A stretch of 58,605 nt of DNA from Clostridia bacterium (GTDB lineage: Bacteria > Bacillota > Clostridia > Oscillospirales > Acutalibacteraceae), in assembly GCA_017465505.1 (NCBI GenBank), contig JAFTWB010000025.1, positions 1 through 58,605 on the forward strand. The letters run 5' to 3'. Below the pieces are notes generated by a model that was not told the DNA's origin, searched no databases, and was given only the letters and a program-made list of their open reading frames with translations. Each line of letters begins with the position of its first letter. The first letter of the stretch is position 1. The position numbers were made by a program, and so were the translations under genes. This document shows positions 1-58,605 of this stretch, piece after piece.

Positions 1-151
1 GTATTGCTGCGCAGTTATATTCGACTAAAAGCCGAGTGTTATTCGCTTTGCGAGTTTAGGAGCGAATAAAATATCACTAAAACCGAAAGGTTTTAATATC
101 ACTTTGCCGATAGGCAAAATAACACTGTGAGACCTGTCTCACAATATCACT
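1..151. repeat. Array of short hairpins with conserved 9-nt linkers
   Basis: Four linkers of the form AATATCACT or AATAACACT lie at 70-78, 95-103, 118-126 and 143-151. Each pair is separated by a different small perfect hairpin (79-94, 104-117, 127-142). To the left, linker-like words in the opposite orientation (AGTTATATT near 13-21, AGTGTTATT at 35-43) flank a larger hairpin at about 41-67, so the two halves face each other. Stem sequences differ while linkers are kept, so this is an organised array and not one palindrome. The window edge cuts the array. I see no coding capacity. Function is unknown; a structured RNA or a mobile intergenic repeat are both possible. Confidence 0.6.
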
Positions 152-165
152 ATTAAAATATTTTT

Positions 166-221
166 TGAGACAGTAAAACGGATGTGCAGAAATTCTACAC
201 ATCCGTTTAATATTTGTCTCA
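166..221 (-). terminator. Nested inverted repeat, probable terminator of the CPBP gene
   Basis: A 9-bp stem (ACGGATGTG/CACATCCGT) is nested inside an outer TGAGACA/TGTCTCA pair. Read leftward, the inner stem is followed by TTTT, and it lies about 80 nt downstream of the leftward gene ending at 302. The outer arms echo the GTGAGAC hairpin of the neighbouring array, so part of it may belong to that repeat. Confidence 0.45.
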
Positions 222-301
222 TACCATAACAAGCAGGACATTTAGGCGCCCAAATTTCACTTGTTAGGAGAACCTAAAACCCTTTTCTAAACAAATATCA
301 C

Positions 302-1063
302 CTATTCAATAAATTGGAATTGACGCTTTCTTTGCTTATATATAACGGCAGCAAACCAACTGGCTATAATGAACATCAATATCCCTCGAACAATCTCCGC
401 AACTAGCAATTCTTTGCCGTTCATCACTACGATTTTTGTTTCAAAATCAAAGAGAAAATGCACCAGAAATGCAGGAATAATATTGGACGATATTATAGTC
501 ATCTCCATTGCAAGCCAACCGAAAATAAAAGCATTCAGTACGGTTAAAATAATCTCAAATATATTGCTTCCAGTGAATGCTGTTGCGACATGTCCAATAC
601 CAAAAATAATGGTAGACAATAACACGATTCCTTCAGTCGAAAATTCTTTTTTTAAATATTGAGGTATTATCCCTCTGAAGTATATTTCCTCCGATATCCC
701 TACAAATAGGTACAGAAACAAACTACCTATCACGTATCCAATTGATTTTATATAGAATCCTTTAATGGCTACTGGAACAAAAATAACAAGAAGAGGAATA
801 AAAAACAACACTTTTTTGCAACCTTTTAAATCAAACGGTGCAAATCCAACTTCTCTCCATTGCCACTTACCACTAAAGACAAAAGCAGCAGGTGGAATTA
901 AAGCTAATGCCATAAAAATTCCTTGCAAAAAAAGCGTTGTAATAGTATCTAATGTTAAAATTACCGATATTGTCCCTGATGCAATTGGAAATAACAAAAC
1001 CACAAAACACCATAATAGTGATTTATATATAGCTAAAACTTTATGTTTCATAATTGATCTCAT
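302..1063 (-). CDS. CPBP family intramembrane metalloprotease
   Basis: A 253-residue multi-pass membrane protein of the CPBP (Abi/CAAX protease) family. It carries the EExxxR motif (E125, E126, R130) and the two downstream histidines H158 and H202 that together form the family's metal site. Members act in the membrane; roles include prenyl-protein processing, bacteriocin self-immunity and sigma/anti-sigma control, and the substrate here cannot be told. No bacteriocin gene is adjacent. The first ATG gives an N-terminus of MRSIMKHK; a second ATG four codons on is equally possible because neither has a strong Shine-Dalgarno. It is monocistronic, between the hairpin array and a dockerin gene. Confidence 0.85.
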   Translation of the reverse strand: MRSIMKHKVLAIYKSLLWCFVVLLFPIASGTISVILTLDTITTLFLQGIFMALALIPPAAFVFSGKWQWREVGFAPFDLKGCKKVLFFIPLLVIFVPVAIKGFYIKSIGYVIGSLFLYLFVGISEEIYFRGIIPQYLKKEFSTEGIVLLSTIIFGIGHVATAFTGSNIFEIILTVLNAFIFGWLAMEMTIISSNIIPAFLVHFLFDFETKIVVMNGKELLVAEIVRGILMFIIASWFAAVIYKQRKRQFQFIE

Positions 1064-1146
1064 TTTCTATTGAGCCCTACAAATTCTTATTTATCGGTTA
1101 GTTGTATTATAGCACAACTTGACTAACAAAGAAAGAGAATATTATA

Positions 1147-1180
1147 AACACCCTTAGTTTTTTTAAAAACTAAGGGTGTT
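1147..1180 (-). terminator. 16-bp hairpin terminator
   Basis: A perfect 16-bp inverted repeat (AACACCCTTAGTTTTT and its complement) with a 2-nt loop, about 100 nt past the end of the leftward dockerin gene. Leftward it runs into TTTATAAT, which suits a terminator for that gene. Confidence 0.6.
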
Positions 1181-1280
1181 TTCGTGTCTTGTTGTACTGT
1201 CCTTTAGAGTACGACTCTTACATCGGTGGTTTTTTGTTGTTTATATTGCGATTTTAACCTCACATCATTACGTTACCTGC

Positions 1281-4208
1281 TTAATACGAAAGTATTCCTG
1301 CAAGGTATTTCTGAATAGATGTGGCGTCTTTTACGTTAACCTTGCCGTCGCTGTTAAAATCACAGATTCTGAGCACACTGTCCTCAAGAATTCTGACTTT
1401 AGCAAGGTGTTTCTGAATAGCAGTTGCGTCCCTGATGTTAAGCTTTCCGTCCATATTTGCGTCGCCAAGCAATGTGTTATCATCCCCACCCTCAGTTGAG
1501 TCCTGAGGGGTGTCTTCAGTGGCGTTGGTTGGGTCTTGAGCGGAAGGAGTGGATTCTTCCTCGGGAGCAGTTGTGTCCTCGATATACAACTCAATTTCAT
1601 TGAGCTTAAAGGGGTTGACAGAATAAAGAGCGGCTGTTTCGTAGCTGTTTACAAACCACTTAACCGTGTTGTCAGCAGCGTAAACCGGAGCACAATCGGA
1701 TAATCTGTATGGCATTTCTGCAATATCGGAAGTCATATTGCCCTTTGAATCAATAGTCACCATTTTGGTTTTGTATGTATAATCGCTTTCGTTGCACTCC
1801 TCCCAAATCAGGAAAAACTGATCATTGCCAAGCTTAACAAGATGAGGAGTAAGAGCCGTGATGTCGCTATCACTGCCGTAATCTGTAATGGTAACTGTTT
1901 CACTGCTGTATAAATCTTTGCTTGTAATATTGACAAAGATGTTACGTGCACTGCTCCAGATATTCTCGTTATCAGAGCACATATTACCTGCAATAATAAC
2001 ACTGTTTGTTGAACACTCAACTCCACCTATGGAAGCACCGGTTGCATTGCTTCCGTAGCCGCCTTCAAATCTTACGGGAACAGCATAATCAACCTTGGTA
2101 ATATCACCACCGATTGGGGTTTTTATGATACTTATACCTCTGGGACTGGCGTCTCCGTGGTCTATTCTGTAGATATACTCATCGTCAGAAGCAACAAACT
2201 GATTGAAGGAGTGGCTCACATATCCTGCCTGAGAAATGTTAAGTACATCGGAGAATATATCAGTAAGCTCTGTGGTTTCTGTATCCACAACAAAGGTCAT
2301 ATTTGCCTGATGGTTCACCCCTTCTTCGTCTGCATACATTTCGTGACAAGTGTGAACATAGAGCAAACCCTCTGCCTCAATCAGCCTAAGCGACCCTGCA
2401 TCAAAAGGAATTGATGTGTTCTCGCCGTAAAGAGAAAGTGAATCCAGAAGCTCCCAGATTTTTGAATATTTCTGCACTCTTATAATCTCTTGGTCATCGC
2501 TCTGAGCCTTATTCTCTTGTCCGAACACAAGGAAATTATACTTTTCACCGCTATAATATCCGCCGAATAAATTCATAGGAGAGTCAAGTACAAGAGCCTC
2601 AACACAAGAGCTGAAATCCGCCGAATATGTATCTACATATACACAGTCTGAATCAGCACTTACCAGTGTAAATGTACCGTCAGCATTTTCTGTTATGTAG
2701 GATTTGACAGTTTTTGACCATACATCATAATTGTTTGTGCTTTCGTTGAAGATTCTTTTCTTTACGCTTTCACTTATACTAAGTGCCGGCTCGTCGTAGG
2801 ATGAACATTCGGTTACAGTGACTTTAACCTTTGCTTCCGGCAAGGCTTCTGAAGAAACGGTGATGGTTGTGCTGCCTTTGTGCCATCCGAAAACAGTTCC
2901 GTCTTCATTAACGGTTGCAATGTAAGGATTTTCGCTTTTCCACACAATATCAGGAGTGTAAATTCCGTCAATTTCAGCGTGAAGCTTGAACTCTTCACCA
3001 ACTTCAAGAACCACTTCCTCCGGCGTAGCTGAAATCATTTCGGGTCTTTCCAATTCTAAAATGCAGTAGTAAAAATCATCTCCGTTTTTTTCAAAGAGAA
3101 GAAGCTGTCCGTCATACTCATACATTGCATAAACATCGTACTGTGTGGTAAATTTACCTACGGTTTTGCCTGTATCGGGATTACATTCCATAATAGTTTT
3201 ATCATCGATACAAAAAATCAGTGCGTCATTTTCCTCCATATATACACTGCGTGTACCAACAGCACCATAACTATCATAGTCACCCGAATCATAAGTACGG
3301 GGTATGGAAGCTGTAACATCCATCCTGCCTGAACCGGGCACAAAGGTTTCCATTGGGATTACATAAAACTTTTCATAAAAAGAAGCGTCTATGGCCAGAT
3401 AATCGTCGTGTATAAGCTGGGCTTGCTTGGGGCGGTCGTTGTAACCTATCTGAGAAACCGTCATAACCACATTATTATCGTAATAAATGTTATTGTCTTT
3501 GTCTACTGAGCCCACTCTCAGAGCGTTCATATAATGGTCATAACCCCAAGAGCGGTAATTATAGTATCCGTTTGTGAAGAAATATCCTCTTTCTTCATCA
3601 AATCCCACAAAGTCATACACTTCGTCATCTATAGTGATTTCAGAAAGCTTGTTTCCCGAAGAGTCTAAAATACGCAGAAACGGGCTTGCTTCATCATCTG
3701 TTGAGATAACCTCGCCTGATACATAAATCCTTCCGCTTTTATCTGCGCCTATGGCGGTTAATCTTTCGCCATAATAAACCGCAACAGACTCAAGAGTCTG
3801 TGAATTTAAATCATAGCACAAAATCTCGCTGTGCCAAGGGTCGGCATCTCCCCAAAGGTTATAAAAATCTATCAGGTATATTTTATCATTTGTAACATAC
3901 CTTGAGGTTATATTGAAGTACATATCCAGATTGTAGCTTTCTATCATCTGGCACTCATTGGTTGTTAAATCATATTTATACAAATCATCTTCGCCTATTG
4001 CATAAAAGCAGCTGTCGTTGGTTGAAGGCAATATATCTGTAAAATCATAACTGTGAGGACTATAGAAATCGTTTTTCAAAAGTCCGTCAGGAAGCTTTAC
4101 CAAATCCTTGTCCACCGGCTCATCTGCCGCCATTGCAGCAACAGGCAAACCACATAAGGATATTGCCAGAATCATAAAGACTGCAAGCACTTTAATAAAA
4201 GATTTCAT
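1281..4208 (-). CDS. Secreted dockerin protein with a Big2 Ig-like domain
   Basis: A 975-residue exported protein. A signal peptide (positively charged start, hydrophobic core, AMAADE cleavage region) occupies residues 1-28. The long N-terminal half has repeated aromatic/YxYD-type strands that suggest a beta-propeller-like sensor or adhesion fold. A bacterial Ig-like Big2 domain lies at about 395-470. A second beta-rich region follows, then an acidic/Pro/Thr linker and a C-terminal type I dockerin (about 912-973) with two calcium-loop repeats, each followed by DAT[AS]IQK. The dockerin should bind a cohesin on a scaffold protein outside the cell. The catalytic or binding role is not recognisable. 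RBS GGGAG precedes the ATG. Monocistronic, with its own promoter and terminator. Confidence 0.85.
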   Translation of the reverse strand: MKSFIKVLAVFMILAISLCGLPVAAMAADEPVDKDLVKLPDGLLKNDFYSPHSYDFTDILPSTNDSCFYAIGEDDLYKYDLTTNECQMIESYNLDMYFNITSRYVTNDKIYLIDFYNLWGDADPWHSEILCYDLNSQTLESVAVYYGERLTAIGADKSGRIYVSGEVISTDDEASPFLRILDSSGNKLSEITIDDEVYDFVGFDEERGYFFTNGYYNYRSWGYDHYMNALRVGSVDKDNNIYYDNNVVMTVSQIGYNDRPKQAQLIHDDYLAIDASFYEKFYVIPMETFVPGSGRMDVTASIPRTYDSGDYDSYGAVGTRSVYMEENDALIFCIDDKTIMECNPDTGKTVGKFTTQYDVYAMYEYDGQLLLFEKNGDDFYYCILELERPEMISATPEEVVLEVGEEFKLHAEIDGIYTPDIVWKSENPYIATVNEDGTVFGWHKGSTTITVSSEALPEAKVKVTVTECSSYDEPALSISESVKKRIFNESTNNYDVWSKTVKSYITENADGTFTLVSADSDCVYVDTYSADFSSCVEALVLDSPMNLFGGYYSGEKYNFLVFGQENKAQSDDQEIIRVQKYSKIWELLDSLSLYGENTSIPFDAGSLRLIEAEGLLYVHTCHEMYADEEGVNHQANMTFVVDTETTELTDIFSDVLNISQAGYVSHSFNQFVASDDEYIYRIDHGDASPRGISIIKTPIGGDITKVDYAVPVRFEGGYGSNATGASIGGVECSTNSVIIAGNMCSDNENIWSSARNIFVNITSKDLYSSETVTITDYGSDSDITALTPHLVKLGNDQFFLIWEECNESDYTYKTKMVTIDSKGNMTSDIAEMPYRLSDCAPVYAADNTVKWFVNSYETAALYSVNPFKLNEIELYIEDTTAPEEESTPSAQDPTNATEDTPQDSTEGGDDNTLLGDANMDGKLNIRDATAIQKHLAKVRILEDSVLRICDFNSDGKVNVKDATSIQKYLAGILSY

Positions 4209-4238
4209 ATTATTATCTCCCTTCTTCTTAATAGCTTT

Positions 4239-4267
4239 ATTTTGTCACCTTATTTTATCTATGTCAA
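4239..4267 (-). promoter_or_regulatory. Sigma-A type promoter of the Big2-dockerin gene
   Basis: Leftward TTGACA (4262-4267), a 17-nt spacer, and CAAAAT (4239-4244), a weak -10. It lies about 30 nt upstream of the start at 4208. Confidence 0.5.
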
Positions 4268-4294
4268 TAAAAATTTGCTCTGCTTACAAAACTA

Positions 4295-5554
4295 TCAGAT
4301 TAAAAAACCTGCAATAAACTTCTGAATGGCAGTAGCGTCCTTTACATTAACCCTTCCGTCTGCATTATAGTCAGCAACAGAGAGCTCACTTTCATCAAGC
4401 TCGGTTACCCGTGCCAGATGTTTCTGGATTGCAGTTGCGTCCCTGACATTAAGCTTTCCGTCACCATTGACATCTCCCAAGCTATCATCAGAAGCCCTTA
4501 CAGCTTTAAACTCAATACCAAGCATTTCGGCGTAGGATTCGGCATAAGAGCCCTCAAAGCCGCTTATCACCAGATTAGCCTGATTTTTCTTAAAGGCTTT
4601 TTCGCTGATTTCGGTAACGGATTCAGGGATATAAACTTCAGTAAGCTCAGAACAAAAATCAAAATTCGCAGGGCCGATATACTCAACACCATCAGCAACA
4701 GTAACCTTTGTCACCTTGGAATTATCAAAGGCAAACATAGCAATTGCCTTTGTGCCATCCTTAACTTCAAATTCTCCGTCTGTATCCTGTTTTACCGAAA
4801 TAAGCACTCCGTCTTTATACAGTGCACCATTTTCCCAGTTTGACTCTTCCTTAAAGAAAGCCGTGGGCTCAAGGATTCTTACAAGAAAAACCTTTGCGTG
4901 TTGAGGCTCTAAAGAAATATCCGTAAGACTTGTGCAATCTCTGAAATTCGGGAAAGACATTGATTTAAGGTTTGCAGGAAAATCAAAGCTCTTTAAAGAC
5001 GTGCAATTATTGAAACAACCGCCCTCTATGGTTTCTACGCTATCGGGAATTGTTATATTTTCCAGTGAAGTACAATCGCGAAAACACGACTTTTTTATTT
5101 TGGTAACACCTTCCGGTAAAATTACAGACTTAAGATTTCCACTTCCTACAAATGCATTTTCAGCAATAGTCACAACCCCGTCAGGCACTGTGTATTCTGC
5201 TCTGGGATTATTTTTAGGATAAGCAACAAGAGTTGTCATATCTTTTGTAAACAGCACACCGTCAACGGAGGTAAAATACTCACTGTTTTCATCAATGAAA
5301 ATATTCTCTGTATTGCTCTTATTCAAAAACACATTGGGAGCAACTTCTGCAACAGGATTGCCTTCAACAACACTTGGAATTATAACATCCGCCTTATCCT
5401 CGGTGTAATCCATAAAGGTAGCTTTACCATCACTTGAGAAGACCTCGTAGCTTCCTAAGTTTGTGGTGGTTTCGGCAGATACAACCATCATTGCGCTACA
5501 TCCCACGGTAGCAAGCATAGTTAATGTTAATAAAATACTTGTGATTTTTTTCAT
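4295..5554 (-). CDS. Secreted BspA-type leucine-rich repeat protein with dockerin
   Basis: 419 residues from the ATG at 5554, chosen because AGGAGGAAT stands 4-5 nt upstream and a signal peptide starts directly there (MKKITSILL, hydrophobic core, Ala-Glu cleavage region near residue 28). An upstream ATG at 5710 would add 52 residues reading through a hairpin and is rejected. The middle (about 75-340) holds LRR_5/BspA-like repeats of the form 'IPDSVETIEGGCFNNC'. The C-terminus (about 358-419) is a type I dockerin with two DxNxDGxxNVxDATAIQK units. LRR_5 domains usually mediate adhesion or protein binding; no enzyme domain is visible. It lies directly upstream of the Big2-dockerin gene on the same strand but the 86-nt gap holds a promoter, so the two may be separate units. 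Confidence 0.85.
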   Translation of the reverse strand: MKKITSILLTLTMLATVGCSAMMVVSAETTTNLGSYEVFSSDGKATFMDYTEDKADVIIPSVVEGNPVAEVAPNVFLNKSNTENIFIDENSEYFTSVDGVLFTKDMTTLVAYPKNNPRAEYTVPDGVVTIAENAFVGSGNLKSVILPEGVTKIKKSCFRDCTSLENITIPDSVETIEGGCFNNCTSLKSFDFPANLKSMSFPNFRDCTSLTDISLEPQHAKVFLVRILEPTAFFKEESNWENGALYKDGVLISVKQDTDGEFEVKDGTKAIAMFAFDNSKVTKVTVADGVEYIGPANFDFCSELTEVYIPESVTEISEKAFKKNQANLVISGFEGSYAESYAEMLGIEFKAVRASDDSLGDVNGDGKLNVRDATAIQKHLARVTELDESELSVADYNADGRVNVKDATAIQKFIAGFLI

Positions 5555-5659
5555 AATGATTCCTCCTAAAATGAATATGAATAAATTTATGTAAAGCACA
5601 AAAGGAAACTTCACTCTCCCCTCTGTGCACTTATATAATAAAACAAGTTCAAAAAGATT

Positions 5660-5724
5660 TCCCGTAAAAAAAGTTGCGAACCCTAAAAAACTTTCCCTGA
5701 CGTTTCGCAACTTTTTTTACGGGA
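5660..5724. repeat. Perfect 21-bp inverted repeat in a divergent intergenic region
   Basis: The 21-nt arms 5660-5680 and 5704-5724 (core CCCGTAAAAAAAGTTGCGAA) are exact reverse complements around a 23-nt loop. It lies 106 nt upstream of the leftward dockerin-LRR gene and well upstream of the rightward operon, so it terminates no visible gene in a normal way. It could be a leader hairpin, a small mobile repeat or a protein-binding site. Confidence 0.6.
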
Positions 5725-5814
5725 TTTTATGTCAAAGATACTATATATTATATTTGTGGTCAACAAACGACGAACAAAGTCGGGTGAAAACCACATTCCT
5801 CTTCTTTACTCACC

Positions 5815-5844
5815 GTCAGGGCTGTAAGCTTTTATAGCCCTGAC
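5815..5844. repeat. 9-bp hairpin GTCAGGGCT/AGCCCTGAC
   Basis: A perfect 9-bp stem with a 12-nt loop and no adjacent T-run. With the 21-bp inverted repeat and the promoter at 5910 it is the only structure I see in the 428-nt divergent intergenic stretch 5555-5982. Confidence 0.4.
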
Positions 5845-5909
5845 AACCTGTAAGTAATTCACACAGATGGATTTTATATACAAAATCAACAAATTCTACT
5901 GCTTTAGCC

Positions 5910-5938
5910 TTGCCAAAACAATACCAAAGTGCTAATAT
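5910..5938 (+). promoter_or_regulatory. Promoter of the Sel1-kinase-vWA-PP2C-WYL operon
   Basis: TTGCCA (5910-5915), a 17-nt spacer, and TAATAT (5933-5938). The predicted transcript start near 5945 leaves a short 5' leader to the ATG at 5983 and rules out the upstream ATG at 5929 as a start. Confidence 0.5.
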
Positions 5939-5982
5939 TAAGATGGAATTTTGCAGATATTTCAGAAAAGGAAGTGGCTGTA

Positions 5983-8900
5983 ATGTCAACAATCAGTGAC
6001 AAATTCAAATATAAAAAGGCTCAGAAGCTGGAGCAACAGGGCAACATCCAGGAAGCCATAGACATATATAAAGAATTGGCAAATGCAGGTTATCCCGAAG
6101 CCCAATATAAATACGGTACTTTATACGAAGAGGGCAAATATCTTCCCAAAAGTGAAGCAGAAGCCGTCCGTTGGTATGCTAAATCCGCAACAGGTGATTG
6201 TGCAGACGGATATAACGAGCTTGGAAGATGTTACTACTACGGCACAGGAATGAAAGCAATAGATTATAAAAAGGCCTTTGAATGTTTTAAATATGCCGCA
6301 TACAAAGACCACCCGAAGGCCCAATGCAATCTGGCAGTTTGTTTTGAAAACGGCAGAGGAACATCACACTCCAAGAAGTTCCCGGTAGAAGCCTTTCATT
6401 GGTATCACGAATCTGCTCTCAACGGATACTCCAAGGCACAGTACCACTTAGCGGAATGTTACAGAAACAAATACGGAACAAACCTTAACATCGACAAAGC
6501 CATCCACTGGTACACCCGTTCTGCCGAAAACGGCTATGTAAAAGCTCACAACGCTTTGGGCGATATATATTACTATGGTTATGGTGGTACAAGCAAAGAT
6601 CCGGACACCGCCTTGAGTCATTATAAAATTGCGGCAGAAGGCGGCATTTCCGATTCTCAGTACAAGCTGGGAAATTGCTACAAAGAAGGCAAAGGCACCG
6701 AAATAAACAATAAAGCGGCTTTTGATTGGTATGAGAAAGCAGCCGTTCAGGGTAAAATATTGGCACAAAATGCTTTGGCAAAATGTTTTGAAGAGGGACA
6801 CGGAACAAACAAAAACATAGAAAAAGCTCTTGAGTGGTACGAAAAAGCAGGAGAGCAGGAAAGTGTAGACGCACTTCTTTCCATCGCTTCTATTTACATT
6901 CAGGGCAAGGAAGTTGAAAAAGACGCCGCTAAAGCAACAGAGTACTGCGAAAAAGCAAAAAACTGCGTACACGATTCTTTTGAGCTGAAAAGAATCAACA
7001 ACACACTCAAGATTATTGAAGACAGCATAAAAGCAGATATCGCAAAGGTTCAGGAATACGCCGAGCTTAATGTCGCCTCGGCACAGTTTGAACTGGGCAA
7101 ATATTACCATTACGGTACAGGTGTTACCAAGGATATTCAGACAGCCGCACAGTGGTACGAAAAAGCCGCCTTGCAGGATTATGAGCCTGCCTGTATGGCT
7201 CTTGCAAATCTTTGCTATGAGCAGGGAGACTCTGTAAAAGCCGCCGAATGGTGTGTAAAAATACACAGAATAAACGTGGAAGCAAAAGCTCTTATTGAAA
7301 AAATCAAAAATGATTATGAGATTAAATATATAAACGCCCGAGCTCTAAAGGACAAAGCTATACTTGAAAAAGCAACCTTTGATAAAAACTACATTCTGGC
7401 ATTGTGCGGCGACGCAGACGCTCAAAACAGCGTAGGATGTTCCTATTATAACAGCACAGGCGTAACCAAAGATTTTGAGAAAGCATTCACTTGGTTCAAG
7501 AAATCCGCATTACAAGGCGATAAGTTTGCACAAAGCAACTTAGGCCTTTGCTATGAATACGGAAATGGAACAGACAATAATCTTAAAGAAGCATTCAATT
7601 GGTACGAAAAAGCCGCTTTGCAAGGTTATGCTAAAGCACAATGCTACCTTGGACTTTGCTATGAATCTGGCACTGGAACAGATAAAAACCTTAAAGAAGC
7701 TTTTAATTGGTATGAAAAGTCGGCTTTACAAGGCTATGCACAAGCACAAAACAACTTAGGCGTTTGCTATGAACACGGCTACGGAACAGAAAATAACCTC
7801 AAAGAAGCATTCAACTGGTACGAAAAAGCCGCTTTGCAAGGTCACGCAAGAGCTCAATTCAACCTTGGACTTTGCTATGAATTTGGCACCGGAACAGACA
7901 AAAATCTCGAGGAAGCATTCAACTGGTACGAAAAAGCCGCTTTGCAAGGCTATGCACAAGCACAATACAGCTTAGCCCTTTGCTACGAATTCAGCAAAGG
8001 AACAGAAAAAAATCTCAAGGAAGCATTCAACTTGTACGAAAAAGCCGCTTTACAAGGCTATGCACAAGCACAAAACAACTTAGGCTTTTGCTATAAATAT
8101 GGCACTGGCACAGATAAAAACCTTAAAGAAGCTTTTAATTGGTATGAAAAGTCGGCTATGCAAGGCTATTCAAGAGCACAATGCAACTTAGCCAACTGCT
8201 ATTATTGTGGCGATGGAACTTTAAAGGATTACAGCAAGGCAGTTGAATTTTACAAAAAGGCTGCTTTGCAAGGCCATGCACAAGCACAATGCTACTTAGG
8301 AGTTTGCTATGATTATGGCAAAGGAACAGAAAAAAATCTCGAGGAAGCATTCAATTGGTACGAAAAAGCCGCTTTACAAGGCTATGCACAAGCACAATGC
8401 AACTTAGGCTTTTGCTATGAATATGGCACTGGCACAGATAAAAACCTTAAAGAAGCTTTTAATTGGTACAAAAAGTCAGCTTTACAAGGCTATGCAAGAG
8501 CACAAAACAACTTAGGCATTTGCTATGAATTGGGCAACGGAACAGAAAAAAACCTCAAGGAAGCATTCAACTGGTACGAAAAAGTCGCTTTACAAGGTCA
8601 CGTTGAAGCTCAATTCAAACTTGGGAATTTCTATGAATTCGGCAACGGAACAGAAAAAAACATCGATAAAGCTATTGATTGGTACGAAAAGGCAGCTTCG
8701 CAGGGTCACAAAAGAGCATATTTCAGACTGGCTAATATATACTATAAAGGCTCAGACGGTGTTGAGAAAGATTTGAAAAAAGCGTTAGACTTTTGCAGTA
8801 AATCCGATTTAACACTATCATTTAACAAAGAGCTCTACGACGAGATTCAGAAAGAAATTCTTGAAGAAAAAGAGATACAGGAAAACAAGCGTTTAGCCAG

Positions 8901-9189
8901 GCTTGAGCAGATTCTGGCTTATCGCTTTGACAAAGGAGAGCCTATATTTTCGCTGCCTACGGAGCTTGAAAACAACACCGTGTTCAGCCATATGAAATCC
9001 GGTGAAATTTATCACCTTGCTGTAAAAAAAGAGCAGGAAGGCAAAACGGATCACGCTATATTTTTGTACGGAGTTGCCGCAAGCAAAGGGAATCGCAAGG
9101 CGCTTTATACACTTTCAAATATGAGCCAGCACGATACCGAATACTTTATGTTTATAGAGGATCATTCTAATAAGGAGGGTGGAGAGTAA
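5983..9189 (+). CDS. Sel1-repeat (tetratricopeptide-like) scaffold protein
   Basis: 1068 residues from the ATG at 5983 (AAAAGGAAG about 9 nt upstream). I count about 23 Sel1-like repeats of about 36 residues, each a helix pair of the form 'AQxxLGxCYExGxGTxKNLxEAFxWYEKAALQG'. The first ten or so (to about residue 430) are diverged. A second block of 13 (about 477-945) is nearly uniform in protein and DNA, pointing to recent tandem duplication. The C-terminal 120 residues are a charged, repeat-free tail. No signal peptide, so cytosolic. Sel1 proteins act as protein-binding scaffolds. Its stop and the kinase start overlap as TAATG, so it is translationally coupled to the kinase and is the likely scaffold or sensor for it. 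Confidence 0.9.
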   Translation: MSTISDKFKYKKAQKLEQQGNIQEAIDIYKELANAGYPEAQYKYGTLYEEGKYLPKSEAEAVRWYAKSATGDCADGYNELGRCYYYGTGMKAIDYKKAFECFKYAAYKDHPKAQCNLAVCFENGRGTSHSKKFPVEAFHWYHESALNGYSKAQYHLAECYRNKYGTNLNIDKAIHWYTRSAENGYVKAHNALGDIYYYGYGGTSKDPDTALSHYKIAAEGGISDSQYKLGNCYKEGKGTEINNKAAFDWYEKAAVQGKILAQNALAKCFEEGHGTNKNIEKALEWYEKAGEQESVDALLSIASIYIQGKEVEKDAAKATEYCEKAKNCVHDSFELKRINNTLKIIEDSIKADIAKVQEYAELNVASAQFELGKYYHYGTGVTKDIQTAAQWYEKAALQDYEPACMALANLCYEQGDSVKAAEWCVKIHRINVEAKALIEKIKNDYEIKYINARALKDKAILEKATFDKNYILALCGDADAQNSVGCSYYNSTGVTKDFEKAFTWFKKSALQGDKFAQSNLGLCYEYGNGTDNNLKEAFNWYEKAALQGYAKAQCYLGLCYESGTGTDKNLKEAFNWYEKSALQGYAQAQNNLGVCYEHGYGTENNLKEAFNWYEKAALQGHARAQFNLGLCYEFGTGTDKNLEEAFNWYEKAALQGYAQAQYSLALCYEFSKGTEKNLKEAFNLYEKAALQGYAQAQNNLGFCYKYGTGTDKNLKEAFNWYEKSAMQGYSRAQCNLANCYYCGDGTLKDYSKAVEFYKKAALQGHAQAQCYLGVCYDYGKGTEKNLEEAFNWYEKAALQGYAQAQCNLGFCYEYGTGTDKNLKEAFNWYKKSALQGYARAQNNLGICYELGNGTEKNLKEAFNWYEKVALQGHVEAQFKLGNFYEFGNGTEKNIDKAIDWYEKAASQGHKRAYFRLANIYYKGSDGVEKDLKKALDFCSKSDLTLSFNKELYDEIQKEILEEKEIQENKRLARLEQILAYRFDKGEPIFSLPTELENNTVFSHMKSGEIYHLAVKKEQEGKTDHAIFLYGVAASKGNRKALYTLSNMSQHDTEYFMFIEDHSNKEGGE

Positions 9190-11903
9190 TGAGTGCAAGG
9201 TTTTTGGATGAATTAAATTTTTTCGAAGACAATGTAAACCTTGTCAGTTTCGTTGTATTGGATAAGATAATCAAAACTTGGTTAGAAAACATTTTTGATC
9301 CTTTTTTCAGCAATAACGTAAATAACTGTTGGAACTATATTTACAAAAAGGATATAGATTGTCACTCTCAGCATAACAACTATAATATCGTTGAAAAAAG
9401 GTTCATCTGTAACTTTCTGGATGTTACAGACCTTGACTCTGTATGTTGTGAGTACAACTCTTTATCTGATAAAGAGAAAAAAAGCGTTACTCCGATACAA
9501 TTGGGACTTAACCCGAAGCCAATACAACCATCTATGTATATGGATTTACAGTCGATGGTGAAAATTTTAAAGCACAGAGTTTTTATCGACTACGACAAAC
9601 ACGATGGAAGCCGTATACACGATTGGGCAGAAAAAATCATCTCTATACGCAATGATATTTCTATTGCTCACTCAAAAGGACTAACAAAGCTTTACTGGAC
9701 AGACGATAAGTGCAAAACAGATATTATCGACAAGCTTATTGAGCTTACCAAAAAAGCAAAGCTTGCTGCCGATGACGAATGGCCTCACTACGGTGGCGGA
9801 CTTAACAAAGCTTTTTCAAAGCTTGAGGAAGAGCTCGTCCGCTTTAAAGAAGATTACATAAAGGTGGTTTACGGCACTCCCTTGAAAATGGATGAAAGTG
9901 CTTTATATTACACAGATGACTTGTTTGGCTATAAAATTTTATTTGCTTTTGTAGATACCGAAAATGATTACACCCGAAGCTTCATTCAGGACTTAAGCAA
10001 ATGGTATGGAATCTACAGACGAAACAAGTGTTTTTATATGGACAGCAACACCGTAGATAAGCTGGTAACTTTAAGCAAAACAGATTCAAATGCAAAGATT
10101 TTGTTAAAAGACCTTAATCCTCACGCAGAATACAGCTGTTTAAAAACTATCGAAACCGAAACCGCTGATTTAAATAAGTACCGCACAGACACAGTTCTGG
10201 AAAACCTGAAATCCGTTCAAGGCAAATGGTGTGTTATTACGGGAGATGAATATCTTGCCAGCGACATTCAAGATTTAAACAATCCCGATATCGTGGTTAT
10301 GAAAGTTATGAGCAGAACAAGCATTGCCCCCTTCACCCAAACAGTAAAGTCAGTAAACTTTACCCTGAGTTTTGAAGGTGATTTTGAAAAAGAAAATACC
10401 GCCACGCCAAAAGAAGAACCTATTCTCTATGAGTCTGAGCCCGAAGAGCCTGTAATTGAGGAATCTGTCAAGCCAGCCGTTGAGCTCAGCGGTTTTCAGA
10501 AAACAAAACCGCAAAAAGCAAAGGTAAGTAAAAGAAACATTCCTAAAGGAGGCGGTCTGGTATTTCACGAAAGCGACAACAATCCGCAGTTTTTATACAC
10601 AGAGGTTTCAAAAGGCGGAGAAGGCACCATTTACAACACAGGTATGGGCAACACCTATGTTAAGCTCTACCACGACCACACCTGGAACATAAACCGTGCC
10701 AATAAAATAAGTGCTATGAGAAGCTTTTCTCCCAATCTGCCTGAAACTATCTGCTGGCCTTTAGAGGCGATTTTTCATCCTGACAGAGATGAAAAACCCA
10801 TCGGCTACGAAATGCTCAATGTTAAATTCAAAAGCCCCGACGCTATTCCTTTGGATGAGCTCATTTATGAGTTATCCTATGAGAATCCTTGGAATTGGAA
10901 CAGAACAAATCTGGTGAAGCTTTGCCAGAACATAGCCAGAAGCTTTGGGGATTTACACAGAAACAACATCATTATGGGAGATGTTAACCCTAAAAACATA
11001 CTGGTTGATAAAAAGGGCAAGGTATGGTTTATTGATACCGACAGTTACCAGTTTGAGTATAACGGTATTGTATATCGTTGCGAGGTAGGAACACCTGAGT
11101 TTTCTTCTCCCAGACTTCATAAAATGAAATGCAAATTCAGAGAAATTGACAGAACCTTTTCTGACGAATACTTTGCAATTGCCTGCCTTTTCTTTCAGAT
11201 TCTCTTTTTAGGTGAATCCCCATACCCCACCGAAGCCAAAAACGTAAGGTACAGTATTGTGAAAAACAGATTCCGTCTGCACAGTGTAGGAGCCCAGAAG
11301 CACAATTACAAATGGGGAAACCTTACCTTAAAAATCAAAAAGGCCTTTGAAGATGTTTTTGTACGGGAGATTTATATTGACGAAAAGCAGTGGCTTGAGC
11401 TCCTTATTGAAATGGAAGATTCCATATCAAAGCACCAGCTTTCCAATATGCTTGACCCCACATCTGCGCCTCAGCTTGGAGTACCTTTTAAGATCGACAC
11501 TCTACACTGTGAACAGTGTGGTAATTCGTTTGAGTTTTTCAACGATAAAGAGGTAACTACATCAGAAGATGAATTTTGCCCTTCCTGCAAAAAAAGCAGA
11601 AATCTTCTGCGTACCAAAATTATTAAAGTTAAATGTTCAAAATGCGGAGAAATTTTCACCGTAAACAAATGGGATATGGTCAGAAGAAAAGCACATCTTA
11701 CAGGGCAAAATGGCAAAGAAATAGTTTTATCTGAGTTTGATACAGACACAGCTTTATGTCCCGATTGTGACAGTCGTGTCTGCGTTCCTAATGAAGCCAA
11801 GCTTTTAAGCAACAACAGTGAAATCGAAAAAGCAATGGAAAATGCCAAAAGAAACAGTAATATAAAATGGGAGTTGTTAATGTATGGCGAAACTGAATCG
11901 TGA
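9189..11903 (+). CDS. HEPN-like / Ser-Thr kinase / zinc-ribbon protein (YegI/TerY-triad type kinase)
   Basis: 904 residues. (1) Residues about 1-190 are helical and contain R154-N-D-x4-H161, the Rx4-6H signature of HEPN RNases. (2) About 245-405 is an alpha/beta region with FVDTEN and ITGDEYL, which resemble the acidic motifs of PIN-like nucleases (tentative). (3) A Glu/Pro-rich linker. (4) A protein kinase domain, about 465-735, with glycine loop KGGEGT (475-480), candidate ATP lysine K492, catalytic loop G-D598-VNPKN603, metal site D616-TD and GTPEFSSPR, so it looks active. (5) Four CxxC pairs (C774/777, 797/800, 816/819, 857/860), two zinc ribbons. Kinases beside vWA and PP2C genes match the TerY-P triad (E. 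coli YegI/YegL/YegK). The HEPN fusion is unusual. The next gene starts within its last 20 nt. Confidence 0.85.
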   Translation: MSARFLDELNFFEDNVNLVSFVVLDKIIKTWLENIFDPFFSNNVNNCWNYIYKKDIDCHSQHNNYNIVEKRFICNFLDVTDLDSVCCEYNSLSDKEKKSVTPIQLGLNPKPIQPSMYMDLQSMVKILKHRVFIDYDKHDGSRIHDWAEKIISIRNDISIAHSKGLTKLYWTDDKCKTDIIDKLIELTKKAKLAADDEWPHYGGGLNKAFSKLEEELVRFKEDYIKVVYGTPLKMDESALYYTDDLFGYKILFAFVDTENDYTRSFIQDLSKWYGIYRRNKCFYMDSNTVDKLVTLSKTDSNAKILLKDLNPHAEYSCLKTIETETADLNKYRTDTVLENLKSVQGKWCVITGDEYLASDIQDLNNPDIVVMKVMSRTSIAPFTQTVKSVNFTLSFEGDFEKENTATPKEEPILYESEPEEPVIEESVKPAVELSGFQKTKPQKAKVSKRNIPKGGGLVFHESDNNPQFLYTEVSKGGEGTIYNTGMGNTYVKLYHDHTWNINRANKISAMRSFSPNLPETICWPLEAIFHPDRDEKPIGYEMLNVKFKSPDAIPLDELIYELSYENPWNWNRTNLVKLCQNIARSFGDLHRNNIIMGDVNPKNILVDKKGKVWFIDTDSYQFEYNGIVYRCEVGTPEFSSPRLHKMKCKFREIDRTFSDEYFAIACLFFQILFLGESPYPTEAKNVRYSIVKNRFRLHSVGAQKHNYKWGNLTLKIKKAFEDVFVREIYIDEKQWLELLIEMEDSISKHQLSNMLDPTSAPQLGVPFKIDTLHCEQCGNSFEFFNDKEVTTSEDEFCPSCKKSRNLLRTKIIKVKCSKCGEIFTVNKWDMVRRKAHLTGQNGKEIVLSEFDTDTALCPDCDSRVCVPNEAKLLSNNSEIEKAMENAKRNSNIKWELLMYGETES

Positions 11904-12585
11904 TATGGCACTACACGCCGATTTAATAAATAACAAAAACAGACGTTTACCGATTTGCATATGTATAGATGTATCTTCAAAAGCTATTCGTCGGGAAAGT
12001 TATCTTAACACAATCGGAAACTGCATAAAAGAGCTGATGGATAACATTCTTTCTCAGCCCTCTATGAAAGCTTCTGTTGATTTGTTTGTTATGGCTTATG
12101 CCGAAAAAGCAGAAGTAAAAAGAGAGTTTTCAAGCTTAACAAATCATGAGGATTTTAAATTGACCTGGCTTGGCAATGAGCCAAATATGTTCTCTTCTCT
12201 GGATTTATGTCTGCAAAAGCTTCAGCAGCGTCTGAACGAATACAAAAACACTTCCTTATCCAGACATCATCCCATTGTGGTTATTCTCAGCAGCGGCTAT
12301 ACATCCGAATCACCTGATGAATATGAGAGAAAGGTTGAGAACTGGAAAAGTCTTGAAAGCTCTCGCATACTCTCGGTGTTGCCTATTTTAATAGGCGACG
12401 GCGACGACAAGCTTCTGAGAAAAATGACAGCTGACCAGAAAATTGCCAATGCAACAAAAGGCAACCTCTCGGATTTAATAAGAGAAATCGGAAACAGCGT
12501 GGAAGAGCTCTCCAACTCCACCTCGGAAGCATACAGAAACTTAAAGGCAAATATGGTAAGCTGGTCTGACATAGGAGGTAAATAA
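11884..12585 (+). CDS. TerY/YegL-like von Willebrand A domain protein
   Basis: 233 residues, a single vWA domain. The RRLPICICIDVSS start and the helix-strand order match TerY/YegL proteins of kinase-phosphatase triads. The metal-ion-dependent adhesion site is degraded: DxSxS reads D29-V-S-S-K33, and the usual TDG near residue 137 reads S136-S137-G, so its aspartate is lost. The domain may therefore bind partners without a metal. It overlaps the kinase gene by 20 nt and its stop overlaps the phosphatase start (TAATG), so the three are co-translated. In such triads the vWA protein is thought to be the target or adaptor whose phosphorylation state is set by the kinase and phosphatase. Confidence 0.85.
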   Translation: MAKLNRDMALHADLINNKNRRLPICICIDVSSKAIRRESYLNTIGNCIKELMDNILSQPSMKASVDLFVMAYAEKAEVKREFSSLTNHEDFKLTWLGNEPNMFSSLDLCLQKLQQRLNEYKNTSLSRHHPIVVILSSGYTSESPDEYERKVENWKSLESSRILSVLPILIGDGDDKLLRKMTADQKIANATKGNLSDLIREIGNSVEELSNSTSEAYRNLKANMVSWSDIGGK

Positions 12586-13295
12586 TGAAAATTATATGCA
12601 CAAGCCTGACAGGCAGTGCTCACCAAGTAAAGAACATAGAATGTCAGGACGTGGTTAATTCCTATTGCGACGACACTTTTTCTATTATCGTTCTTTCTGA
12701 CGGTGCAGGGTCAAAACCTTATGCTCTTGAAAGTGCAACTCTTCTGACTTTTGAAACTATAAGCTATTTTAAGAGTTTTTTTACCAGCTCTCACATTGAC
12801 TTTTTTGACAGTGAGGATTTTATAAATTATATACAGAGATGTTTTCAGGAAAACGGGTACTCACCTGAAACCGCAGGGGCTACTCTTATTTTTGCCGTTG
12901 TAATCAACAACAGATATCTTATAGGCCATATGGGCGACGGTGTTGCATTGCTGGAAAATAACGATGATTTTTCCGTAATATCATATCCTGAAAACGGCGA
13001 GTATGAATGTGAAACCTTTTTCTTCCCAAGTGAATCGGCACACAAACACTTCAGAACAACCCGTGGCGAAATGGGCTCATCGGGAGCAATTATCCTCACC
13101 AGTGACGGAATCTCAGACTGCCTTTATGACTTCAATACAGGAAGAGTAGCAAATGCTGTGAAGCTTATGGTAGAGTGGGCACGGGATTACTCGGAAGAAA
13201 AGTGCAAAGAGGTACTACTCAACAATTTCAGAACTATTTTTTCTGAATATTCCGCCGATGATAAAAGCGTTGCAATCATTTGCACCACAGAGTAA
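12585..13295 (+). CDS. PP2C-like Ser/Thr protein phosphatase (YegK/PphC type)
   Basis: 236 residues, close to the length of compact PP2C phosphatases. The metal-binding signatures are present in order: Q21-D22 near the start, SD39-G40-AGS, the GATLIFA strand, HMGDG in place of GDS, LTSDGISD, and SADDKS near the end. All key aspartates are kept, so it should be an active Mn/Mg-dependent phosphatase opposing the upstream kinase. Cytosolic. It starts inside the vWA stop codon. 23 nt separate it from the WYL gene. Confidence 0.88.
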   Translation: MKIICTSLTGSAHQVKNIECQDVVNSYCDDTFSIIVLSDGAGSKPYALESATLLTFETISYFKSFFTSSHIDFFDSEDFINYIQRCFQENGYSPETAGATLIFAVVINNRYLIGHMGDGVALLENNDDFSVISYPENGEYECETFFFPSESAHKHFRTTRGEMGSSGAIILTSDGISDCLYDFNTGRVANAVKLMVEWARDYSEEKCKEVLLNNFRTIFSEYSADDKSVAIICTTE

Positions 13296-13318
13296 AAAAT
13301 CAAAATCAGGGTGATTTT

Positions 13319-14563
13319 ATGGCTTACAGCGAGCTTATTAAAAACTTCTCTAACATAAGAGAATATATCAGGCAGTTTTATGTATACGGCTTTAAAAGCC
13401 GTAGCGAATACAACGCCAAAAGTGCCCGAAGCTACGACAATGAGCGTAGACGAATAGAAAGCTGGATGGGCGAATATATGACTTTCAGAAATGACAGTGA
13501 CGGCAAAAGGGTCTTTTTGTCTGTTGACAGTCGCTCCATAGAGTCTAACCCTCTGTATAACGCCTTTAAGGCAAAAAGCTTCACTTCAGGAGATATTACA
13601 TTTCACTTTTATATTCTGGATTTGCTCTCAGACGGTGTTGCCCGTCCCATAAGTAAAATTCTCAAAGGCTTTTCCGATGATTATCTGAGCTTCTTTTCGG
13701 GTGTTAAAGAATTTGATGAGTCTACCGTCAGAAAGAAGCTTAAGGAATATGTACGCATAGGCTTGCTGAAAACAGAAAAGAAAGGTAAAGAGGTGCTTTA
13801 CAGCATAAATAACTGTGATGTAAATACAGATTCTTTTAAAGACGCTGTCGCTTTCTTTTCAGAGGTTTCTCCCGTTGGCATAGTGGGTTCATTCATTGCC
13901 GACAAATCTGAAAAAACACCTTCCCCGTTTTGCTTTAAGCACCACTATATTCTCAACGCTATTGACAGCCAGATTATGTATGAGCTGCTTTTGGCAATCA
14001 ACGAGAAATACATTGCCGAAATAACTGTCAAGGCAGTCAACAGCAAAAAAAGCGACACCTTAAAGGTATCGCCCTGTAAAATTTACATAAGCACACAAAA
14101 CGGCAGGCAATATGTCTTTTGCCGAAACGAAGAAAACTCAGAGCCTTTATTCATAAGAACAGACAACATCAAAAATGTAAAGCTCTGTGAAAAATCTGCC
14201 GACATACAAAGTACGGATTTATTATACGAAGAAAATAAAGATAAAATCTGGGGCGTTTCCCTTGGTGACAAAGTTTCAACGGAAAGAGTAGAGCTGAAAA
14301 TTCATATTGAGGAACACGAAAGCTACATTCTCCAACGCCTGTACAGAGAAAAGAGATGTGGCAAAATAGAAAAAATTGATAATAGCACCTATTTATTCAC
14401 TGCACAAGTTTACGACTCCAACGAGCTTCTCCCCTGGATACGCACATTTTTGGGCAGAATCAAAAGCTTTAAGTGCAGCAACAATTCAACCGTCCAAAGA
14501 TTCTATGCTGATTTAAATGCTATGTACGATATATACGGAGGTGAAAACAGTGCTGTTCAGTGA
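13319..14563 (+). CDS. WYL-domain transcriptional regulator
   Basis: 414 residues from the ATG at 13319 (CAGGGTGAT upstream); an in-frame ATG at 13280 inside the phosphatase gene is rejected. Residues about 1-190 hold a winged-helix DNA-binding region (FDESTVRKKLKEYVRIGLL resembles a recognition helix and wing). About 200-340 is a WYL Sm-like ligand-binding domain, and the end (YDSNELLPWIRTFLGRI) is a WCX-type C-terminal extension. WYL proteins sense nucleotides or nucleic acids and commonly control phage-defence genes. It is joined to the next WYL gene by a 14-nt overlap, so the pair may act as a heterodimer. Likely regulator of this operon. Confidence 0.85.
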   Translation: MAYSELIKNFSNIREYIRQFYVYGFKSRSEYNAKSARSYDNERRRIESWMGEYMTFRNDSDGKRVFLSVDSRSIESNPLYNAFKAKSFTSGDITFHFYILDLLSDGVARPISKILKGFSDDYLSFFSGVKEFDESTVRKKLKEYVRIGLLKTEKKGKEVLYSINNCDVNTDSFKDAVAFFSEVSPVGIVGSFIADKSEKTPSPFCFKHHYILNAIDSQIMYELLLAINEKYIAEITVKAVNSKKSDTLKVSPCKIYISTQNGRQYVFCRNEENSEPLFIRTDNIKNVKLCEKSADIQSTDLLYEENKDKIWGVSLGDKVSTERVELKIHIEEHESYILQRLYREKRCGKIEKIDNSTYLFTAQVYDSNELLPWIRTFLGRIKSFKCSNNSTVQRFYADLNAMYDIYGGENSAVQ

Positions 14564-15863
14564 AATTTACGGCAGTTACTATAACACTGTGGGTAAAATA
14601 ATATCCGAAGCCGTAAAGGGTAGTTTAACCGATAAAAAAATGTTTGAAATCATAACCCGAAATGCTTTTTCTGAAAGCTCTGTGTCTATTCCTCAACACC
14701 TGAAGGATACCTCTTGGCCCTTGCTTACAGAAAACAACAAAACAGTTTTAAAGTCAAGCCCTGCTGCACCTCTTTCCCATTTGCAAAAAAGCTGGCTTAA
14801 AAGTATTTTGCTTGACCCGAGAATAAAGCTTTTCTCTCCCGAAATAAAAGGACTGGAAAACGTAAAGCCTCTGTATAATCCTGAAGATATTGTTTACTTC
14901 GATAAATATACAGACGGAGATTCTTTTAGCGACCCTGAATATATAAACAATTTTCAAACCGCTCTCAGGGCTTTCAGAAGCGATAAAGCACTGAAAATAG
15001 AATATATTGACCGCCGGGAAAAAACCATTTCTTTAAAATGCTTCGTGAAAAATCTGGAATACTCCCTTAAAGACGATAAATTCCGTGTTAATGCCTTTTA
15101 TCAAGGCGAAAGTTTTACACTGAATATGAACAGAATCAAATCTTGCGAAGAACTTGAAGATGAATTGTCTGAAAACCAAAGAATCAGTCAAAGGGCAAAA
15201 AAAGAGGTAGTTCTTCAGCTTACAGACGAAAGGAACTCCCTTGAACGTGCAATGATACACTTCTCGCACCTTGAAAAAGAAGCCAGACAAACAGAGCAAA
15301 ATCGCTACACCATTAAGCTTAAATACTACCAAGAGGACGAGACTGAAATGCTTATAAGGGTTCTTTCTTTTGGCCCTATGATAAAAGTCATAAGCCCCGA
15401 GGATTTTGCAGAAAAAATAAAATCCCGTTTGTTTGCCCAGAAAGCTCTGACAACCCCTGAAGAGTCCAGCAAAAAAGGGAAATACATCTATGTAGGATGT
15501 TTTGTCAATAAGCACGAACTGAATGTATTGACAAAAAACATCCGTAAAAACCCTTTACCCCAAGCTATCGAAAATCCTCACATAACATTCCAATATAAGC
15601 CCTCAACAGTTGACGAAGGGCTTTTTGGTGCAAAAATTCAGGTTAAGGTTACGGGATACTGCAACAACGGCACTAACGAAGGGCTGCTGGTTGAACTGTT
15701 TTCTCACAACAAAGAGATTTCAGATATGATAAATCGGATTAAAACTCCTCACATAACCCTCTCCCTCAGCGACAATGGCAAAGCAGTTGATACCCGTTTG
15801 CTGAAATTCAGTCCTATAACTCCCTTTTTTATTGAAGGGGTATTCGAGGGTGTGCATTACTAG
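14550..15863 (+). CDS. WYL-domain protein with C-terminal 2H-phosphoesterase-like domain
   Basis: 437 residues from a GTG at 14550, chosen because GGAGGTG stands 6 nt upstream; an ATG at 14517 lacks a site. A helical N-terminus (no obvious HTH) is followed by a WYL core at about 135-215 (ALKIEYIDRREK, then LEYSLKDDKFRVNAF) and a WCX region to about 300. The last 130 residues form an extra domain with two matching motifs, P-H344-I-T346 and P-H401-I-T403, 57 residues apart. A pair of HxT motifs is the signature of 2H phosphoesterases, which open 2',3'-cyclic phosphates on RNA ends. That assignment is mine and rests on the motif pair alone. Last gene of the operon; the next gene converges 16 nt away with no clear terminator. 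Confidence 0.75.
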   Translation: MLFSEIYGSYYNTVGKIISEAVKGSLTDKKMFEIITRNAFSESSVSIPQHLKDTSWPLLTENNKTVLKSSPAAPLSHLQKSWLKSILLDPRIKLFSPEIKGLENVKPLYNPEDIVYFDKYTDGDSFSDPEYINNFQTALRAFRSDKALKIEYIDRREKTISLKCFVKNLEYSLKDDKFRVNAFYQGESFTLNMNRIKSCEELEDELSENQRISQRAKKEVVLQLTDERNSLERAMIHFSHLEKEARQTEQNRYTIKLKYYQEDETEMLIRVLSFGPMIKVISPEDFAEKIKSRLFAQKALTTPEESSKKGKYIYVGCFVNKHELNVLTKNIRKNPLPQAIENPHITFQYKPSTVDEGLFGAKIQVKVTGYCNNGTNEGLLVELFSHNKEISDMINRIKTPHITLSLSDNGKAVDTRLLKFSPITPFFIEGVFEGVHY

Positions 15864-15879
15864 CTAAAAACTAATTTGT

Positions 15880-17391
15880 TTATTTTATCTTAGGCTCGTC
15901 GAGAAAGATTTCGCCTTTTTTGAAAACGTATCTTGTATAGGAATGCATATTGGTAAAGTCAAATTTTTCCTTATATTTGTATTTGCACAGCACCTTGTAG
16001 CAGTCGGGGTAATCCAGAGTTTCGCTGACAATCACAAAAGGCTTAATCAGTCGCCTGAGTTTTTTTGAGGAATACACAGGCTTATCAAAGCATTTTGTGC
16101 CTACAAGAGCCTTGTCGTCACTTACAAAATAAGCGATGTTTTCTTTGAAGAAGTCGTCGTTGAGCTTGGGAGAGTCAAGGTTTGGAAGGCCGTAGCACAC
16201 AAGCTTCTTCTTGCTTAAATCCCTGCTGCGGTTTTCCGAAAGCTCTTTGGCAAAGGGCGAGAAAAACGCCCTCACGCTTTTATAGGCAGAGTCCTTTTCT
16301 CTTTTAAGCACACCATCTTCATAACCCTCGGACTCAGCTTTTTTCAGGGTACTGAGGATAAGCTCAGTGTCATTGAGCTGAGTGTACTCAAGGTATCGCT
16401 CCTTGCAGCCTATGCTTTCGCCGAAAAACCTCAGCTTATCGTTCCAGATAAAAGCAACCGAGGGAATCCCAAGGGAAAAAGCAATAATGTTTGCATGCAT
16501 ACGGCAGGCAATAAGGGAGCGAAAGCCTGCAATGTACTCCACAAGCTGTCTGGCGTTTTCTGCCGAGGGCAGAGAGATTTCTTCTCTTTCCTCTTCTTTG
16601 CCCATATATGCAAGCAGGTCAGTCAGAAACTCCTCGTCCTGCCTCAGTCCGTTTGTAAAAAGCTTATACTTTATGCCCTCTTTTTCCAAAGCTTTAACAA
16701 TGTTGCTCCATACCAAAAGCAAATCTTCCTTCGAAACAGGGACTCCGTGGTCTTCAAAAAGTCCACCTCTTGCAACGCCCAGACCCACAACATCGGACTG
16801 TGGGTTTTTCTTGATTTTATAGGTTTCACTTGTCCACATAGCAGGGTCGGCAACCCTTAGAGAAGAAAGGGAGCAATCCTTGAGATAAGTTTTATTAAGC
16901 TCATCTGAAAAATCACGGCAGGTTATGTAACGGCTTGCCACATTCTCAAGCATTGCCTTAAGGGTGGCACAGCCTTCATTTTCAAAATCAAAGCCTTCAA
17001 AGCCCATAGCGTTATACATCACGGGGATTCCGTAATGCTCGGCTCTGTCAGTAACTCTGCCCATTTCCAGAGGAAATTTCTCAGCCTTGTACTTAATAAA
17101 TCCTCCGCCGGGGAAAATCACCAAATCTGAGTTACGCACCCTGTTAAGGCTTTTCTTGTCCTTCTGACGGCGTATGTCCAGAGTAGAAATCTTAACATTA
17201 TCAAGTCCGTCTTTTTTGGCGGATTTCTTAAGAAGATACTTCACACAATCGGAAATTACCACATCGCCTAAATTCCTGCACTGCATAAGTCCGCAGATAA
17301 GCACCTTTATATCGGGCTCAAAGTCAAAACCCTGCTCTTTTGTAAGAGGTTTAGAAATCCCGTTTGTCTTAAGTTTTTTGTTTGTGTTCAT
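15880..17391 (-). CDS. Polysaccharide pyruvyl transferase family protein
   Basis: 503 residues. The main domain has CGLMQCRNLGD near the start, FPGGGFIKY, NAMGFEGF and CRMHANIIAFSLGIPSVAF, as in the polysaccharide pyruvyl transferase family (GT-B fold) that adds pyruvate ketals to surface glycans. The C-terminal 110 residues (from about 395) are an extra Rossmann-like segment (VCYGLPNLDS, VIVSETLDY) seen attached to glycan-modifying enzymes. RBS AGGAG is about 9 nt upstream. Read in the same direction as, and downstream of, the epimerase gene, with a dispersed repeat in the 93-nt gap. Probable role: decoration of a cell-surface polymer. Confidence 0.8.
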   Translation of the reverse strand: MNTNKKLKTNGISKPLTKEQGFDFEPDIKVLICGLMQCRNLGDVVISDCVKYLLKKSAKKDGLDNVKISTLDIRRQKDKKSLNRVRNSDLVIFPGGGFIKYKAEKFPLEMGRVTDRAEHYGIPVMYNAMGFEGFDFENEGCATLKAMLENVASRYITCRDFSDELNKTYLKDCSLSSLRVADPAMWTSETYKIKKNPQSDVVGLGVARGGLFEDHGVPVSKEDLLLVWSNIVKALEKEGIKYKLFTNGLRQDEEFLTDLLAYMGKEEEREEISLPSAENARQLVEYIAGFRSLIACRMHANIIAFSLGIPSVAFIWNDKLRFFGESIGCKERYLEYTQLNDTELILSTLKKAESEGYEDGVLKREKDSAYKSVRAFFSPFAKELSENRSRDLSKKKLVCYGLPNLDSPKLNDDFFKENIAYFVSDDKALVGTKCFDKPVYSSKKLRRLIKPFVIVSETLDYPDCYKVLCKYKYKEKFDFTNMHSYTRYVFKKGEIFLDEPKIK

Positions 17392-17447
17392 CCTTTTTCT
17401 CTCCTACAAAACGCCGTTTATAAAACTTCACCTCAAGCTGCACCTGT

Positions 17448-17481
17448 CAAAAGGCGAATTGCCCTGCGGGTGGCTGACCCG
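17448..17481. repeat. Dispersed repeat, copy A (GGGTGGCTGACCC family)
   Basis: AAAGGCGAATTGCCCTGCGGGTGGCTGACCCG-type element with two internal palindromes (GGCGAATTGCC and CGGGTGGCTGACCCG). Similar copies lie at 35101-35148 and 35218-35254. This one sits 3 nt past the epimerase stop codon. With the flanking T-rich bases it could also work as a leftward terminator. Confidence 0.65.
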
Positions 17482-17484
17482 TTT

Positions 17485-18534
17485 TTAGTCAAAGCTGAGC
17501 ACTGTGCTCTTTAAGCCGTCCTTAAGCTTAACCACAGGCTTCCAGCCCAGAGCCTCGAGCTTTTCGGTATTAAGGCCCTTACGCTTGTAGTTACAGTAGC
17601 CTGAAGTGTCGTCGGACTGCTCATATACAACGTTTATATTTCTTTCGGGGAAAAGCTCGGAAATCATCTTTGCAACATCTCTGATTGCCATAGGCTCAGT
17701 TTCGTTTGCAAGGTTATATGCCTCGCCGTTTTCACCCTTGAGCATTACAAGGAAGATTGCGGCGACTGCGTCAGATACATAGCAGAAAGCTCTCTCGGCA
17801 AGGCCGTCGCTCTTCATAACAATATCAGCGGAGTTTACGGCATTTGTGATAAAGTCAGCCATAACTCTGCCGTCGTTGCCGATGATCATACCGGGGCCGT
17901 AGGAGTGAGCAATTCTCAGCACTGTGAAAGGCACACCGTACTGCACAAGGTAGCTCTTAAGGATGGTTTCGGCCATTCTCTTGCTTTCGGGATAACAGCT
18001 TCTTGCCTCAAGAGGGTCAAACACGCCCATATCGGTTTCCTTAACAAAGTCAACCTCTTCAACCTTACCGTAAATCTCACGGGTAGAGGGGTAAACAACA
18101 TTTATGATGTTCTTTTTTCTTGCCAGCTCAAGAATATTTACTGTGCCCTGAGTGTTGGCGGCAATAATTCCTGTGGGGTCGTTTTTAATAAAGTAAGGGC
18201 TGGCAGCACCTGCGGCGTGGAAGATATAGTGGATATCTCCCTCATAATCAATGGGAGTGCAAACGTCCTGAGCTATAATCTCAAAATTCTCATCCTCTAA
18301 AAAGCCTGCAAATTTTGCCTCAGCTTTACCTTTGCTTCTTACCAGAGCAAGCACCTTAATGCCGTAATCTTTTTCTTTATTAAGGTGCATAAGAGTAAGA
18401 GTAAAGTAATAAGCAAGCATACCTGTTGCACCTGTAACAAGCACAGTCTTGCCCTTTAATTTTTCAAAGGGAATATCCCGGGAGATAAGGTCGTCCATAT
18501 CAGCCTTAACTACTGCTTTGTCGTAAATAAACAT
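17485..18534 (-). CDS. NAD-dependent epimerase/dehydratase (extended SDR)
   Basis: 349 residues with an N-terminal Rossmann motif (VTGATGM at about 32-38), HAAGAASP, a catalytic-type serine in YPSTREIYG, and the YxxxK pair in CYPESK. These place it among extended short-chain dehydrogenases acting on NDP-sugars, closest in feel to UDP-glucuronate decarboxylases and UDP-glucose 4-epimerases. The exact substrate cannot be read. AGGAGG lies 8 nt upstream of the ATG. Likely supplies a modified NDP-sugar for the surface polymer made or decorated by the neighbouring pyruvyl transferase. Confidence 0.82.
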   Translation of the reverse strand: MFIYDKAVVKADMDDLISRDIPFEKLKGKTVLVTGATGMLAYYFTLTLMHLNKEKDYGIKVLALVRSKGKAEAKFAGFLEDENFEIIAQDVCTPIDYEGDIHYIFHAAGAASPYFIKNDPTGIIAANTQGTVNILELARKKNIINVVYPSTREIYGKVEEVDFVKETDMGVFDPLEARSCYPESKRMAETILKSYLVQYGVPFTVLRIAHSYGPGMIIGNDGRVMADFITNAVNSADIVMKSDGLAERAFCYVSDAVAAIFLVMLKGENGEAYNLANETEPMAIRDVAKMISELFPERNINVVYEQSDDTSGYCNYKRKGLNTEKLEALGWKPVVKLKDGLKSTVLSFD

Positions 18535-18652
18535 AATAAATACCTCCTGAATATATGTTAGGTAATATACACTTTAATAATACCACACCTGAGTAAATAC
18601 TGCAATGAAAAAATTATATTCACAAATTTTGTCTTACTATTTTGGCTAAAAA

Positions 18653-18681
18653 TTGCATAGAATCTGCACAGTTTATATGAT
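18653..18681 (+). promoter_or_regulatory. Promoter of the CotH-dockerin gene
   Basis: TTGCAT (18653-18658), 17-nt spacer, TATGAT (18676-18681), about 30 nt upstream of the start codon at 18713. Confidence 0.55.
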
Positions 18682-18712
18682 ATTATAAATGTAAAGAAAA
18701 GGAGGAATTAAC

Positions 18713-20755
18713 TTGAAACGATTTTTAATAGTTTTACTTACGCTTATTATGGTACTTTCAGCAGGTGCTCTAGCAGTAAGTGCAGACCCGGTTGTGAATT
18801 ACAAAGAAGTTGACTACATAAAAGCCGATATGCTTTATGTTCACGGCACTTCTCAAATTGCTGAAACAGAGGCTTGGCAGCACTGGCAGCAGCTTGACCT
18901 TTACCGCGACTACGACGAGGACGAGCAGCGTGATATGGGCGTTAAGCGTGAAGATGGTATCTCCAAAGAATACTACTTCTTCCTGCCAAGCGGTGCAGAC
19001 AACAAAAAGGCTGAGATTCTCAACACATTTTCTGAGGATATCAAAATCGGCAATATCACTATTCCCTCCTGGGGCTTTGCAACTATTGATTACAACACCA
19101 CAGACGATTTTAAGGCAGAGGTAAGCGGCAAAGAATACACATTCCGCTTCAGAAAGTCAAATGCAGAAGCCGCAATTTACATCAACAACCCTGACGCCGA
19201 CGGCAACGGCACTGACCTGCTTTCTTATCTCTCTCAGGATAAAGAAAATGACGCCAAGGCAACAGGTGCAATCGTAAACAACGACGGCACAGTGGACAAC
19301 ACCCCAATTAAAAAAATCAAGGGCAGAGGCAACACAACCTGGGTTAAAGAGAAAAAGCCCTTTAACGTTACCTACGAAGAGGCCGTTTCCATTAACGGAA
19401 TGGAAGGCACAAAAAAGCTTTCTCTCCTTGCTAACTATCAGGACGCTTCACTTGCAAGAAACAGAATTTTGCTTGACCTTGCAGACGAGGTGAACATCCC
19501 CTACTCTTCCGACTCCCGCTTTGTTGATTTTTATATGAATGGTGAGTATCTGGGCTCTTACCAGATTGCACAGAAGGTTGACATTGGTAAGAAAAACCTT
19601 GTTAAAGCAATTGAGGATGACACCCACCTTAACGAAGACGGTACTCTCAAAGAAGAGTTTCCTTTCCTTGTGGAGATTGACGCAGGAGCAGGCAATGACG
19701 ATTATCACACTTCCTCTTCCAAGGGCAAGTGCAACCTCACCGTAAAGGGACCTGAGCTGGACAAAGATGACCCCTACTATAATGAAGTTTTAAGTGTTGT
19801 AAGAACCAAGTTTGACCAGATGTATGACGCAGTTCTGAGAAATTCCGATAATCTCAGCGAGCTTGTGGACATTGACTCTCTGGCAAAGCTTGTGCTTATT
19901 AACGAGCTGAGCAAAAACTGGGACGTTGGTATCTCCAGCTTTTACCTCACCTATATGGCTGATGAGAATGGCAATTACAAATTCTTCGGCTCTCCCTGCT
20001 GGGACTACGACAACTCCATCGGTAACGCTAAGGGTATTGAGGGCGACCTCAACAGAATGGGCGTAAAGGATTACGAAGAGCCCACAGGCTGGTGGAGCGA
20101 GTATAAGCTCAACGGCTGGGGAAGCGGCAAATCGGGCAAATACACTCTCCCGGGTTATGCAATGAAGAACACAACCATCCGCCAGAGAATGGCCGAAATC
20201 TGGTTTGAGGAATTTGTGCCTGCTATTGAAACCTTTAATGGTGAAAAGGTAGCTGAAGGCGAATTTTACTCCAAGGATGTTTACTACGACTACCTCAAGG
20301 CTTCTGCCGAAATGAACTACGAAATGGGCTGGAGAATCAATACAGGCGACTGGATTTGTGACCACTCCACCCTGACAAACGGCACTTACGACAGCAAGAG
20401 CGGCGAGTTCACTTTAAACGCAGAGCCCACAACCTACGATATATCCACCTTTAAGGGTGAGTATGACTATATGGTAGACTGGTTCAACACCCGTGCTGCC
20501 TGGATTAGTGCAGAGTTTCACGATATGGTTTACAAGACTCTTATTTTAGGCGACGCAAACCTTGACGGCAAGGTAAACGTTAAGGACGCAACCCTTGTTC
20601 AGAAGACTCTGGCAAAAATCACCGCTCTTGAGGGTGACGGCTTCACCTGCGGTGACGTTAACGGCGACGAAAAGCTTTCTATTCAGGACGCCACAAATAT
20701 TCAGAAATATTCTGCAAATATTGACATTGACTACAAGGTAGGTCAGCCTGTTTAA
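18713..20755 (+). CDS. Secreted CotH-kinase family protein with dockerin
   Basis: 680 residues beginning at a TTG preceded by AAGGAGGAA. Signal peptide to about residue 25 (LAVSADP). The CotH domain spans about 195-560: R205-G-N-T-T-W, LLANYQDASLARN, NGEYLGSY, a catalytic-type EID and CWDYDNSIG, all matching spore-coat CotH atypical kinases that transfer phosphate to proteins. A type I dockerin closes the protein at about 612-678 with two DAT-containing calcium loops. Extracellular CotH-dockerin fusions occur in cellulosome-bearing Ruminococcus, where the substrate is unknown. Own promoter and terminator, so monocistronic. Confidence 0.88.
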   Translation: MKRFLIVLLTLIMVLSAGALAVSADPVVNYKEVDYIKADMLYVHGTSQIAETEAWQHWQQLDLYRDYDEDEQRDMGVKREDGISKEYYFFLPSGADNKKAEILNTFSEDIKIGNITIPSWGFATIDYNTTDDFKAEVSGKEYTFRFRKSNAEAAIYINNPDADGNGTDLLSYLSQDKENDAKATGAIVNNDGTVDNTPIKKIKGRGNTTWVKEKKPFNVTYEEAVSINGMEGTKKLSLLANYQDASLARNRILLDLADEVNIPYSSDSRFVDFYMNGEYLGSYQIAQKVDIGKKNLVKAIEDDTHLNEDGTLKEEFPFLVEIDAGAGNDDYHTSSSKGKCNLTVKGPELDKDDPYYNEVLSVVRTKFDQMYDAVLRNSDNLSELVDIDSLAKLVLINELSKNWDVGISSFYLTYMADENGNYKFFGSPCWDYDNSIGNAKGIEGDLNRMGVKDYEEPTGWWSEYKLNGWGSGKSGKYTLPGYAMKNTTIRQRMAEIWFEEFVPAIETFNGEKVAEGEFYSKDVYYDYLKASAEMNYEMGWRINTGDWICDHSTLTNGTYDSKSGEFTLNAEPTTYDISTFKGEYDYMVDWFNTRAAWISAEFHDMVYKTLILGDANLDGKVNVKDATLVQKTLAKITALEGDGFTCGDVNGDEKLSIQDATNIQKYSANIDIDYKVGQPV

Positions 20756-20770
20756 AAATTGTTTACAATC

Positions 20771-20805
20771 AGCCCCTGTATTTACGGTACAGGGGCTACT
20801 TTTAT
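20771..20805 (+). terminator. Rho-independent terminator after the CotH gene
   Basis: Stem AGCCCCTGTA/TACAGGGGCT with a 6-7 nt loop, then ACTTTTATTATT. Confidence 0.85.
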
Positions 20806-20807
20806 TA

Positions 20808-20836
20808 TTGACTTTTGAGGTAGAAAGTATTATCAT
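20808..20836 (+). promoter_or_regulatory. Promoter of the glycosyltransferase gene
   Basis: TTGACT (20808-20813), 17-nt spacer, TATCAT (20831-20836). It excludes a TTG start at 20836 because that codon overlaps the -10. Confidence 0.55.
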
Positions 20837-20862
20837 TGTATTGTGTATGTAATACAATTTGT

Positions 20863-22176
20863 ATGAAAACGAGAGAAAGAGGGGCGGACTGTACGGAAAC
20901 ACTTTTTTTAATCTGTGACTCCATCATCACAGGCTTTTTCTCACTTTGTTACCTGTACCAAGTGTTTTTTATAATATATGAACTTTTCAAAAGAAAAAAG
21001 AATCGTCCTCAGACAGAGCCGGCTAAGCTCAACAAATTTGGCGTAATCATCTGCGCAAGAAACGAGCAGAGCGTTATCGGCGGACTTATTGACAGTATCA
21101 AGCGTCAGGATTACCCCAATGAGCTTATAGATGTTTATGTAGTGGCAGACAACTGCTGTGACTACACCGCAAAGTACTCTCAGGCAAGCGGTGCAACGGT
21201 TATTGAGCGAAATGACCCAAGCCTTATCGGCAAAGGATACGCTCTGGACTTTGCCTTTAAAAAGCTTAAGGCAAAGGGTATTGAGCACGACGCTTATCTT
21301 ATCTTTGACGCAGACAACCTTGTGGACAAGGACTTCATCAAGGAAATGAACCTTAAGCTCAATGAGGGCTACAAGGTGCTCACGAGTTATCGTAACTCCA
21401 AAAACTACGGCACAAACTGGATTACCTCGGGCTATTCCCTTTCCTTTATCAGAGAGGCAACTTACCTTAACAAAGCCCGTGAGGACTTAAAGCTTTGCTG
21501 TGCAATTTCCGGCACAGGCTTCTGTGTAAGCCGTGAGATTATAGAGTGTCAGGGCGGTTGGATTCACCACCTTCTTACTGAGGACATTGAATTTACCGTT
21601 GACAATGTTATTAAAGGCGAAAAGTTCGGTATCAGCGAAAAGTCTGTTTTATTTGATGAACAACCTGTGACCTTCAAAAGCTCCTGGAATCAGCGTCTTC
21701 GCTGGACAAAAGGCTTCTACCAGATTTTAGGTCAGTACGGCGGCAAGCTTATCAAGGGTATTTTCAAGGGGTCTTTCCCCTGCTACGACTTTTTCATTAC
21801 CCTTTTTCCTGCTTCTGCCTACACTATTTACAACCTTATTAAATGTATTATTGAGTGTGTTTACGGAGTTATTGCTTTCTCAAAGAATCTTAACCCCACC
21901 ACACTTATCCAGAACTGCATTTTCCCCCTTGTAAGTTGCTTTGGTATAATGTACCTTATCTTCTTTGCTATGGGGCTTGTTACTATGATAACGGAACATA
22001 AGGTAATCAGAGCTACTAAAGCCGAGAAAATCCGCTCGGTTCTCACCTACCCCATATTTATGATCACCTACTGTCCCATTGCGGTTGTGGCACTGTTTAA
22101 AAAGGTCAGCTGGACACCAATCCCTCACACTGTCAAGGCTACCATTGACGACCTTGAAAACGCAAAAATACAGTAA
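20863..22176 (+). CDS. Membrane glycosyltransferase, family 2
   Basis: 437 residues from the ATG at 20863; the Shine-Dalgarno is weak. One N-terminal transmembrane helix is followed by a GT-A domain: VIICARNEQ, FDADN (DxD-like), TGFCVS, TEDIEF and QRLRWTKG (Q/RxxRW), the motif set of processive inverting GT2 enzymes such as cellulose or hyaluronan synthases and chain-elongating glycosyltransferases. Three to four C-terminal transmembrane helices follow (about 300-410). Probable role in making an extracellular or cell-wall polysaccharide. Monocistronic between two hairpins. Confidence 0.88.
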   Translation: MKTRERGADCTETLFLICDSIITGFFSLCYLYQVFFIIYELFKRKKNRPQTEPAKLNKFGVIICARNEQSVIGGLIDSIKRQDYPNELIDVYVVADNCCDYTAKYSQASGATVIERNDPSLIGKGYALDFAFKKLKAKGIEHDAYLIFDADNLVDKDFIKEMNLKLNEGYKVLTSYRNSKNYGTNWITSGYSLSFIREATYLNKAREDLKLCCAISGTGFCVSREIIECQGGWIHHLLTEDIEFTVDNVIKGEKFGISEKSVLFDEQPVTFKSSWNQRLRWTKGFYQILGQYGGKLIKGIFKGSFPCYDFFITLFPASAYTIYNLIKCIIECVYGVIAFSKNLNPTTLIQNCIFPLVSCFGIMYLIFFAMGLVTMITEHKVIRATKAEKIRSVLTYPIFMITYCPIAVVALFKKVSWTPIPHTVKATIDDLENAKIQ

Positions 22177-22184
22177 ATCCACAA

Positions 22185-22220
22185 ACCGCCCGAAATATTC
22201 GGGCGGTCTTGCATTTTATT
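22185..22220 (+). terminator. Terminator after the glycosyltransferase gene
   Basis: Perfect 10-bp stem ACCGCCCGAA/TTCGGGCGGT with a 3-nt loop, then CTTGCATTTTATT. Confidence 0.75.
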
Positions 22221-22276
22221 TTTTACTCAGTTAATACTTTTAAATAGATATATATAATTATGGAAGGAGAATTTTA

Positions 22277-25210
22277 TTGCTTAACTTAAAGAACATTAAA
22301 AAGCAATACAAAACAGGCGACACAATTACCCACGCCTTAAGAGGTGTGGATGTGTGCTTTCGTGACAACGAGTTTGTGGCAATTCTGGGTCACTCGGGTT
22401 GCGGCAAAACCACGCTTCTCAACATTATCGGCGGACTTGACCGCTACTCTGAGGGTGATTTGGTAATAGGCGGAGTTACCACCAAAAAGTACAAGGACAG
22501 AGATTGGGACACCTACCGAAATCACTCCGTAGGCTTTGTTTTTCAGTCCTACAACCTTATTCCTCACCAGAGCGTTCTTTCAAACGTTGAGCTGGCTCTG
22601 ACCCTTTCGGGCGTTAAAAAAAGCGAGCGAAAGAAACGTGCCAAAGAAGCTCTCAGAAAGGTTGGCCTTGGGGACCAGCTTAAGAAGAAGCCCAACCAGA
22701 TGTCAGGCGGCCAAATGCAGAGAGTTGCCATTGCACGTTCTCTGGTAAACAACCCTGACATTTTACTGGCTGACGAGCCCACAGGTGCACTGGATACAGA
22801 AACCAGCGTTCAGATTATGAAAATCCTCAAGGAAGTGGCAAAAGACCGCCTTGTTATTATGGTAACCCACAACCCCGAGCTTGCTGAGGAATACGCAACA
22901 AGAATCGTCAAGCTTAAGGACGGACTTATTGTGGGCGACTCAAACCCCGTTACCGAGGAAGAAATAAAAGCGGCGGAAATTAAAGACGCCGCTCCCAAGA
23001 AAAAGCAGAAGAAGCCCTCAATGTCTTTCTTCACCGCTCTTTCCCTTTCCTTTAACAACCTGCTTACAAAGAAAGCAAGAACCCTTCTGACTTCCTTTGC
23101 AGGGTCTATCGGTATTATCGGTATTGCCCTTATCCTCTCACTTTCCAGTGGTATTCAGGCGTTTATTGACACAATTCAGGAGGACACCCTCTCATCCTAC
23201 CCCATTGTCATTGAGGAAGAAGCCCTTGATATGACGGCGATGATGGTTTCTATGATGAGTATGAATGAAGGCAAAAACCAGCGTGAAGAGGGAAAGGTTT
23301 ACGCCAACACTGTTATGTACGATATGCTCTCTACTGTAAACGGCTCTGCTTCCAGCAGTAATAACCTTGAGTCCTTTAAGGCGTACATCGACGAAAATGC
23401 CGCCTCTCTTGATGAGCACATCAACTCAATCCAGTACGGCTACGACCTGGATTTGCTTATTTATAATGAAAACACCGACGAGAAAATTAAAAAGCTTAAT
23501 CCATCCGAGCTTTTTGAGGGTATGATTTCCGAAAGCTACAGCGAGGCTATCTCTCCCTCTGACTATATGCTGGACGTATGGCAGGAGATTATCCCCTCAA
23601 AGGACGGCGGCAACATCAGCCCTCTTATCAGTGAACAGTATGAGATAGTTGAAAACGGTGGCCGCTGGCCCGAGAATTACAACGAGGTTGTTCTTGTTGT
23701 AAACGAAAACAACGAAATCGCCGACACCGCTCTTTATGCTCTGGGCTTTAAGGACAGCGAAGAAGTTGACGACATCCTCACCGCTCTTTCCAAGGGTGAA
23801 GAGTACGAAAGCTCTGCCGCCACAAGCTGGGACTACGACGAGATTTTAGGCAAGACCTTTAAGCTTGTGCTTCCCACAGACCTTTACTCCAAAAACGAAA
23901 ACGGCGTCTGGGAAGATATTTCTCAGAATGAAACTCTGTTAAAGGTTGCCGTAGATAACTCCGAGGACATTAAAATTGTCGGTATCATCCGTCCCAGAGA
24001 GGACGCTACCTCTGCCTCTCTTACAGGTTCAATCGCTTACACTAAGGCACTCACAGAGTTCTACATTGACGCCATAAACGACAGCGAAATCGTAAAAGAG
24101 CAGATGGCAGACACCACCACCGACGTGCTTTCAGGTGCAGACTTTATGGACACAACCAAAGAGTACACCGACGCAGAAAAAGGCGAAATGCTTCTTTCAT
24201 ACATTGAGCACATCTCCTCAAAGCAGAGAGCCGAGATGTATAAGGAAATCATTTCAACTCCTCCTGAAGATATGCTCAAGCAGTCCACCGAGCAGTATAT
24301 GCTCCAGTATCCCGACAGAGAAACAAGGATTGAGGCAATGCTCTCTGCCAATACAGGCGAAGGTGCGGTAGACAACGAAACTGCCCGAGGATACTTTGAG
24401 GATATGAGCGACGAAGAAATCGAAAATCTTATGGTAAGCAGTATGGAAAGGATGATTTCTGCTCAGTATGCCGAAAAAGCACTGGCAGGAGTAGCTTCTT
24501 TCAGTGACGAGGAGCTTTCCAAAATGCTTGACCTTTACTACAAAGATAAAACAGAAGCTGAAAAGGCATCTGACTTTGACAAGTTCGTTCCCGAGGTTAC
24601 TCTTGAGAACACTCTGCACACCCTTGGCTCGGTAGATTATGACAATCCCTCAAGCATAAGTATTTACCCTGTTTCTTTTGATTCCAAACAGACTGTGTCT
24701 GATATGATTACAGATTACAACGAAACAGTAGAGGATGACGACAAAATCACCTACACCGATTATGTGGCACTGATGATGTCTTCCGTCAGCGTTATTGTTG
24801 ACGCCGTAACCTACGGTCTTACTGCTTTCGTTTCAATTTCTCTGGTGGTTTCCTCAATTATGATTGGCGTTATCACCTATATCTCAGTTTTAGAGCGAAC
24901 AAAAGAAATCGGTGTGCTCCGCTCAATGGGTGCTTCCAAGAGAAACATCTCCAACATCTTCACCGCCGAAACCCTTATTATCGGCTTTATCTCGGGACTT
25001 ATCGGTGTTGGGCTCACGGTGCTTCTCAACTTCCCCATAAATGCAATTCTTGATTTGTTGCTTACAGATGTTACCATTACTGCCTCTTTACCAATGGGTG
25101 CCGGTATTATTCTTGTGGCAATCAGTATGATTCTCACATTTATTGCAGGCCTTATCCCCTCAAAAATGGCAGCTAAGAAAGACCCTGTTGTTGCACTGAG
25201 AACCGAATAA
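22277..25210 (+). CDS. Fused ABC transporter, MacB/LolCDE type (ATPase plus permease)
   Basis: 977 residues from a TTG start with GGAAGGAGA 6 nt upstream. The N-terminal ATPase (about 1-225) has Walker A GHSGCGKTT, signature MSGGQMQR, Walker B ILLADEPTG and the switch histidine MVTHN. A linker leads to a transmembrane helix at about 265-290, a long extracytoplasmic region (about 290-850), and three more helices with the FtsX fold (GVITYISVLERTKEIGVLRSMGAS). One chain carries a whole half-transporter. Such mechanotransmission exporters in Gram-positives handle antimicrobial peptides or lipoproteins; no peptide or two-component genes are next to it. Monocistronic. Confidence 0.88.
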   Translation: MLNLKNIKKQYKTGDTITHALRGVDVCFRDNEFVAILGHSGCGKTTLLNIIGGLDRYSEGDLVIGGVTTKKYKDRDWDTYRNHSVGFVFQSYNLIPHQSVLSNVELALTLSGVKKSERKKRAKEALRKVGLGDQLKKKPNQMSGGQMQRVAIARSLVNNPDILLADEPTGALDTETSVQIMKILKEVAKDRLVIMVTHNPELAEEYATRIVKLKDGLIVGDSNPVTEEEIKAAEIKDAAPKKKQKKPSMSFFTALSLSFNNLLTKKARTLLTSFAGSIGIIGIALILSLSSGIQAFIDTIQEDTLSSYPIVIEEEALDMTAMMVSMMSMNEGKNQREEGKVYANTVMYDMLSTVNGSASSSNNLESFKAYIDENAASLDEHINSIQYGYDLDLLIYNENTDEKIKKLNPSELFEGMISESYSEAISPSDYMLDVWQEIIPSKDGGNISPLISEQYEIVENGGRWPENYNEVVLVVNENNEIADTALYALGFKDSEEVDDILTALSKGEEYESSAATSWDYDEILGKTFKLVLPTDLYSKNENGVWEDISQNETLLKVAVDNSEDIKIVGIIRPREDATSASLTGSIAYTKALTEFYIDAINDSEIVKEQMADTTTDVLSGADFMDTTKEYTDAEKGEMLLSYIEHISSKQRAEMYKEIISTPPEDMLKQSTEQYMLQYPDRETRIEAMLSANTGEGAVDNETARGYFEDMSDEEIENLMVSSMERMISAQYAEKALAGVASFSDEELSKMLDLYYKDKTEAEKASDFDKFVPEVTLENTLHTLGSVDYDNPSSISIYPVSFDSKQTVSDMITDYNETVEDDDKITYTDYVALMMSSVSVIVDAVTYGLTAFVSISLVVSSIMIGVITYISVLERTKEIGVLRSMGASKRNISNIFTAETLIIGFISGLIGVGLTVLLNFPINAILDLLLTDVTITASLPMGAGIILVAISMILTFIAGLIPSKMAAKKDPVVALRTE

Positions 25211-25218
25211 GCTTTAAT

Positions 25219-25259
25219 CCCCTGTCAGCCTTCAAAGGCTCAGACAGGGGATTTTTTTT
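25219..25259 (+). terminator. Terminator after the ABC transporter gene
   Basis: Stem CCCCTGTC/GACAGGGG with an inner AGCC/GGCT extension, followed by ATTTTTTTT. Confidence 0.92.
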
Positions 25260-25419
25260 GCGGCTGTTCACCTTGTTTTCACCTGTTTTTCACACTACTT
25301 GGTGTTAATCCCAAAATACTCCCTTTCGTCCCATTTTGTTGAAATAAAAGTGCAAAAGACGTATTCTATAGGCACAGAGAAAAACACCTCTGAAAAATCA
25401 AGAAAAGGAGTAATCCAAA

Positions 25420-26952
25420 ATGAAAAACACATCAAAAACAAAACGAACATTCTCAAGAATACTGGCATTAGTCATTGCAATGATTACTGCTTTATCTGCA
25501 ATGTCTGCCTTTACTCTTACAGCTAGTGCAGCAACAAAAGAGATAGAATACAAAGGTGAATTTGAACACACCACTGTCTATCCCGAAAACAGAGTTTACC
25601 TGAAGGTAAACGGAACAAGAGGTTCAACTGACTGGCATTACGTTTTCGGCGGCGATTCTATACCGGAATACGATTTCAGCTTTACAGACAAAAATGTAGG
25701 CGAAATCCTCAGCTACACAGTCCACTGTGATGTTCCTTCAACAATTGAAGGCTGGGGTCAGAGTGAACTTTGCGAGAAGATTTACTTCAAGCCTTGGGCT
25801 CCGGAATCCATCACCGTAAACGGTGTTAAGATTTACTGCAATAAGGAAATCAACTGTACAGACAACTATACATTCTCCTTGACAGACAATATGTATGAAA
25901 TCAGAATCAGAACTGCTGACGTAAAAAATGCAGGAACAGACCTGAATGTATACATCAAATTATACGGTACAGATGGTCAGGAAACAAACAAAATCAACAC
26001 CTCAAAGGGTTTAGTTACCGAGCATAGCGGAAAACCCTTTAACTGTCACGAGCAGTGCAGTGAAACAACTATTACTGTACCTGCTGATTTTGACAGGGTT
26101 GAATCCTTCACTCTGAGTCTTTCAGGCAAATGTATTGCAGCTAAGGGCTGGAAGTGCGAATCTGTTACAATCCAGCAGATTCAGGGTGGCACAGACAGCG
26201 GTGTAAAAAAAGTTGAAATTAACGAGTGGTTTGCAACCGAGTCTGACAACTACGAAAAAACCTTTGTTGTTCCTCTCAGTCAGGACGAAAACAACAACTA
26301 TCTTGTAAACGATTACGACGACCTCTGCATTATGGAAGCTATGGTTAATTCGGGTAAGCAGGAGTATGTAAAGGGCTCTTATGTTCTTACAAATGATATT
26401 GACTGTAAAGGCGAAAACTTTATACACAGAGAAATGATTGGCACAGAAGACATCTCCTTCGGCGGTACATTTGACGGTCAGGGTCACACCATCAGCAACT
26501 TAAACTACGGTTCTGACGTTGAGGGTTTTGACTCAGGTAATCTCAACGGCCTTTTCGGCTCAATCGGTGAAACAGGCACAGTCAAGAACCTTACAGTAGA
26601 CGGTGCTACTGTATGGGGTGACAACAGCATAATTGAAGGCTGCGGTGTAATCTCAAACGAGAACAACGGTACAATTGAGAATGTCACTGTTAAAAACTCA
26701 AAGGTTCAGCTTGGCGACTGTCCCTACTTAGGCGGTATTTCAGGCATTAACAACGGCACAATCAAGAACTGCTCTGTAGAAAACACCACCATAAGACGTC
26801 GCTGGGGCGGCTGCAATGTAAGAGGTATGGGTTGTATCTGCGAAACCAACAACGGCACAGTAGAAAACTGCTCCTCAGATAATTGCAAATTCGAAAACGG
26901 CTATATAAACGACAGCACACTTCTTATCTTAAACGGCAACCAGCCTGTATAA
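25420..26952 (+). CDS. Secreted GLUG-motif protein
   Basis: 510 residues, start set by AAAAGGAG nearby. Signal peptide with a long n-region, cleavage near TASAA (about 36). Residues 40-280 form one or two beta-rich modules that may bind carbohydrate (conserved Trp/Cys, none recognised). About 300-510 holds repeats of the GLUG/right-handed beta-helix type (FGGTFDGQGHTISNLNY, NGLFGSIGETGTVKNLTVDG, GGISGINNGTIKNCSVENT). GLUG repeats occur in adhesins and IgA-protease-like surface proteins. There is no dockerin, LPXTG or transmembrane anchor, so it is probably released. Monocistronic. Confidence 0.78.
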   Translation: MKNTSKTKRTFSRILALVIAMITALSAMSAFTLTASAATKEIEYKGEFEHTTVYPENRVYLKVNGTRGSTDWHYVFGGDSIPEYDFSFTDKNVGEILSYTVHCDVPSTIEGWGQSELCEKIYFKPWAPESITVNGVKIYCNKEINCTDNYTFSLTDNMYEIRIRTADVKNAGTDLNVYIKLYGTDGQETNKINTSKGLVTEHSGKPFNCHEQCSETTITVPADFDRVESFTLSLSGKCIAAKGWKCESVTIQQIQGGTDSGVKKVEINEWFATESDNYEKTFVVPLSQDENNNYLVNDYDDLCIMEAMVNSGKQEYVKGSYVLTNDIDCKGENFIHREMIGTEDISFGGTFDGQGHTISNLNYGSDVEGFDSGNLNGLFGSIGETGTVKNLTVDGATVWGDNSIIEGCGVISNENNGTIENVTVKNSKVQLGDCPYLGGISGINNGTIKNCSVENTTIRRRWGGCNVRGMGCICETNNGTVENCSSDNCKFENGYINDSTLLILNGNQPV

Positions 26953-26970
26953 AATAAAACAAATGAAGAA

Positions 26971-27004
26971 AACCCTCTGAGGAAAATCAAAGCCTCAGAG
27001 GGTT
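26971..27004. terminator. Bidirectional terminator between convergent genes
   Basis: Stem AACCCTCTGAGG/CCTCAGAGGGTT (12 bp). Short T-rich tracts follow on both strands. Confidence 0.8.
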
Positions 27005-27027
27005 TATGGTTTTATGCTTTTATTCTT

Positions 27028-27534
27028 TTATTCTTTTACAAGCGTCTTTACGATTTCGCCTACATACACTTTGTGCATAGGCTCAGCCTCACCATAGTGG
27101 GTGTTGACAAAATCGTCGCAGATAGCGGATTTGTCCATATCCTGAGCGTACATTTTCTTGCACACAAGAACAAGCTCAGCTTCTTCAAAATATGGAGCAG
27201 GCTCGTCAAACACGGCAGTAAGCCCTGTTTCCTTACATTTGTCCACATCTCTGCCTGACTTTGTACCGCAGAAGCTCAGTGCTTTTCTGTACTCCTCAGA
27301 GAAAAATGTGAGGGTAAAGTACTCCTCTTTTTCGCAGAACTCAAAGGTGTATCTTGAGGGACGAACAAAGGTAAAAGCCACGTTTTTGTTCCACAAAACA
27401 CCCAGACCGCCCCAGCTTGCAGTCATTGTGTTGAAAGCCTCTTTATTTCCTGCTGTAATCAACATCCACTGCTTGCCGATTTTCTCAAAAGGGCTGAACT
27501 GAAGCTCTCTGATATCAATTTCCTTGAAACTCAT
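27028..27534 (-). CDS. Flavin reductase domain protein
   Basis: 168 residues of the flavin reductase-like FMN-binding split barrel family. NTMTASWGGLGVLWNK near residue 40 is the flavin-contact segment and FTLTFF and SGRDVDK match the later strands. Members bind FMN and reduce it with NAD(P)H or act as electron carriers in anaerobes. AGGAGG is 7 nt upstream. It ends the coaBC-birA-flavin reductase run, 11 nt after birA, so it is probably co-transcribed; a link to flavin chemistry in CoaBC is possible but unproven. Confidence 0.82.
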   Translation of the reverse strand: MSFKEIDIRELQFSPFEKIGKQWMLITAGNKEAFNTMTASWGGLGVLWNKNVAFTFVRPSRYTFEFCEKEEYFTLTFFSEEYRKALSFCGTKSGRDVDKCKETGLTAVFDEPAPYFEEAELVLVCKKMYAQDMDKSAICDDFVNTHYGEAEPMHKVYVGEIVKTLVKE

Positions 27535-27545
27535 AATAAATCCTC

Positions 27546-28256
27546 CTAATATATACCGTGTACTGCAACCTCACCCGAGGTGAGAGAAATTGTTTCTTCT
27601 TCCGTTTTCACAAGCAAACCGCCTCTTTCGTCTATATCAGTGGCAATGCCTGTGTATTTTTCGGTTTTTACTTCTTTTCCTATGTTTGCACAGAGATTTT
27701 TGTATTCTTCCCTTGCTTTTGGTGAGAAGCTAAAGTCAAACTCCGTCATAAGCTTTTCAAAGGAAGTGTTTACCGCTGTGAAAACATCCTTTACATCAAA
27801 CCTTCGGGATGTGAGAAGATAAAGAGAAGTAGCTTTATCTTTGATTTCCCCGAAAAACTCCTTGTCGTTTACGTTTATTCCTATACCGATTACAGTATAT
27901 TCAGACGCACGTTCACAAAGAATACCGCAGAGCTTTTTATTCTCGCAGATAATGTCGTTGGGCCATTTGATTAGCAGAGGTTTTCCTTTGCAGAAAGGCT
28001 TCAAAGCCTCATAAACCGCCAAAGCAACCAAAAGCGTAAAGCCCTCGGCATATTGGTTTTTCACGGCGATGCTCATACAAAGCGAACCTTGCGAGCTTTG
28101 CCAGCTTCTGCCCAGCCTGCCTCTGCCGAAAGTCTGCACCTTTGTCATTACGGAAATTCCAAAGGGCGGCTCATCTTCTTTAAGTATTCTTTTTAAGTAG
28201 TTGTTGGTAGAGTCCACAGACTCCAGACAGATTTCGGATAAGGGAAAGTTTATCAT
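27546..28256 (-). CDS. birA: Biotin--[acetyl-CoA-carboxylase] ligase (catalytic domain only)
   Basis: 236 residues. The biotinyl-AMP loop GRGRLGRSW (about 45-53), the KWPND motif and KKLCGILCE are present, as is the small C-terminal domain. It makes biotinyl-5'-AMP and attaches biotin to carboxylase carrier domains. The N-terminal helix-turn-helix of repressor-type BirA is absent, so this copy is a monofunctional ligase. The start is 9 nt from the coaBC stop, so it is in the coaBC transcript. Confidence 0.9.
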   Translation of the reverse strand: MINFPLSEICLESVDSTNNYLKRILKEDEPPFGISVMTKVQTFGRGRLGRSWQSSQGSLCMSIAVKNQYAEGFTLLVALAVYEALKPFCKGKPLLIKWPNDIICENKKLCGILCERASEYTVIGIGINVNDKEFFGEIKDKATSLYLLTSRRFDVKDVFTAVNTSFEKLMTEFDFSFSPKAREEYKNLCANIGKEVKTEKYTGIATDIDERGGLLVKTEEETISLTSGEVAVHGIY

Positions 28257-28265
28257 ACCTGACCG

Positions 28266-29459
28266 TCACTTTTTAAGCTGAGAAATAGCAGTGAGAACCC
28301 TGTGTGCAACCTCTTCCTTGGACATAACAGGAAGCTCCTCACAGCCGCTTTTCGTAATAATTGTAACTACGTTTGTGTCCACGCCAAAGCCTGCACCCTG
28401 AGTTTTCAGAGAGTTTGCACATATCATATCGCAGTTTTTGGACACAAGCTTTTTCTTGGAATTTTCCAGCACGTTTTCTGTTTCCATAGAAAAACCGCAG
28501 ATAACCTGATTTTCCTTTTTATGCTCACCGATGTATTTAAGGATATCCTTTGTGCGTGTAAGCTCAATTTTCATATCCGAATCCGACTTCTTGATTTTCT
28601 CATCAGCACAGGTTACAGGTGTATAATCTGCCACAGCAGCAGCTTTGATGATAATGTCGGCTTCGTCAAACCTCTGGGCAACTGCCTTGAACATATCCTC
28701 GGCACTTGTTACGTTAACAACATCCACAAACATAGGAGCTTTTACCTCGGTGTAAGCTTTTACAAGAGTAACCTCTGCACCTCTGAGCATTGCCGCTTTT
28801 GCAAGGGCTATTCCCATTTTACCGCTGGAGTGATTGGTAATAAATCTTACAGGGTCAATTGCTTCTCTGGTTGCACCTGCAGTAACAAGCACCTTTTTTC
28901 CCTCAAGGTCTTTTTCACAGGCAATTTCCTTTAAAATATACTCAAGGAGCACTTCCTCGTCAGGCATTCTGCCGTCACCGATGTCGCCGTTGGCAAGCAT
29001 ACCTCTGTCGGGCTCGACAATTTCATAGCCGAAGCCTCTGAGCTTTTCTATATTATCCTGCACAATGGGGTTATGAAACATATTGTGGTTCATTGCAGGA
29101 GAGATAATCTTCTTGCAAGGGCAGGCCATAACGGTAGTGGTAAGCATATCATCGGCAATTCCCCCTGCAATTTTTCCGATAACGTTAGCAGAGGCAGGAG
29201 CAACAAGCACCACGTCAGCCTGCTTTGCAATGGCAACGTGCTCAACGCTATACTGAAAGTTTCTGTCAAAAGTATCCACCAGACACTTGGTGGAAAGAAG
29301 GCTTTCAAAGGTAATGGGATTTATAAAATTTGTAGCATTCTGAGTCATAAGCACGTGAACATTGCAGTGAAGCTTTTTAAGCATTCGTGCAAGGTTTGCG
29401 ATTTTATATGCGGCAATACTGCCTGTAACGCCGAGAACAACAGTCTTTCCATTTAACAT
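28266..29459 (-). CDS. coaBC: Bifunctional phosphopantothenoylcysteine decarboxylase/phosphopantothenate-cysteine ligase
   Basis: 397 residues. The N-terminal CoaC flavoprotein half (1-175) has GVTGSIAAYK, the active-site histidine region NFQYSVEHVAIA, APASANVIGKIA and PAMNHNM. The C-terminal CoaB half (about 185-397) has VTAGATREAIDPVRFITN and a KIKK loop. Together they convert phosphopantothenate and cysteine to phosphopantetheine. First gene of the leftward coaBC-birA-flavin reductase operon, divergent from the panT-coaX pair, so the two sides form a CoA supply cluster. Confidence 0.95.
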   Translation of the reverse strand: MLNGKTVVLGVTGSIAAYKIANLARMLKKLHCNVHVLMTQNATNFINPITFESLLSTKCLVDTFDRNFQYSVEHVAIAKQADVVLVAPASANVIGKIAGGIADDMLTTTVMACPCKKIISPAMNHNMFHNPIVQDNIEKLRGFGYEIVEPDRGMLANGDIGDGRMPDEEVLLEYILKEIACEKDLEGKKVLVTAGATREAIDPVRFITNHSSGKMGIALAKAAMLRGAEVTLVKAYTEVKAPMFVDVVNVTSAEDMFKAVAQRFDEADIIIKAAAVADYTPVTCADEKIKKSDSDMKIELTRTKDILKYIGEHKKENQVICGFSMETENVLENSKKKLVSKNCDMICANSLKTQGAGFGVDTNVVTIITKSGCEELPVMSKEEVAHRVLTAISQLKK

Positions 29460-29681
29460 ACAGCGTTATCCTTTCTTTCTGAGTTTTTTTCATTATAACA
29501 CACTTTTATAAAAAAATATATGGCATTTTTAAAATTTTGTTGTATAATGGAGTTGCAGAATATTCTATAATGTGCAAATTTTATGCAGGTATTCGTCATT
29601 GAAATCTGACTCGGCACAGAAAAGGTATTTTGCAAATGTATTTATATCTCTCTTAAGAGAATAATAACAGGAGGAAATCGT

Positions 29682-30314
29682 ATGAAAAAAACAAGAACCC
29701 ACCACGCACAGCAACACAACAAAACCACATCTCTGGTACTTTTGGGCTTACTTTGTGCAATTATGCTTATTCTCTCGTGCACACCCCTTGGTTACCTTAA
29801 TGTAGGTATGCTGGCAATCACCTTCAACATCATCCCCGTGGCTATTGCCGCTATTGTCTTAGGCCCTCAGGGCGGCGGTATTATAGGCGGAATTTTCGGT
29901 ATTACCAGCTTTTTGCAGTGTATAGGAATAGGCGGCTCCAGTGCTCTGGGCGTAATCTGCTTTGAGATTAACCCTGTCTTTGCCTTTATCCAGCGTTTTG
30001 TACCTCGTGTACTTGTAGGTGTTTTACTTGGCTTTATCTACAAGTTTTTAAGTAAAAAAATCAAGCACCAGTCAATTTCCTGTGCTATTATAGGCTTTCT
30101 TGCCGCTTTCCTTAACACAGTTTTCTTTATGTCATTCCTTGTGCTTCTTTACGGCAACACACCTGAGCTTCAGGGTATGATTGCAGGACAAAACATTTTC
30201 CTGTGGATTTGCACCTTTGTAGGTATTAACGCAGTATTTGAAATGCTTGCTTCTACCATAATCACCACCCCCATAGGTGTAGCACTTACAAAATTAAAAA
30301 GCCGCAATGCATAA
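29682..30314 (+). CDS. panT: ECF transporter substrate-binding (S) component, probable pantothenate
   Basis: 210 residues with about six transmembrane helices and a positively charged N-terminus typical of ECF S components. GPQGGGIIGGIFGI and the FAFIQRFVPRVLVG segment fit the PanT family. Substrate inferred from context: the gene is 11 nt from coaX (pantothenate kinase) and divergent from coaBC. It needs the shared EcfA/A'/T module encoded elsewhere. AGGAGGAAA precedes the ATG. Confidence 0.78.
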   Translation: MKKTRTHHAQQHNKTTSLVLLGLLCAIMLILSCTPLGYLNVGMLAITFNIIPVAIAAIVLGPQGGGIIGGIFGITSFLQCIGIGGSSALGVICFEINPVFAFIQRFVPRVLVGVLLGFIYKFLSKKIKHQSISCAIIGFLAAFLNTVFFMSFLVLLYGNTPELQGMIAGQNIFLWICTFVGINAVFEMLASTIITTPIGVALTKLKSRNA

Positions 30315-30325
30315 TGGAGGATAAT

Positions 30326-31099
30326 ATGATTCTTGCTATTGATATCGGTAACACAAATATTGTTGTAGGTTGCTTTGAGAATAACGAAATTCTTTTCAGC
30401 GAGAGAATATCCACCAATCACACCGCCACAGACATAGAATATGCCACAACCATCCGTATGATTCTGCATATTCACGGCTTTACATCATCAATGCTCACAG
30501 GTGCCGTTATTTCTTCTGTTGTACCGGGAGTTACAAGCACCGTTAAAAACGCAATTGAAAAGTACACAAAGCTTACAGATGTACTGGTAGTTTCTCCGGG
30601 AATCAAAACAGGCCTTGTTATTCACATCGACAACCCTGCCCAGCTTGGAAGCGATTTGGTGGTTGACGCTGTGGCAGGTATAAACAACTACCCCCTGCCC
30701 CAGATTATTATTGATATGGGCACTGCCACCACCTTTTCTGTTATCAACAGTCAGAAGCAGTACATCGGCGGTCTTATTGTAAGCGGTGTTGGTATTTCTG
30801 CCGAAGCCCTTACCAGCCGTACATCTCAGCTTCCCAAAATCGCCTTTGATACTCCCAAAAAAATCATAGGTACAAACACCATTGACTGTATGAAAAACGG
30901 CATTATGTACTCCAACGCTTGTGCTATCGACGGCATTGTGGAGCGTATAGAGGCAGAGCTTGGTGAAAAATGCACGATTATCGCCACAGGCGGTCTTGCC
31001 GAAACCATAATTCCTCTTTGTAAAAGAGATATAATCCTGGACAACGAGCTTTTACTTAAAGGACTTATGATTATTTATTATAAAAATGTAAATAAATAA
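30326..31099 (+). CDS. coaX: Type III pantothenate kinase
   Basis: 257 residues from the ATG at 30326, preferred over one at 30314 because GGAGG lies between them at the right distance. The ASKHA-fold motifs are visible: AIDIGNTNIVVG (phosphate-1), IIDMGTATTFSV (phosphate-2) and IATGGLAE (adenosine). It phosphorylates pantothenate, the first step of CoA synthesis, feeding the adjacent CoaBC. Co-transcribed with the panT gene and followed by a terminator. Confidence 0.95.
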   Translation: MILAIDIGNTNIVVGCFENNEILFSERISTNHTATDIEYATTIRMILHIHGFTSSMLTGAVISSVVPGVTSTVKNAIEKYTKLTDVLVVSPGIKTGLVIHIDNPAQLGSDLVVDAVAGINNYPLPQIIIDMGTATTFSVINSQKQYIGGLIVSGVGISAEALTSRTSQLPKIAFDTPKKIIGTNTIDCMKNGIMYSNACAIDGIVERIEAELGEKCTIIATGGLAETIIPLCKRDIILDNELLLKGLMIIYYKNVNK

Positions 31100-31107
31100 T
31101 ATAAAAC

Positions 31108-31151
31108 AAAATCCGATTTTGCTTATTTTAAGCACTTCGGATTTTATTTTT
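31108..31151 (+). terminator. Terminator after coaX
   Basis: Stem AAAATCCGA/TCGGATTTT with an inner GCTTA/TAAGC stem, followed by ATTTTTTC. Confidence 0.85.
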
Positions 31152-31309
31152 TCAAAAGTGGGTAACAATAACGAAAAAGCGACAAAAAACGGTCTTAAAT
31201 TCTACAATAAAAACATTATTATTTCTTTAAAGAAAATTACAAGTTGTAACTTTATGGTAATATAGTATTGCTAATACTACTATTAAACTGTTCAATAGGA
31301 GGAATTGCT

Positions 31310-32158
31310 ATGCAGACAACTCAGAAACTTGAGCTTAAAAAGCTCGCCTGTAAAGCCAGAATGGGTGCCGTAGAAGGTACATTCCACGCTAAGTCAGGAC
31401 ATCCCGGTGGTTCTCTTTCCGCCGCAGACATTATGACCTACCTTTATTTTGCAGAAATGAACGTAGACCCTGCAAACCCCAAAATGAAGGACCGTGACCG
31501 CTTTGTTCTTTCAAAGGGTCATTGCTGCCCCAGCCTTTATGCTGTTTTAGCTCTCAAGGGCTTTTTCGCTTGGGACGAAATCAAGAATCTTCGTCACGTT
31601 GGTTCTATGCTTCAGGGTCATCCCGATATGAACAAAACACCCGGTATCGATATGAGCACCGGTTCTCTTGGTCAGGGTATCTCTGCCGCTTGCGGTATGG
31701 CTCTGGCCGCTAAGATTGATTCTCTCCCCTACCGTGTTTACACAATTCTTGGTGACGGTGAGTGCGAAGAGGGTCAGGTTTGGGAAGCTGCTATGTTTGC
31801 AGCTCACAACAAGCTGGACAACCTCGTTGTTATCGTTGACCAGAACGGTCTTCAGATTGACGGCAAGGTAAGCGAGGTTTGCGGTATCGAGCCTCTTGAC
31901 AAGAAGTTCGAGAGCTTTGGCTTTGAGGTTATTAAAATCAACGGCCACTGCTTCGACGATATCGAGGCAGCTTTCAACAAAGCTAAGGAAACTAAGGGCA
32001 AGCCCACTGCTATTCTCGCCGCCACAACCAAGGGCAAGGGCGTAAGCTTTATGGAAGACCAGGTTGACTGGCACGGCAAGGGTCCCAACAAGGACGAGTA
32101 CGAGAATGCAATCAAGGAGCTTCAGGCTCAGCTTGAGAAATTGGAGGGTGAGTGCTAA
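31310..32158 (+). CDS. Transketolase, N-terminal (thiamine diphosphate-binding) subunit
   Basis: 282 residues from the ATG at 31310 (AATAGGAGG upstream); an ATG at 31268 is rejected. It holds the TPP domain of a split transketolase: SGHPGGSLS, SKGHCCPSLY, STGSLGQGIS, and the GDGECEEGQVWEA thiamine-diphosphate motif. It works as a complex with the C-terminal subunit, whose ATG overlaps this stop (TAATG). Role: two-carbon transfers in the non-oxidative pentose phosphate pathway, the usual anaerobe route to pentoses. A related sugar-specific transketolase cannot be excluded. Confidence 0.93.
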   Translation: MQTTQKLELKKLACKARMGAVEGTFHAKSGHPGGSLSAADIMTYLYFAEMNVDPANPKMKDRDRFVLSKGHCCPSLYAVLALKGFFAWDEIKNLRHVGSMLQGHPDMNKTPGIDMSTGSLGQGISAACGMALAAKIDSLPYRVYTILGDGECEEGQVWEAAMFAAHNKLDNLVVIVDQNGLQIDGKVSEVCGIEPLDKKFESFGFEVIKINGHCFDDIEAAFNKAKETKGKPTAILAATTKGKGVSFMEDQVDWHGKGPNKDEYENAIKELQAQLEKLEGEC

Positions 32159-33102
32159 TGGCTGATATCGTAACAAAAGCAACCAGAGAAAGCTTTGGCG
32201 AAGCTCTTTGTGAGCTTGCAAAAACTAATGAAGACATTATCGTTCTTGACGCTGACCTTGCAGGTGCAACCAAGACATCGATTTTTAAGAAAGAATTTCC
32301 TGAGAGATTCTTTGACTGCGGTATTGCCGAGGGCAATATGGTTTGCGTTTCCGCAGGCCTTGCAAGTGCAGGCAAAATCCCCGTTGCAGCTTCTTTTGCA
32401 ATGTTTGCAACAGGCAGAGCTTACGAGCAGATTCGTAACTCCGTAGGCTATCCCCACTTAAACGTTAAAATCGCAGGCAGCCACGCCGGTATTTCCACAG
32501 GCGAAGACGGTGCAACTCACCAGTGCCTTGAGGACGTAGCTCTTATGCGTACTATCCCCGGTATGACAGTGCTCTGCCCTGCTGACCATTGGGAGATGAA
32601 GGCTGCTGCCAAGGCAGCTATCGAGCACGTTGGCCCTGTTTACATCCGTCTGGGCAGACTTGCTATTGATTCTTTCAACGACCCCGACACCTACGAGTTT
32701 GAGCTTGGCAAGGGTATCACTCTTCAGGAGGGTAATGACATCACCGTTATCGCAACAGGTCTTGTTGTTAACGAGTGCCGCAAAGCTTGCTTAAAGCTTA
32801 AAGAAGAAGGCTTCAGCGTTCGTCTTATCAACATCCACACAATCAAGCCTATTGACCGTGATATCATTATCAAGGCAGCTAAGGAAACAGGCAAGATTAT
32901 CACTGTTGAGGAGCACAACGTTATCGGCGGCCTTGGTGACGCAGTTCTTGAGGTTACAAGTGAAGAGTGTCCTGTTAAGGTTCGCAAGGTTGGCGTGTAT
33001 GACCGCTACGGCTACTCAGGTCCCGCTTGGGAGCTTCTTGAGAAGTTCGGTCTTACAGAAACAGGTATCGCAGACGTTATCCGCGAAGAACTTGCCCGTT
33101 AA
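32158..33102 (+). CDS. Transketolase, C-terminal (pyrimidine-binding) subunit
   Basis: 314 residues from the ATG at 32158, translationally coupled to the N-terminal subunit. It contains the PYR domain (ADLAGATKTSIF, DCGIAEGNMV, with the catalytic glutamate in IAEGNM) and the C-terminal transketolase domain (GLVVNECRKA, TVEEHNVIGGLG). It completes the active site of the preceding subunit. Confidence 0.93.
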   Translation: MADIVTKATRESFGEALCELAKTNEDIIVLDADLAGATKTSIFKKEFPERFFDCGIAEGNMVCVSAGLASAGKIPVAASFAMFATGRAYEQIRNSVGYPHLNVKIAGSHAGISTGEDGATHQCLEDVALMRTIPGMTVLCPADHWEMKAAAKAAIEHVGPVYIRLGRLAIDSFNDPDTYEFELGKGITLQEGNDITVIATGLVVNECRKACLKLKEEGFSVRLINIHTIKPIDRDIIIKAAKETGKIITVEEHNVIGGLGDAVLEVTSEECPVKVRKVGVYDRYGYSGPAWELLEKFGLTETGIADVIREELAR

Positions 33103-33143
33103 TCACGGACAAGGTAATTCCACCTTTAAATATGTTCATTTAA

Positions 33144-33177
33144 TCCCGTCGTTTTATTAACGGCGGGAATTTTTTTA
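33144..33177 (+). terminator. Terminator after the transketolase genes
   Basis: Stem TCCCGTCGTT/AACGGCGGGA with one G-T pair, then ATTTTTTT. Confidence 0.88.
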
Positions 33178-33266
33178 TAAGCTGCAACCTCAGCCTTACT
33201 TTTCCGTACTTTATTATTGAAAGGGAATACTCAAGGGATTATAATATTTTTAAAGGAGGGGTTAGT

Positions 33267-33821
33267 ATGGATGACTCAAAAATCATCGAGCTTTTCTTTG
33301 AGAGAAGCGAAAGTGCAATTATTCAGACAAGCATAAAGTACAACTCCCTGTGCCTGAGTATTGCCACCAATATTTTAGGAAATACCGAGGACTCCGAGGA
33401 ATGTGTCAACGATACATATCTGGCTTTGTGGAACAACATTCCACCAATGAGGCCCGTAAATCTATCCGCATATATTTGCAGAATCATCCGAAACCTCTCC
33501 CTTAAAAAGCTTGAATACAATCAGGCGAAGAAAAGGGACAAAAATATGGTTGTATCCCTGCAAGAGCTACAGGATATTCTTCCCGACTCTTTAACCTCTC
33601 ATAAATTCAGTGAGGAGGAAACAGGCAGAATCATAAGCGATTTTCTCAAAACGGAAAAGCCTGAGGCCAGAAATGTTTTCATCCGCAAATACTGGTACTT
33701 TGATTCGGTATCAGCCATCGCCAAGCGATACAAATTCAGCGAAAGCAAGGTTAAGTCCTTACTTTTCCACACACGGAACAGGCTGAAAAAACATCTGATA
33801 AAGGAGGGTGTGCATATATGA
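33267..33821 (+). CDS. RNA polymerase sigma-70 family (ECF-like) sigma factor
   Basis: 184 residues with region 2 (ILGNTEDSEECVNDTYLALWNNIP) and region 4 (FSESKVKSLLFHTRNRLKKHL, the -35-binding helix-turn-helix) separated by a short linker and no region 3, the ECF architecture. AAAGGAGGGG precedes the ATG. It overlaps the next gene by 4 nt (ATGA), which encodes a membrane protein likely to be its anti-sigma factor. The signal sensed is unknown. Confidence 0.88.
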   Translation: MDDSKIIELFFERSESAIIQTSIKYNSLCLSIATNILGNTEDSEECVNDTYLALWNNIPPMRPVNLSAYICRIIRNLSLKKLEYNQAKKRDKNMVVSLQELQDILPDSLTSHKFSEEETGRIISDFLKTEKPEARNVFIRKYWYFDSVSAIAKRYKFSESKVKSLLFHTRNRLKKHLIKEGVHI

Positions 33822-34387
33822 GTACTCACATTGTAAATGCTCTGAGCTATATTGATGAGCAGCTCATAAGCGAAGCTGAAAATTTTGTTCCCAAAAAGCA
33901 CTACAAAGCCTCCGCCGTAAAAATCGGTGCAATCTCCCTTGCCGCCTGCCTTATTCTTGTGCTTTTGATTCCCTTACTAAAAAAGCCGACAGCAGACTTT
34001 GCTCCCACACTCTGCACTTCCTGCAATGTTCAGACCTTTTCATTTGCCGAAATGCAGACTCACCACGTTTTTGGGCAGATTTTTCCCAAAACTCTTCCAA
34101 AAGATTATCATCCCGACGGAGAAATTTATGTAATGGACGACACCACCGTGGAGACGGTTTTCTGCAATCATTTTACAGGAGATATAATCAATCTCATTAT
34201 CTCACCCAAAAAGTATTTTGCAGGAATTGACACCACAGACAAGGTTTTGTACCACGAAAACGAAGAAGCAGGCGTAACCTCTTACATTTACGTTGATACA
34301 GGGGATTACATCGGCTATTTCTTCTCAGAAAAGAGTGACCTTGCCACCCTTGAAGGTTTTGACAAGATGATAGAAAGTATGAAATAA
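33818..34387 (+). CDS. Single-pass membrane protein, probable anti-sigma factor
   Basis: 189 residues. A short cytoplasmic N-terminus (about 1-34, YIDEQLISEAEN) precedes one transmembrane helix (about 36-56) and an extracytoplasmic domain of about 130 residues with no family I can name. The layout and the 4-nt overlap with the sigma factor gene fit a membrane anti-sigma factor, with the short N-terminus holding the sigma factor. No zinc HxxxCxxC motif is seen. Confidence 0.7.
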   Translation: MSTHIVNALSYIDEQLISEAENFVPKKHYKASAVKIGAISLAACLILVLLIPLLKKPTADFAPTLCTSCNVQTFSFAEMQTHHVFGQIFPKTLPKDYHPDGEIYVMDDTTVETVFCNHFTGDIINLIISPKKYFAGIDTTDKVLYHENEEAGVTSYIYVDTGDYIGYFFSEKSDLATLEGFDKMIESMK

Positions 34388-34399
34388 GGAGGTAATTTT

Positions 34400-35041
34400 A
34401 TGAAACGAAACATTTGCTTGATTTTTGCTGTCCTTTTATTACTCACGACTTTAACCGCTTGTGCACAAAAGCCTGAGCTAACTGATGTTTTGTGGTATGC
34501 AAAAGGCAGTGTCATCGGCTTGGATAGTGAAACAGGCTACTACGATATTCACCTTACCTTTAACGATGACAACACAGGTAACGTTATGAACATCTATAAA
34601 GATAACTCTGTCGAAAGCTATGACTTTGAATACAGCGCTTTTAACGGTTACATAACCATTCTTTCCTATGACGGTGAAACTCTTGACAAAGGAATACACA
34701 CCTACCCCTTCTCCATTGAAGACGATGTTCTCACTATTGAGATTGATAACAAAAAAATGGAGTTTAATAAGCTCAAATTTACTGCTACAAAAAATCAAAA
34801 TCCCCATCACACCTACGAAGTTTTGCAGGATGAGTATGACAGAATTCTGGAGTATCTGCAGCTTGCTTACAGTGGCGATATGATTACAAACATTTATATC
34901 GACCATTCTGAAAGTGTAATCGTTGTGGGGCTTAAAGAGCTTACTGATGAGAATATTAAGTTTTTCAAAGAAAACATTTCTGATGAGGATTTTATAGTAT
35001 TCGTCGAAGCAAGTGGAGTTAATGTTTTCACAACAAAATAA
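34400..35041 (+). CDS. Putative lipoprotein
   Basis: 213 residues. The signal peptide ends in a lipobox, LTAC at about 18-21, so it should be lipidated and held on the outer face of the membrane. The mature part has beta-strand patterns (DIHLTFNDDNTGNVM, SIEDDVLTIEID) like the lipocalin-like small lipoproteins often found in Clostridia. It lies 12 nt after the anti-sigma candidate with AAGGAGG, so it is probably the third gene of a sigma/anti-sigma/lipoprotein operon. Confidence 0.75.
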   Translation: MKRNICLIFAVLLLLTTLTACAQKPELTDVLWYAKGSVIGLDSETGYYDIHLTFNDDNTGNVMNIYKDNSVESYDFEYSAFNGYITILSYDGETLDKGIHTYPFSIEDDVLTIEIDNKKMEFNKLKFTATKNQNPHHTYEVLQDEYDRILEYLQLAYSGDMITNIYIDHSESVIVVGLKELTDENIKFFKENISDEDFIVFVEASGVNVFTTK

Positions 35042-35060
35042 AATCACAATTAAAAAACCT

Positions 35061-35089
35061 AACCCCGCCGTTAATTAAACGACGGGGTT
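35061..35089. terminator. Hairpin terminator between convergent genes
   Basis: Stem AACCCCGCCGTT/AACGACGGGGTT. The T-run (TTTTTTA) is on the leftward side, so it mainly serves the leftward dockerin gene, but it also lies just past the rightward lipoprotein stop. Confidence 0.7.
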
Positions 35090-35100
35090 AAATCAATTTA

Positions 35101-35148
35101 TCCAAAGGCGGAACTGCCCTCGGGTGGCTAACCCGTGGCTGACCCGCG
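35101..35148. repeat. Dispersed repeat, copy B (GGGTGGCTGACCC family)
   Basis: TCCAAAGGCGGAACTGCCCTC followed by a doubled palindrome, CGGGTGGCTAACCCG then TGGCTGACCCG. Related to copies at 17448 and 35218. Confidence 0.65.
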
Positions 35149-35186
35149 ATACACTTCACAAATCAAACTCGCTTCTCCACTCACCG

Positions 35187-36200
35187 TTAACAAAACACCA
35201 CCTCAATCGCTAAGCTTTCCAAAGGTGGAGTTGCCCCGTGGGTGGCTGACCCACAAAAAATAACCTTTGCAAGTTTCTTCTGGATATAGGTTACATCTTT
35301 GATGTTCACCTTGTTATCGTTATTGTAATCTGCCAGCACAAGCTGAACGTCTTCAAAGTCAATCATCTTAGCGAGGTACTTCTGAATAGCAGTAGCGTCC
35401 TTGATATTTAACTTGCCGTCACGGTTTACATCACCCATCTCAAACTCAGGCTGAGGAGTAGTTGTAGTTTCCTGCGTAGGCACCGTTGCCTCGGTTTCAG
35501 TAGTACTCTCCAGAGGCTCAGTTACTGTTGAGGATGGCTCTGTTACAGTAGTACTCTCCACAGGCTCAGTTACTGTTGAGGATGGCTCTGTTACAGTAGT
35601 ACTCTCCACAGGCTCAGTTGAAATCGTAGAAGCTTCAGTTGGATGCTCAGTATCGGGAGCAACTGTAGTTACTTGGGAAGGCTCGGTTATGATTGTCGGA
35701 CCAGTCGAGCCAAAGTGAATAGTAGCATTTGTTAGGCCTTCATTATATATACCTATCTCTATTGCATTCCACTGAGATTCCGTTCCGCTATAGTATACAT
35801 CTGCATGGCTTTTGCAACACCAAAATGCACTCTCACCTATACTTATAACACTGTCAGGGATAGTAATAGAAGCAAGGCTTGTGCAACCACTAAAAGCACT
35901 CTCACCTATACTTGTAACACTGTCGGGGATAGCGACAGAAGCAAGGCTTGTGCAACCACTAAAAGCACCACTGCCTATACTTGTAACAGGATAGCCTTCG
36001 ATAATATCAAGGATATCCAGCTTGGCAGTGTCGTATATATAGTCTGTGATTGTTACCTCACCATTTTCGATTGAGTATTTTAAGCCATCAGTTGTAATTC
36101 CTGTTGTCGCAGCTGAGGCTGACATAATCGGCATTGAGCTTAGCAAAACCAGCAAAGCTATTAAGCCTGCTAAGACTTTTAATGCGGACTTTTTAAACAT
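35187..36200 (-). CDS. Secreted LRR-dockerin protein with a repeat-derived C-terminus
   Basis: 337 residues from the ATG at 36200 (GAGGGGTGT upstream); a farther ATG at 36263 is rejected. Signal peptide to about residue 30 (SASAAT). Residues 55-145 hold BspA-type LRR_5 repeats of 23 residues (SIPDSV-type), two of them almost identical in DNA. A Thr/Glu/Pro/Ser linker follows with a 16-residue unit, TEPSSTVTEPVESTTV, repeated about three times. The type I dockerin is at about 250-310. After LAKVIF the reading frame runs into the dispersed repeat and ends about 23 residues later. The repeat therefore seems to have replaced the native stop. Adhesion or binding role; no enzyme domain. Confidence 0.82.
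   Translation of the reverse strand: MFKKSALKVLAGLIALLVLLSSMPIMSASAATTGITTDGLKYSIENGEVTITDYIYDTAKLDILDIIEGYPVTSIGSGAFSGCTSLASVAIPDSVTSIGESAFSGCTSLASITIPDSVISIGESAFWCCKSHADVYYSGTESQWNAIEIGIYNEGLTNATIHFGSTGPTIITEPSQVTTVAPDTEHPTEASTISTEPVESTTVTEPSSTVTEPVESTTVTEPSSTVTEPLESTTETEATVPTQETTTTPQPEFEMGDVNRDGKLNIKDATAIQKYLAKMIDFEDVQLVLADYNNDNKVNIKDVTYIQKKLAKVIFCGSATHGATPPLESLAIEVVFC
35218..35254. repeat. Dispersed repeat, copy C, inside the 3' end of the dockerin gene
   Basis: TCCAAAGGTGGAGTTGCC then CCGTGGGTGGCTGACCCAC. Preceded, like copy A, by a CACCTCAA-type stretch. It encodes the last residues of the leftward dockerin protein. Confidence 0.65.
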
Positions 36201-36336
36201 AGATACACCCCTCTTAGTACTTATTCTATACTTTAATTTTACTACCAAATGGCAGTCCGTCAAGGAACTTTTTAGCGTCGCAACCTGTTTTTGTGAATAG
36301 AAACAAAAACAATTACCAATTTAGTTATATCGACAA

Positions 36337-36366
36337 ATAAAAAAGGGACGGCATAAAGCCATCCCT
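36337..36366 (-). terminator. Terminator of the ribosomal protein operon
   Basis: Leftward stem AGGGATGGC/GCCGTCCCT (one mismatch) followed by TTTTTTAT, 21 nt past the rplQ stop. Confidence 0.9.
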
Positions 36367-36386
36367 AAAATTATTTAAGTAACACC

Positions 36387-36728
36387 TTAGATAAGCTCGA
36401 TGATTGCCATCTCTGCTGCGTCGCCGCGACGAGGGCCAATCTTAGTGATTCTTGTGTAACCACCGTTTCTGTCCTTATACTTGGGTGCAATCTCCTTGAA
36501 GAGCTTGTATGTTACTTCCTCTTTTGTTACAAAAGACATAACCATACGCTTATTGTGGAGATTATCCTCTTTAGCAATAGTGATCATCTTCTCAGCTAAT
36601 GAAGAAACTTCTTTAGCACGAGTAACAGTTGTCTCTATTTTGCCGTTCTCGAAAAGGAAAGTAACCATTGCTCTGAGCATTGCTGTTCTGTGAGCTGTGG
36701 CTCTACCTAACTTTCTTGTACCGGGCAT
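36387..36728 (-). CDS. rplQ: 50S ribosomal protein L17
   Basis: 113 residues, usual bacterial length, beginning [15 protein letters not shown]17 binds domain III of 23S rRNA. Last gene of the alpha-operon segment, 39 nt after rpoA, followed by the operon terminator. AAGGAGTG precedes the ATG. Confidence 0.97.
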
Positions 36729-36767
36729 TATATTTCACTCCTTATTAAGTGTAGTAATTGTAAAGGT

Positions 36768-37718
36768 TTATTCGTCCTCGCTGTGAAGACTGAAGCCAAG
36801 GCTACCCAGCTTCTGCATAACTTCCTCAAGGGACTTTCTGCCGAGGTTTCTAACCTTCATCATATCCTCTTCGGACTTGCTGATAAGGTCCTCAACAGTG
36901 TTGATACCTGCACGCTTTAAGCAGTTGAAGGAACGAACAGAAAGGTCCAGCTCCTCGATAGTCATCTCGAGAACCTTCTCCTTGCCGCTATCTTCCTTAA
37001 CAACCATAATCTCCTGGCTGCCTCTGTCGGAGAGGTCAACAAAGAGGTTGAGGTGCTCGCAGATAACCTTTGCTGCAAGAGAAACAGCCTCCTGCGCAGT
37101 GATAACGCCGTTTGTCCACACGTCAAGTGTGAGCTTGTCGTAGTCAGTAATCTGACCAACACGGGTGTTATCAACAGTAAAGTTCACCTTAAGAACAGGT
37201 GTGTAAATGGAGTCCACAGGAAGAACACCGATAACATTGTTACCGGAAAGAGCCTTGTTCTTTTCAGCAGGAACATAGCCTCTGCCCTTATCCAGTGTGA
37301 TTTCCATATTAAGTTTTGCGTCTTCGCCGAGAGTTGCAATGTGAAGCTCAGGTGTGAGAATCTCAACCTCGCTGTCGCACTTAATCATATCGGCAGTAAC
37401 ATCGCAGGGGCCTTCAACAGCGATTTCAACAGTCTTGGGACCGTTGCTGTTAAGCTTTGCAACAAGGCTCTTCATATTAAGAACGATTTCTGTAACGTCC
37501 TCTTTTACACCGGGAATGGTGGAAAACTCGTGGAGTACACCGTCAATCTTAATAGAAGTAACTGCAACACCCTCTAAAGAGGAAAGGAGAACTCTTCTAA
37601 GAGAGTTACCCAAAGTGTTACCGAAGCCTCTCTCTAAAGGCTCAACTACAAATCTGCCGTATTTGCCGTCAGCTGATAATTCGTCAACGTTGATTCTGGG
37701 CTTTTCGATTTCTATCAT
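36768..37718 (-). CDS. rpoA: DNA-directed RNA polymerase subunit alpha
   Basis: 316 residues. The N-terminal assembly domain ([23 protein letters not shown]) runs to about 230 and the C-terminal promoter/activator-binding domain (about 245-310) has [19 protein letters not shown]. It dimerises to nucleate RNA polymerase. Usual place between rpsD and rplQ. Confidence 0.98.
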
Positions 37719-37790
37719 GCAATATTCCTCCTTAACATTTTCAGCAACCTGCTGAGATGTGTGTAAACCTGCGAAACAAACTTACGCGGA

Positions 37791-38393
37791 TTACTTGGAG
37801 TACAACTCAACGATGAGGTGCTCTTCTACGGGGAAGTCGATGTCATCTCTCTGGGGAGCTGCAACAACTTTACCGCCGAGAAGGTTAGCGTCCTTCTGGA
37901 GCCACTTAGGAGCAGGAACAGAAGCGTTCTCGCCATCAGCAATAGCCTTGAAGCGAGTTGTAGCACGGCTCTTCTCCTTAACTTCGATAACATCGCCAAC
38001 CTTTACAAGATAGGAAGGAATGTTTACTTTCTTACCGTTTACTGTGAAGTGAGCGTGGTTAACGAGCTGACGAGCTTCTCTTCTTGTAGCAGCAAGACCC
38101 AGTCTGTAAACAACGTTGTCAAGTCTTGTCTCAATGATTGTGAGAAGTGCCTCACCTGTCTTACCCTCTGCCTTTTCAGCCTTCTCGTAGTAAGCTCTGA
38201 ACTGCTTCTCGAGAATGCCGTAGATAAATTTAACCTTCTGCTTCTCGGTAAGCTGCATAGAGTATTCGCTCTTCTTCTTTCTCATATTACCGCCGGGGTT
38301 CTTGTTAGAAGTCTTCTTAGAGTAACCCATAACAGCGGGGGAAATGCCAAGTGTTCTGCAACGCTTAGCAATAGGCTGCATATTCTTTGCCAT
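37791..38393 (-). CDS. rpsD: 30S ribosomal protein S4
   Basis: 200 residues with the S4 RNA-binding domain at about 93-155 (RLDNVVYRLGLAATRREARQ). Only one cysteine is left near the N-terminus, so it is the zinc-free form. A primary 16S-binding protein. Placed between rpsK and rpoA; in Bacillus rpsD lies elsewhere, so this order fits Clostridia. Confidence 0.97.
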   Translation of the reverse strand: MAKNMQPIAKRCRTLGISPAVMGYSKKTSNKNPGGNMRKKKSEYSMQLTEKQKVKFIYGILEKQFRAYYEKAEKAEGKTGEALLTIIETRLDNVVYRLGLAATRREARQLVNHAHFTVNGKKVNIPSYLVKVGDVIEVKEKSRATTRFKAIADGENASVPAPKWLQKDANLLGGKVVAAPQRDDIDFPVEEHLIVELYSK

Positions 38394-38408
38394 ATTCTTT
38401 ACCTCCTA

Positions 38409-38810
38409 TTATACACGTCTTCTCTTGGGAGGACGGCATCCGTTGTGAGGAATCGGAGTTACGTCTTTGATCATTGTAACTTCAAGACCTGCTGTCTGTA
38501 ATGCACGGATTGCTGCCTCACGGCCCTGACCGGGGCCCTTAACGTAAACGTCAACGGACTTCATACCGTGCTCCATAGCTGCCTTTGCAGCAGTCTCTGC
38601 TGCGGACTGAGCTGCGAAAGGAGTGGACTTTCTGGAGCCTCTGAAGCCTAATTCGCCGGCACTTGCCCAAGAAATAGCGTTACCGTGAACATCGGAGATA
38701 GTAACAATTGTGTTGTTAAAAGTAGACTGAATGTGAGCTGCGCCTTTCTCGATATTCTTTCTCTCACGGCGACGGCGTACAGTCTTTTTAGTTGTAGCTT
38801 TTGCTGCCAT
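38409..38810 (-). CDS. rpsK: 30S ribosomal protein S11
   Basis: 133 residues, ending in the conserved [15 protein letters not shown] tail. It shapes the 30S platform. 15 nt upstream of rpsD. Confidence 0.98.
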
Positions 38811-38824
38811 TTGCTTTCTCCTCC

Positions 38825-39193
38825 TTACTTCTTCTTATTGGCCATAGTCTTTCTGGGGCCCTTACGAGTACGAGCGTTTGTCTTGGAACGCTGACCTCTT
38901 ACAGGAAGGCCCTTTCTGTGGCGAACGCCACGGTAACAGCCAATTTCAATAAGTCTTTTAATGTCAAAAGCAACGTCACGGCGAAGATCACCTTCAACGC
39001 GGCAGTTGTGGTCAATATACTCTCTGAGTTTGGAAATATCGTCCTCTGTAAGATCTCTAACGCGAACGTCAGGATCAACACCTGTGGATGCGAGGATATC
39101 GTTAGCGGTCTTTCTACCAATACCGTAGATATAGGTCAAACCGATTTCGATTCTTTTGTCTCTGGGCAAGTCAACACCTGCTATACGAGCCAT
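38825..39193 (-). CDS. rpsM: 30S ribosomal protein S13
   Basis: 122 residues, [21 protein letters not shown] start, helix-two-turn-helix core and a basic tail that reaches the P-site tRNA. Alpha-operon position. Confidence 0.98.
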
Positions 39194-39277
39194 ATTGGTT
39201 GCACCTCCATAAAATGCTTAAAAATTCAAATTTTTGCAGTGTCCTGCAATTGGTAAAGACTTTGCTAATTGTTTTGA

Positions 39278-39391
39278 TTAGCCCTGTCTCTGCTTGTGCT
39301 TGGGGTTCTCGCAGATAACCATAATTCTGCCTTTTCTCTTGATAACCTTGCACTTTTCGCAGATTTTCTTTACTGAAGGTCTGACTTTCAT
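39278..39391 (-). CDS. rpmJ: 50S ribosomal protein L36
   Basis: 37 residues ([14 protein letters not shown]...KHKQRQG), the zinc-binding C+ form with the CxxC...C...H set. Found by reading between infA and rpsM. GAAAGGAATGA precedes the ATG. Confidence 0.97.
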
Positions 39392-39432
39392 TAGTTAATC
39401 ATTCCTTTCTTAGAGTTAAGTAGTTAATTTTC

Positions 39433-39651
39433 TTACTTTGAGCGCCATGTAATTCTGCCGCGGGTAAGGTCGTAGGGTGACATTTCAACCGTTACCTTAT
39501 CACCGGGGAGAATACGGATGAAGTTCATTCTCAGCTTGCCGGAAATAACAGCCAGAATCTTGTGGCCGTTAGGAAGCTCAACCGTAAACTGTGCGTTGGG
39601 ATGAGCGTCGACAACTGTACCTTCAATTTCAATAACATCCTGCTTAGACAT
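39433..39651 (-). CDS. infA: Translation initiation factor IF-1
   Basis: 72 residues, the standard length, OB fold ([19 protein letters not shown] start; [13 protein letters not shown]). It occupies the A site during initiation. Usual position between map/KOW and rpmJ. Confidence 0.98.
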
Positions 39652-39668
39652 AGGATAACCTCCGAAAT

Positions 39669-39905
39669 TTAATCCTCCCTGAAACTTCTCAGGGCTTTTC
39701 TTATATTGCGGTTAGTGTCCATTGAATGGGACAAAACTGTGTTTGTAACAGTGAGGTGAATGGGGTTTTTCTTCTTGGGGCTTTCCACCTTGCGGCGTCT
39801 GCCGTCAGCAATGTATGCCCACCCGTCTTCACTTTTTACAACTACAAAGAAGCCTTCTTTGTCACGGCCTGCCTTAGCCTTCACAACAGTGCCAACGGGT
39901 ATCAT
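39669..39905 (-). CDS. KOW-domain RNA-binding protein (L14e-like)
   Basis: 78 residues with a KOW motif at the start ([21 protein letters not shown]). This small protein is regularly found between map and infA in Clostridia and resembles ribosomal L14e/YlxQ-neighbourhood factors. It overlaps the map stop by 4 nt (ATGA), so coupled. The ribosome-related role is inferred from position. Confidence 0.85.
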
Positions 39906-40669
39906 AAATGCACCTCGTCGTCTGCAACTGTGAGAATTTTTGGACCGTCGGGCGTAATGGCAATGGTGTGCTCAAAATGTGCACTGAGTTTGCCGTCAAC
40001 TGTAACTGTTGTCCAGTCGTCGTCAAGAATCTTTACCTTGTAATCGCCCAAATTGACCATAGGTTCAATGGCAATAGTCATACCGGGAATAAGTCTCGGA
40101 CCCCTGCCTGGAGTACCGAAATTAGGTACGCTGGGTTCTTCGTGTAAATTCGCACCTACGCCGTGGCCGACAAAATCACGTACCACCGAGTAACTGCGAT
40201 CTTCGACATACCTCTGAACTGCTGAGGAAATATCGCCAATGCGTTTTCCTGCCTGTGCCGCTTTTATTCCCTCATAAAGCGATTCTCTTGTAGCGTCCAT
40301 CAGTCTTTTAGCTTCTTCGCTTACATCTCCGCAAGGGAAGGTGTAGGCATTGTCGCCGTGATATCCGTCGATAAAAGCACCGACGTCAATAGAAACGATG
40401 TCGCCATTTTTGAGAATACAGTTCTTGGAAGGTATACCATGGATAACCACGTTATTAACAGAAATGCAGGAGCTTGCGGGAAAATCACCGTAACCGAGAA
40501 AGGAAGGCTTAGCTCCCTGCTTCTCGATATACTTGCGAATGTTCTGGTCAATCTCCCAGGTGGAAACACCAGGCTCGACCATTGTGCCTGCAAGCTTCAG
40601 TACATTTGCAGATATCCTGCACGCGAGCTCCATGGCTTTAAGCTCGCGTGCAGACTTGATAACTATCAT
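39902..40669 (-). CDS. map: Type I methionine aminopeptidase
   Basis: 255 residues. The metal ligands of the pita-bread fold are in place (SIDVGAFIDGYHGDNAYTF, VGHGVG, EPMV, SAHFEHTIAI). It removes the initiator methionine from nascent proteins. Placed 4 nt after adk in the secY-adk-map order. Confidence 0.97.
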   Translation of the reverse strand: MIVIKSARELKAMELACRISANVLKLAGTMVEPGVSTWEIDQNIRKYIEKQGAKPSFLGYGDFPASSCISVNNVVIHGIPSKNCILKNGDIVSIDVGAFIDGYHGDNAYTFPCGDVSEEAKRLMDATRESLYEGIKAAQAGKRIGDISSAVQRYVEDRSYSVVRDFVGHGVGANLHEEPSVPNFGTPGRGPRLIPGMTIAIEPMVNLGDYKVKILDDDWTTVTVDGKLSAHFEHTIAITPDGPKILTVADDEVHL

Positions 40670-40673
40670 CAGC

Positions 40674-41306
40674 TTACGCCTCTAATGCCTTTAAGGTAAG
40701 AGCTGTGGTATCTTCTACCTTGTCCTGACCTTCAACGATGAAGAGCTTGCCCTGAGCATTGTAATAATCCTTAAGGGGCTCTGTTTCGTTGTGATAGATT
40801 TCGAGACGTGCCTTAATTGTATCAATGTGATCGTCCTTGCGCTGAACAAGGGTGCCTGCGCAGTCGTCGCACACGCCTTCCACACGAGGCTTAAGGTCTA
40901 CAATGTGGTAGGGTCTGCCGCACTTTTCGCAAACACGGCGTCCGGAAAGTCTGGAAGCGATAACCTCGTCAGCAACCTCAATGGAGATTGCCTTATCGAT
41001 TACGATACCCATATTATCCAGAGCCTCGGCCTGAGGAATGGTTCTGGGGAAACCGTCGAGAATGAAACCATTTTTGCAGTCATCATTCTGGAGTCTTTCC
41101 TCAATAATACCAATAACAACCTCATCGGGAACAAGCTTGCCGCTGTCCATAAAAGACTTGGCCTTGAGTCCCATCTCTGTGCCGTTTTTCAGTGCCTCTC
41201 TGATAATGTTACCAGTAGAGATTGTGGGAATTGAAAGGTGCTCGCAGATAACTGCTGCCTGTGTACCTTTACCGGCACCGGGAGCACCTAAGAGAATAAT
41301 ATTCAT
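40674..41306 (-). CDS. adk: Adenylate kinase, zinc-binding long form
   Basis: 210 residues. P-loop GAPGAGKGTQ, DGFPRT and a lid with CEKCGRPYH...CDDC, the structural zinc site of Gram-positive enzymes. It interconverts AMP, ADP and ATP. Between secY and map. Confidence 0.97.
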   Translation of the reverse strand: MNIILLGAPGAGKGTQAAVICEHLSIPTISTGNIIREALKNGTEMGLKAKSFMDSGKLVPDEVVIGIIEERLQNDDCKNGFILDGFPRTIPQAEALDNMGIVIDKAISIEVADEVIASRLSGRRVCEKCGRPYHIVDLKPRVEGVCDDCAGTLVQRKDDHIDTIKARLEIYHNETEPLKDYYNAQGKLFIVEGQDKVEDTTALTLKALEA

Positions 41307-41329
41307 TATATAATCCTCCTTACGGTTAA

Positions 41330-42637
41330 TTAGTCAAGAAAACCTCTGTAATGACGCATCATCATCTGGCTCTCCATCTGCTTAACTGTTTCAATTGCAA
41401 CACCAACCATAATGATTACGGATGTGCCACCCATTGAAAGGCTTGTCATACCGCTTGCTAATGTGAAGACAGAGGGTACGATAGCGATGAAAGAAAGGAA
41501 TAATGCACCGATTAAGGTAATTCTGGACAAAATCTTGCGGATAAATTCAGCAGTGGGCTGGCCGGGACGAATACCGGGGATTGTGCCATTGTTCTGCTTG
41601 AGGTTGTTTGCCATCTCCACAGGATTATACTGAATCTGAGTGTAGAAGTATGCAAATGCGAGAACTAAAACGAACTCGAGCACAATGTAGAGCCAGCTAT
41701 TCATACCAAAGAGAGAAAGGAACTTGTAGAAGCCGCTTTCCTTGTTGGACATAAATGCAAGGATTGTGCTGGGGATAGAGAGGATGGATGTTGCGAAGAT
41801 TACGGGCATAACGCCGCCAAGTGCAACCTTAATGGGCATATGGCTTGCCTGACCGCCGTACATCTTTCTGCCAACAACTCTCTTAGCATACTGGATGGGG
41901 ATTCTTCTCTCTGCGTCCTGCATAAAGCAGATAACCCAGATAACAACGAAGAAGAGAATAATGAATACAGGTACAAGGAAGTAGTACTTAATCATACCGA
42001 ACTGAGAAGCCATCTTGAAGTAGTCGATGATTGCATATACTGTAACAGGAAGTCTTGCTACAATACCTGCGAAGAGCAGAATGGAGATACCGTTGCCGAT
42101 ACCCTTTGTGTTAATCTGCTCACCAAGCCACATCATAAATGCTGTACCTGCTGTGAAAATAAGGATAATAACAATAGCTGCAAACCAAACTGCTACGTCA
42201 CCGGAGAGGATTCTCTGGTTCTTGAGGTAGAAGAAGTAAGCTGTACCCTGGATAAGACCAAGAACTACTGTTAAATAACGAGTGATTGTTGCAATCTTCT
42301 TTCTGCCGTCTTCGCCCTCTTTGGAAAGTCTTTCAAGTGCAGGGATAGCTACGCACAAGAGCTGCATAATAATGGAGCTGTTGATGTAGGGTGTGATACC
42401 CATAGCAAAGATAGTAGCGTTACCAAATGCACCACCGGACATTGTGTTGATGTATGCGAAGATGGAGTTAGCAGCAGCATCGCCACCGCCGAAAGTAAGC
42501 TGACTGAGCGCAGTCATATCAAGGAAAGGAACAGGAATAACTGAACCTACTCTGAAAACCAGGATAATAAGAAGTGTGAAGATAATCTTCTTTCTTAAAT
42601 CGGGAATAGACCACGCATTCTTAAGTGTCTTAAACAA
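41330..42637 (-). CDS. secY: Preprotein translocase subunit SecY
   Basis: 435 residues, ten transmembrane helices (start MFKTLKNAWSIPDLRKKIIF; plug and pore segments such as TPYINSSIIMQLL; end MMMRHYRGFLD). The channel of the Sec secretion machinery, needed by the dockerin proteins among others. Begins directly after the rplO stop. Confidence 0.98.
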   Translation of the reverse strand: MFKTLKNAWSIPDLRKKIIFTLLIILVFRVGSVIPVPFLDMTALSQLTFGGGDAAANSIFAYINTMSGGAFGNATIFAMGITPYINSSIIMQLLCVAIPALERLSKEGEDGRKKIATITRYLTVVLGLIQGTAYFFYLKNQRILSGDVAVWFAAIVIILIFTAGTAFMMWLGEQINTKGIGNGISILLFAGIVARLPVTVYAIIDYFKMASQFGMIKYYFLVPVFIILFFVVIWVICFMQDAERRIPIQYAKRVVGRKMYGGQASHMPIKVALGGVMPVIFATSILSIPSTILAFMSNKESGFYKFLSLFGMNSWLYIVLEFVLVLAFAYFYTQIQYNPVEMANNLKQNNGTIPGIRPGQPTAEFIRKILSRITLIGALFLSFIAIVPSVFTLASGMTSLSMGGTSVIIMVGVAIETVKQMESQMMMRHYRGFLD

Positions 42638-43078
42638 TTAGATCACCTCTGCCTTTCCGCCTGCGGCCTCAATCTTAGCCTTAGCAGACTCTGAAAAAGC
42701 AGAAACCTGAACTGTTAAATTTTTTGTAAGATTACCGTTGCCGAGAATCTTAACACCGTCAAAAGAGTTTTTGATGATGCCTGCCTCAACTAAGGAAGCA
42801 ACTGTTACAACAGCACCGTTTTCAAACTTCTCAAGTGTACCAACGTTTACGGAAACGATATTCTTAGCAAAGATGTTGTTAAAACCACGCTTAGGAAGTC
42901 TTCTCTGAAGGGGCATCTGACCGCCTTCGAAGCCTACTCTCATACCGCGGCCTGCTCTTGCCTTCTGGCCTTTGTGACCTTTACCGGAAGTTTTGCCCCA
43001 GCCTGAGCCGTGACCTCTACCGATTCTTCTGGCTGCCTTTTTGGAGCCCTCAGCAGGAGAAAGTTCGTAAAGTTTCAT
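42638..43078 (-). CDS. rplO: 50S ribosomal protein L15
   Basis: 146 residues from the ATG at 43078 (AGGAGGTG upstream), chosen over one at 43111 because [14 protein letters not shown] is the family start. The Gly/Lys/Arg-rich N-terminal tail [19 protein letters not shown] is present. Confidence 0.97.
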
Positions 43079-43094
43079 TTTCTCGCACCTCCTT

Positions 43095-43262
43095 TTAAGC
43101 TTCAACCTCAATGAGGTGGATAATCTTTGCTACCTTGCCCTTTGTAGAAGCATTGTCGGGCTGCTCTGTAACGTCACCGATCTTTTTAAGACCAAGAGCG
43201 TGAGCGGTTGCAATCTGATCTTTCTTTGAACCGATGAGGCTCTTTACTAACTTAATTTTCAT
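43095..43262 (-). CDS. rpmD: 50S ribosomal protein L30
   Basis: 55 residues from the ATG at 43262 (GAGGCTTTT upstream); longer starts overlap rps[17 protein letters not shown] is the usual opening. Confidence 0.96.
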
Positions 43263-43278
43263 TACTAAAAGCCTCCTC

Positions 43279-43779
43279 TTAAATAATTTCCTTAACGGAC
43301 TTGCCACGAACAGCAGCAACCTGCTCAGCTGTTCTTAATGACATAAGGCCCTGGAATGTAGCACGAACAACGTTGCAAGGATTGTTGGAACGAAGAGCCT
43401 TTGTTCTGATATCCTTGATACCTGCTGTTTCAACAACGGCACGAACTGCGCCGCCTGCGATAACACCGGTACCGGGAGCAGCGGGCTTGAGTAAAACTCT
43501 GCCTGCGCCGTATGCACCGATAACTTCGTGAGGAATTGTTGTACCTCTCAAAGCGATTTTAACGAGGTTCTTCTTTGCATCCTCAATGCCCTTGCGGATA
43601 GCATCGGGAACTTCGCCTGCTTTACCGATACCGAAACCGATTGTTCCGTTACCGTCGCCTACAACAACAAGTGCTGCAAACTTGTAGATACGACCGCCCT
43701 TTACGGTCTTAGATACACGGTTAATTGCTACTACGCGCTCTGTGAGCTCCATTGTAGCTGCGTCAATAATGTTAGCCAA
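43279..43779 (-). CDS. rpsE: 30S ribosomal protein S5
   Basis: 166 residues, with the double-stranded RNA-binding region ([21 protein letters not shown]) and the [22 protein letters not shown] loop linked to decoding accuracy. Confidence 0.98.
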
Positions 43780-43797
43780 AGTAATTCCTCCCCTTCC

Positions 43798-44157
43798 TTA
43801 GAAATTGAGGCCGCTCTCACGAGCGCCTTCGGCCAATTCCTTAACACGGCCGTGGTAGATGTTACCGCCTCTGTCGAATACGACATCAACGATGTTCTTT
43901 TCTTTTGCTCTTTCAGCAACGAGCTTGCCAACTGCCTTAGCAGCTTCTTTGTTACCGCCATTACCCTCGATAGCTTTGTCAAGTGAGGATGCAGAAACCA
44001 GTGTAACACCGTTTACGTCATCAATAATCTGAGCGTAGATGTTATTTGTGGAGCGATATACACAAAGACGGGGGCATGCGGGTGTACCGCTAACCTTACC
44101 GCGTACTCTCTTATGTCTTTTAACGCGGGCGATTTTTCTATCGGTCTTAGTAACCAT
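43798..44157 (-). CDS. rplR: 50S ribosomal protein L18
   Basis: 119 residues ([19 protein letters not shown] start; [15 protein letters not shown]). Binds 5S rRNA with L5. Confidence 0.98.
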
Positions 44158-44175
44158 TCTAGTTCACTCCTTAAA

Positions 44176-44715
44176 TTATTTCTTACCGGTTTTGCCTTCC
44201 TTGCGGCGGATAACTTCGTCAACATACTTGATGCCCTTGCCCTTGTAAGGCTCGGGGGGACGCTTAGCACGAACTTCGGCAGCAAACTGACCTACCTTTT
44301 GCTTATCAATGCCGTTGATGATGATCTTGTTGGGACCGGGAGCCTCAATGGTGATATCCTCATTGTCGGAAACGATTACCTGGTGAGAATAACCAAGGTT
44401 CATAACAAGGTCTTTGCCCTGCTTCTGAACACGGTAACCGATACCGTTAACTTCGAGCTCCTTCTTGAAGCCCTCGGATACGCCGATGATCATGTTGGAG
44501 ATAAGGGTTCTTGTTAAACCGTGAAGTGAACGGTTCTCCTTATCGTCGTTGGGACGAGTTACAGTGATAACTGCACCGTCGATTTCAACTGTCATATTGG
44601 GGTGGATAGCCTGAGTAAGAGTACCCTTAGCGCCCTTAACAGTCATAACGCCGTTTTCGAACTTAGCTTCGACACCAGCGGGAATATTTATAGGTTTTCT
44701 TCCAATTCGAGACAT
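44176..44715 (-). CDS. rplF: 50S ribosomal protein L6
   Basis: 179 residues from the ATG at 44715 (AGGAGGTGC upstream); MSRIGRKPINIPAGV is the family start. The C-terminal RRPPEPYKGKGIKY motif is present. Confidence 0.97.
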   Translation of the reverse strand: MSRIGRKPINIPAGVEAKFENGVMTVKGAKGTLTQAIHPNMTVEIDGAVITVTRPNDDKENRSLHGLTRTLISNMIIGVSEGFKKELEVNGIGYRVQKQGKDLVMNLGYSHQVIVSDNEDITIEAPGPNKIIINGIDKQKVGQFAAEVRAKRPPEPYKGKGIKYVDEVIRRKEGKTGKK

Positions 44716-44729
44716 CTTCGCACCTCCTA

Positions 44730-45128
44730 TTACCAAATAAATGCGAGAACCTCGCCGCCTACATGAGCCTTACGAGCCTCACGGTCTGTCATAATGCCCT
44801 TGGATGTAGAAACGATTGCAATACCAAGGCCCTTCATAACCTTGGGGAGATTCTCAACGTCTGCGTAAATACGCAGGCCGGGCTTGGACACACGACGGAG
44901 TCCTGTGATTGCGGGCATTCTGCCCTCGCCGTACTTAAGTACAACTGTGATAACGCCCTGCTTGTTATCCTCTGCTACTGTGTAGCTCTTGATATAGCCT
45001 TCATCAAGGAGAATCTGGCAGATAGCCTTCTTCATGTTTGATGCAGGAATATCAACTGTTGCGTGATGAGCTGAGCTTGCGTTACGGATTCTTGTAAGAA
45101 GGTCAGCAATTGTATCTGTAATCTGCAT
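44730..45128 (-). CDS. rpsH: 30S ribosomal protein S8
   Basis: 132 residues ([38 protein letters not shown]-type end). Primary 16S-binding protein; in many bacteria it represses the spc operon. Confidence 0.98.
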
Positions 45129-45152
45129 ACTTATTTATCCTCCTTTGATGAA

Positions 45153-45338
45153 TTACCAGCTTGCTTTCTTTACACCGGGAATCTCGCCCTTGTAAGCGAG
45201 CTCACGGAAGCAAATACGGCAAATACCGAACTTACGGAGGTAGGCATGTGGTCTACCGCAGATTTTGCAGCGGTTGTACTCTCTTGTGGAGAATTTCTGC
45301 TCTCTGCTCTGTTTGATTTTCATTGAAGTCTTAGCCAC
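45153..45338 (-). CDS. rpsN: 30S ribosomal protein S14, zinc-binding type
   Basis: 61 residues, the short C+ form with CKICGRPH...CRICF. Confidence 0.98.
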
Positions 45339-45350
45339 AATTATCCCTCC

Positions 45351-45890
45351 TTACTTAGCAAACGGAGCGCCCATAAGAGTAAGTAACTCTCTGGCTTCTT
45401 CGTCTGTCTTAGCGGTTGTTACAAAGCAAATGTCCATACCGCGGATTTTGTCAATCTTATCGTACTCAATTTCAGGGAAAATCAACTGCTCCTTGAGGCC
45501 CATGCTGTAGTTACCACGGCCGTCAAAAGAGTTGGGGTTGATACCTCTGAAGTCACGAACTCTGGGGAGAGCAACGTTGAAGAATCTGTCAAGAAACTCG
45601 TACATTCTCTCGCTTCTGAGTGTAACCTTAGCACCGAGGGGCATACCTTCACGGAGCTTGAAGTTAGCAACGGACTTCTTAGCGCGGCAGATTGTTGCCT
45701 TCTGACCGGTGATAATACCGAGATCGTTGCAGATAGCGTCGATCATCTTTGTGTTATCCTTAGCTTCGCTGGAAGTAACGCTTACTACGATTTTGTCGAG
45801 CTTGGGAATCTGCATAACGCTCTTATACTCGAATTTCTTCATAAGAGCAGGAGCAACTTCATTTACATAGTAATCCTTAAGTCTTGCCAT
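45351..45890 (-). CDS. rplE: 50S ribosomal protein L5
   Basis: 179 residues ([20 protein letters not shown] start; [18 protein letters not shown]). Part of the 5S rRNA complex. Confidence 0.98.
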
Positions 45891-45907
45891 TTTTTAGTTC
45901 CTCCTTC

Positions 45908-46225
45908 TTACAGCTTCTCGCCGCACTTAGCACAAACACGGATTTTGTTGCCGTCTTTGTCTATCTTGTGTGCAACTCTTGTTGCTTTCTTGCAGGAAGA
46001 GCAGTAAACCTGAGCCTTGCAAGCATAGAAAGCACCTTCAGCCTTAATGATACCGCCCTGCTCGCCCATCTTTCTGGGTTTAACGTGCTTGGATACCATA
46101 TTGACTTTCTCTACGATAATTTTACCCTCTTTGGGGCTTACAGCGAGGACTTTGCCTTTTTTGCCCTTGTCCTTACCGCTGATAACAACGACTGTATCGC
46201 CGGTTTTTACATGAAGCTTATTCAT
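45908..46225 (-). CDS. rplX: 50S ribosomal protein L24
   Basis: 105 residues with a KOW motif (GDTVVVISGKDKGKKGKVL) and a C-terminal CSSC...CAKC zinc knuckle. Confidence 0.98.
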   Translation of the reverse strand: MNKLHVKTGDTVVVISGKDKGKKGKVLAVSPKEGKIIVEKVNMVSKHVKPRKMGEQGGIIKAEGAFYACKAQVYCSSCKKATRVAHKIDKDGNKIRVCAKCGEKL

Positions 46226-46240
46226 TGGCGTGTATCCTCC

Positions 46241-46609
46241 TTAAAGTACTTCGGGAGCAAGAGAAAGAATCTTTAAGTAGTCCTTATCTCTGAGCTCTCT
46301 GGCTACCGGTCCGAAAATACGAGTACCCTTGGGGTTCTTGTCTTCCTTAATGATAACCGCTGCATTCTCGTCGAAGCGGATGTAAGTACCGTCTTCTCTG
46401 CGAACGCCCTTTGCTGAACGAACAACGACTGCCTTAACTACATCGCCCTTCTTTACAACACCGCCGGGTGCTGCTTTTTTAACAGAAGCTACGATAACGT
46501 CGCCGATGTTAGCATATTTTCTTCTTGTACCACCGAGAACACGAATGCACATAATTTCTTTTGCGCCTGTGTTGTCGGCAACTTTAAGGTATGTCTGCTG
46601 CTGTATCAC
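46241..46609 (-). CDS. rplN: 50S ribosomal protein L14
   Basis: 122 residues ([20 protein letters not shown] start; [12 protein letters not shown]). Bridges to 16S rRNA. Confidence 0.98.
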
Positions 46610-46623
46610 AGTGTGTTCCCTCC

Positions 46624-46878
46624 TTATTTAGCTTTTTCTACGATCTCAACAACTCTGTATCTCTTATCCTTGGAAAGAGGGCGAGTCTGCATAACCTTTA
46701 CTCTGTCGCCTACGCCACAAGCATTGTTCTCATCGTGAGCCTTGAATGTCTTTGTACGCTTAACGATTTTGTTGTAAAGTGGGTGTCTAACACTATCCTC
46801 AACAGCTACAACAACGGTCTTATCCATTTTGTTGCTAACTACCTTACCGATAGTGGTTTTTCTTAAATTTCTATCCAT
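46624..46878 (-). CDS. rpsQ: 30S ribosomal protein S17
   Basis: 84 residues ([38 protein letters not shown]), OB fold. Confidence 0.98.
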
Positions 46879-46892
46879 CTGTTTCGTCCCCC

Positions 46893-47096
46893 TTAAGCCT
46901 TAGTATTCTCAAGCTCGAACTGACGAAGAACTGTGGAAACTCTTGCGATGTCCTTCTTTACTGCGCTGATACGCATGGGGTTCTCGAGCTGGTTAATAGC
47001 AAGCTGGAATCTGAGGTTGAAAAGTTCCTCTTTGAGGTCGCCGAGCTTCTTATTAAGCTCTTCTACAGATAATTTCTTAAGTTCTGCTGCTGTCAT
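46893..47096 (-). CDS. rpmC: 50S ribosomal protein L29
   Basis: 67 residues ([21 protein letters not shown]), helical hairpin at the exit tunnel. Adjacent to the rplP stop. Confidence 0.98.
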
Positions 47097-47521
47097 TACT
47101 GCTCAACCTCCTGATCTGCTTTCTTAACAAACTTGCACTTGATGGGAAGCTTGTTAGCTGCAAGACGCATAGCCTCGCGAGCTGTCTTCTCGTCAACACC
47201 TGCAAGCTCAAACATAATTCTGCCGGGCTTAACAACTGCTACCCAGTACTCGGGTGAACCTTTACCGGAACCCATTCGGGTTTCAGCAGGCTTTGCTGTT
47301 ACGGGCTTGTCGGGGAAAATCTTGATCCAAACCTTACCGAATCTCTTGCAGTAACGGTTGATTGCAATACGAGCTGCCTCGATCTGGTTGGATGTGATCC
47401 ATGTGGGTTCGAGAGCCTGAAGGCCATACTCACCGTAAGTAACTTTGTTACCGCGGTATGCTTTACCTGTCAAACGGCCTCTGTGTACTCTTCTGTACTT
47501 AACGCGCTTGGGCATCAGCAT
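47096..47521 (-). CDS. rplP: 50S ribosomal protein L16
   Basis: 141 residues ([17 protein letters not shown]). The first ATG overlaps the rpsC stop (TAATG); a second ATG two codons on is possible. GRVLF-type core and [10 protein letters not shown]-like segments match L16. Confidence 0.97.
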
Positions 47522-48219
47522 TATTTATTGCCTCCTTCTCTTCTGTTTCTTCTGGGACGGTTGTTCTCACGCTGTCTGTTCTGAGTTACGTTGAGAACCT
47601 CGCCTCTGTAAAGCCAAATCTTTACGCCGATTTTGCCGTAGGTTGTGTTAGCCTCTGCAAAACCGTAATCAATATCAGCACGGAGTGTCTGAAGGGGAAT
47701 TGTACCCTCGTGGTAGTGCTCGCTTCTTGCGATTTCTGCACCGCCAAGACGACCGGAGCACTGTGTCTTGATACCTCTGGCGCCCATTCTCATTGCTCTG
47801 CCGATTGCCTGCTTCATAGCACGTCTGTAAGAGATTCTCTTCTCTAACTGCTGTGCAATGCTCTCTGCAACGAGCTGAGCGTTGAGGTCGGGAGCCTTAA
47901 CCTCTACAATATTGATAGCAACAGTCTTACCGCCGAGCATCTTCTCGCACTGAAGTCTGAGCTTTTCGATTTCTGCGCCGCCCTTACCGATAATCATACC
48001 GGGCTTTGCGCAATGAATGTGGATTCTTACCTTGTCGCCGGAACGTTCGATCTCAATCTTGGGAACGCCTGCACCGTAGAGCTGCTTCTTAAGAGCGTTA
48101 CGGAGGTTATAGTCCTCAACAAGAGTATCGCCGAATGTTGCCTTGTTAGCAAACCAGCGGGAATCCCAGTCCTTGATAACGCCTACACGTAAACCGTGGG
48201 GATTAACTTTCTGACCCAT
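47521..48219 (-). CDS. rpsC: 30S ribosomal protein S3
   Basis: 232 residues, KH domain ([15 protein letters not shown]) and C-terminal domain ([21 protein letters not shown]). Basic tail rich in Asn/Arg. Confidence 0.98.
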
Positions 48220-48237
48220 GACTAATTACCTCCTTCT

Positions 48238-48573
48238 TTATTCTTTCTCTTTGAGAACCAGTGTGATGTGGGAAGTCTTCTTGTCAATTCTGAAGGCTCT
48301 GCCCTGTGCACGGGGTCTGATTCTCTTAAGTGTGGGGCCCTGGCTAACGCTGCAAGCTGCAACGTAAAGCTTAGAGGTGTCCATATCGTGATTGTTCTCT
48401 GCATTAGCAACAGCAGACTTTAAGAGCTTTAAGAGAGGCTCACAAGCTGCCTTGGGTGTATGCTCGAGAATTGCCTTTGCAAGCTTAACATCTTTACCGC
48501 GGATAAGATCCAGAACGATGCAAACCTTACGAGGCGAAATACGGACATAGTTTAAATATGCCTTTGCTTCCAT
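48238..48573 (-). CDS. rplV: 50S ribosomal protein L22
   Basis: 111 residues from the ATG at 48573 (GGAAGGAGA upstream); a longer frame to 48666 runs into rpsS and is rejected. [17 protein letters not shown] and the RGRAFRI-type loop [14 protein letters not shown] fit L22. Confidence 0.97.
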
Positions 48574-48592
48574 TCTAATAATCTCCTTCCGC

Positions 48593-48865
48593 TTATCTAC
48601 TGGTCTTGGAACCTGCATGACCCTTGAATGTTCTGGTGGGAGCAAACTCGCCGAGCTTGTGACCAACCATATCTTCAGTTACATATACAGGAACGTGCTT
48701 GCGTCCGTCATGGACTGCAAATGTGTGACCTACAAAATCAGGGAAAATTGTTGAACTTCTTGACCAAGTCTTGAGGATTCTCTTTTCGCCTGAAGCGTTC
48801 ATTTCCTGAACCCTTTTGAGCAGTACGGGCTGAACAAAAGGACCCTTTTTAGTACTTCTACTCAT
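48593..48865 (-). CDS. rpsS: 30S ribosomal protein S19
   Basis: 90 residues ([19 protein letters not shown] start; [17 protein letters not shown] end). Confidence 0.98.
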
Positions 48866-48888
48866 TATATAAGCTCCTTTCCTCTGCC

Positions 48889-49722
48889 TTACTTGCTGTT
48901 TCTACGCTTTACGATATACTTATCGGAGCGGTTGTGTGTCTTTCTGGTCTTGTAACCAAGAGCAGGTTTACCCCAGGGAGTAACAGGGCCGGGACGACCA
49001 ACGGGGGACTTACCTTCACCACCACCGTGGGGGTGATCGCAGGGGTTCATTACAGAACCACGAACTGTAGGTCTCCAACCCATATTGCGCTTTCTACCAG
49101 CCTTACCGATTTTAACGTTCTCGTGGTCTGTGTTGCCAACCTGGCCGATTGTTGCCATACAGTTAGCAGGAACCTTTCTGAGCTCGCCGGAAGGAAGTCT
49201 TAAAAGTGCCATACCGTCTTCTTTAGCCATAAGCTGAGCCATATTGCCGGCTGCACGAGCAAGCTGTGCGCCTCTGCCGGGATAAAGCTCTACGTTGTGG
49301 ATAAATGTACCTGTGGGGATTGCAGACAGGGGAAGTGCGTTGCCGGGCTTGATGTCGGCATTCTCACCTGCCATAACCTTATCGCCAACCTTGAGACCTT
49401 CAGGAGCGATGATGTATGCTTTCTCACCGTCTGTGTACTCAACAAGTGCGATAAATGCGGAGCGGTTAGGATCGTACTCAAGTGTTCTAACTACGCCCTC
49501 TACGTCAAACTTCTGACGCTTGAAATCAATAATACGATACTTTCTGCGGTTACCGCCGCCTCTGTGACGAACTGTGATTCTACCGTAGCTGTTACGGCCG
49601 GAGTTCTTCTTGAGAGGAGCAAGTAAGCTCTTTTCGGGTGCAACCTTGGAAAGAATGGAATAATCTGTAACCGAGCTATTACGTCTTGCGTTTGTAGTCG
49701 GCTTGTATACTTTAATAGCCAT
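48889..49722 (-). CDS. rplB: 50S ribosomal protein L2
   Basis: 277 residues ([38 protein letters not shown] near the peptidyl transferase centre). The 79-nt gap to rplW is the longest inside the cluster except that before rplC, and holds two small hairpins (GCCTGA/TCAGGC; GGGGA/TCCCC). Confidence 0.98.
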
Positions 49723-49801
49723 TTGGTTTCACTCTCCTCATGATGGCTTTGCGGGGAATGGCGTCCCCATACATTCTGCCTGAAATTCTATTTTGTCAGG
49801 C

Positions 49802-50092
49802 TTACATCATGCCTTCAAAAAATTCAATGTTCTTACTGTCAGCAGTGAGAGTAACAACAGCCTTTTTCCAGCTTCTTGTGTAACCCTCGCTTCTGCCCTG
49901 TCTACGATACTGACCACGTACGTGAAGGGTGTTAACTTTTGCTACCTTTACCTTGAAAAGCTTTTCAACTGCCTGAGCAATCTCAATCTTTCCTGCATTC
50001 TTGGCAACTTCGAATGTGTACTTCTTCTGAGTAGCACCAATCATGCTCTTTTCAGTGATAATAGGTCTGATGATAATATCCTGAGCTATCAT
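49802..50092 (-). CDS. rplW: 50S ribosomal protein L23
   Basis: 96 residues ([21 protein letters not shown]), docking site for trigger factor and SRP at the exit tunnel. Overlaps the rplD stop by 4 nt. Confidence 0.98.
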
Positions 50093-50712
50093 GCGTACAC
50101 CTCCTCGATTTTTGCCACAGCATCCTTAGCGATGATGATCTTGTTAGCGTTTAAGAGGTCATATACGTTGATTGTATTAACCTGAGCTGTCTTAACGCCC
50201 TCGATGTTGGATGCAGATGCGATAACGAAGTTGTTAACCTCGGGAAGAACAATAAGAGCCTTACCCTCGGCGCCTACTGCCTTAAGCATAGAAACCATTG
50301 TCTTTGTCTTGTACTCGTCCATTGTGATGGAGTCGATAACGATGATTTCCTCTGCGGCTGCCTTAGAAGAAAGAGCGGACTTAAGAGCCAGTCTCTTTAC
50401 CTTTTTATTTACGGAGAAACGGTAGTTTCTGGGCTTGGGAGCAAACACAATACCGCCGTGAGTCCACTGGGGAGCTCTTGTTGAACCCTGACGAGCTCTA
50501 CCTGTGCCCTTCTGTCTCCAAGGCTTTTTACCGCCACCGGAAACCTCTGCACGTGTAAGAGCGGACTGTGTGCCCTGACGCTGGCTTGCGAGGTAGCTAA
50601 CTACCATCTGGTGCATAACTGATGTATTGGGCTCGATTCCGAAAATTGCATCAGCAAGGTCGATTGTACCAACCTTCTTGCCCTGCATATCTAATACTGC
50701 TACATTAGGCAT
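50089..50712 (-). CDS. rplD: 50S ribosomal protein L4
   Basis: 207 residues from the ATG at 50712 (AAGGAGGAA upstream), [15 protein letters not shown] start. The extended loop [19 protein letters not shown] reaches the exit tunnel. Confidence 0.97.
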
Positions 50713-50729
50713 TCTGTATTCCTCCTTCC

Positions 50730-51362
50730 TCAAGCCTTAGTGATGTCTTTGATAACAACTGTGCCGCCGTTAGGACCGGGAATAGCGCCCTTGATAGCAA
50801 CGAGGTTGTTCTCAACATCAACCTTAACTACTCTGAGGTTCTTAACTGTAACCTTCTCAGCGCCAAGGTGACCTGCCATCTTCTTGCCCTTCCATACTCT
50901 GGAGGGAGAAGAACAAGCACCCATAGAACCGCCGTGACGGGCAACAGGACCTGAACCGTGAGTCTCTTTTAATCTGCTGAAGTTCCAGCGCTTGATAACG
51001 CCTGCGTAACCCTTACCTTTGCTGGTACCTGTTACGTCTACCTTCATACCTGCCTCAAAAGTGTCTGCCTTTACGATATCGCCTACTGTGTAAGCTGCAC
51101 AATCATCAAAGCGGAACTCCTTAAGAGTTTTCTTGGGAGCCACGTTTGCTTTCTCAAAGTGACCCTTCATAGGTTTGGTGAGTTTGTTTGCTTTAACATC
51201 ACCGAAGCCGAGCTGAACTGCGTTGTAGCCGTCAGTCTCGACAGTCTTAATCATTGAAACAACGCAAGGGCCTGCTTCAACAACTGTTACGGGAACTACA
51301 TTTCCCTTTTCGTCGAAGATCTGTGTCATACCGATCTTCTTGCCGATCAATGCTTTCTGCAT
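50730..51362 (-). CDS. rplC: 50S ribosomal protein L3
   Basis: 210 residues ([27 protein letters not shown]; the [19 protein letters not shown] loop near the peptidyl transferase centre). A 91-nt spacer to rpsJ has a GTCGATGA/TCATCGAC stem. Confidence 0.98.
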
Positions 51363-51453
51363 TTTATTTTCCTCCTTATTAGGTTATTGGTCGATGAAGA
51401 TGTAGTCAATCATCGACTTGACCCTGTCTGCTTGTAGGTTGATAACTGAGCTA

Positions 51454-51765
51454 TCAGAGCTTGATCTCAATTTCAACGCCGGCAGGGAGCTCCAGATTCA
51501 TAAGAGCGTCAACTGTTTTGTTTGAGGGTCTCAAGATGTCGATAAGACGCTTGTGAGTTCTCATTTCGAACTGCTCACGGCTATCCTTGTACTTGTGAAC
51601 CGCACGAAGAATTGTAACAACCTGCTTCTCGGTGGGGAGCGGTACGGGACCGGAAACTCTTGCACCTGTGCGCTTTGCTGTTGCAACGATTCTCTCAGCT
51701 GACTGATCTACCAACTGGTGATCATAGCCCTTTAATCTAATTCTGATTTTTTCCTTGACTGCCAT
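51454..51765 (-). CDS. rpsJ: 30S ribosomal protein S10
   Basis: 103 residues from the ATG at 51765 (AAGGAGGCG upstream), [17 protein letters not shown] start. First gene of the cluster, also a transcription antitermination partner (NusE). The longer frame to 51849 reads through the leader. Confidence 0.97.
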
Positions 51766-51857
51766 AAAAGTCGCCTCCTTAAAAAATTTGTTAGTTGGCG
51801 GGCGTACTTCAAAACTAAACCTTTTACACACATCCGGGTGTTTCATCACCCTTCATT

Positions 51858-51887
51858 AAAAAACGGTTAACCACATTTTGTTAACCG
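51858..51887 (-). terminator. Attenuator-like terminator in the S10 leader
   Basis: Leftward CGGTTAAC/GTTAACCG (8 bp, 8-nt loop) followed by TTTTTT, about 90 nt upstream of rpsJ and inside its leader, so a candidate attenuation site. Confidence 0.65.
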
Positions 51888-51910
51888 GAGAAGTCTTGAA
51901 AAGCATAAGG

Positions 51911-51952
51911 GCACAGTTAGGACATAGCAACCCCTTTGTCTTAACACTGTGC
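51911..51952 (-). promoter_or_regulatory. Leader hairpin upstream of the S10 attenuator
   Basis: Leftward, GCACAG pairs with CTGTGC and TTAAGACA with TGTCCTAA, around a GGGG-containing loop. Together with the downstream terminator it may form a ribosomal-protein-sensing leader. The rest of the stretch 51953-52062 shows no other structure I trust. Confidence 0.5.
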
Positions 51953-52062
51953 TTTAAAATTTTTTCGCCCGGTTTGAAATCGGACATACTCCACGGAAAA
52001 ACCGGCTAAAGCCGCAACCTCCCGCTTCAACGCATATCATTTATTGCAGTCACGCAGGGTTA

Positions 52063-52091
52063 ATTATAATATATATATAGGGCAAAATCAA
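52063..52091 (-). promoter_or_regulatory. Promoter of the S10-spc-alpha cluster
   Basis: Leftward TTGATT (52086-52091), 17-nt spacer, consensus TATAAT (52063-52068). Gives a leader of nearly 300 nt before rpsJ. Confidence 0.8.
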
Positions 52092-52221
52092 GAATTTCGC
52101 CGAAATTTCTTATCTAGATTTTTAGAGAATTTTTCGTTTTATTTTTGTTAACTTTGCACAATGTGAAATCTTGCGTCTCAAACGCAGAAAAACGCTTTTA
52201 TATTCAATTTTTAGAGAAAAT

Positions 52222-52261
52222 AAAAAGCTAACCCTTCTGCATTTATCGCAAAGGGGTTAGC
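52222..52261 (-). terminator. Terminator of the LRR-dockerin gene at 52452
   Basis: Leftward GCTAACCCCTTTGC paired with a near-perfect GCAGAAGGGTTAGC, then TTTTTATTTT. It lies beyond the MITE-like element, which would be transcribed with the gene. Confidence 0.8.
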
Positions 52262-52280
52262 CAAATATTCAGTTTATATA

Positions 52281-52430
52281 GTAGGGGCGGTTCACGAACC
52301 GCCCGTTTCGCCCGTGAGGGCGAACATTAAGCAAGGGTATTTTATTGATTTATTTTTTGATTTTAACACCGTGCTCAAGGAAGGGTTTCGGATGGCTTCG
52401 CCATACGGGCGATTCGTGAATCGCCCCTAC
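52281..52430. mobile_element. MITE-like element, 150 bp with 25-bp terminal inverted repeats
   Basis: Ends GTAGGGGCGGTTCACGAACC... and the reverse complement of GTAGGGGCGATTCACGAATC... match at 23 of 25 positions, and each end is itself a palindrome. No gene inside; internal hairpins at about 52307-52324 and 52391-52405. The element lies between the dockerin gene's stop and its terminator. I see no clear target duplication beyond a possible TA. Confidence 0.65.
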
Positions 52431-52451
52431 GATAACCACCCCTCAACCTCT

Positions 52452-54656
52452 TCAACCGCCAATGGGCTTACCAACGGGAAATCCTGTTTCGATTTTTGCA
52501 GCGAACTTTTGGATTGCAGTGGCGTCTTTTACATTTACCTTACTGTCGCCATTTACATCCGCACGCATATTCTCAGCCTCATCAAGCTTAGTAATCTTAG
52601 CCGCCGCTTTCTGAATAAGGGTTGCGTCCTTAACATTCACCTTTCCGTCACTGTTCACATCGCCCAGCACATCCTTGTCCTCAGCAGGCTCAGAAGGCTT
52701 TGTCTCGTCAGGTGTAGAAGGTTCTGTGGATTCTGTCTCGTCGGGTGTTGATGTCTCTGTTGGCTCTGTCTCTCCGCCTGTGGAAGGTTCGGTAGGCTCT
52801 GTTACATTATCAGTTGTCACAGTTGTAGTAGTGGCTGTTGCCTCGCTCTCAACAGGTTCGGTAGCTTCTGTTGTTTCAGTAGACTCCGTTACTACTCCGA
52901 GTGATACAAACTTTATATCGTTTTTCTTTGCATAATTCTCAGCCTCGGAACCCTCATAACCATTGATTACAAAATCCTCTACTAAAACCTTACCGTCCAT
53001 TGTATAGTATTTTCCAAAAGCATCGTCACCGATTTCATTAAAATCCGCTGATATTGTAACGCTTTTCAGGTTAATGCAATCTACGAAAGCATGGTATTCA
53101 ATAACGCCCCCACCATTAACTTCAAGATAACTAAGGTCAATGCAACCAGAAAAAGCACTGTATCCGATAAACTCCACAGATTCGGGAATTACTATGCTCT
53201 CCACTTTAGCACTTCTGAAAGAATAAGCGCCAATTGCCTTAAAGCCTTCGGGAAATACAACTTTCTTGAGATTTTTGTAATTTGCAAAGGCACCATCTGC
53301 AACACCCTTTATTCCATCCTCGATAATAAGCTCCTCTATCGAAGACGCTTCCTCTCCATTATAATAAAGGATAACATCGCCAAAGTATACAAACCCCTCT
53401 GGCTGAGCCTTTTCCCATGCGGTATTATCAAAAGAATCGCTGCCTACTATATAAATTTCACCGCTGTGGTTAATCCCCTTTAAGTTTTCGCAATTCTTAA
53501 AAGCAGCTCCCTCAATGGTCTTTACACTGTTGGGAAGGGTTACACTTTCAAGAGCCTTGCAACCATAAAAAGCGTATGTATGAATATCCTCAACACCCTC
53601 AGCAAGGTTTACTTCCTTAAGGTTTTCGCACTCATAGAAAGCATAGTACCACATATCGGGATTACCCTGAAGAGTCACACTTTCAAGACCGCTTCTTGAA
53701 AAGCCGTGTCTTAAATCTTTAACTCCTGCAGGAATAACTACACTTTTAAGAGCTGTACAACCCTCAAAGGCACCGCTACCGATGTAGGTTAAGGATTCGG
53801 GAAAAACTACCTTTTCAAGATTAACACACTTCTTAAATACATTACCGCCGATGTATGTGAGAGTATCGGGAAAAGTTACGCCTGCAAGTGCGGTAACCTC
53901 ATCATCAAACTCAGAATCATAAAACATATCGTTACAAATAGCGGTTGTACCATCTTTGAAATCGACCTTAAGGCCCTCAGACATATTGCCTTTATAGTTC
54001 AGTGCAAATCGGTCAAGATAAACCACGCCGTTAGGCTGAGATTTATACCACTTTGTGCCGTTAAATGCACTACCGTCTATAACTAAATCGGGATTCTTGT
54101 TGATATTTACTGTCGCAAGATTTTTGCAATACGCAAAGGCACCGCTTCCGATTTCCACAACATTTTCGGGAATTGTAACCTCCGTAAGTGCATGGCACTC
54201 CAAGAAAGCTTCATCGCCGATTTTTGTTAGATTGTCGGAAACATCTATACTCTTAATCTTACCACACATCTTAAAAGCACTACCAGCAATCAGAGTTACA
54301 CTGTCGGTCATGGTAACACTCTCAAGATTCTTGCAATTCTCAAAAGCTCTGCCAAGAATACCTGTAACTGTATCGGGAATGGTGACACTTTTGATTTTGT
54401 TGTTGTCTTTATAAGCACCACTGATTTCGGTGATTTTATAACCGCCTATTTCAGAAGGCACTGTGATGTGCTCTTCGTTTACTTTTGCCTCAATAAGCAT
54501 AGCCGTGCCATCCTCATAACACACGGCACGATAGTCGCCCTCCTCGATTACCGGACCATTACCCGCACCGCTGACCGACAAAGGCATAGCAATTATTGAA
54601 CTGATTACCAACAGTAAAACCAACAACCAACCTATAATGGATTTTCTTTTTTTCAT
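52452..54656 (-). CDS. Large secreted BspA-type LRR protein with dockerin
   Basis: 734 residues. Signal peptide with a basic start MKKRKS, cleavage near residue 30 (VSGAG). Residues about 60-570 hold a long series of LRR_5/BspA repeats (consensus-like 'TIPDTVTGILGRAFENCKNLESV'), longer than in the two other LRR-dockerin genes here. A Thr/Glu/Pro linker (TEPTEPSTGGETEPTETS type) leads to a type I dockerin at about 668-730. AAGGAGGCA precedes the ATG. Probably a cohesin-anchored adhesion or protein-binding module. Own promoter, TTGAAA-17-TATAAT. Confidence 0.87.
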   Translation of the reverse strand: MKKRKSIIGWLLVLLLVISSIIAMPLSVSGAGNGPVIEEGDYRAVCYEDGTAMLIEAKVNEEHITVPSEIGGYKITEISGAYKDNNKIKSVTIPDTVTGILGRAFENCKNLESVTMTDSVTLIAGSAFKMCGKIKSIDVSDNLTKIGDEAFLECHALTEVTIPENVVEIGSGAFAYCKNLATVNINKNPDLVIDGSAFNGTKWYKSQPNGVVYLDRFALNYKGNMSEGLKVDFKDGTTAICNDMFYDSEFDDEVTALAGVTFPDTLTYIGGNVFKKCVNLEKVVFPESLTYIGSGAFEGCTALKSVVIPAGVKDLRHGFSRSGLESVTLQGNPDMWYYAFYECENLKEVNLAEGVEDIHTYAFYGCKALESVTLPNSVKTIEGAAFKNCENLKGINHSGEIYIVGSDSFDNTAWEKAQPEGFVYFGDVILYYNGEEASSIEELIIEDGIKGVADGAFANYKNLKKVVFPEGFKAIGAYSFRSAKVESIVIPESVEFIGYSAFSGCIDLSYLEVNGGGVIEYHAFVDCINLKSVTISADFNEIGDDAFGKYYTMDGKVLVEDFVINGYEGSEAENYAKKNDIKFVSLGVVTESTETTEATEPVESEATATTTTVTTDNVTEPTEPSTGGETEPTETSTPDETESTEPSTPDETKPSEPAEDKDVLGDVNSDGKVNVKDATLIQKAAAKITKLDEAENMRADVNGDSKVNVKDATAIQKFAAKIETGFPVGKPIGG

Positions 54657-54689
54657 AACAATGCCTCCTTAGTAACTGTTCTTAACTAT

Positions 54690-54718
54690 ATTATATATGC
54701 GAATAAATGAATTTTCAA
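54690..54718 (-). promoter_or_regulatory. Promoter of the large LRR-dockerin gene
   Basis: Leftward TTGAAA (54713-54718), 17-nt spacer, TATAAT (54690-54695), 34 nt upstream of the start. Confidence 0.75.
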
Positions 54719-54826
54719 TAGACTAGACAATATTTATTAAATTTAGTAAAATCACAATACTCCGTCTCATCACCCTAAAATCAAAACCTATTTTTTCCTG
54801 AGAAAACCCTCCTTTCGGTCAAATTA

Positions 54827-54843
54827 TATGACAAATCGTCATA
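54827..54843. promoter_or_regulatory. Operator palindrome 1 of the XRE regulator
   Basis: TATGAC-AAATC-GTCATA, a 6-bp inverted repeat with a 5-nt spacer. Same half-sites as the second palindrome at 54859; centres 32 nt apart, three turns of DNA. It covers the likely -35. Confidence 0.7.
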
Positions 54844-54858
54844 ATCGTCAATATAATT

Positions 54859-54875
54859 TATGACATACTGTCATA
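54859..54875. promoter_or_regulatory. Operator palindrome 2 of the XRE regulator
   Basis: TATGAC-ATACT-GTCATA. It starts right after a TATAAT -10 (54853-54858) and ends 11 nt before the start codon, where a bound repressor would block transcription. Confidence 0.7.
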
Positions 54876-54886
54876 TAGGTGATAGT

Positions 54887-55111
54887 ATGAAAAATAATCT
54901 CAAAAAACTTAGAAAAGAGCATAAGCTTACTCAGATTTCTCTGCAAATGAAAACAGACATCGAACAGGCGTTACTGTCCAAATACGAAAATTTTGGGCGA
55001 ATCCCACCTACTGACGCTCTGGTACGGCTGGCAGTTTTTTATAATGTAAGTATTGATTACATTCTGTGCCGCACAGATAAGCCCGAAATAAACAAGCGAT
55101 ACCTAAACTAA
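54887..55111 (+). CDS. Small XRE-family helix-turn-helix regulator
   Basis: 74 residues from the ATG at 54887 (AGGTGAT upstream); an ATG at 54860 lies inside the operator and is rejected. A single Cro/C1-type HTH (LKKLRKEHKLTQISLQMKT, then ALLSKYENFGRIPPTDALVRLAVFYNVSIDYIL). Probably a DNA-binding repressor of its own gene through the paired TATGAC/GTCATA sites. The YENFGR segment departs from the usual YE.G.R. Monocistronic with its own terminator. Target genes beyond itself unknown. Confidence 0.85.
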   Translation: MKNNLKKLRKEHKLTQISLQMKTDIEQALLSKYENFGRIPPTDALVRLAVFYNVSIDYILCRTDKPEINKRYLN

Positions 55112-55160
55112 AACGAGATATTAACGCTTAAGATTTTGCGTAATGTCTCGTTTGTTTTTT
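55111..55160 (+). terminator. Terminator after the XRE regulator
   Basis: AACGAGATATTAACGC pairs with GCGTAATGTCTCGTT with small mismatches, then TGTTTTTTG. The remaining 55161-55336 stretch before murT shows nothing I can support. Confidence 0.7.
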
Positions 55161-55336
55161 GTTTAAAAGTTTTATAATCCAGATGTTAATAAAATACTGC
55201 CATTATATGAATCTTTCCAAAAACGTGATTGAACCATCGTACCTAACTACTTTCAAATTAAATATTGACCACGACTATTTTAGGATATATAATTCAAAAT
55301 AGAAATAAACCCTTTATATATAGAAAGAGGCAGATT

Positions 55337-56671
55337 ATGAATAAAATCAAGGTTTTTCTGGCGGTGGCTTTTTGCAAGACAGTCCGCTTTTTTGCTAAAC
55401 TCTTAGGCAGAGGCAGTAGTCTTCCCGGTGCTTTAACCCTTAAGCTCTTCCCCAACATTCTCAGAGATATCACTCCTCCCGAGAAAATCATCGCCGTAAC
55501 AGGCAGTAACGGCAAAACCTCCACCGTGGAGCTTATTGCTCACGTTCTCAAGGAAAGCGGAGCAAGCCTTGTTTACAACAAGGAAGGCTCTAATCAGATT
55601 GAGGGTGTCACAACTATGCTTCTGTGCGACTGCACCCTTTCAGGCAAAGCGAAAAGCAAGGTAGCTCTTATTGAATCTGACGAGCGATTTGCAAAGTATA
55701 CCTTTAAATACATCAAGCCCACTTACCTTTTTATCACCAACCTTTACAGGGACCAGCTCACCCGTAACGGCCATCCCGAATGGGTATGGGGTGCTATAAA
55801 CGACGCCATAAGCGAAGATATCACTCTTGTGCTTAACGCCGACGACCCTCTGGTTACCACCTTCGGCAAAGGTAGAAATGCTCTTTACTTCGGAGCAGAC
55901 AAGCTTTCCTTCGACAAGGATGTTAACGACTCTGTTTACAACGACGGCAAATACTGTCCCATCTGCTGTGCTCCTATGACCTACGACTACTACCACTATA
56001 ATCACATCGGCTCTTACAATTGCTCAGCCTGCGGCTTTAAAAAGCCCGAAACAAAGTGGACAATCACCGACGCCGACCTTAAGAGCAAAACTCTCACCAT
56101 AAACGGTAAGCACACTATTACACTTTCTTTCTCCAGCATTTATCAGTGCTACAATTCCCTCGTTGCTTTTGCGGCGGCTGACATTGCAGGAGTCAAGCCC
56201 GAGAAAGCCGTAGCCGCTCTTTCAGGCTACAAAATGCAGTCAGGCAGAATTATGGACTTTACCTTTGGCAAAGCAAAGGGCACTCTCCTTGTTTCAAAGC
56301 ACGAAAACTCCGTTTCCTACGACCAGTCCATAAACGTTGTGACAAATGACCAGCAGGATGTTGCGGTACTGATTATTGTTGACAAAATCAGCCGTAAGTA
56401 CCACACCGAGGACACAAGCTGGCTTTGGGATATTGACTTTGAAAAGCTAAACTCAGACAACGTAAAGAAGATTTACCTTGCAGGAAGTTATTATAAGGAT
56501 TTGGATGTTCGTTTCTCAGTAACCGATATTCCTAAAGATAAACTTGTAATTTGCGAAAGTGTTGAGAGTGCAATGGCGAAGCTTAAGGATGAAGAAAACT
56601 TCACCTACGCTATCACCTGCTTCTCCGACAAAGGCAAGTTCCTTGAAATCATCAAAAAAGGCGAGGTGTAA
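55337..56671 (+). CDS. murT: Lipid II isoglutaminyl synthase, MurT subunit
   Basis: 444 residues from the ATG at 55337 (GAAAGAGGCAG upstream). Mur ligase middle domain with VTGSNGKTST ATP loop (about 53-62), a ribbon CPIC...CSAC zinc insert that marks MurT (about 212-236), and the DUF1727 C-terminal domain (DTSWLWDIDFEKL). MurT activates D-glutamate of lipid II while GatD supplies ammonia from glutamine, giving D-isoglutamine. The GatD partner gene starts 2 nt downstream. See that entry: its catalytic residues are gone. Confidence 0.93.
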   Translation: MNKIKVFLAVAFCKTVRFFAKLLGRGSSLPGALTLKLFPNILRDITPPEKIIAVTGSNGKTSTVELIAHVLKESGASLVYNKEGSNQIEGVTTMLLCDCTLSGKAKSKVALIESDERFAKYTFKYIKPTYLFITNLYRDQLTRNGHPEWVWGAINDAISEDITLVLNADDPLVTTFGKGRNALYFGADKLSFDKDVNDSVYNDGKYCPICCAPMTYDYYHYNHIGSYNCSACGFKKPETKWTITDADLKSKTLTINGKHTITLSFSSIYQCYNSLVAFAAADIAGVKPEKAVAALSGYKMQSGRIMDFTFGKAKGTLLVSKHENSVSYDQSINVVTNDQQDVAVLIIVDKISRKYHTEDTSWLWDIDFEKLNSDNVKKIYLAGSYYKDLDVRFSVTDIPKDKLVICESVESAMAKLKDEENFTYAITCFSDKGKFLEIIKKGEV

Positions 56672-56673
56672 TT

Positions 56674-57312
56674 ATGGCAATTAAAATTTTACACTTGTAC
56701 TCTGACTTTATGAACCTTTACGGCGAATACGGCAATATCCGCCTGCTGACCAAGACTCTTGAAGAGAAAGGGCAGGAAGTTTCTCCGGAAAGCAAAACCA
56801 TCACTGATAAGGACATCGACTTTACAGCTTATGATTTCATTTACTGCGGTGCAGGAACAGAAAGCAAAAGAACCTTTGCCCTGAATCATCTTATGAAATT
56901 CAGAGAAAGCCTGAAGGAAGCTTTCGACTCAGACAAGGTAATTCTCTTTACAGGCAACTCTTGGGAAATGCTCGGCAAATCAATCACCACCGCTGAGGGT
57001 AAAGTTCTTGAAGGACTTAAACTTTTTGATTTCACCGTAAAAGAGCAAAACGCAAGACGCCTTACAGGCGATATTAAAGCAAAGGCGGATTTTCCGGACA
57101 CTGAGCTTATCGGATTTATTAACAAATGCAGTGAGGTTGAGGGTGTTTCTTCTCCCCTTTTTACTCTTACAATGAAGCCCGAAAGCTTCGCTTCAGATAT
57201 GGAAGGCATAAGAGAAAAGAACCTCTTCGGCACTCAGATTGTAGGCCCTGTGCTGGTTAAGAATCCCACCTTCTGCGAATATATGGCAGAGCTTATAATC
57301 CGAAACAAATAA
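56674..57312 (+). CDS. gatD: GatD-like glutamine amidotransferase homologue lacking catalytic residues
   Basis: 212 residues, about 30 shorter than S. aureus GatD. The fold and many family positions are kept (LYGEYGNIRLL start, LEGLKLFDFTV, RRLTGD, FGTQIVGPVLVKNP). But the nucleophile region reads FTGNSWEMLGK where the family has ICGGYQ.LGK: Cys94 is Gly94. The catalytic His of LHGP is Val190 (IVGP). GGG.DREQ is GAGTESKRT. So it should not hydrolyse glutamine. It may still support MurT, with free ammonia as donor, or bind something else. Starts 2 nt after murT, so certainly its partner. Confidence 0.85.
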   Translation: MAIKILHLYSDFMNLYGEYGNIRLLTKTLEEKGQEVSPESKTITDKDIDFTAYDFIYCGAGTESKRTFALNHLMKFRESLKEAFDSDKVILFTGNSWEMLGKSITTAEGKVLEGLKLFDFTVKEQNARRLTGDIKAKADFPDTELIGFINKCSEVEGVSSPLFTLTMKPESFASDMEGIREKNLFGTQIVGPVLVKNPTFCEYMAELIIRNK

Positions 57313-57335
57313 AAAAGCAGACCCGAAAGCCTGCC

Positions 57336-57364
57336 TTGACAACATTATAATATTTGCGTATAAT
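57336..57364 (+). promoter_or_regulatory. Consensus promoter of the antitoxin RNA
   Basis: TTGACA (57336-57341), 17-nt spacer, TATAAT (57359-57364), a perfect sigma-A consensus with no open reading frame downstream on this strand. Confidence 0.85.
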
Positions 57365-57370
57365 ATAAAT

Positions 57371-57457
57371 GAAAGAGCTACCGATAGACGGTTAGCCCAA
57401 GTTTTGGTTAAGAAATAACCGCCACTATTTGAGCGTGTGGGCGGTTATTTCTTTTTT
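57371..57457 (+). ncRNA. Probable type I antitoxin RNA
   Basis: An RNA of about 87 nt from the consensus promoter to a strong terminator: 13-bp stem AGAAATAACCGCC (57411-57423) and GGCGGTTATTTCT (57440-57452) followed by TTTTT. It runs towards, and overlaps, the 3' end of the leftward toxin gene. Its 5' part has GAGCTACC...CGGTTAGCCC (57375-57398), a hairpin also found in the toxin mRNA leader (57577-57605, inverted in the DNA). Confidence 0.75.
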
Positions 57458-57531
57458 ATTATAGCAACAACTGTGCCGATAACAGTCACAATCAGGGTAC
57501 AAAACAAAAACAAGCTTTCGTATGTAACCAC
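57445..57531 (-). CDS. Small hydrophobic toxin, holin-like type I family
   Basis: 28 residues, MVTYESLFLFCTLIVTVIGT then a hydrophobic run and KKK. This is the pattern of the 'putative holin-like toxin' peptides of Firmicutes type I toxin-antitoxin loci: one transmembrane helix with a basic tail. It starts at GTG (57531) with AAGGGGG 7 nt upstream. The mRNA comes from TTGATT-17-TAGAAT at 57631-57659 and has a 90-nt structured leader. The stop lies within the shared terminator hairpin, so toxin and antitoxin RNAs overlap tail to tail. Overproduction would depolarise the membrane in known relatives; not shown here. Confidence 0.82.
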   Translation of the reverse strand: MVTYESLFLFCTLIVTVIGTVVAIIKKK

Positions 57532-57630
57532 AGCAACACCCCCTTATCACAAGAGGGCAAGTACCCTCTGTAATGAGGGCTAACCGCCTACCGTTATGGT
57601 AGCTCCTTGGTACAATCTGTACCATTGTCG

Positions 57631-57659
57631 ATTCTATCACACTTCGACATAAAAATCAA
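57631..57659 (-). promoter_or_regulatory. Promoter of the toxin mRNA
   Basis: Leftward TTGATT (57654-57659), 17-nt spacer, TAGAAT (57631-57636). Overlaps the last codons of the small membrane-protein gene. A GGTACA/TGTACC palindrome follows at about 57609-57623, at the transcript 5' end. Confidence 0.7.
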
Positions 57660-57787
57660 CACTCTTCGCTTTTATTCTGAGTTTCTCTAATTGCATCTTT
57701 AACAGCTTTTTTTATTACATAGTATAAAACGATTGAAACAATACCAACTGTCAATAAATATAATAGCAATTCAATAATAGCATCCAT
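57656..57787 (-). CDS. Small single-pass membrane protein (DUF6019-like)
   Basis: 43 residues, MDAIIELLLYLLTVGIVSIV then an amphipathic charged tail (KKAVKDAIRETQNKSEEC). Start set by AGGAGTTAT 6 nt upstream of the ATG at 57787. It follows the YozG-like regulator by 21 nt and completes a DUF2975-HTH-small protein operon, an arrangement seen in other Clostridia. DUF6019 membership is from memory of such neighbours. Confidence 0.7.
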   Translation of the reverse strand: MDAIIELLLYLLTVGIVSIVLYYVIKKAVKDAIRETQNKSEEC

Positions 57788-57808
57788 ACAAATAACTCCT
57801 ATCAGTTA

Positions 57809-58021
57809 TTATTCATCCTTCTGAAATTCCAGAATATCTCCGGCTTCGCAATCAAGCACGTCGCAGATCGCTGCAAGGGTGGCAAAGCGAATAGCCGTTA
57901 CTTTGTTGTTTTTGATTTTGGAAAGGTTGACGTTGGAGATACCTACACGCTCAGCAAGCTCGTTTAATGACATTTTTCTCTCAACCATCATTCTATCCAA
58001 TCGGAGAACTATTTTACCCAT
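57809..58021 (-). CDS. XRE-family regulator, YozG-like
   Basis: 70 residues, one Cro/C1 HTH (KIVLRLDRMMVERKMSLNEL; GISNVNLSKIKNNKVTAIRF; LDCEAGDILEF) as in YozG regulators that sit next to DUF2975 proteins. AAGGAGGTC precedes the ATG. 10 nt downstream of the DUF2975 gene, so co-transcribed. Confidence 0.88.
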   Translation of the reverse strand: MGKIVLRLDRMMVERKMSLNELAERVGISNVNLSKIKNNKVTAIRFATLAAICDVLDCEAGDILEFQKDE

Positions 58022-58031
58022 AGTGACCTCC

Positions 58032-58589
58032 TTACAGTAAACCGTCTACATCATTTTCAAGTGCCACACCGTGAGCAAAAAACTGCGACAGACACAAAAC
58101 AATAATACCCATAAGGATACCACTCATATCAATGCTGATTTCAGCTACTTCAGAACCTGTTACCAAACGAGCAATGATACTCACAAAGAGTCCGATGACG
58201 GGGATTGCAATGGTAAAGATACCAACCTCTCTTATCAAGCGCACGTTATCTTTTTGGAACGGAGTAGAATTCTCAGATTTCTTGAAAATCTGATTTAAGT
58301 TACGGAACACCATAGCTACCAAAGAAATGATAATCATCGAACCAATACCAAAGACAACAAAAGTAGCGGTATCAATCATACCATCAACAACGGGAGCATT
58401 TACTTCAAATCCGTAAACTTCGAGATTTGCTCCGCAGCACTCCTTAGCATCAAAGCCGACAAAGTATCCAACCAAGTTCGGAGCTGCAATAGAACAGATG
58501 ATAGCGGCTAACATCAGTGCTACCCCAACCCATTGGAACACTTCGATAATTTTTGTAAGAACCTTTCCGAGTTTATTAAGACCTTTCAT
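58032..58589 (-). CDS. DUF2975 family membrane protein
   Basis: 185 residues with four predicted transmembrane helices (about 17-40, 72-95, 115-140, 155-180). DUF2975 proteins are Firmicutes membrane proteins of unknown function paired with a YozG-type regulator, the arrangement here. AGGAGG lies 8 nt upstream of the ATG, close to the window end. First gene of the three-gene operon. Confidence 0.85.
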   Translation of the reverse strand: MKGLNKLGKVLTKIIEVFQWVGVALMLAAIICSIAAPNLVGYFVGFDAKECCGANLEVYGFEVNAPVVDGMIDTATFVVFGIGSMIIISLVAMVFRNLNQIFKKSENSTPFQKDNVRLIREVGIFTIAIPVIGLFVSIIARLVTGSEVAEISIDMSGILMGIIVLCLSQFFAHGVALENDVDGLL

Positions 58590-58605
58590 TACTCATACCT
58601 CCTGA

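Follow-up and report, generated by a model that had tools for sequence, protein, structure and literature searches.

A TerY-P-like six-gene operon with a HEPN-like region in the kinase chain, a Sel1-repeat protein and a WYL pair

The stretch of DNA analyzed here (58,605 nucleotides, hereafter the window) contains an operon of six tightly joined genes on the + strand, at positions 5983-15863. The features of the operon and of the DNA immediately upstream are as follows:

5816..5843, no strand: palindrome TCAGGGCT-12-AGCCCTGA, candidate operator (11/12 arm pairs)
5910..5938, + strand: promoter-like site TTGCCA-17-TAATAT (9/12 consensus positions)
5983..9189, + strand: Sel1-repeat protein, 1068 aa (Pfam Sel1 E 7e-202, 21 stretches; ATG start)
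9189..11903, + strand: HEPN / PIN-like / Ser-Thr kinase / zinc-ribbon protein, 904 aa (Pfam Pkinase E 1.3e-8)
9189..9878, + strand: HEPN-like N-terminal part of the 904-aa protein (motif RNDISIAH, residues 154-161)
9882..10331, + strand: PIN-like region, probably degenerate (alignment with loci L087 and L007; low model confidence)
10521..11423, + strand: kinase domain (K492, D598, N603, D616; high model confidence)
11496..11783, + strand: zinc-ribbon region (Zn_ribbon_8 E 2e-4 and Zn_ribbon_4 E 0.0024, both under the Pfam cut-off)
11884..12585, + strand: vWA-like protein, 233 aa, MIDAS lost (related to the vWA protein of locus L099 by profile and BLAST)
12585..13295, + strand: PP2C phosphatase (Pfam PP2C_2 E 3.8e-30)
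13319..14563, + strand: WYL1 (PADLOC WYL E 2.2e-10; Pfam WCX under the cut-off)
14550..15452, + strand: WYL2, WYL part (PADLOC WYL E 9e-8; GTG start)
15453..15863, + strand: WYL2, C-terminal 2H-like domain (two HxT motifs, invariant in 5/5 rows)

The original prediction described six genes with overlaps or short gaps behind one promoter. The gene layout was borne out: in order, the junctions are a 1-nt overlap, a 20-nt overlap, a 1-nt overlap, a 23-nt gap, and a 14-nt overlap. For the Sel1 gene, the listed open reading frame begins at an upstream GTG (position 5929) and the ATG lies at 5983. The single promoter is not established, as the site is a consensus match that is not distinguishable from chance (36 such matches were observed in 12 kb, against 24.5, s.d. 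4.8, in shuffled sequences). The pairing of the palindrome upstream was reached by 4 of 500 random sequences of equal dinucleotide make-up, and with up to two mismatches its pattern occurs at a single place in the genome, approximately the chance expectation for such a pattern. The G+C content of the operon is 39.7%, versus 43.3% for the rest of the window. The gene next to the operon in the flank was matched in 2 of 19 others of the genus, and then only distantly, which ruled out a comparison with an empty site.

A HEPN-like RNase had been predicted as a component of its own. The RN-x(2-6)-H motif was indeed found, but a separate HEPN gene was rejected because the HEPN part and the kinase share the chain of 904 aa. 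Both residues previously singled out are at the positions given for them, H161 within RNDISIAH and D598 within MGDVN. The HEPN signature is kept in all 20 aligned kinase rows having that region. No HEPN fold or profile was matched in Pfam or the PDB sequence profiles, and a profile comparison (hhalign) of this part with one HEPN_Swt1 protein failed to match. The structural model of the protein (mean pLDDT 64.7) is of good quality in the kinase alone, while the N-terminal part is helical with low to middling confidence. Residues 232-381 are PIN-like by eye when set beside L087 and L007, and D235 is kept in 18 of 22 rows; this region was not recognized by Pfam or the PDB sequence profiles and, judging from the alignment, is probably degenerate. 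One plasmid-borne relative of the kinase carries the annotation 'PIN domain protein'. All 22 rows keep the four kinase residues listed above, and the cysteines of the zinc-ribbon region are invariant in the alignment of relatives.

The kinase, vWA, and PP2C genes are adjacent in the window, which is the layout of the TerY-P triad, reportedly described by Anantharaman et al. in 2012. The vWA-like protein of the window matched no Pfam family; the related L099 protein matches Pfam VWA_2 at E 3.1e-8. By eye, 27 of 29 rows retain the MIDAS motif (DxSxS...T...D); it is lost in the window and in L096, the locus with the nearest kinase relative. This loss makes metal sensing by the window protein unlikely, and a metal-sensing vWA was accordingly rejected for the window; for the same reason we call the system TerY-P-like, and not a metal-sensing TerY-P. 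The triad assigned by the original prediction is upheld as regards gene adjacency, with the vWA component identified by its relation to the L099 protein; an intact MIDAS site is absent.

Recurrence was assessed at several taxonomic levels. Within the genus, a kinase match was found in 1 of 99 other genomes, covering only residues 451-699 at 26% identity, and a housekeeping set conserved among relatives was therefore rejected. Within the family, 4 of 199 other genomes had a kinase match, and three of the four loci contained the whole triad. Scanning named genomes with the kinase yielded 21 loci; the patterns used to retrieve them came from two kinases, so that this branch is over-represented. 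The order kinase, vWA, PP2C is found at all 21 (with a Sel1 gene in between at L098), and a Sel1 gene was detected by tblastn at 16. By the same tblastn search, Sel1 was found at none of 13 other TerY-type kinase loci (ten with all triad genes, L007 and L088 showing no PP2C, and L092 with the kinase only), none of 32 WYL-type loci (31 of the 33 WYL loci described below plus L058), and none of six further loci. Sel1 thus goes with the HEPN-kinase branch. At the control locus L088, Pfam gave weak Sel1 repeats, under the cut-off, in a TIR protein, which the tblastn control missed.

The WYL1-WYL2 pair accompanies the kinase at 4 of the 21 loci (L097, L098, L099, and L108) and is missing at the other 17; a divergent WYL-like neighbor was weakly matched at L101 and L107 (E 0.041 and 0.075). 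Relatives of both the first and the last genes of the operon therefore do occur with the triad. At L099, which is the same locus as L071 of the WYL set, all six kinds of gene are present in another order. In three genomes (G850, G853, and G854) the WYL2 relative and the kinase are on different contigs. No WYL1 or WYL2 match was found in the genome of L096, itself a 3.1-kb contig without flanks. The expectation that the same six-gene set would recur in unrelated genomes is supported in part: the same kinds of neighbors recur in other genomes and families, but most kinase loci have no WYL pair. Searches of an open-licence library turned up no paper describing this gene set.

The HEPN part could be an RNA-binding sensor only, in which case the output of the system would be the phosphorylation of targets that the Sel1 protein holds. 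The degenerate look of the PIN-like region and the association of Sel1 with the HEPN-kinase branch are compatible with such a role, and a receptor function has been proposed for some HEPN domains in the available portion of PMC3710099. Nevertheless, the RN-x(2-6)-H signature, unneeded for a role in binding alone, is kept in every row covering it, and we regard a sensor-only HEPN part as very unlikely.

The original prediction also expected a link to defense islands, for which the flanks gave evidence neither way. PADLOC gave only scattered matches, without a control set, among 82 flanking ORFs at 15 related loci (82 of 147 flanking ORFs, from 15 of 20 loci; 25 of 38 PADLOC families listed, members unnamed). 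The flanks of the window encode dockerin, glycan, and transport genes, with no visible richness in defense genes. Relatives of the kinase are present on 52 plasmid records, all at less than 60% identity. No kinase relative was found on viral contigs, and phage records gave one short match covering 16% of the query; a phage-borne system was rejected on these grounds.

This evidence can be read as abortive-infection defense, in which a phage would trip the kinase, the HEPN RNase would stop growth, and the WYL pair would just silence the operon. As far as the accessible text of the sources goes, TerY-P is a reported antiphage triad (PMC11090510), active on T7-like phages (Gao et al. 2020 via PMC7699616), and HEPN RNases are common in defense (PMC3710099). 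The patchy distribution in the genus and the presence of kinase relatives on plasmids point the same way. However, the neighborhoods of the window and of its relatives do not, and no TerY-P model appeared among the PADLOC matches of the six proteins at E 0.1, although PADLOC may hold no such model. Taking both sides together, we consider abortive infection somewhat improbable.

The assignment of the last two genes to the WYL proteins is supported by the PADLOC WYL profiles; PDB sequence searches gave no useful match for either. Within the order, WYL2 matches were found in 33 of 295 genomes, including that of the window, and WYL1-WYL2 relatives are 35-57% identical by BLAST, with the exception of L071. 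We compared the neighbors at 33 WYL loci from 32 genomes (G464 contributes two contig-end pieces, L059 and L072, and G459, matched by the 2H part alone, is left out) by tblastn, on stretches of 5.4 to 58.6 kb, several of which stop at a contig end. RtcB was found at 16 of these loci, a DUF2828/DUF7788 protein at 12, and an SPFH protein at 13, each family being named from one representative; at least one of RtcB, DUF2828, and SPFH was present at 24. DUF2828 proteins are Ro60-like. A TerY-type kinase occurs at two of the 33, the window and L071. In this order, then, the WYL family mainly neighbors genes of RNA-repair type. A search for RtcB elsewhere in the genome of the window, which is 84% complete, gave no matches, while the control was positive in 9 of 14.

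WYL2 of the window extends 136 aa beyond the usual end at about 300 aa, and the extension carries the two HxT motifs as PHITFQY and PHITLSL. This C-terminal domain was absent from the earlier description of the last gene. Among the WYL2 matches in the order, only the window covers both the WYL part and the tail, and the tail was matched in 3 of 390 other genomes of the class. Its relatives stand alone at L058, L128, and L130 and form the N-terminal start of a larger protein at L129. One relative is located on a viral contig of 467 kb, to which further viral scans returned or else gave none, and no 2H relative was found in phage records. The tail itself matched neither Pfam nor the PDB sequence profiles; its homologue L130 weakly matches a PHROG called RNA ligase (E 0.0042). 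The model of the tail is weak (pLDDT 56), and the order of strands and helices in it presumably fits 2H. The motifs and their conservation suggest that the last gene likely ends in a 2H phosphoesterase domain.

The 2H-like domain and the repair-type company of the WYL family would both suit a regulator of stress or RNA quality control, unrelated to phage and triggered by damaged RNA. The lack of an RtcB match in the genome and the rarity of the operon in the genus, unlike what would be seen for a core quality-control system, speak against such a regulator, which we hold to be distinctly unlikely.

In the WYL1 tree the window falls inside the group near repair-type genes, and in the WYL2 tree it is at the base of the repair-type group, L057 alone branching further out. 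A different group in both trees comprises L071, L097, and L098, and L108 stands apart in both; these trees are without support values and are rooted at their midpoints. In the kinase tree, where the label for the WYL pair left the window out, the window pairs with L096 with a support of 99, but long branches meet there, and the other four WYL-linked kinases are inside a group of seven rows with a support of 87. This suggests, without proving it, that the WYL pair joined the kinase branch at least twice.

The reading that we tentatively favor, and consider quite possible, is that a TerY-P-like switch of kinase and phosphatase acts on an RNase in the chain of the kinase itself, alongside a WYL pair akin to those of repair loci. 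The kinase and the PP2C would control the phosphorylation state of the 904-aa protein, with the PP2C resetting it. A precedent for such an exchange is E. coli YegI, which autophosphorylates and is dephosphorylated by PphC according to the available part of PMC13232886. The phosphorylation state would then either open or close the putative HEPN RNase, while the Sel1 protein may scaffold the complex or hold its target and the vWA-like protein, its metal site lost, may act as an adaptor. The WYL1-WYL2 pair could sense RNA ends, RNA fragments, or another nucleic-acid ligand and control expression, perhaps at the palindrome at 5816-5843; WYL domains are predicted binders of nucleotides or nucleic-acid fragments, as stated in the accessible text of PMC4012209. 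The 2H-like domain of WYL2 might bind or open 2',3'-cyclic phosphate ends, the kind of ends left by HEPN RNases, and the whole may have a role against phage or RNA-damaging stress. In favor of this reading count the constant order of the triad, the association with Sel1, the conserved HEPN signature and kinase residues, the PP2C profile, the four kinase loci with a WYL pair, the repair-type neighbors of the WYL family, and the invariant HxT motifs. Against it stand the 17 kinase loci without the WYL pair, the three genomes with WYL2 and kinase on different contigs, the L096 genome without WYL matches, the failure to find RtcB, the flanks of the operon, and the HEPN, PIN-like, and 2H parts that Pfam and PDB profiles did not recognize and that are modeled with limited confidence.

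A more specific version takes the system as an analogue of Ire1 and RNase L, in which a kinase is joined to a KEN RNase; the ligase partner is RtcB. In such an analogue, firing of the phospho-switch would make the HEPN RNase cut RNA, the PP2C would reset it, and the WYL-2H regulator would read or trim the 2',3'-cyclic phosphate ends, so that damage is weighed against response, with Sel1 as the mark of a TerY-P-like subtype. We judge this version rather unlikely. It shares with Ire1 and RNase L a kinase and a putative RNase of the HEPN superfamily in one chain, with an indirect link to RtcB via the WYL family. On the other hand, the HEPN part of the window is N-terminal, RtcB was not found in its genome, and the available portion of PMC3710099 gives KEN no specific relation to prokaryotic HEPN domains.

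A switch on a kinase-fused RNase would have consequences beyond this locus. What the known TerY-P triads switch is unclear, and in a subtype whose kinase shares its chain with an RNase-like domain the output could be tested directly. Likewise, the kinship of this WYL pair with the pairs beside RtcB offers a handle on what paired WYL regulators sense.

Compared with known systems, the operon is neither ordinary nor an artefact. Like the TerY-P triad, it has neighboring genes for a kinase, a vWA protein, and a PP2C; candidate zinc ribbons follow the kinase, an arrangement known from the kinase-zinc-ribbon form at CoCoNuTs in the accessible part of PMC11090510. It differs from the triad in the HEPN-like and PIN-like parts that precede the kinase, in its Sel1 and WYL-pair partners, in a vWA without MIDAS, and in that an OB-fold was not detected. 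The E. coli system of YegI, PphC (YegK), and YegL has the PP2C partner in common, and the kinase region (residues 469-754) is 27.2% identical to a plasmid-borne yegI; however, YegI is membrane-bound, and the available text of PMC13232886 mentions no HEPN, Sel1, or WYL there. CoCoNuT Types II and III-A also bring TerY-P and a HEPN RNase into one locus, but with the HEPN in another protein, as far as the available text of PMC11090510 describes them, and among the six proteins of the window Pfam found neither a GTPase nor a helicase domain, including those of the McrB-type GTPase and CnuH/CnuE. The KKP system, in the part of its description available, combines two kinases with a phosphatase, whereas the window has one kinase. 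The RtcB, DUF2828, and SPFH loci share the WYL1-WYL2 family with the window, where kinase, vWA, PP2C, and Sel1 genes replace those of repair type. The operon is a TerY-P-like variant in which an RNase-like domain shares the chain of the kinase, Sel1 marks the branch, and the accessory WYL pair belongs to the repair-locus family.

Genes for RtcB, DUF2828/DUF7788 or SPFH proteins were found near WYL1-WYL2 pairs at 24 of the 33 WYL loci counted by tblastn (L040-L072), a count that takes in the window itself and L071, a WYL locus with a TerY-type kinase. Within Oscillospirales, the WYL1-WYL2 pairs are probably regulators of RNA-repair-type loci, an association for which no paper was found in the open-licence literature searched. 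In genome G464, WYL2 matches were located at the ends of two contigs (L059 and L072), and these probably represent a single gene broken by assembly.

WYL-like proteins were also observed beside Sel1 genes. Two of the loci fetched by kinase each encode a 328-aa WYL-like protein, recognized by weak profile matches and encoded divergently from the Sel1 gene (L101:4242-5228 and L107:4395-5381). Multiple Sel1 genes per locus were present at two triad loci (L097:9034-15486 and L098:11951-19193). At another TerY-type kinase locus (L088:7605-11517), a TIR protein (Pfam TIR_2, E 1.6e-10; Sel1-like repeats below cut-off) is encoded directly upstream of the kinase and vWA gene.

The window operon is flanked on either side by dockerin-bearing proteins (1281-5710 and 18713-20755), whose domains include Big_2, BspA-like LRR and CotH.

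Relatives of the 2H-like tail of WYL2 also occur as stand-alone proteins. Two of these adjoin a second protein (L058:1392-3236 and L128:7914-9649); the second proteins matched no Pfam family above cut-off and share 32% identity across 438 aa. Another stand-alone 2H-like protein (L135:4959-5372) is encoded on a 467-kb viral contig.
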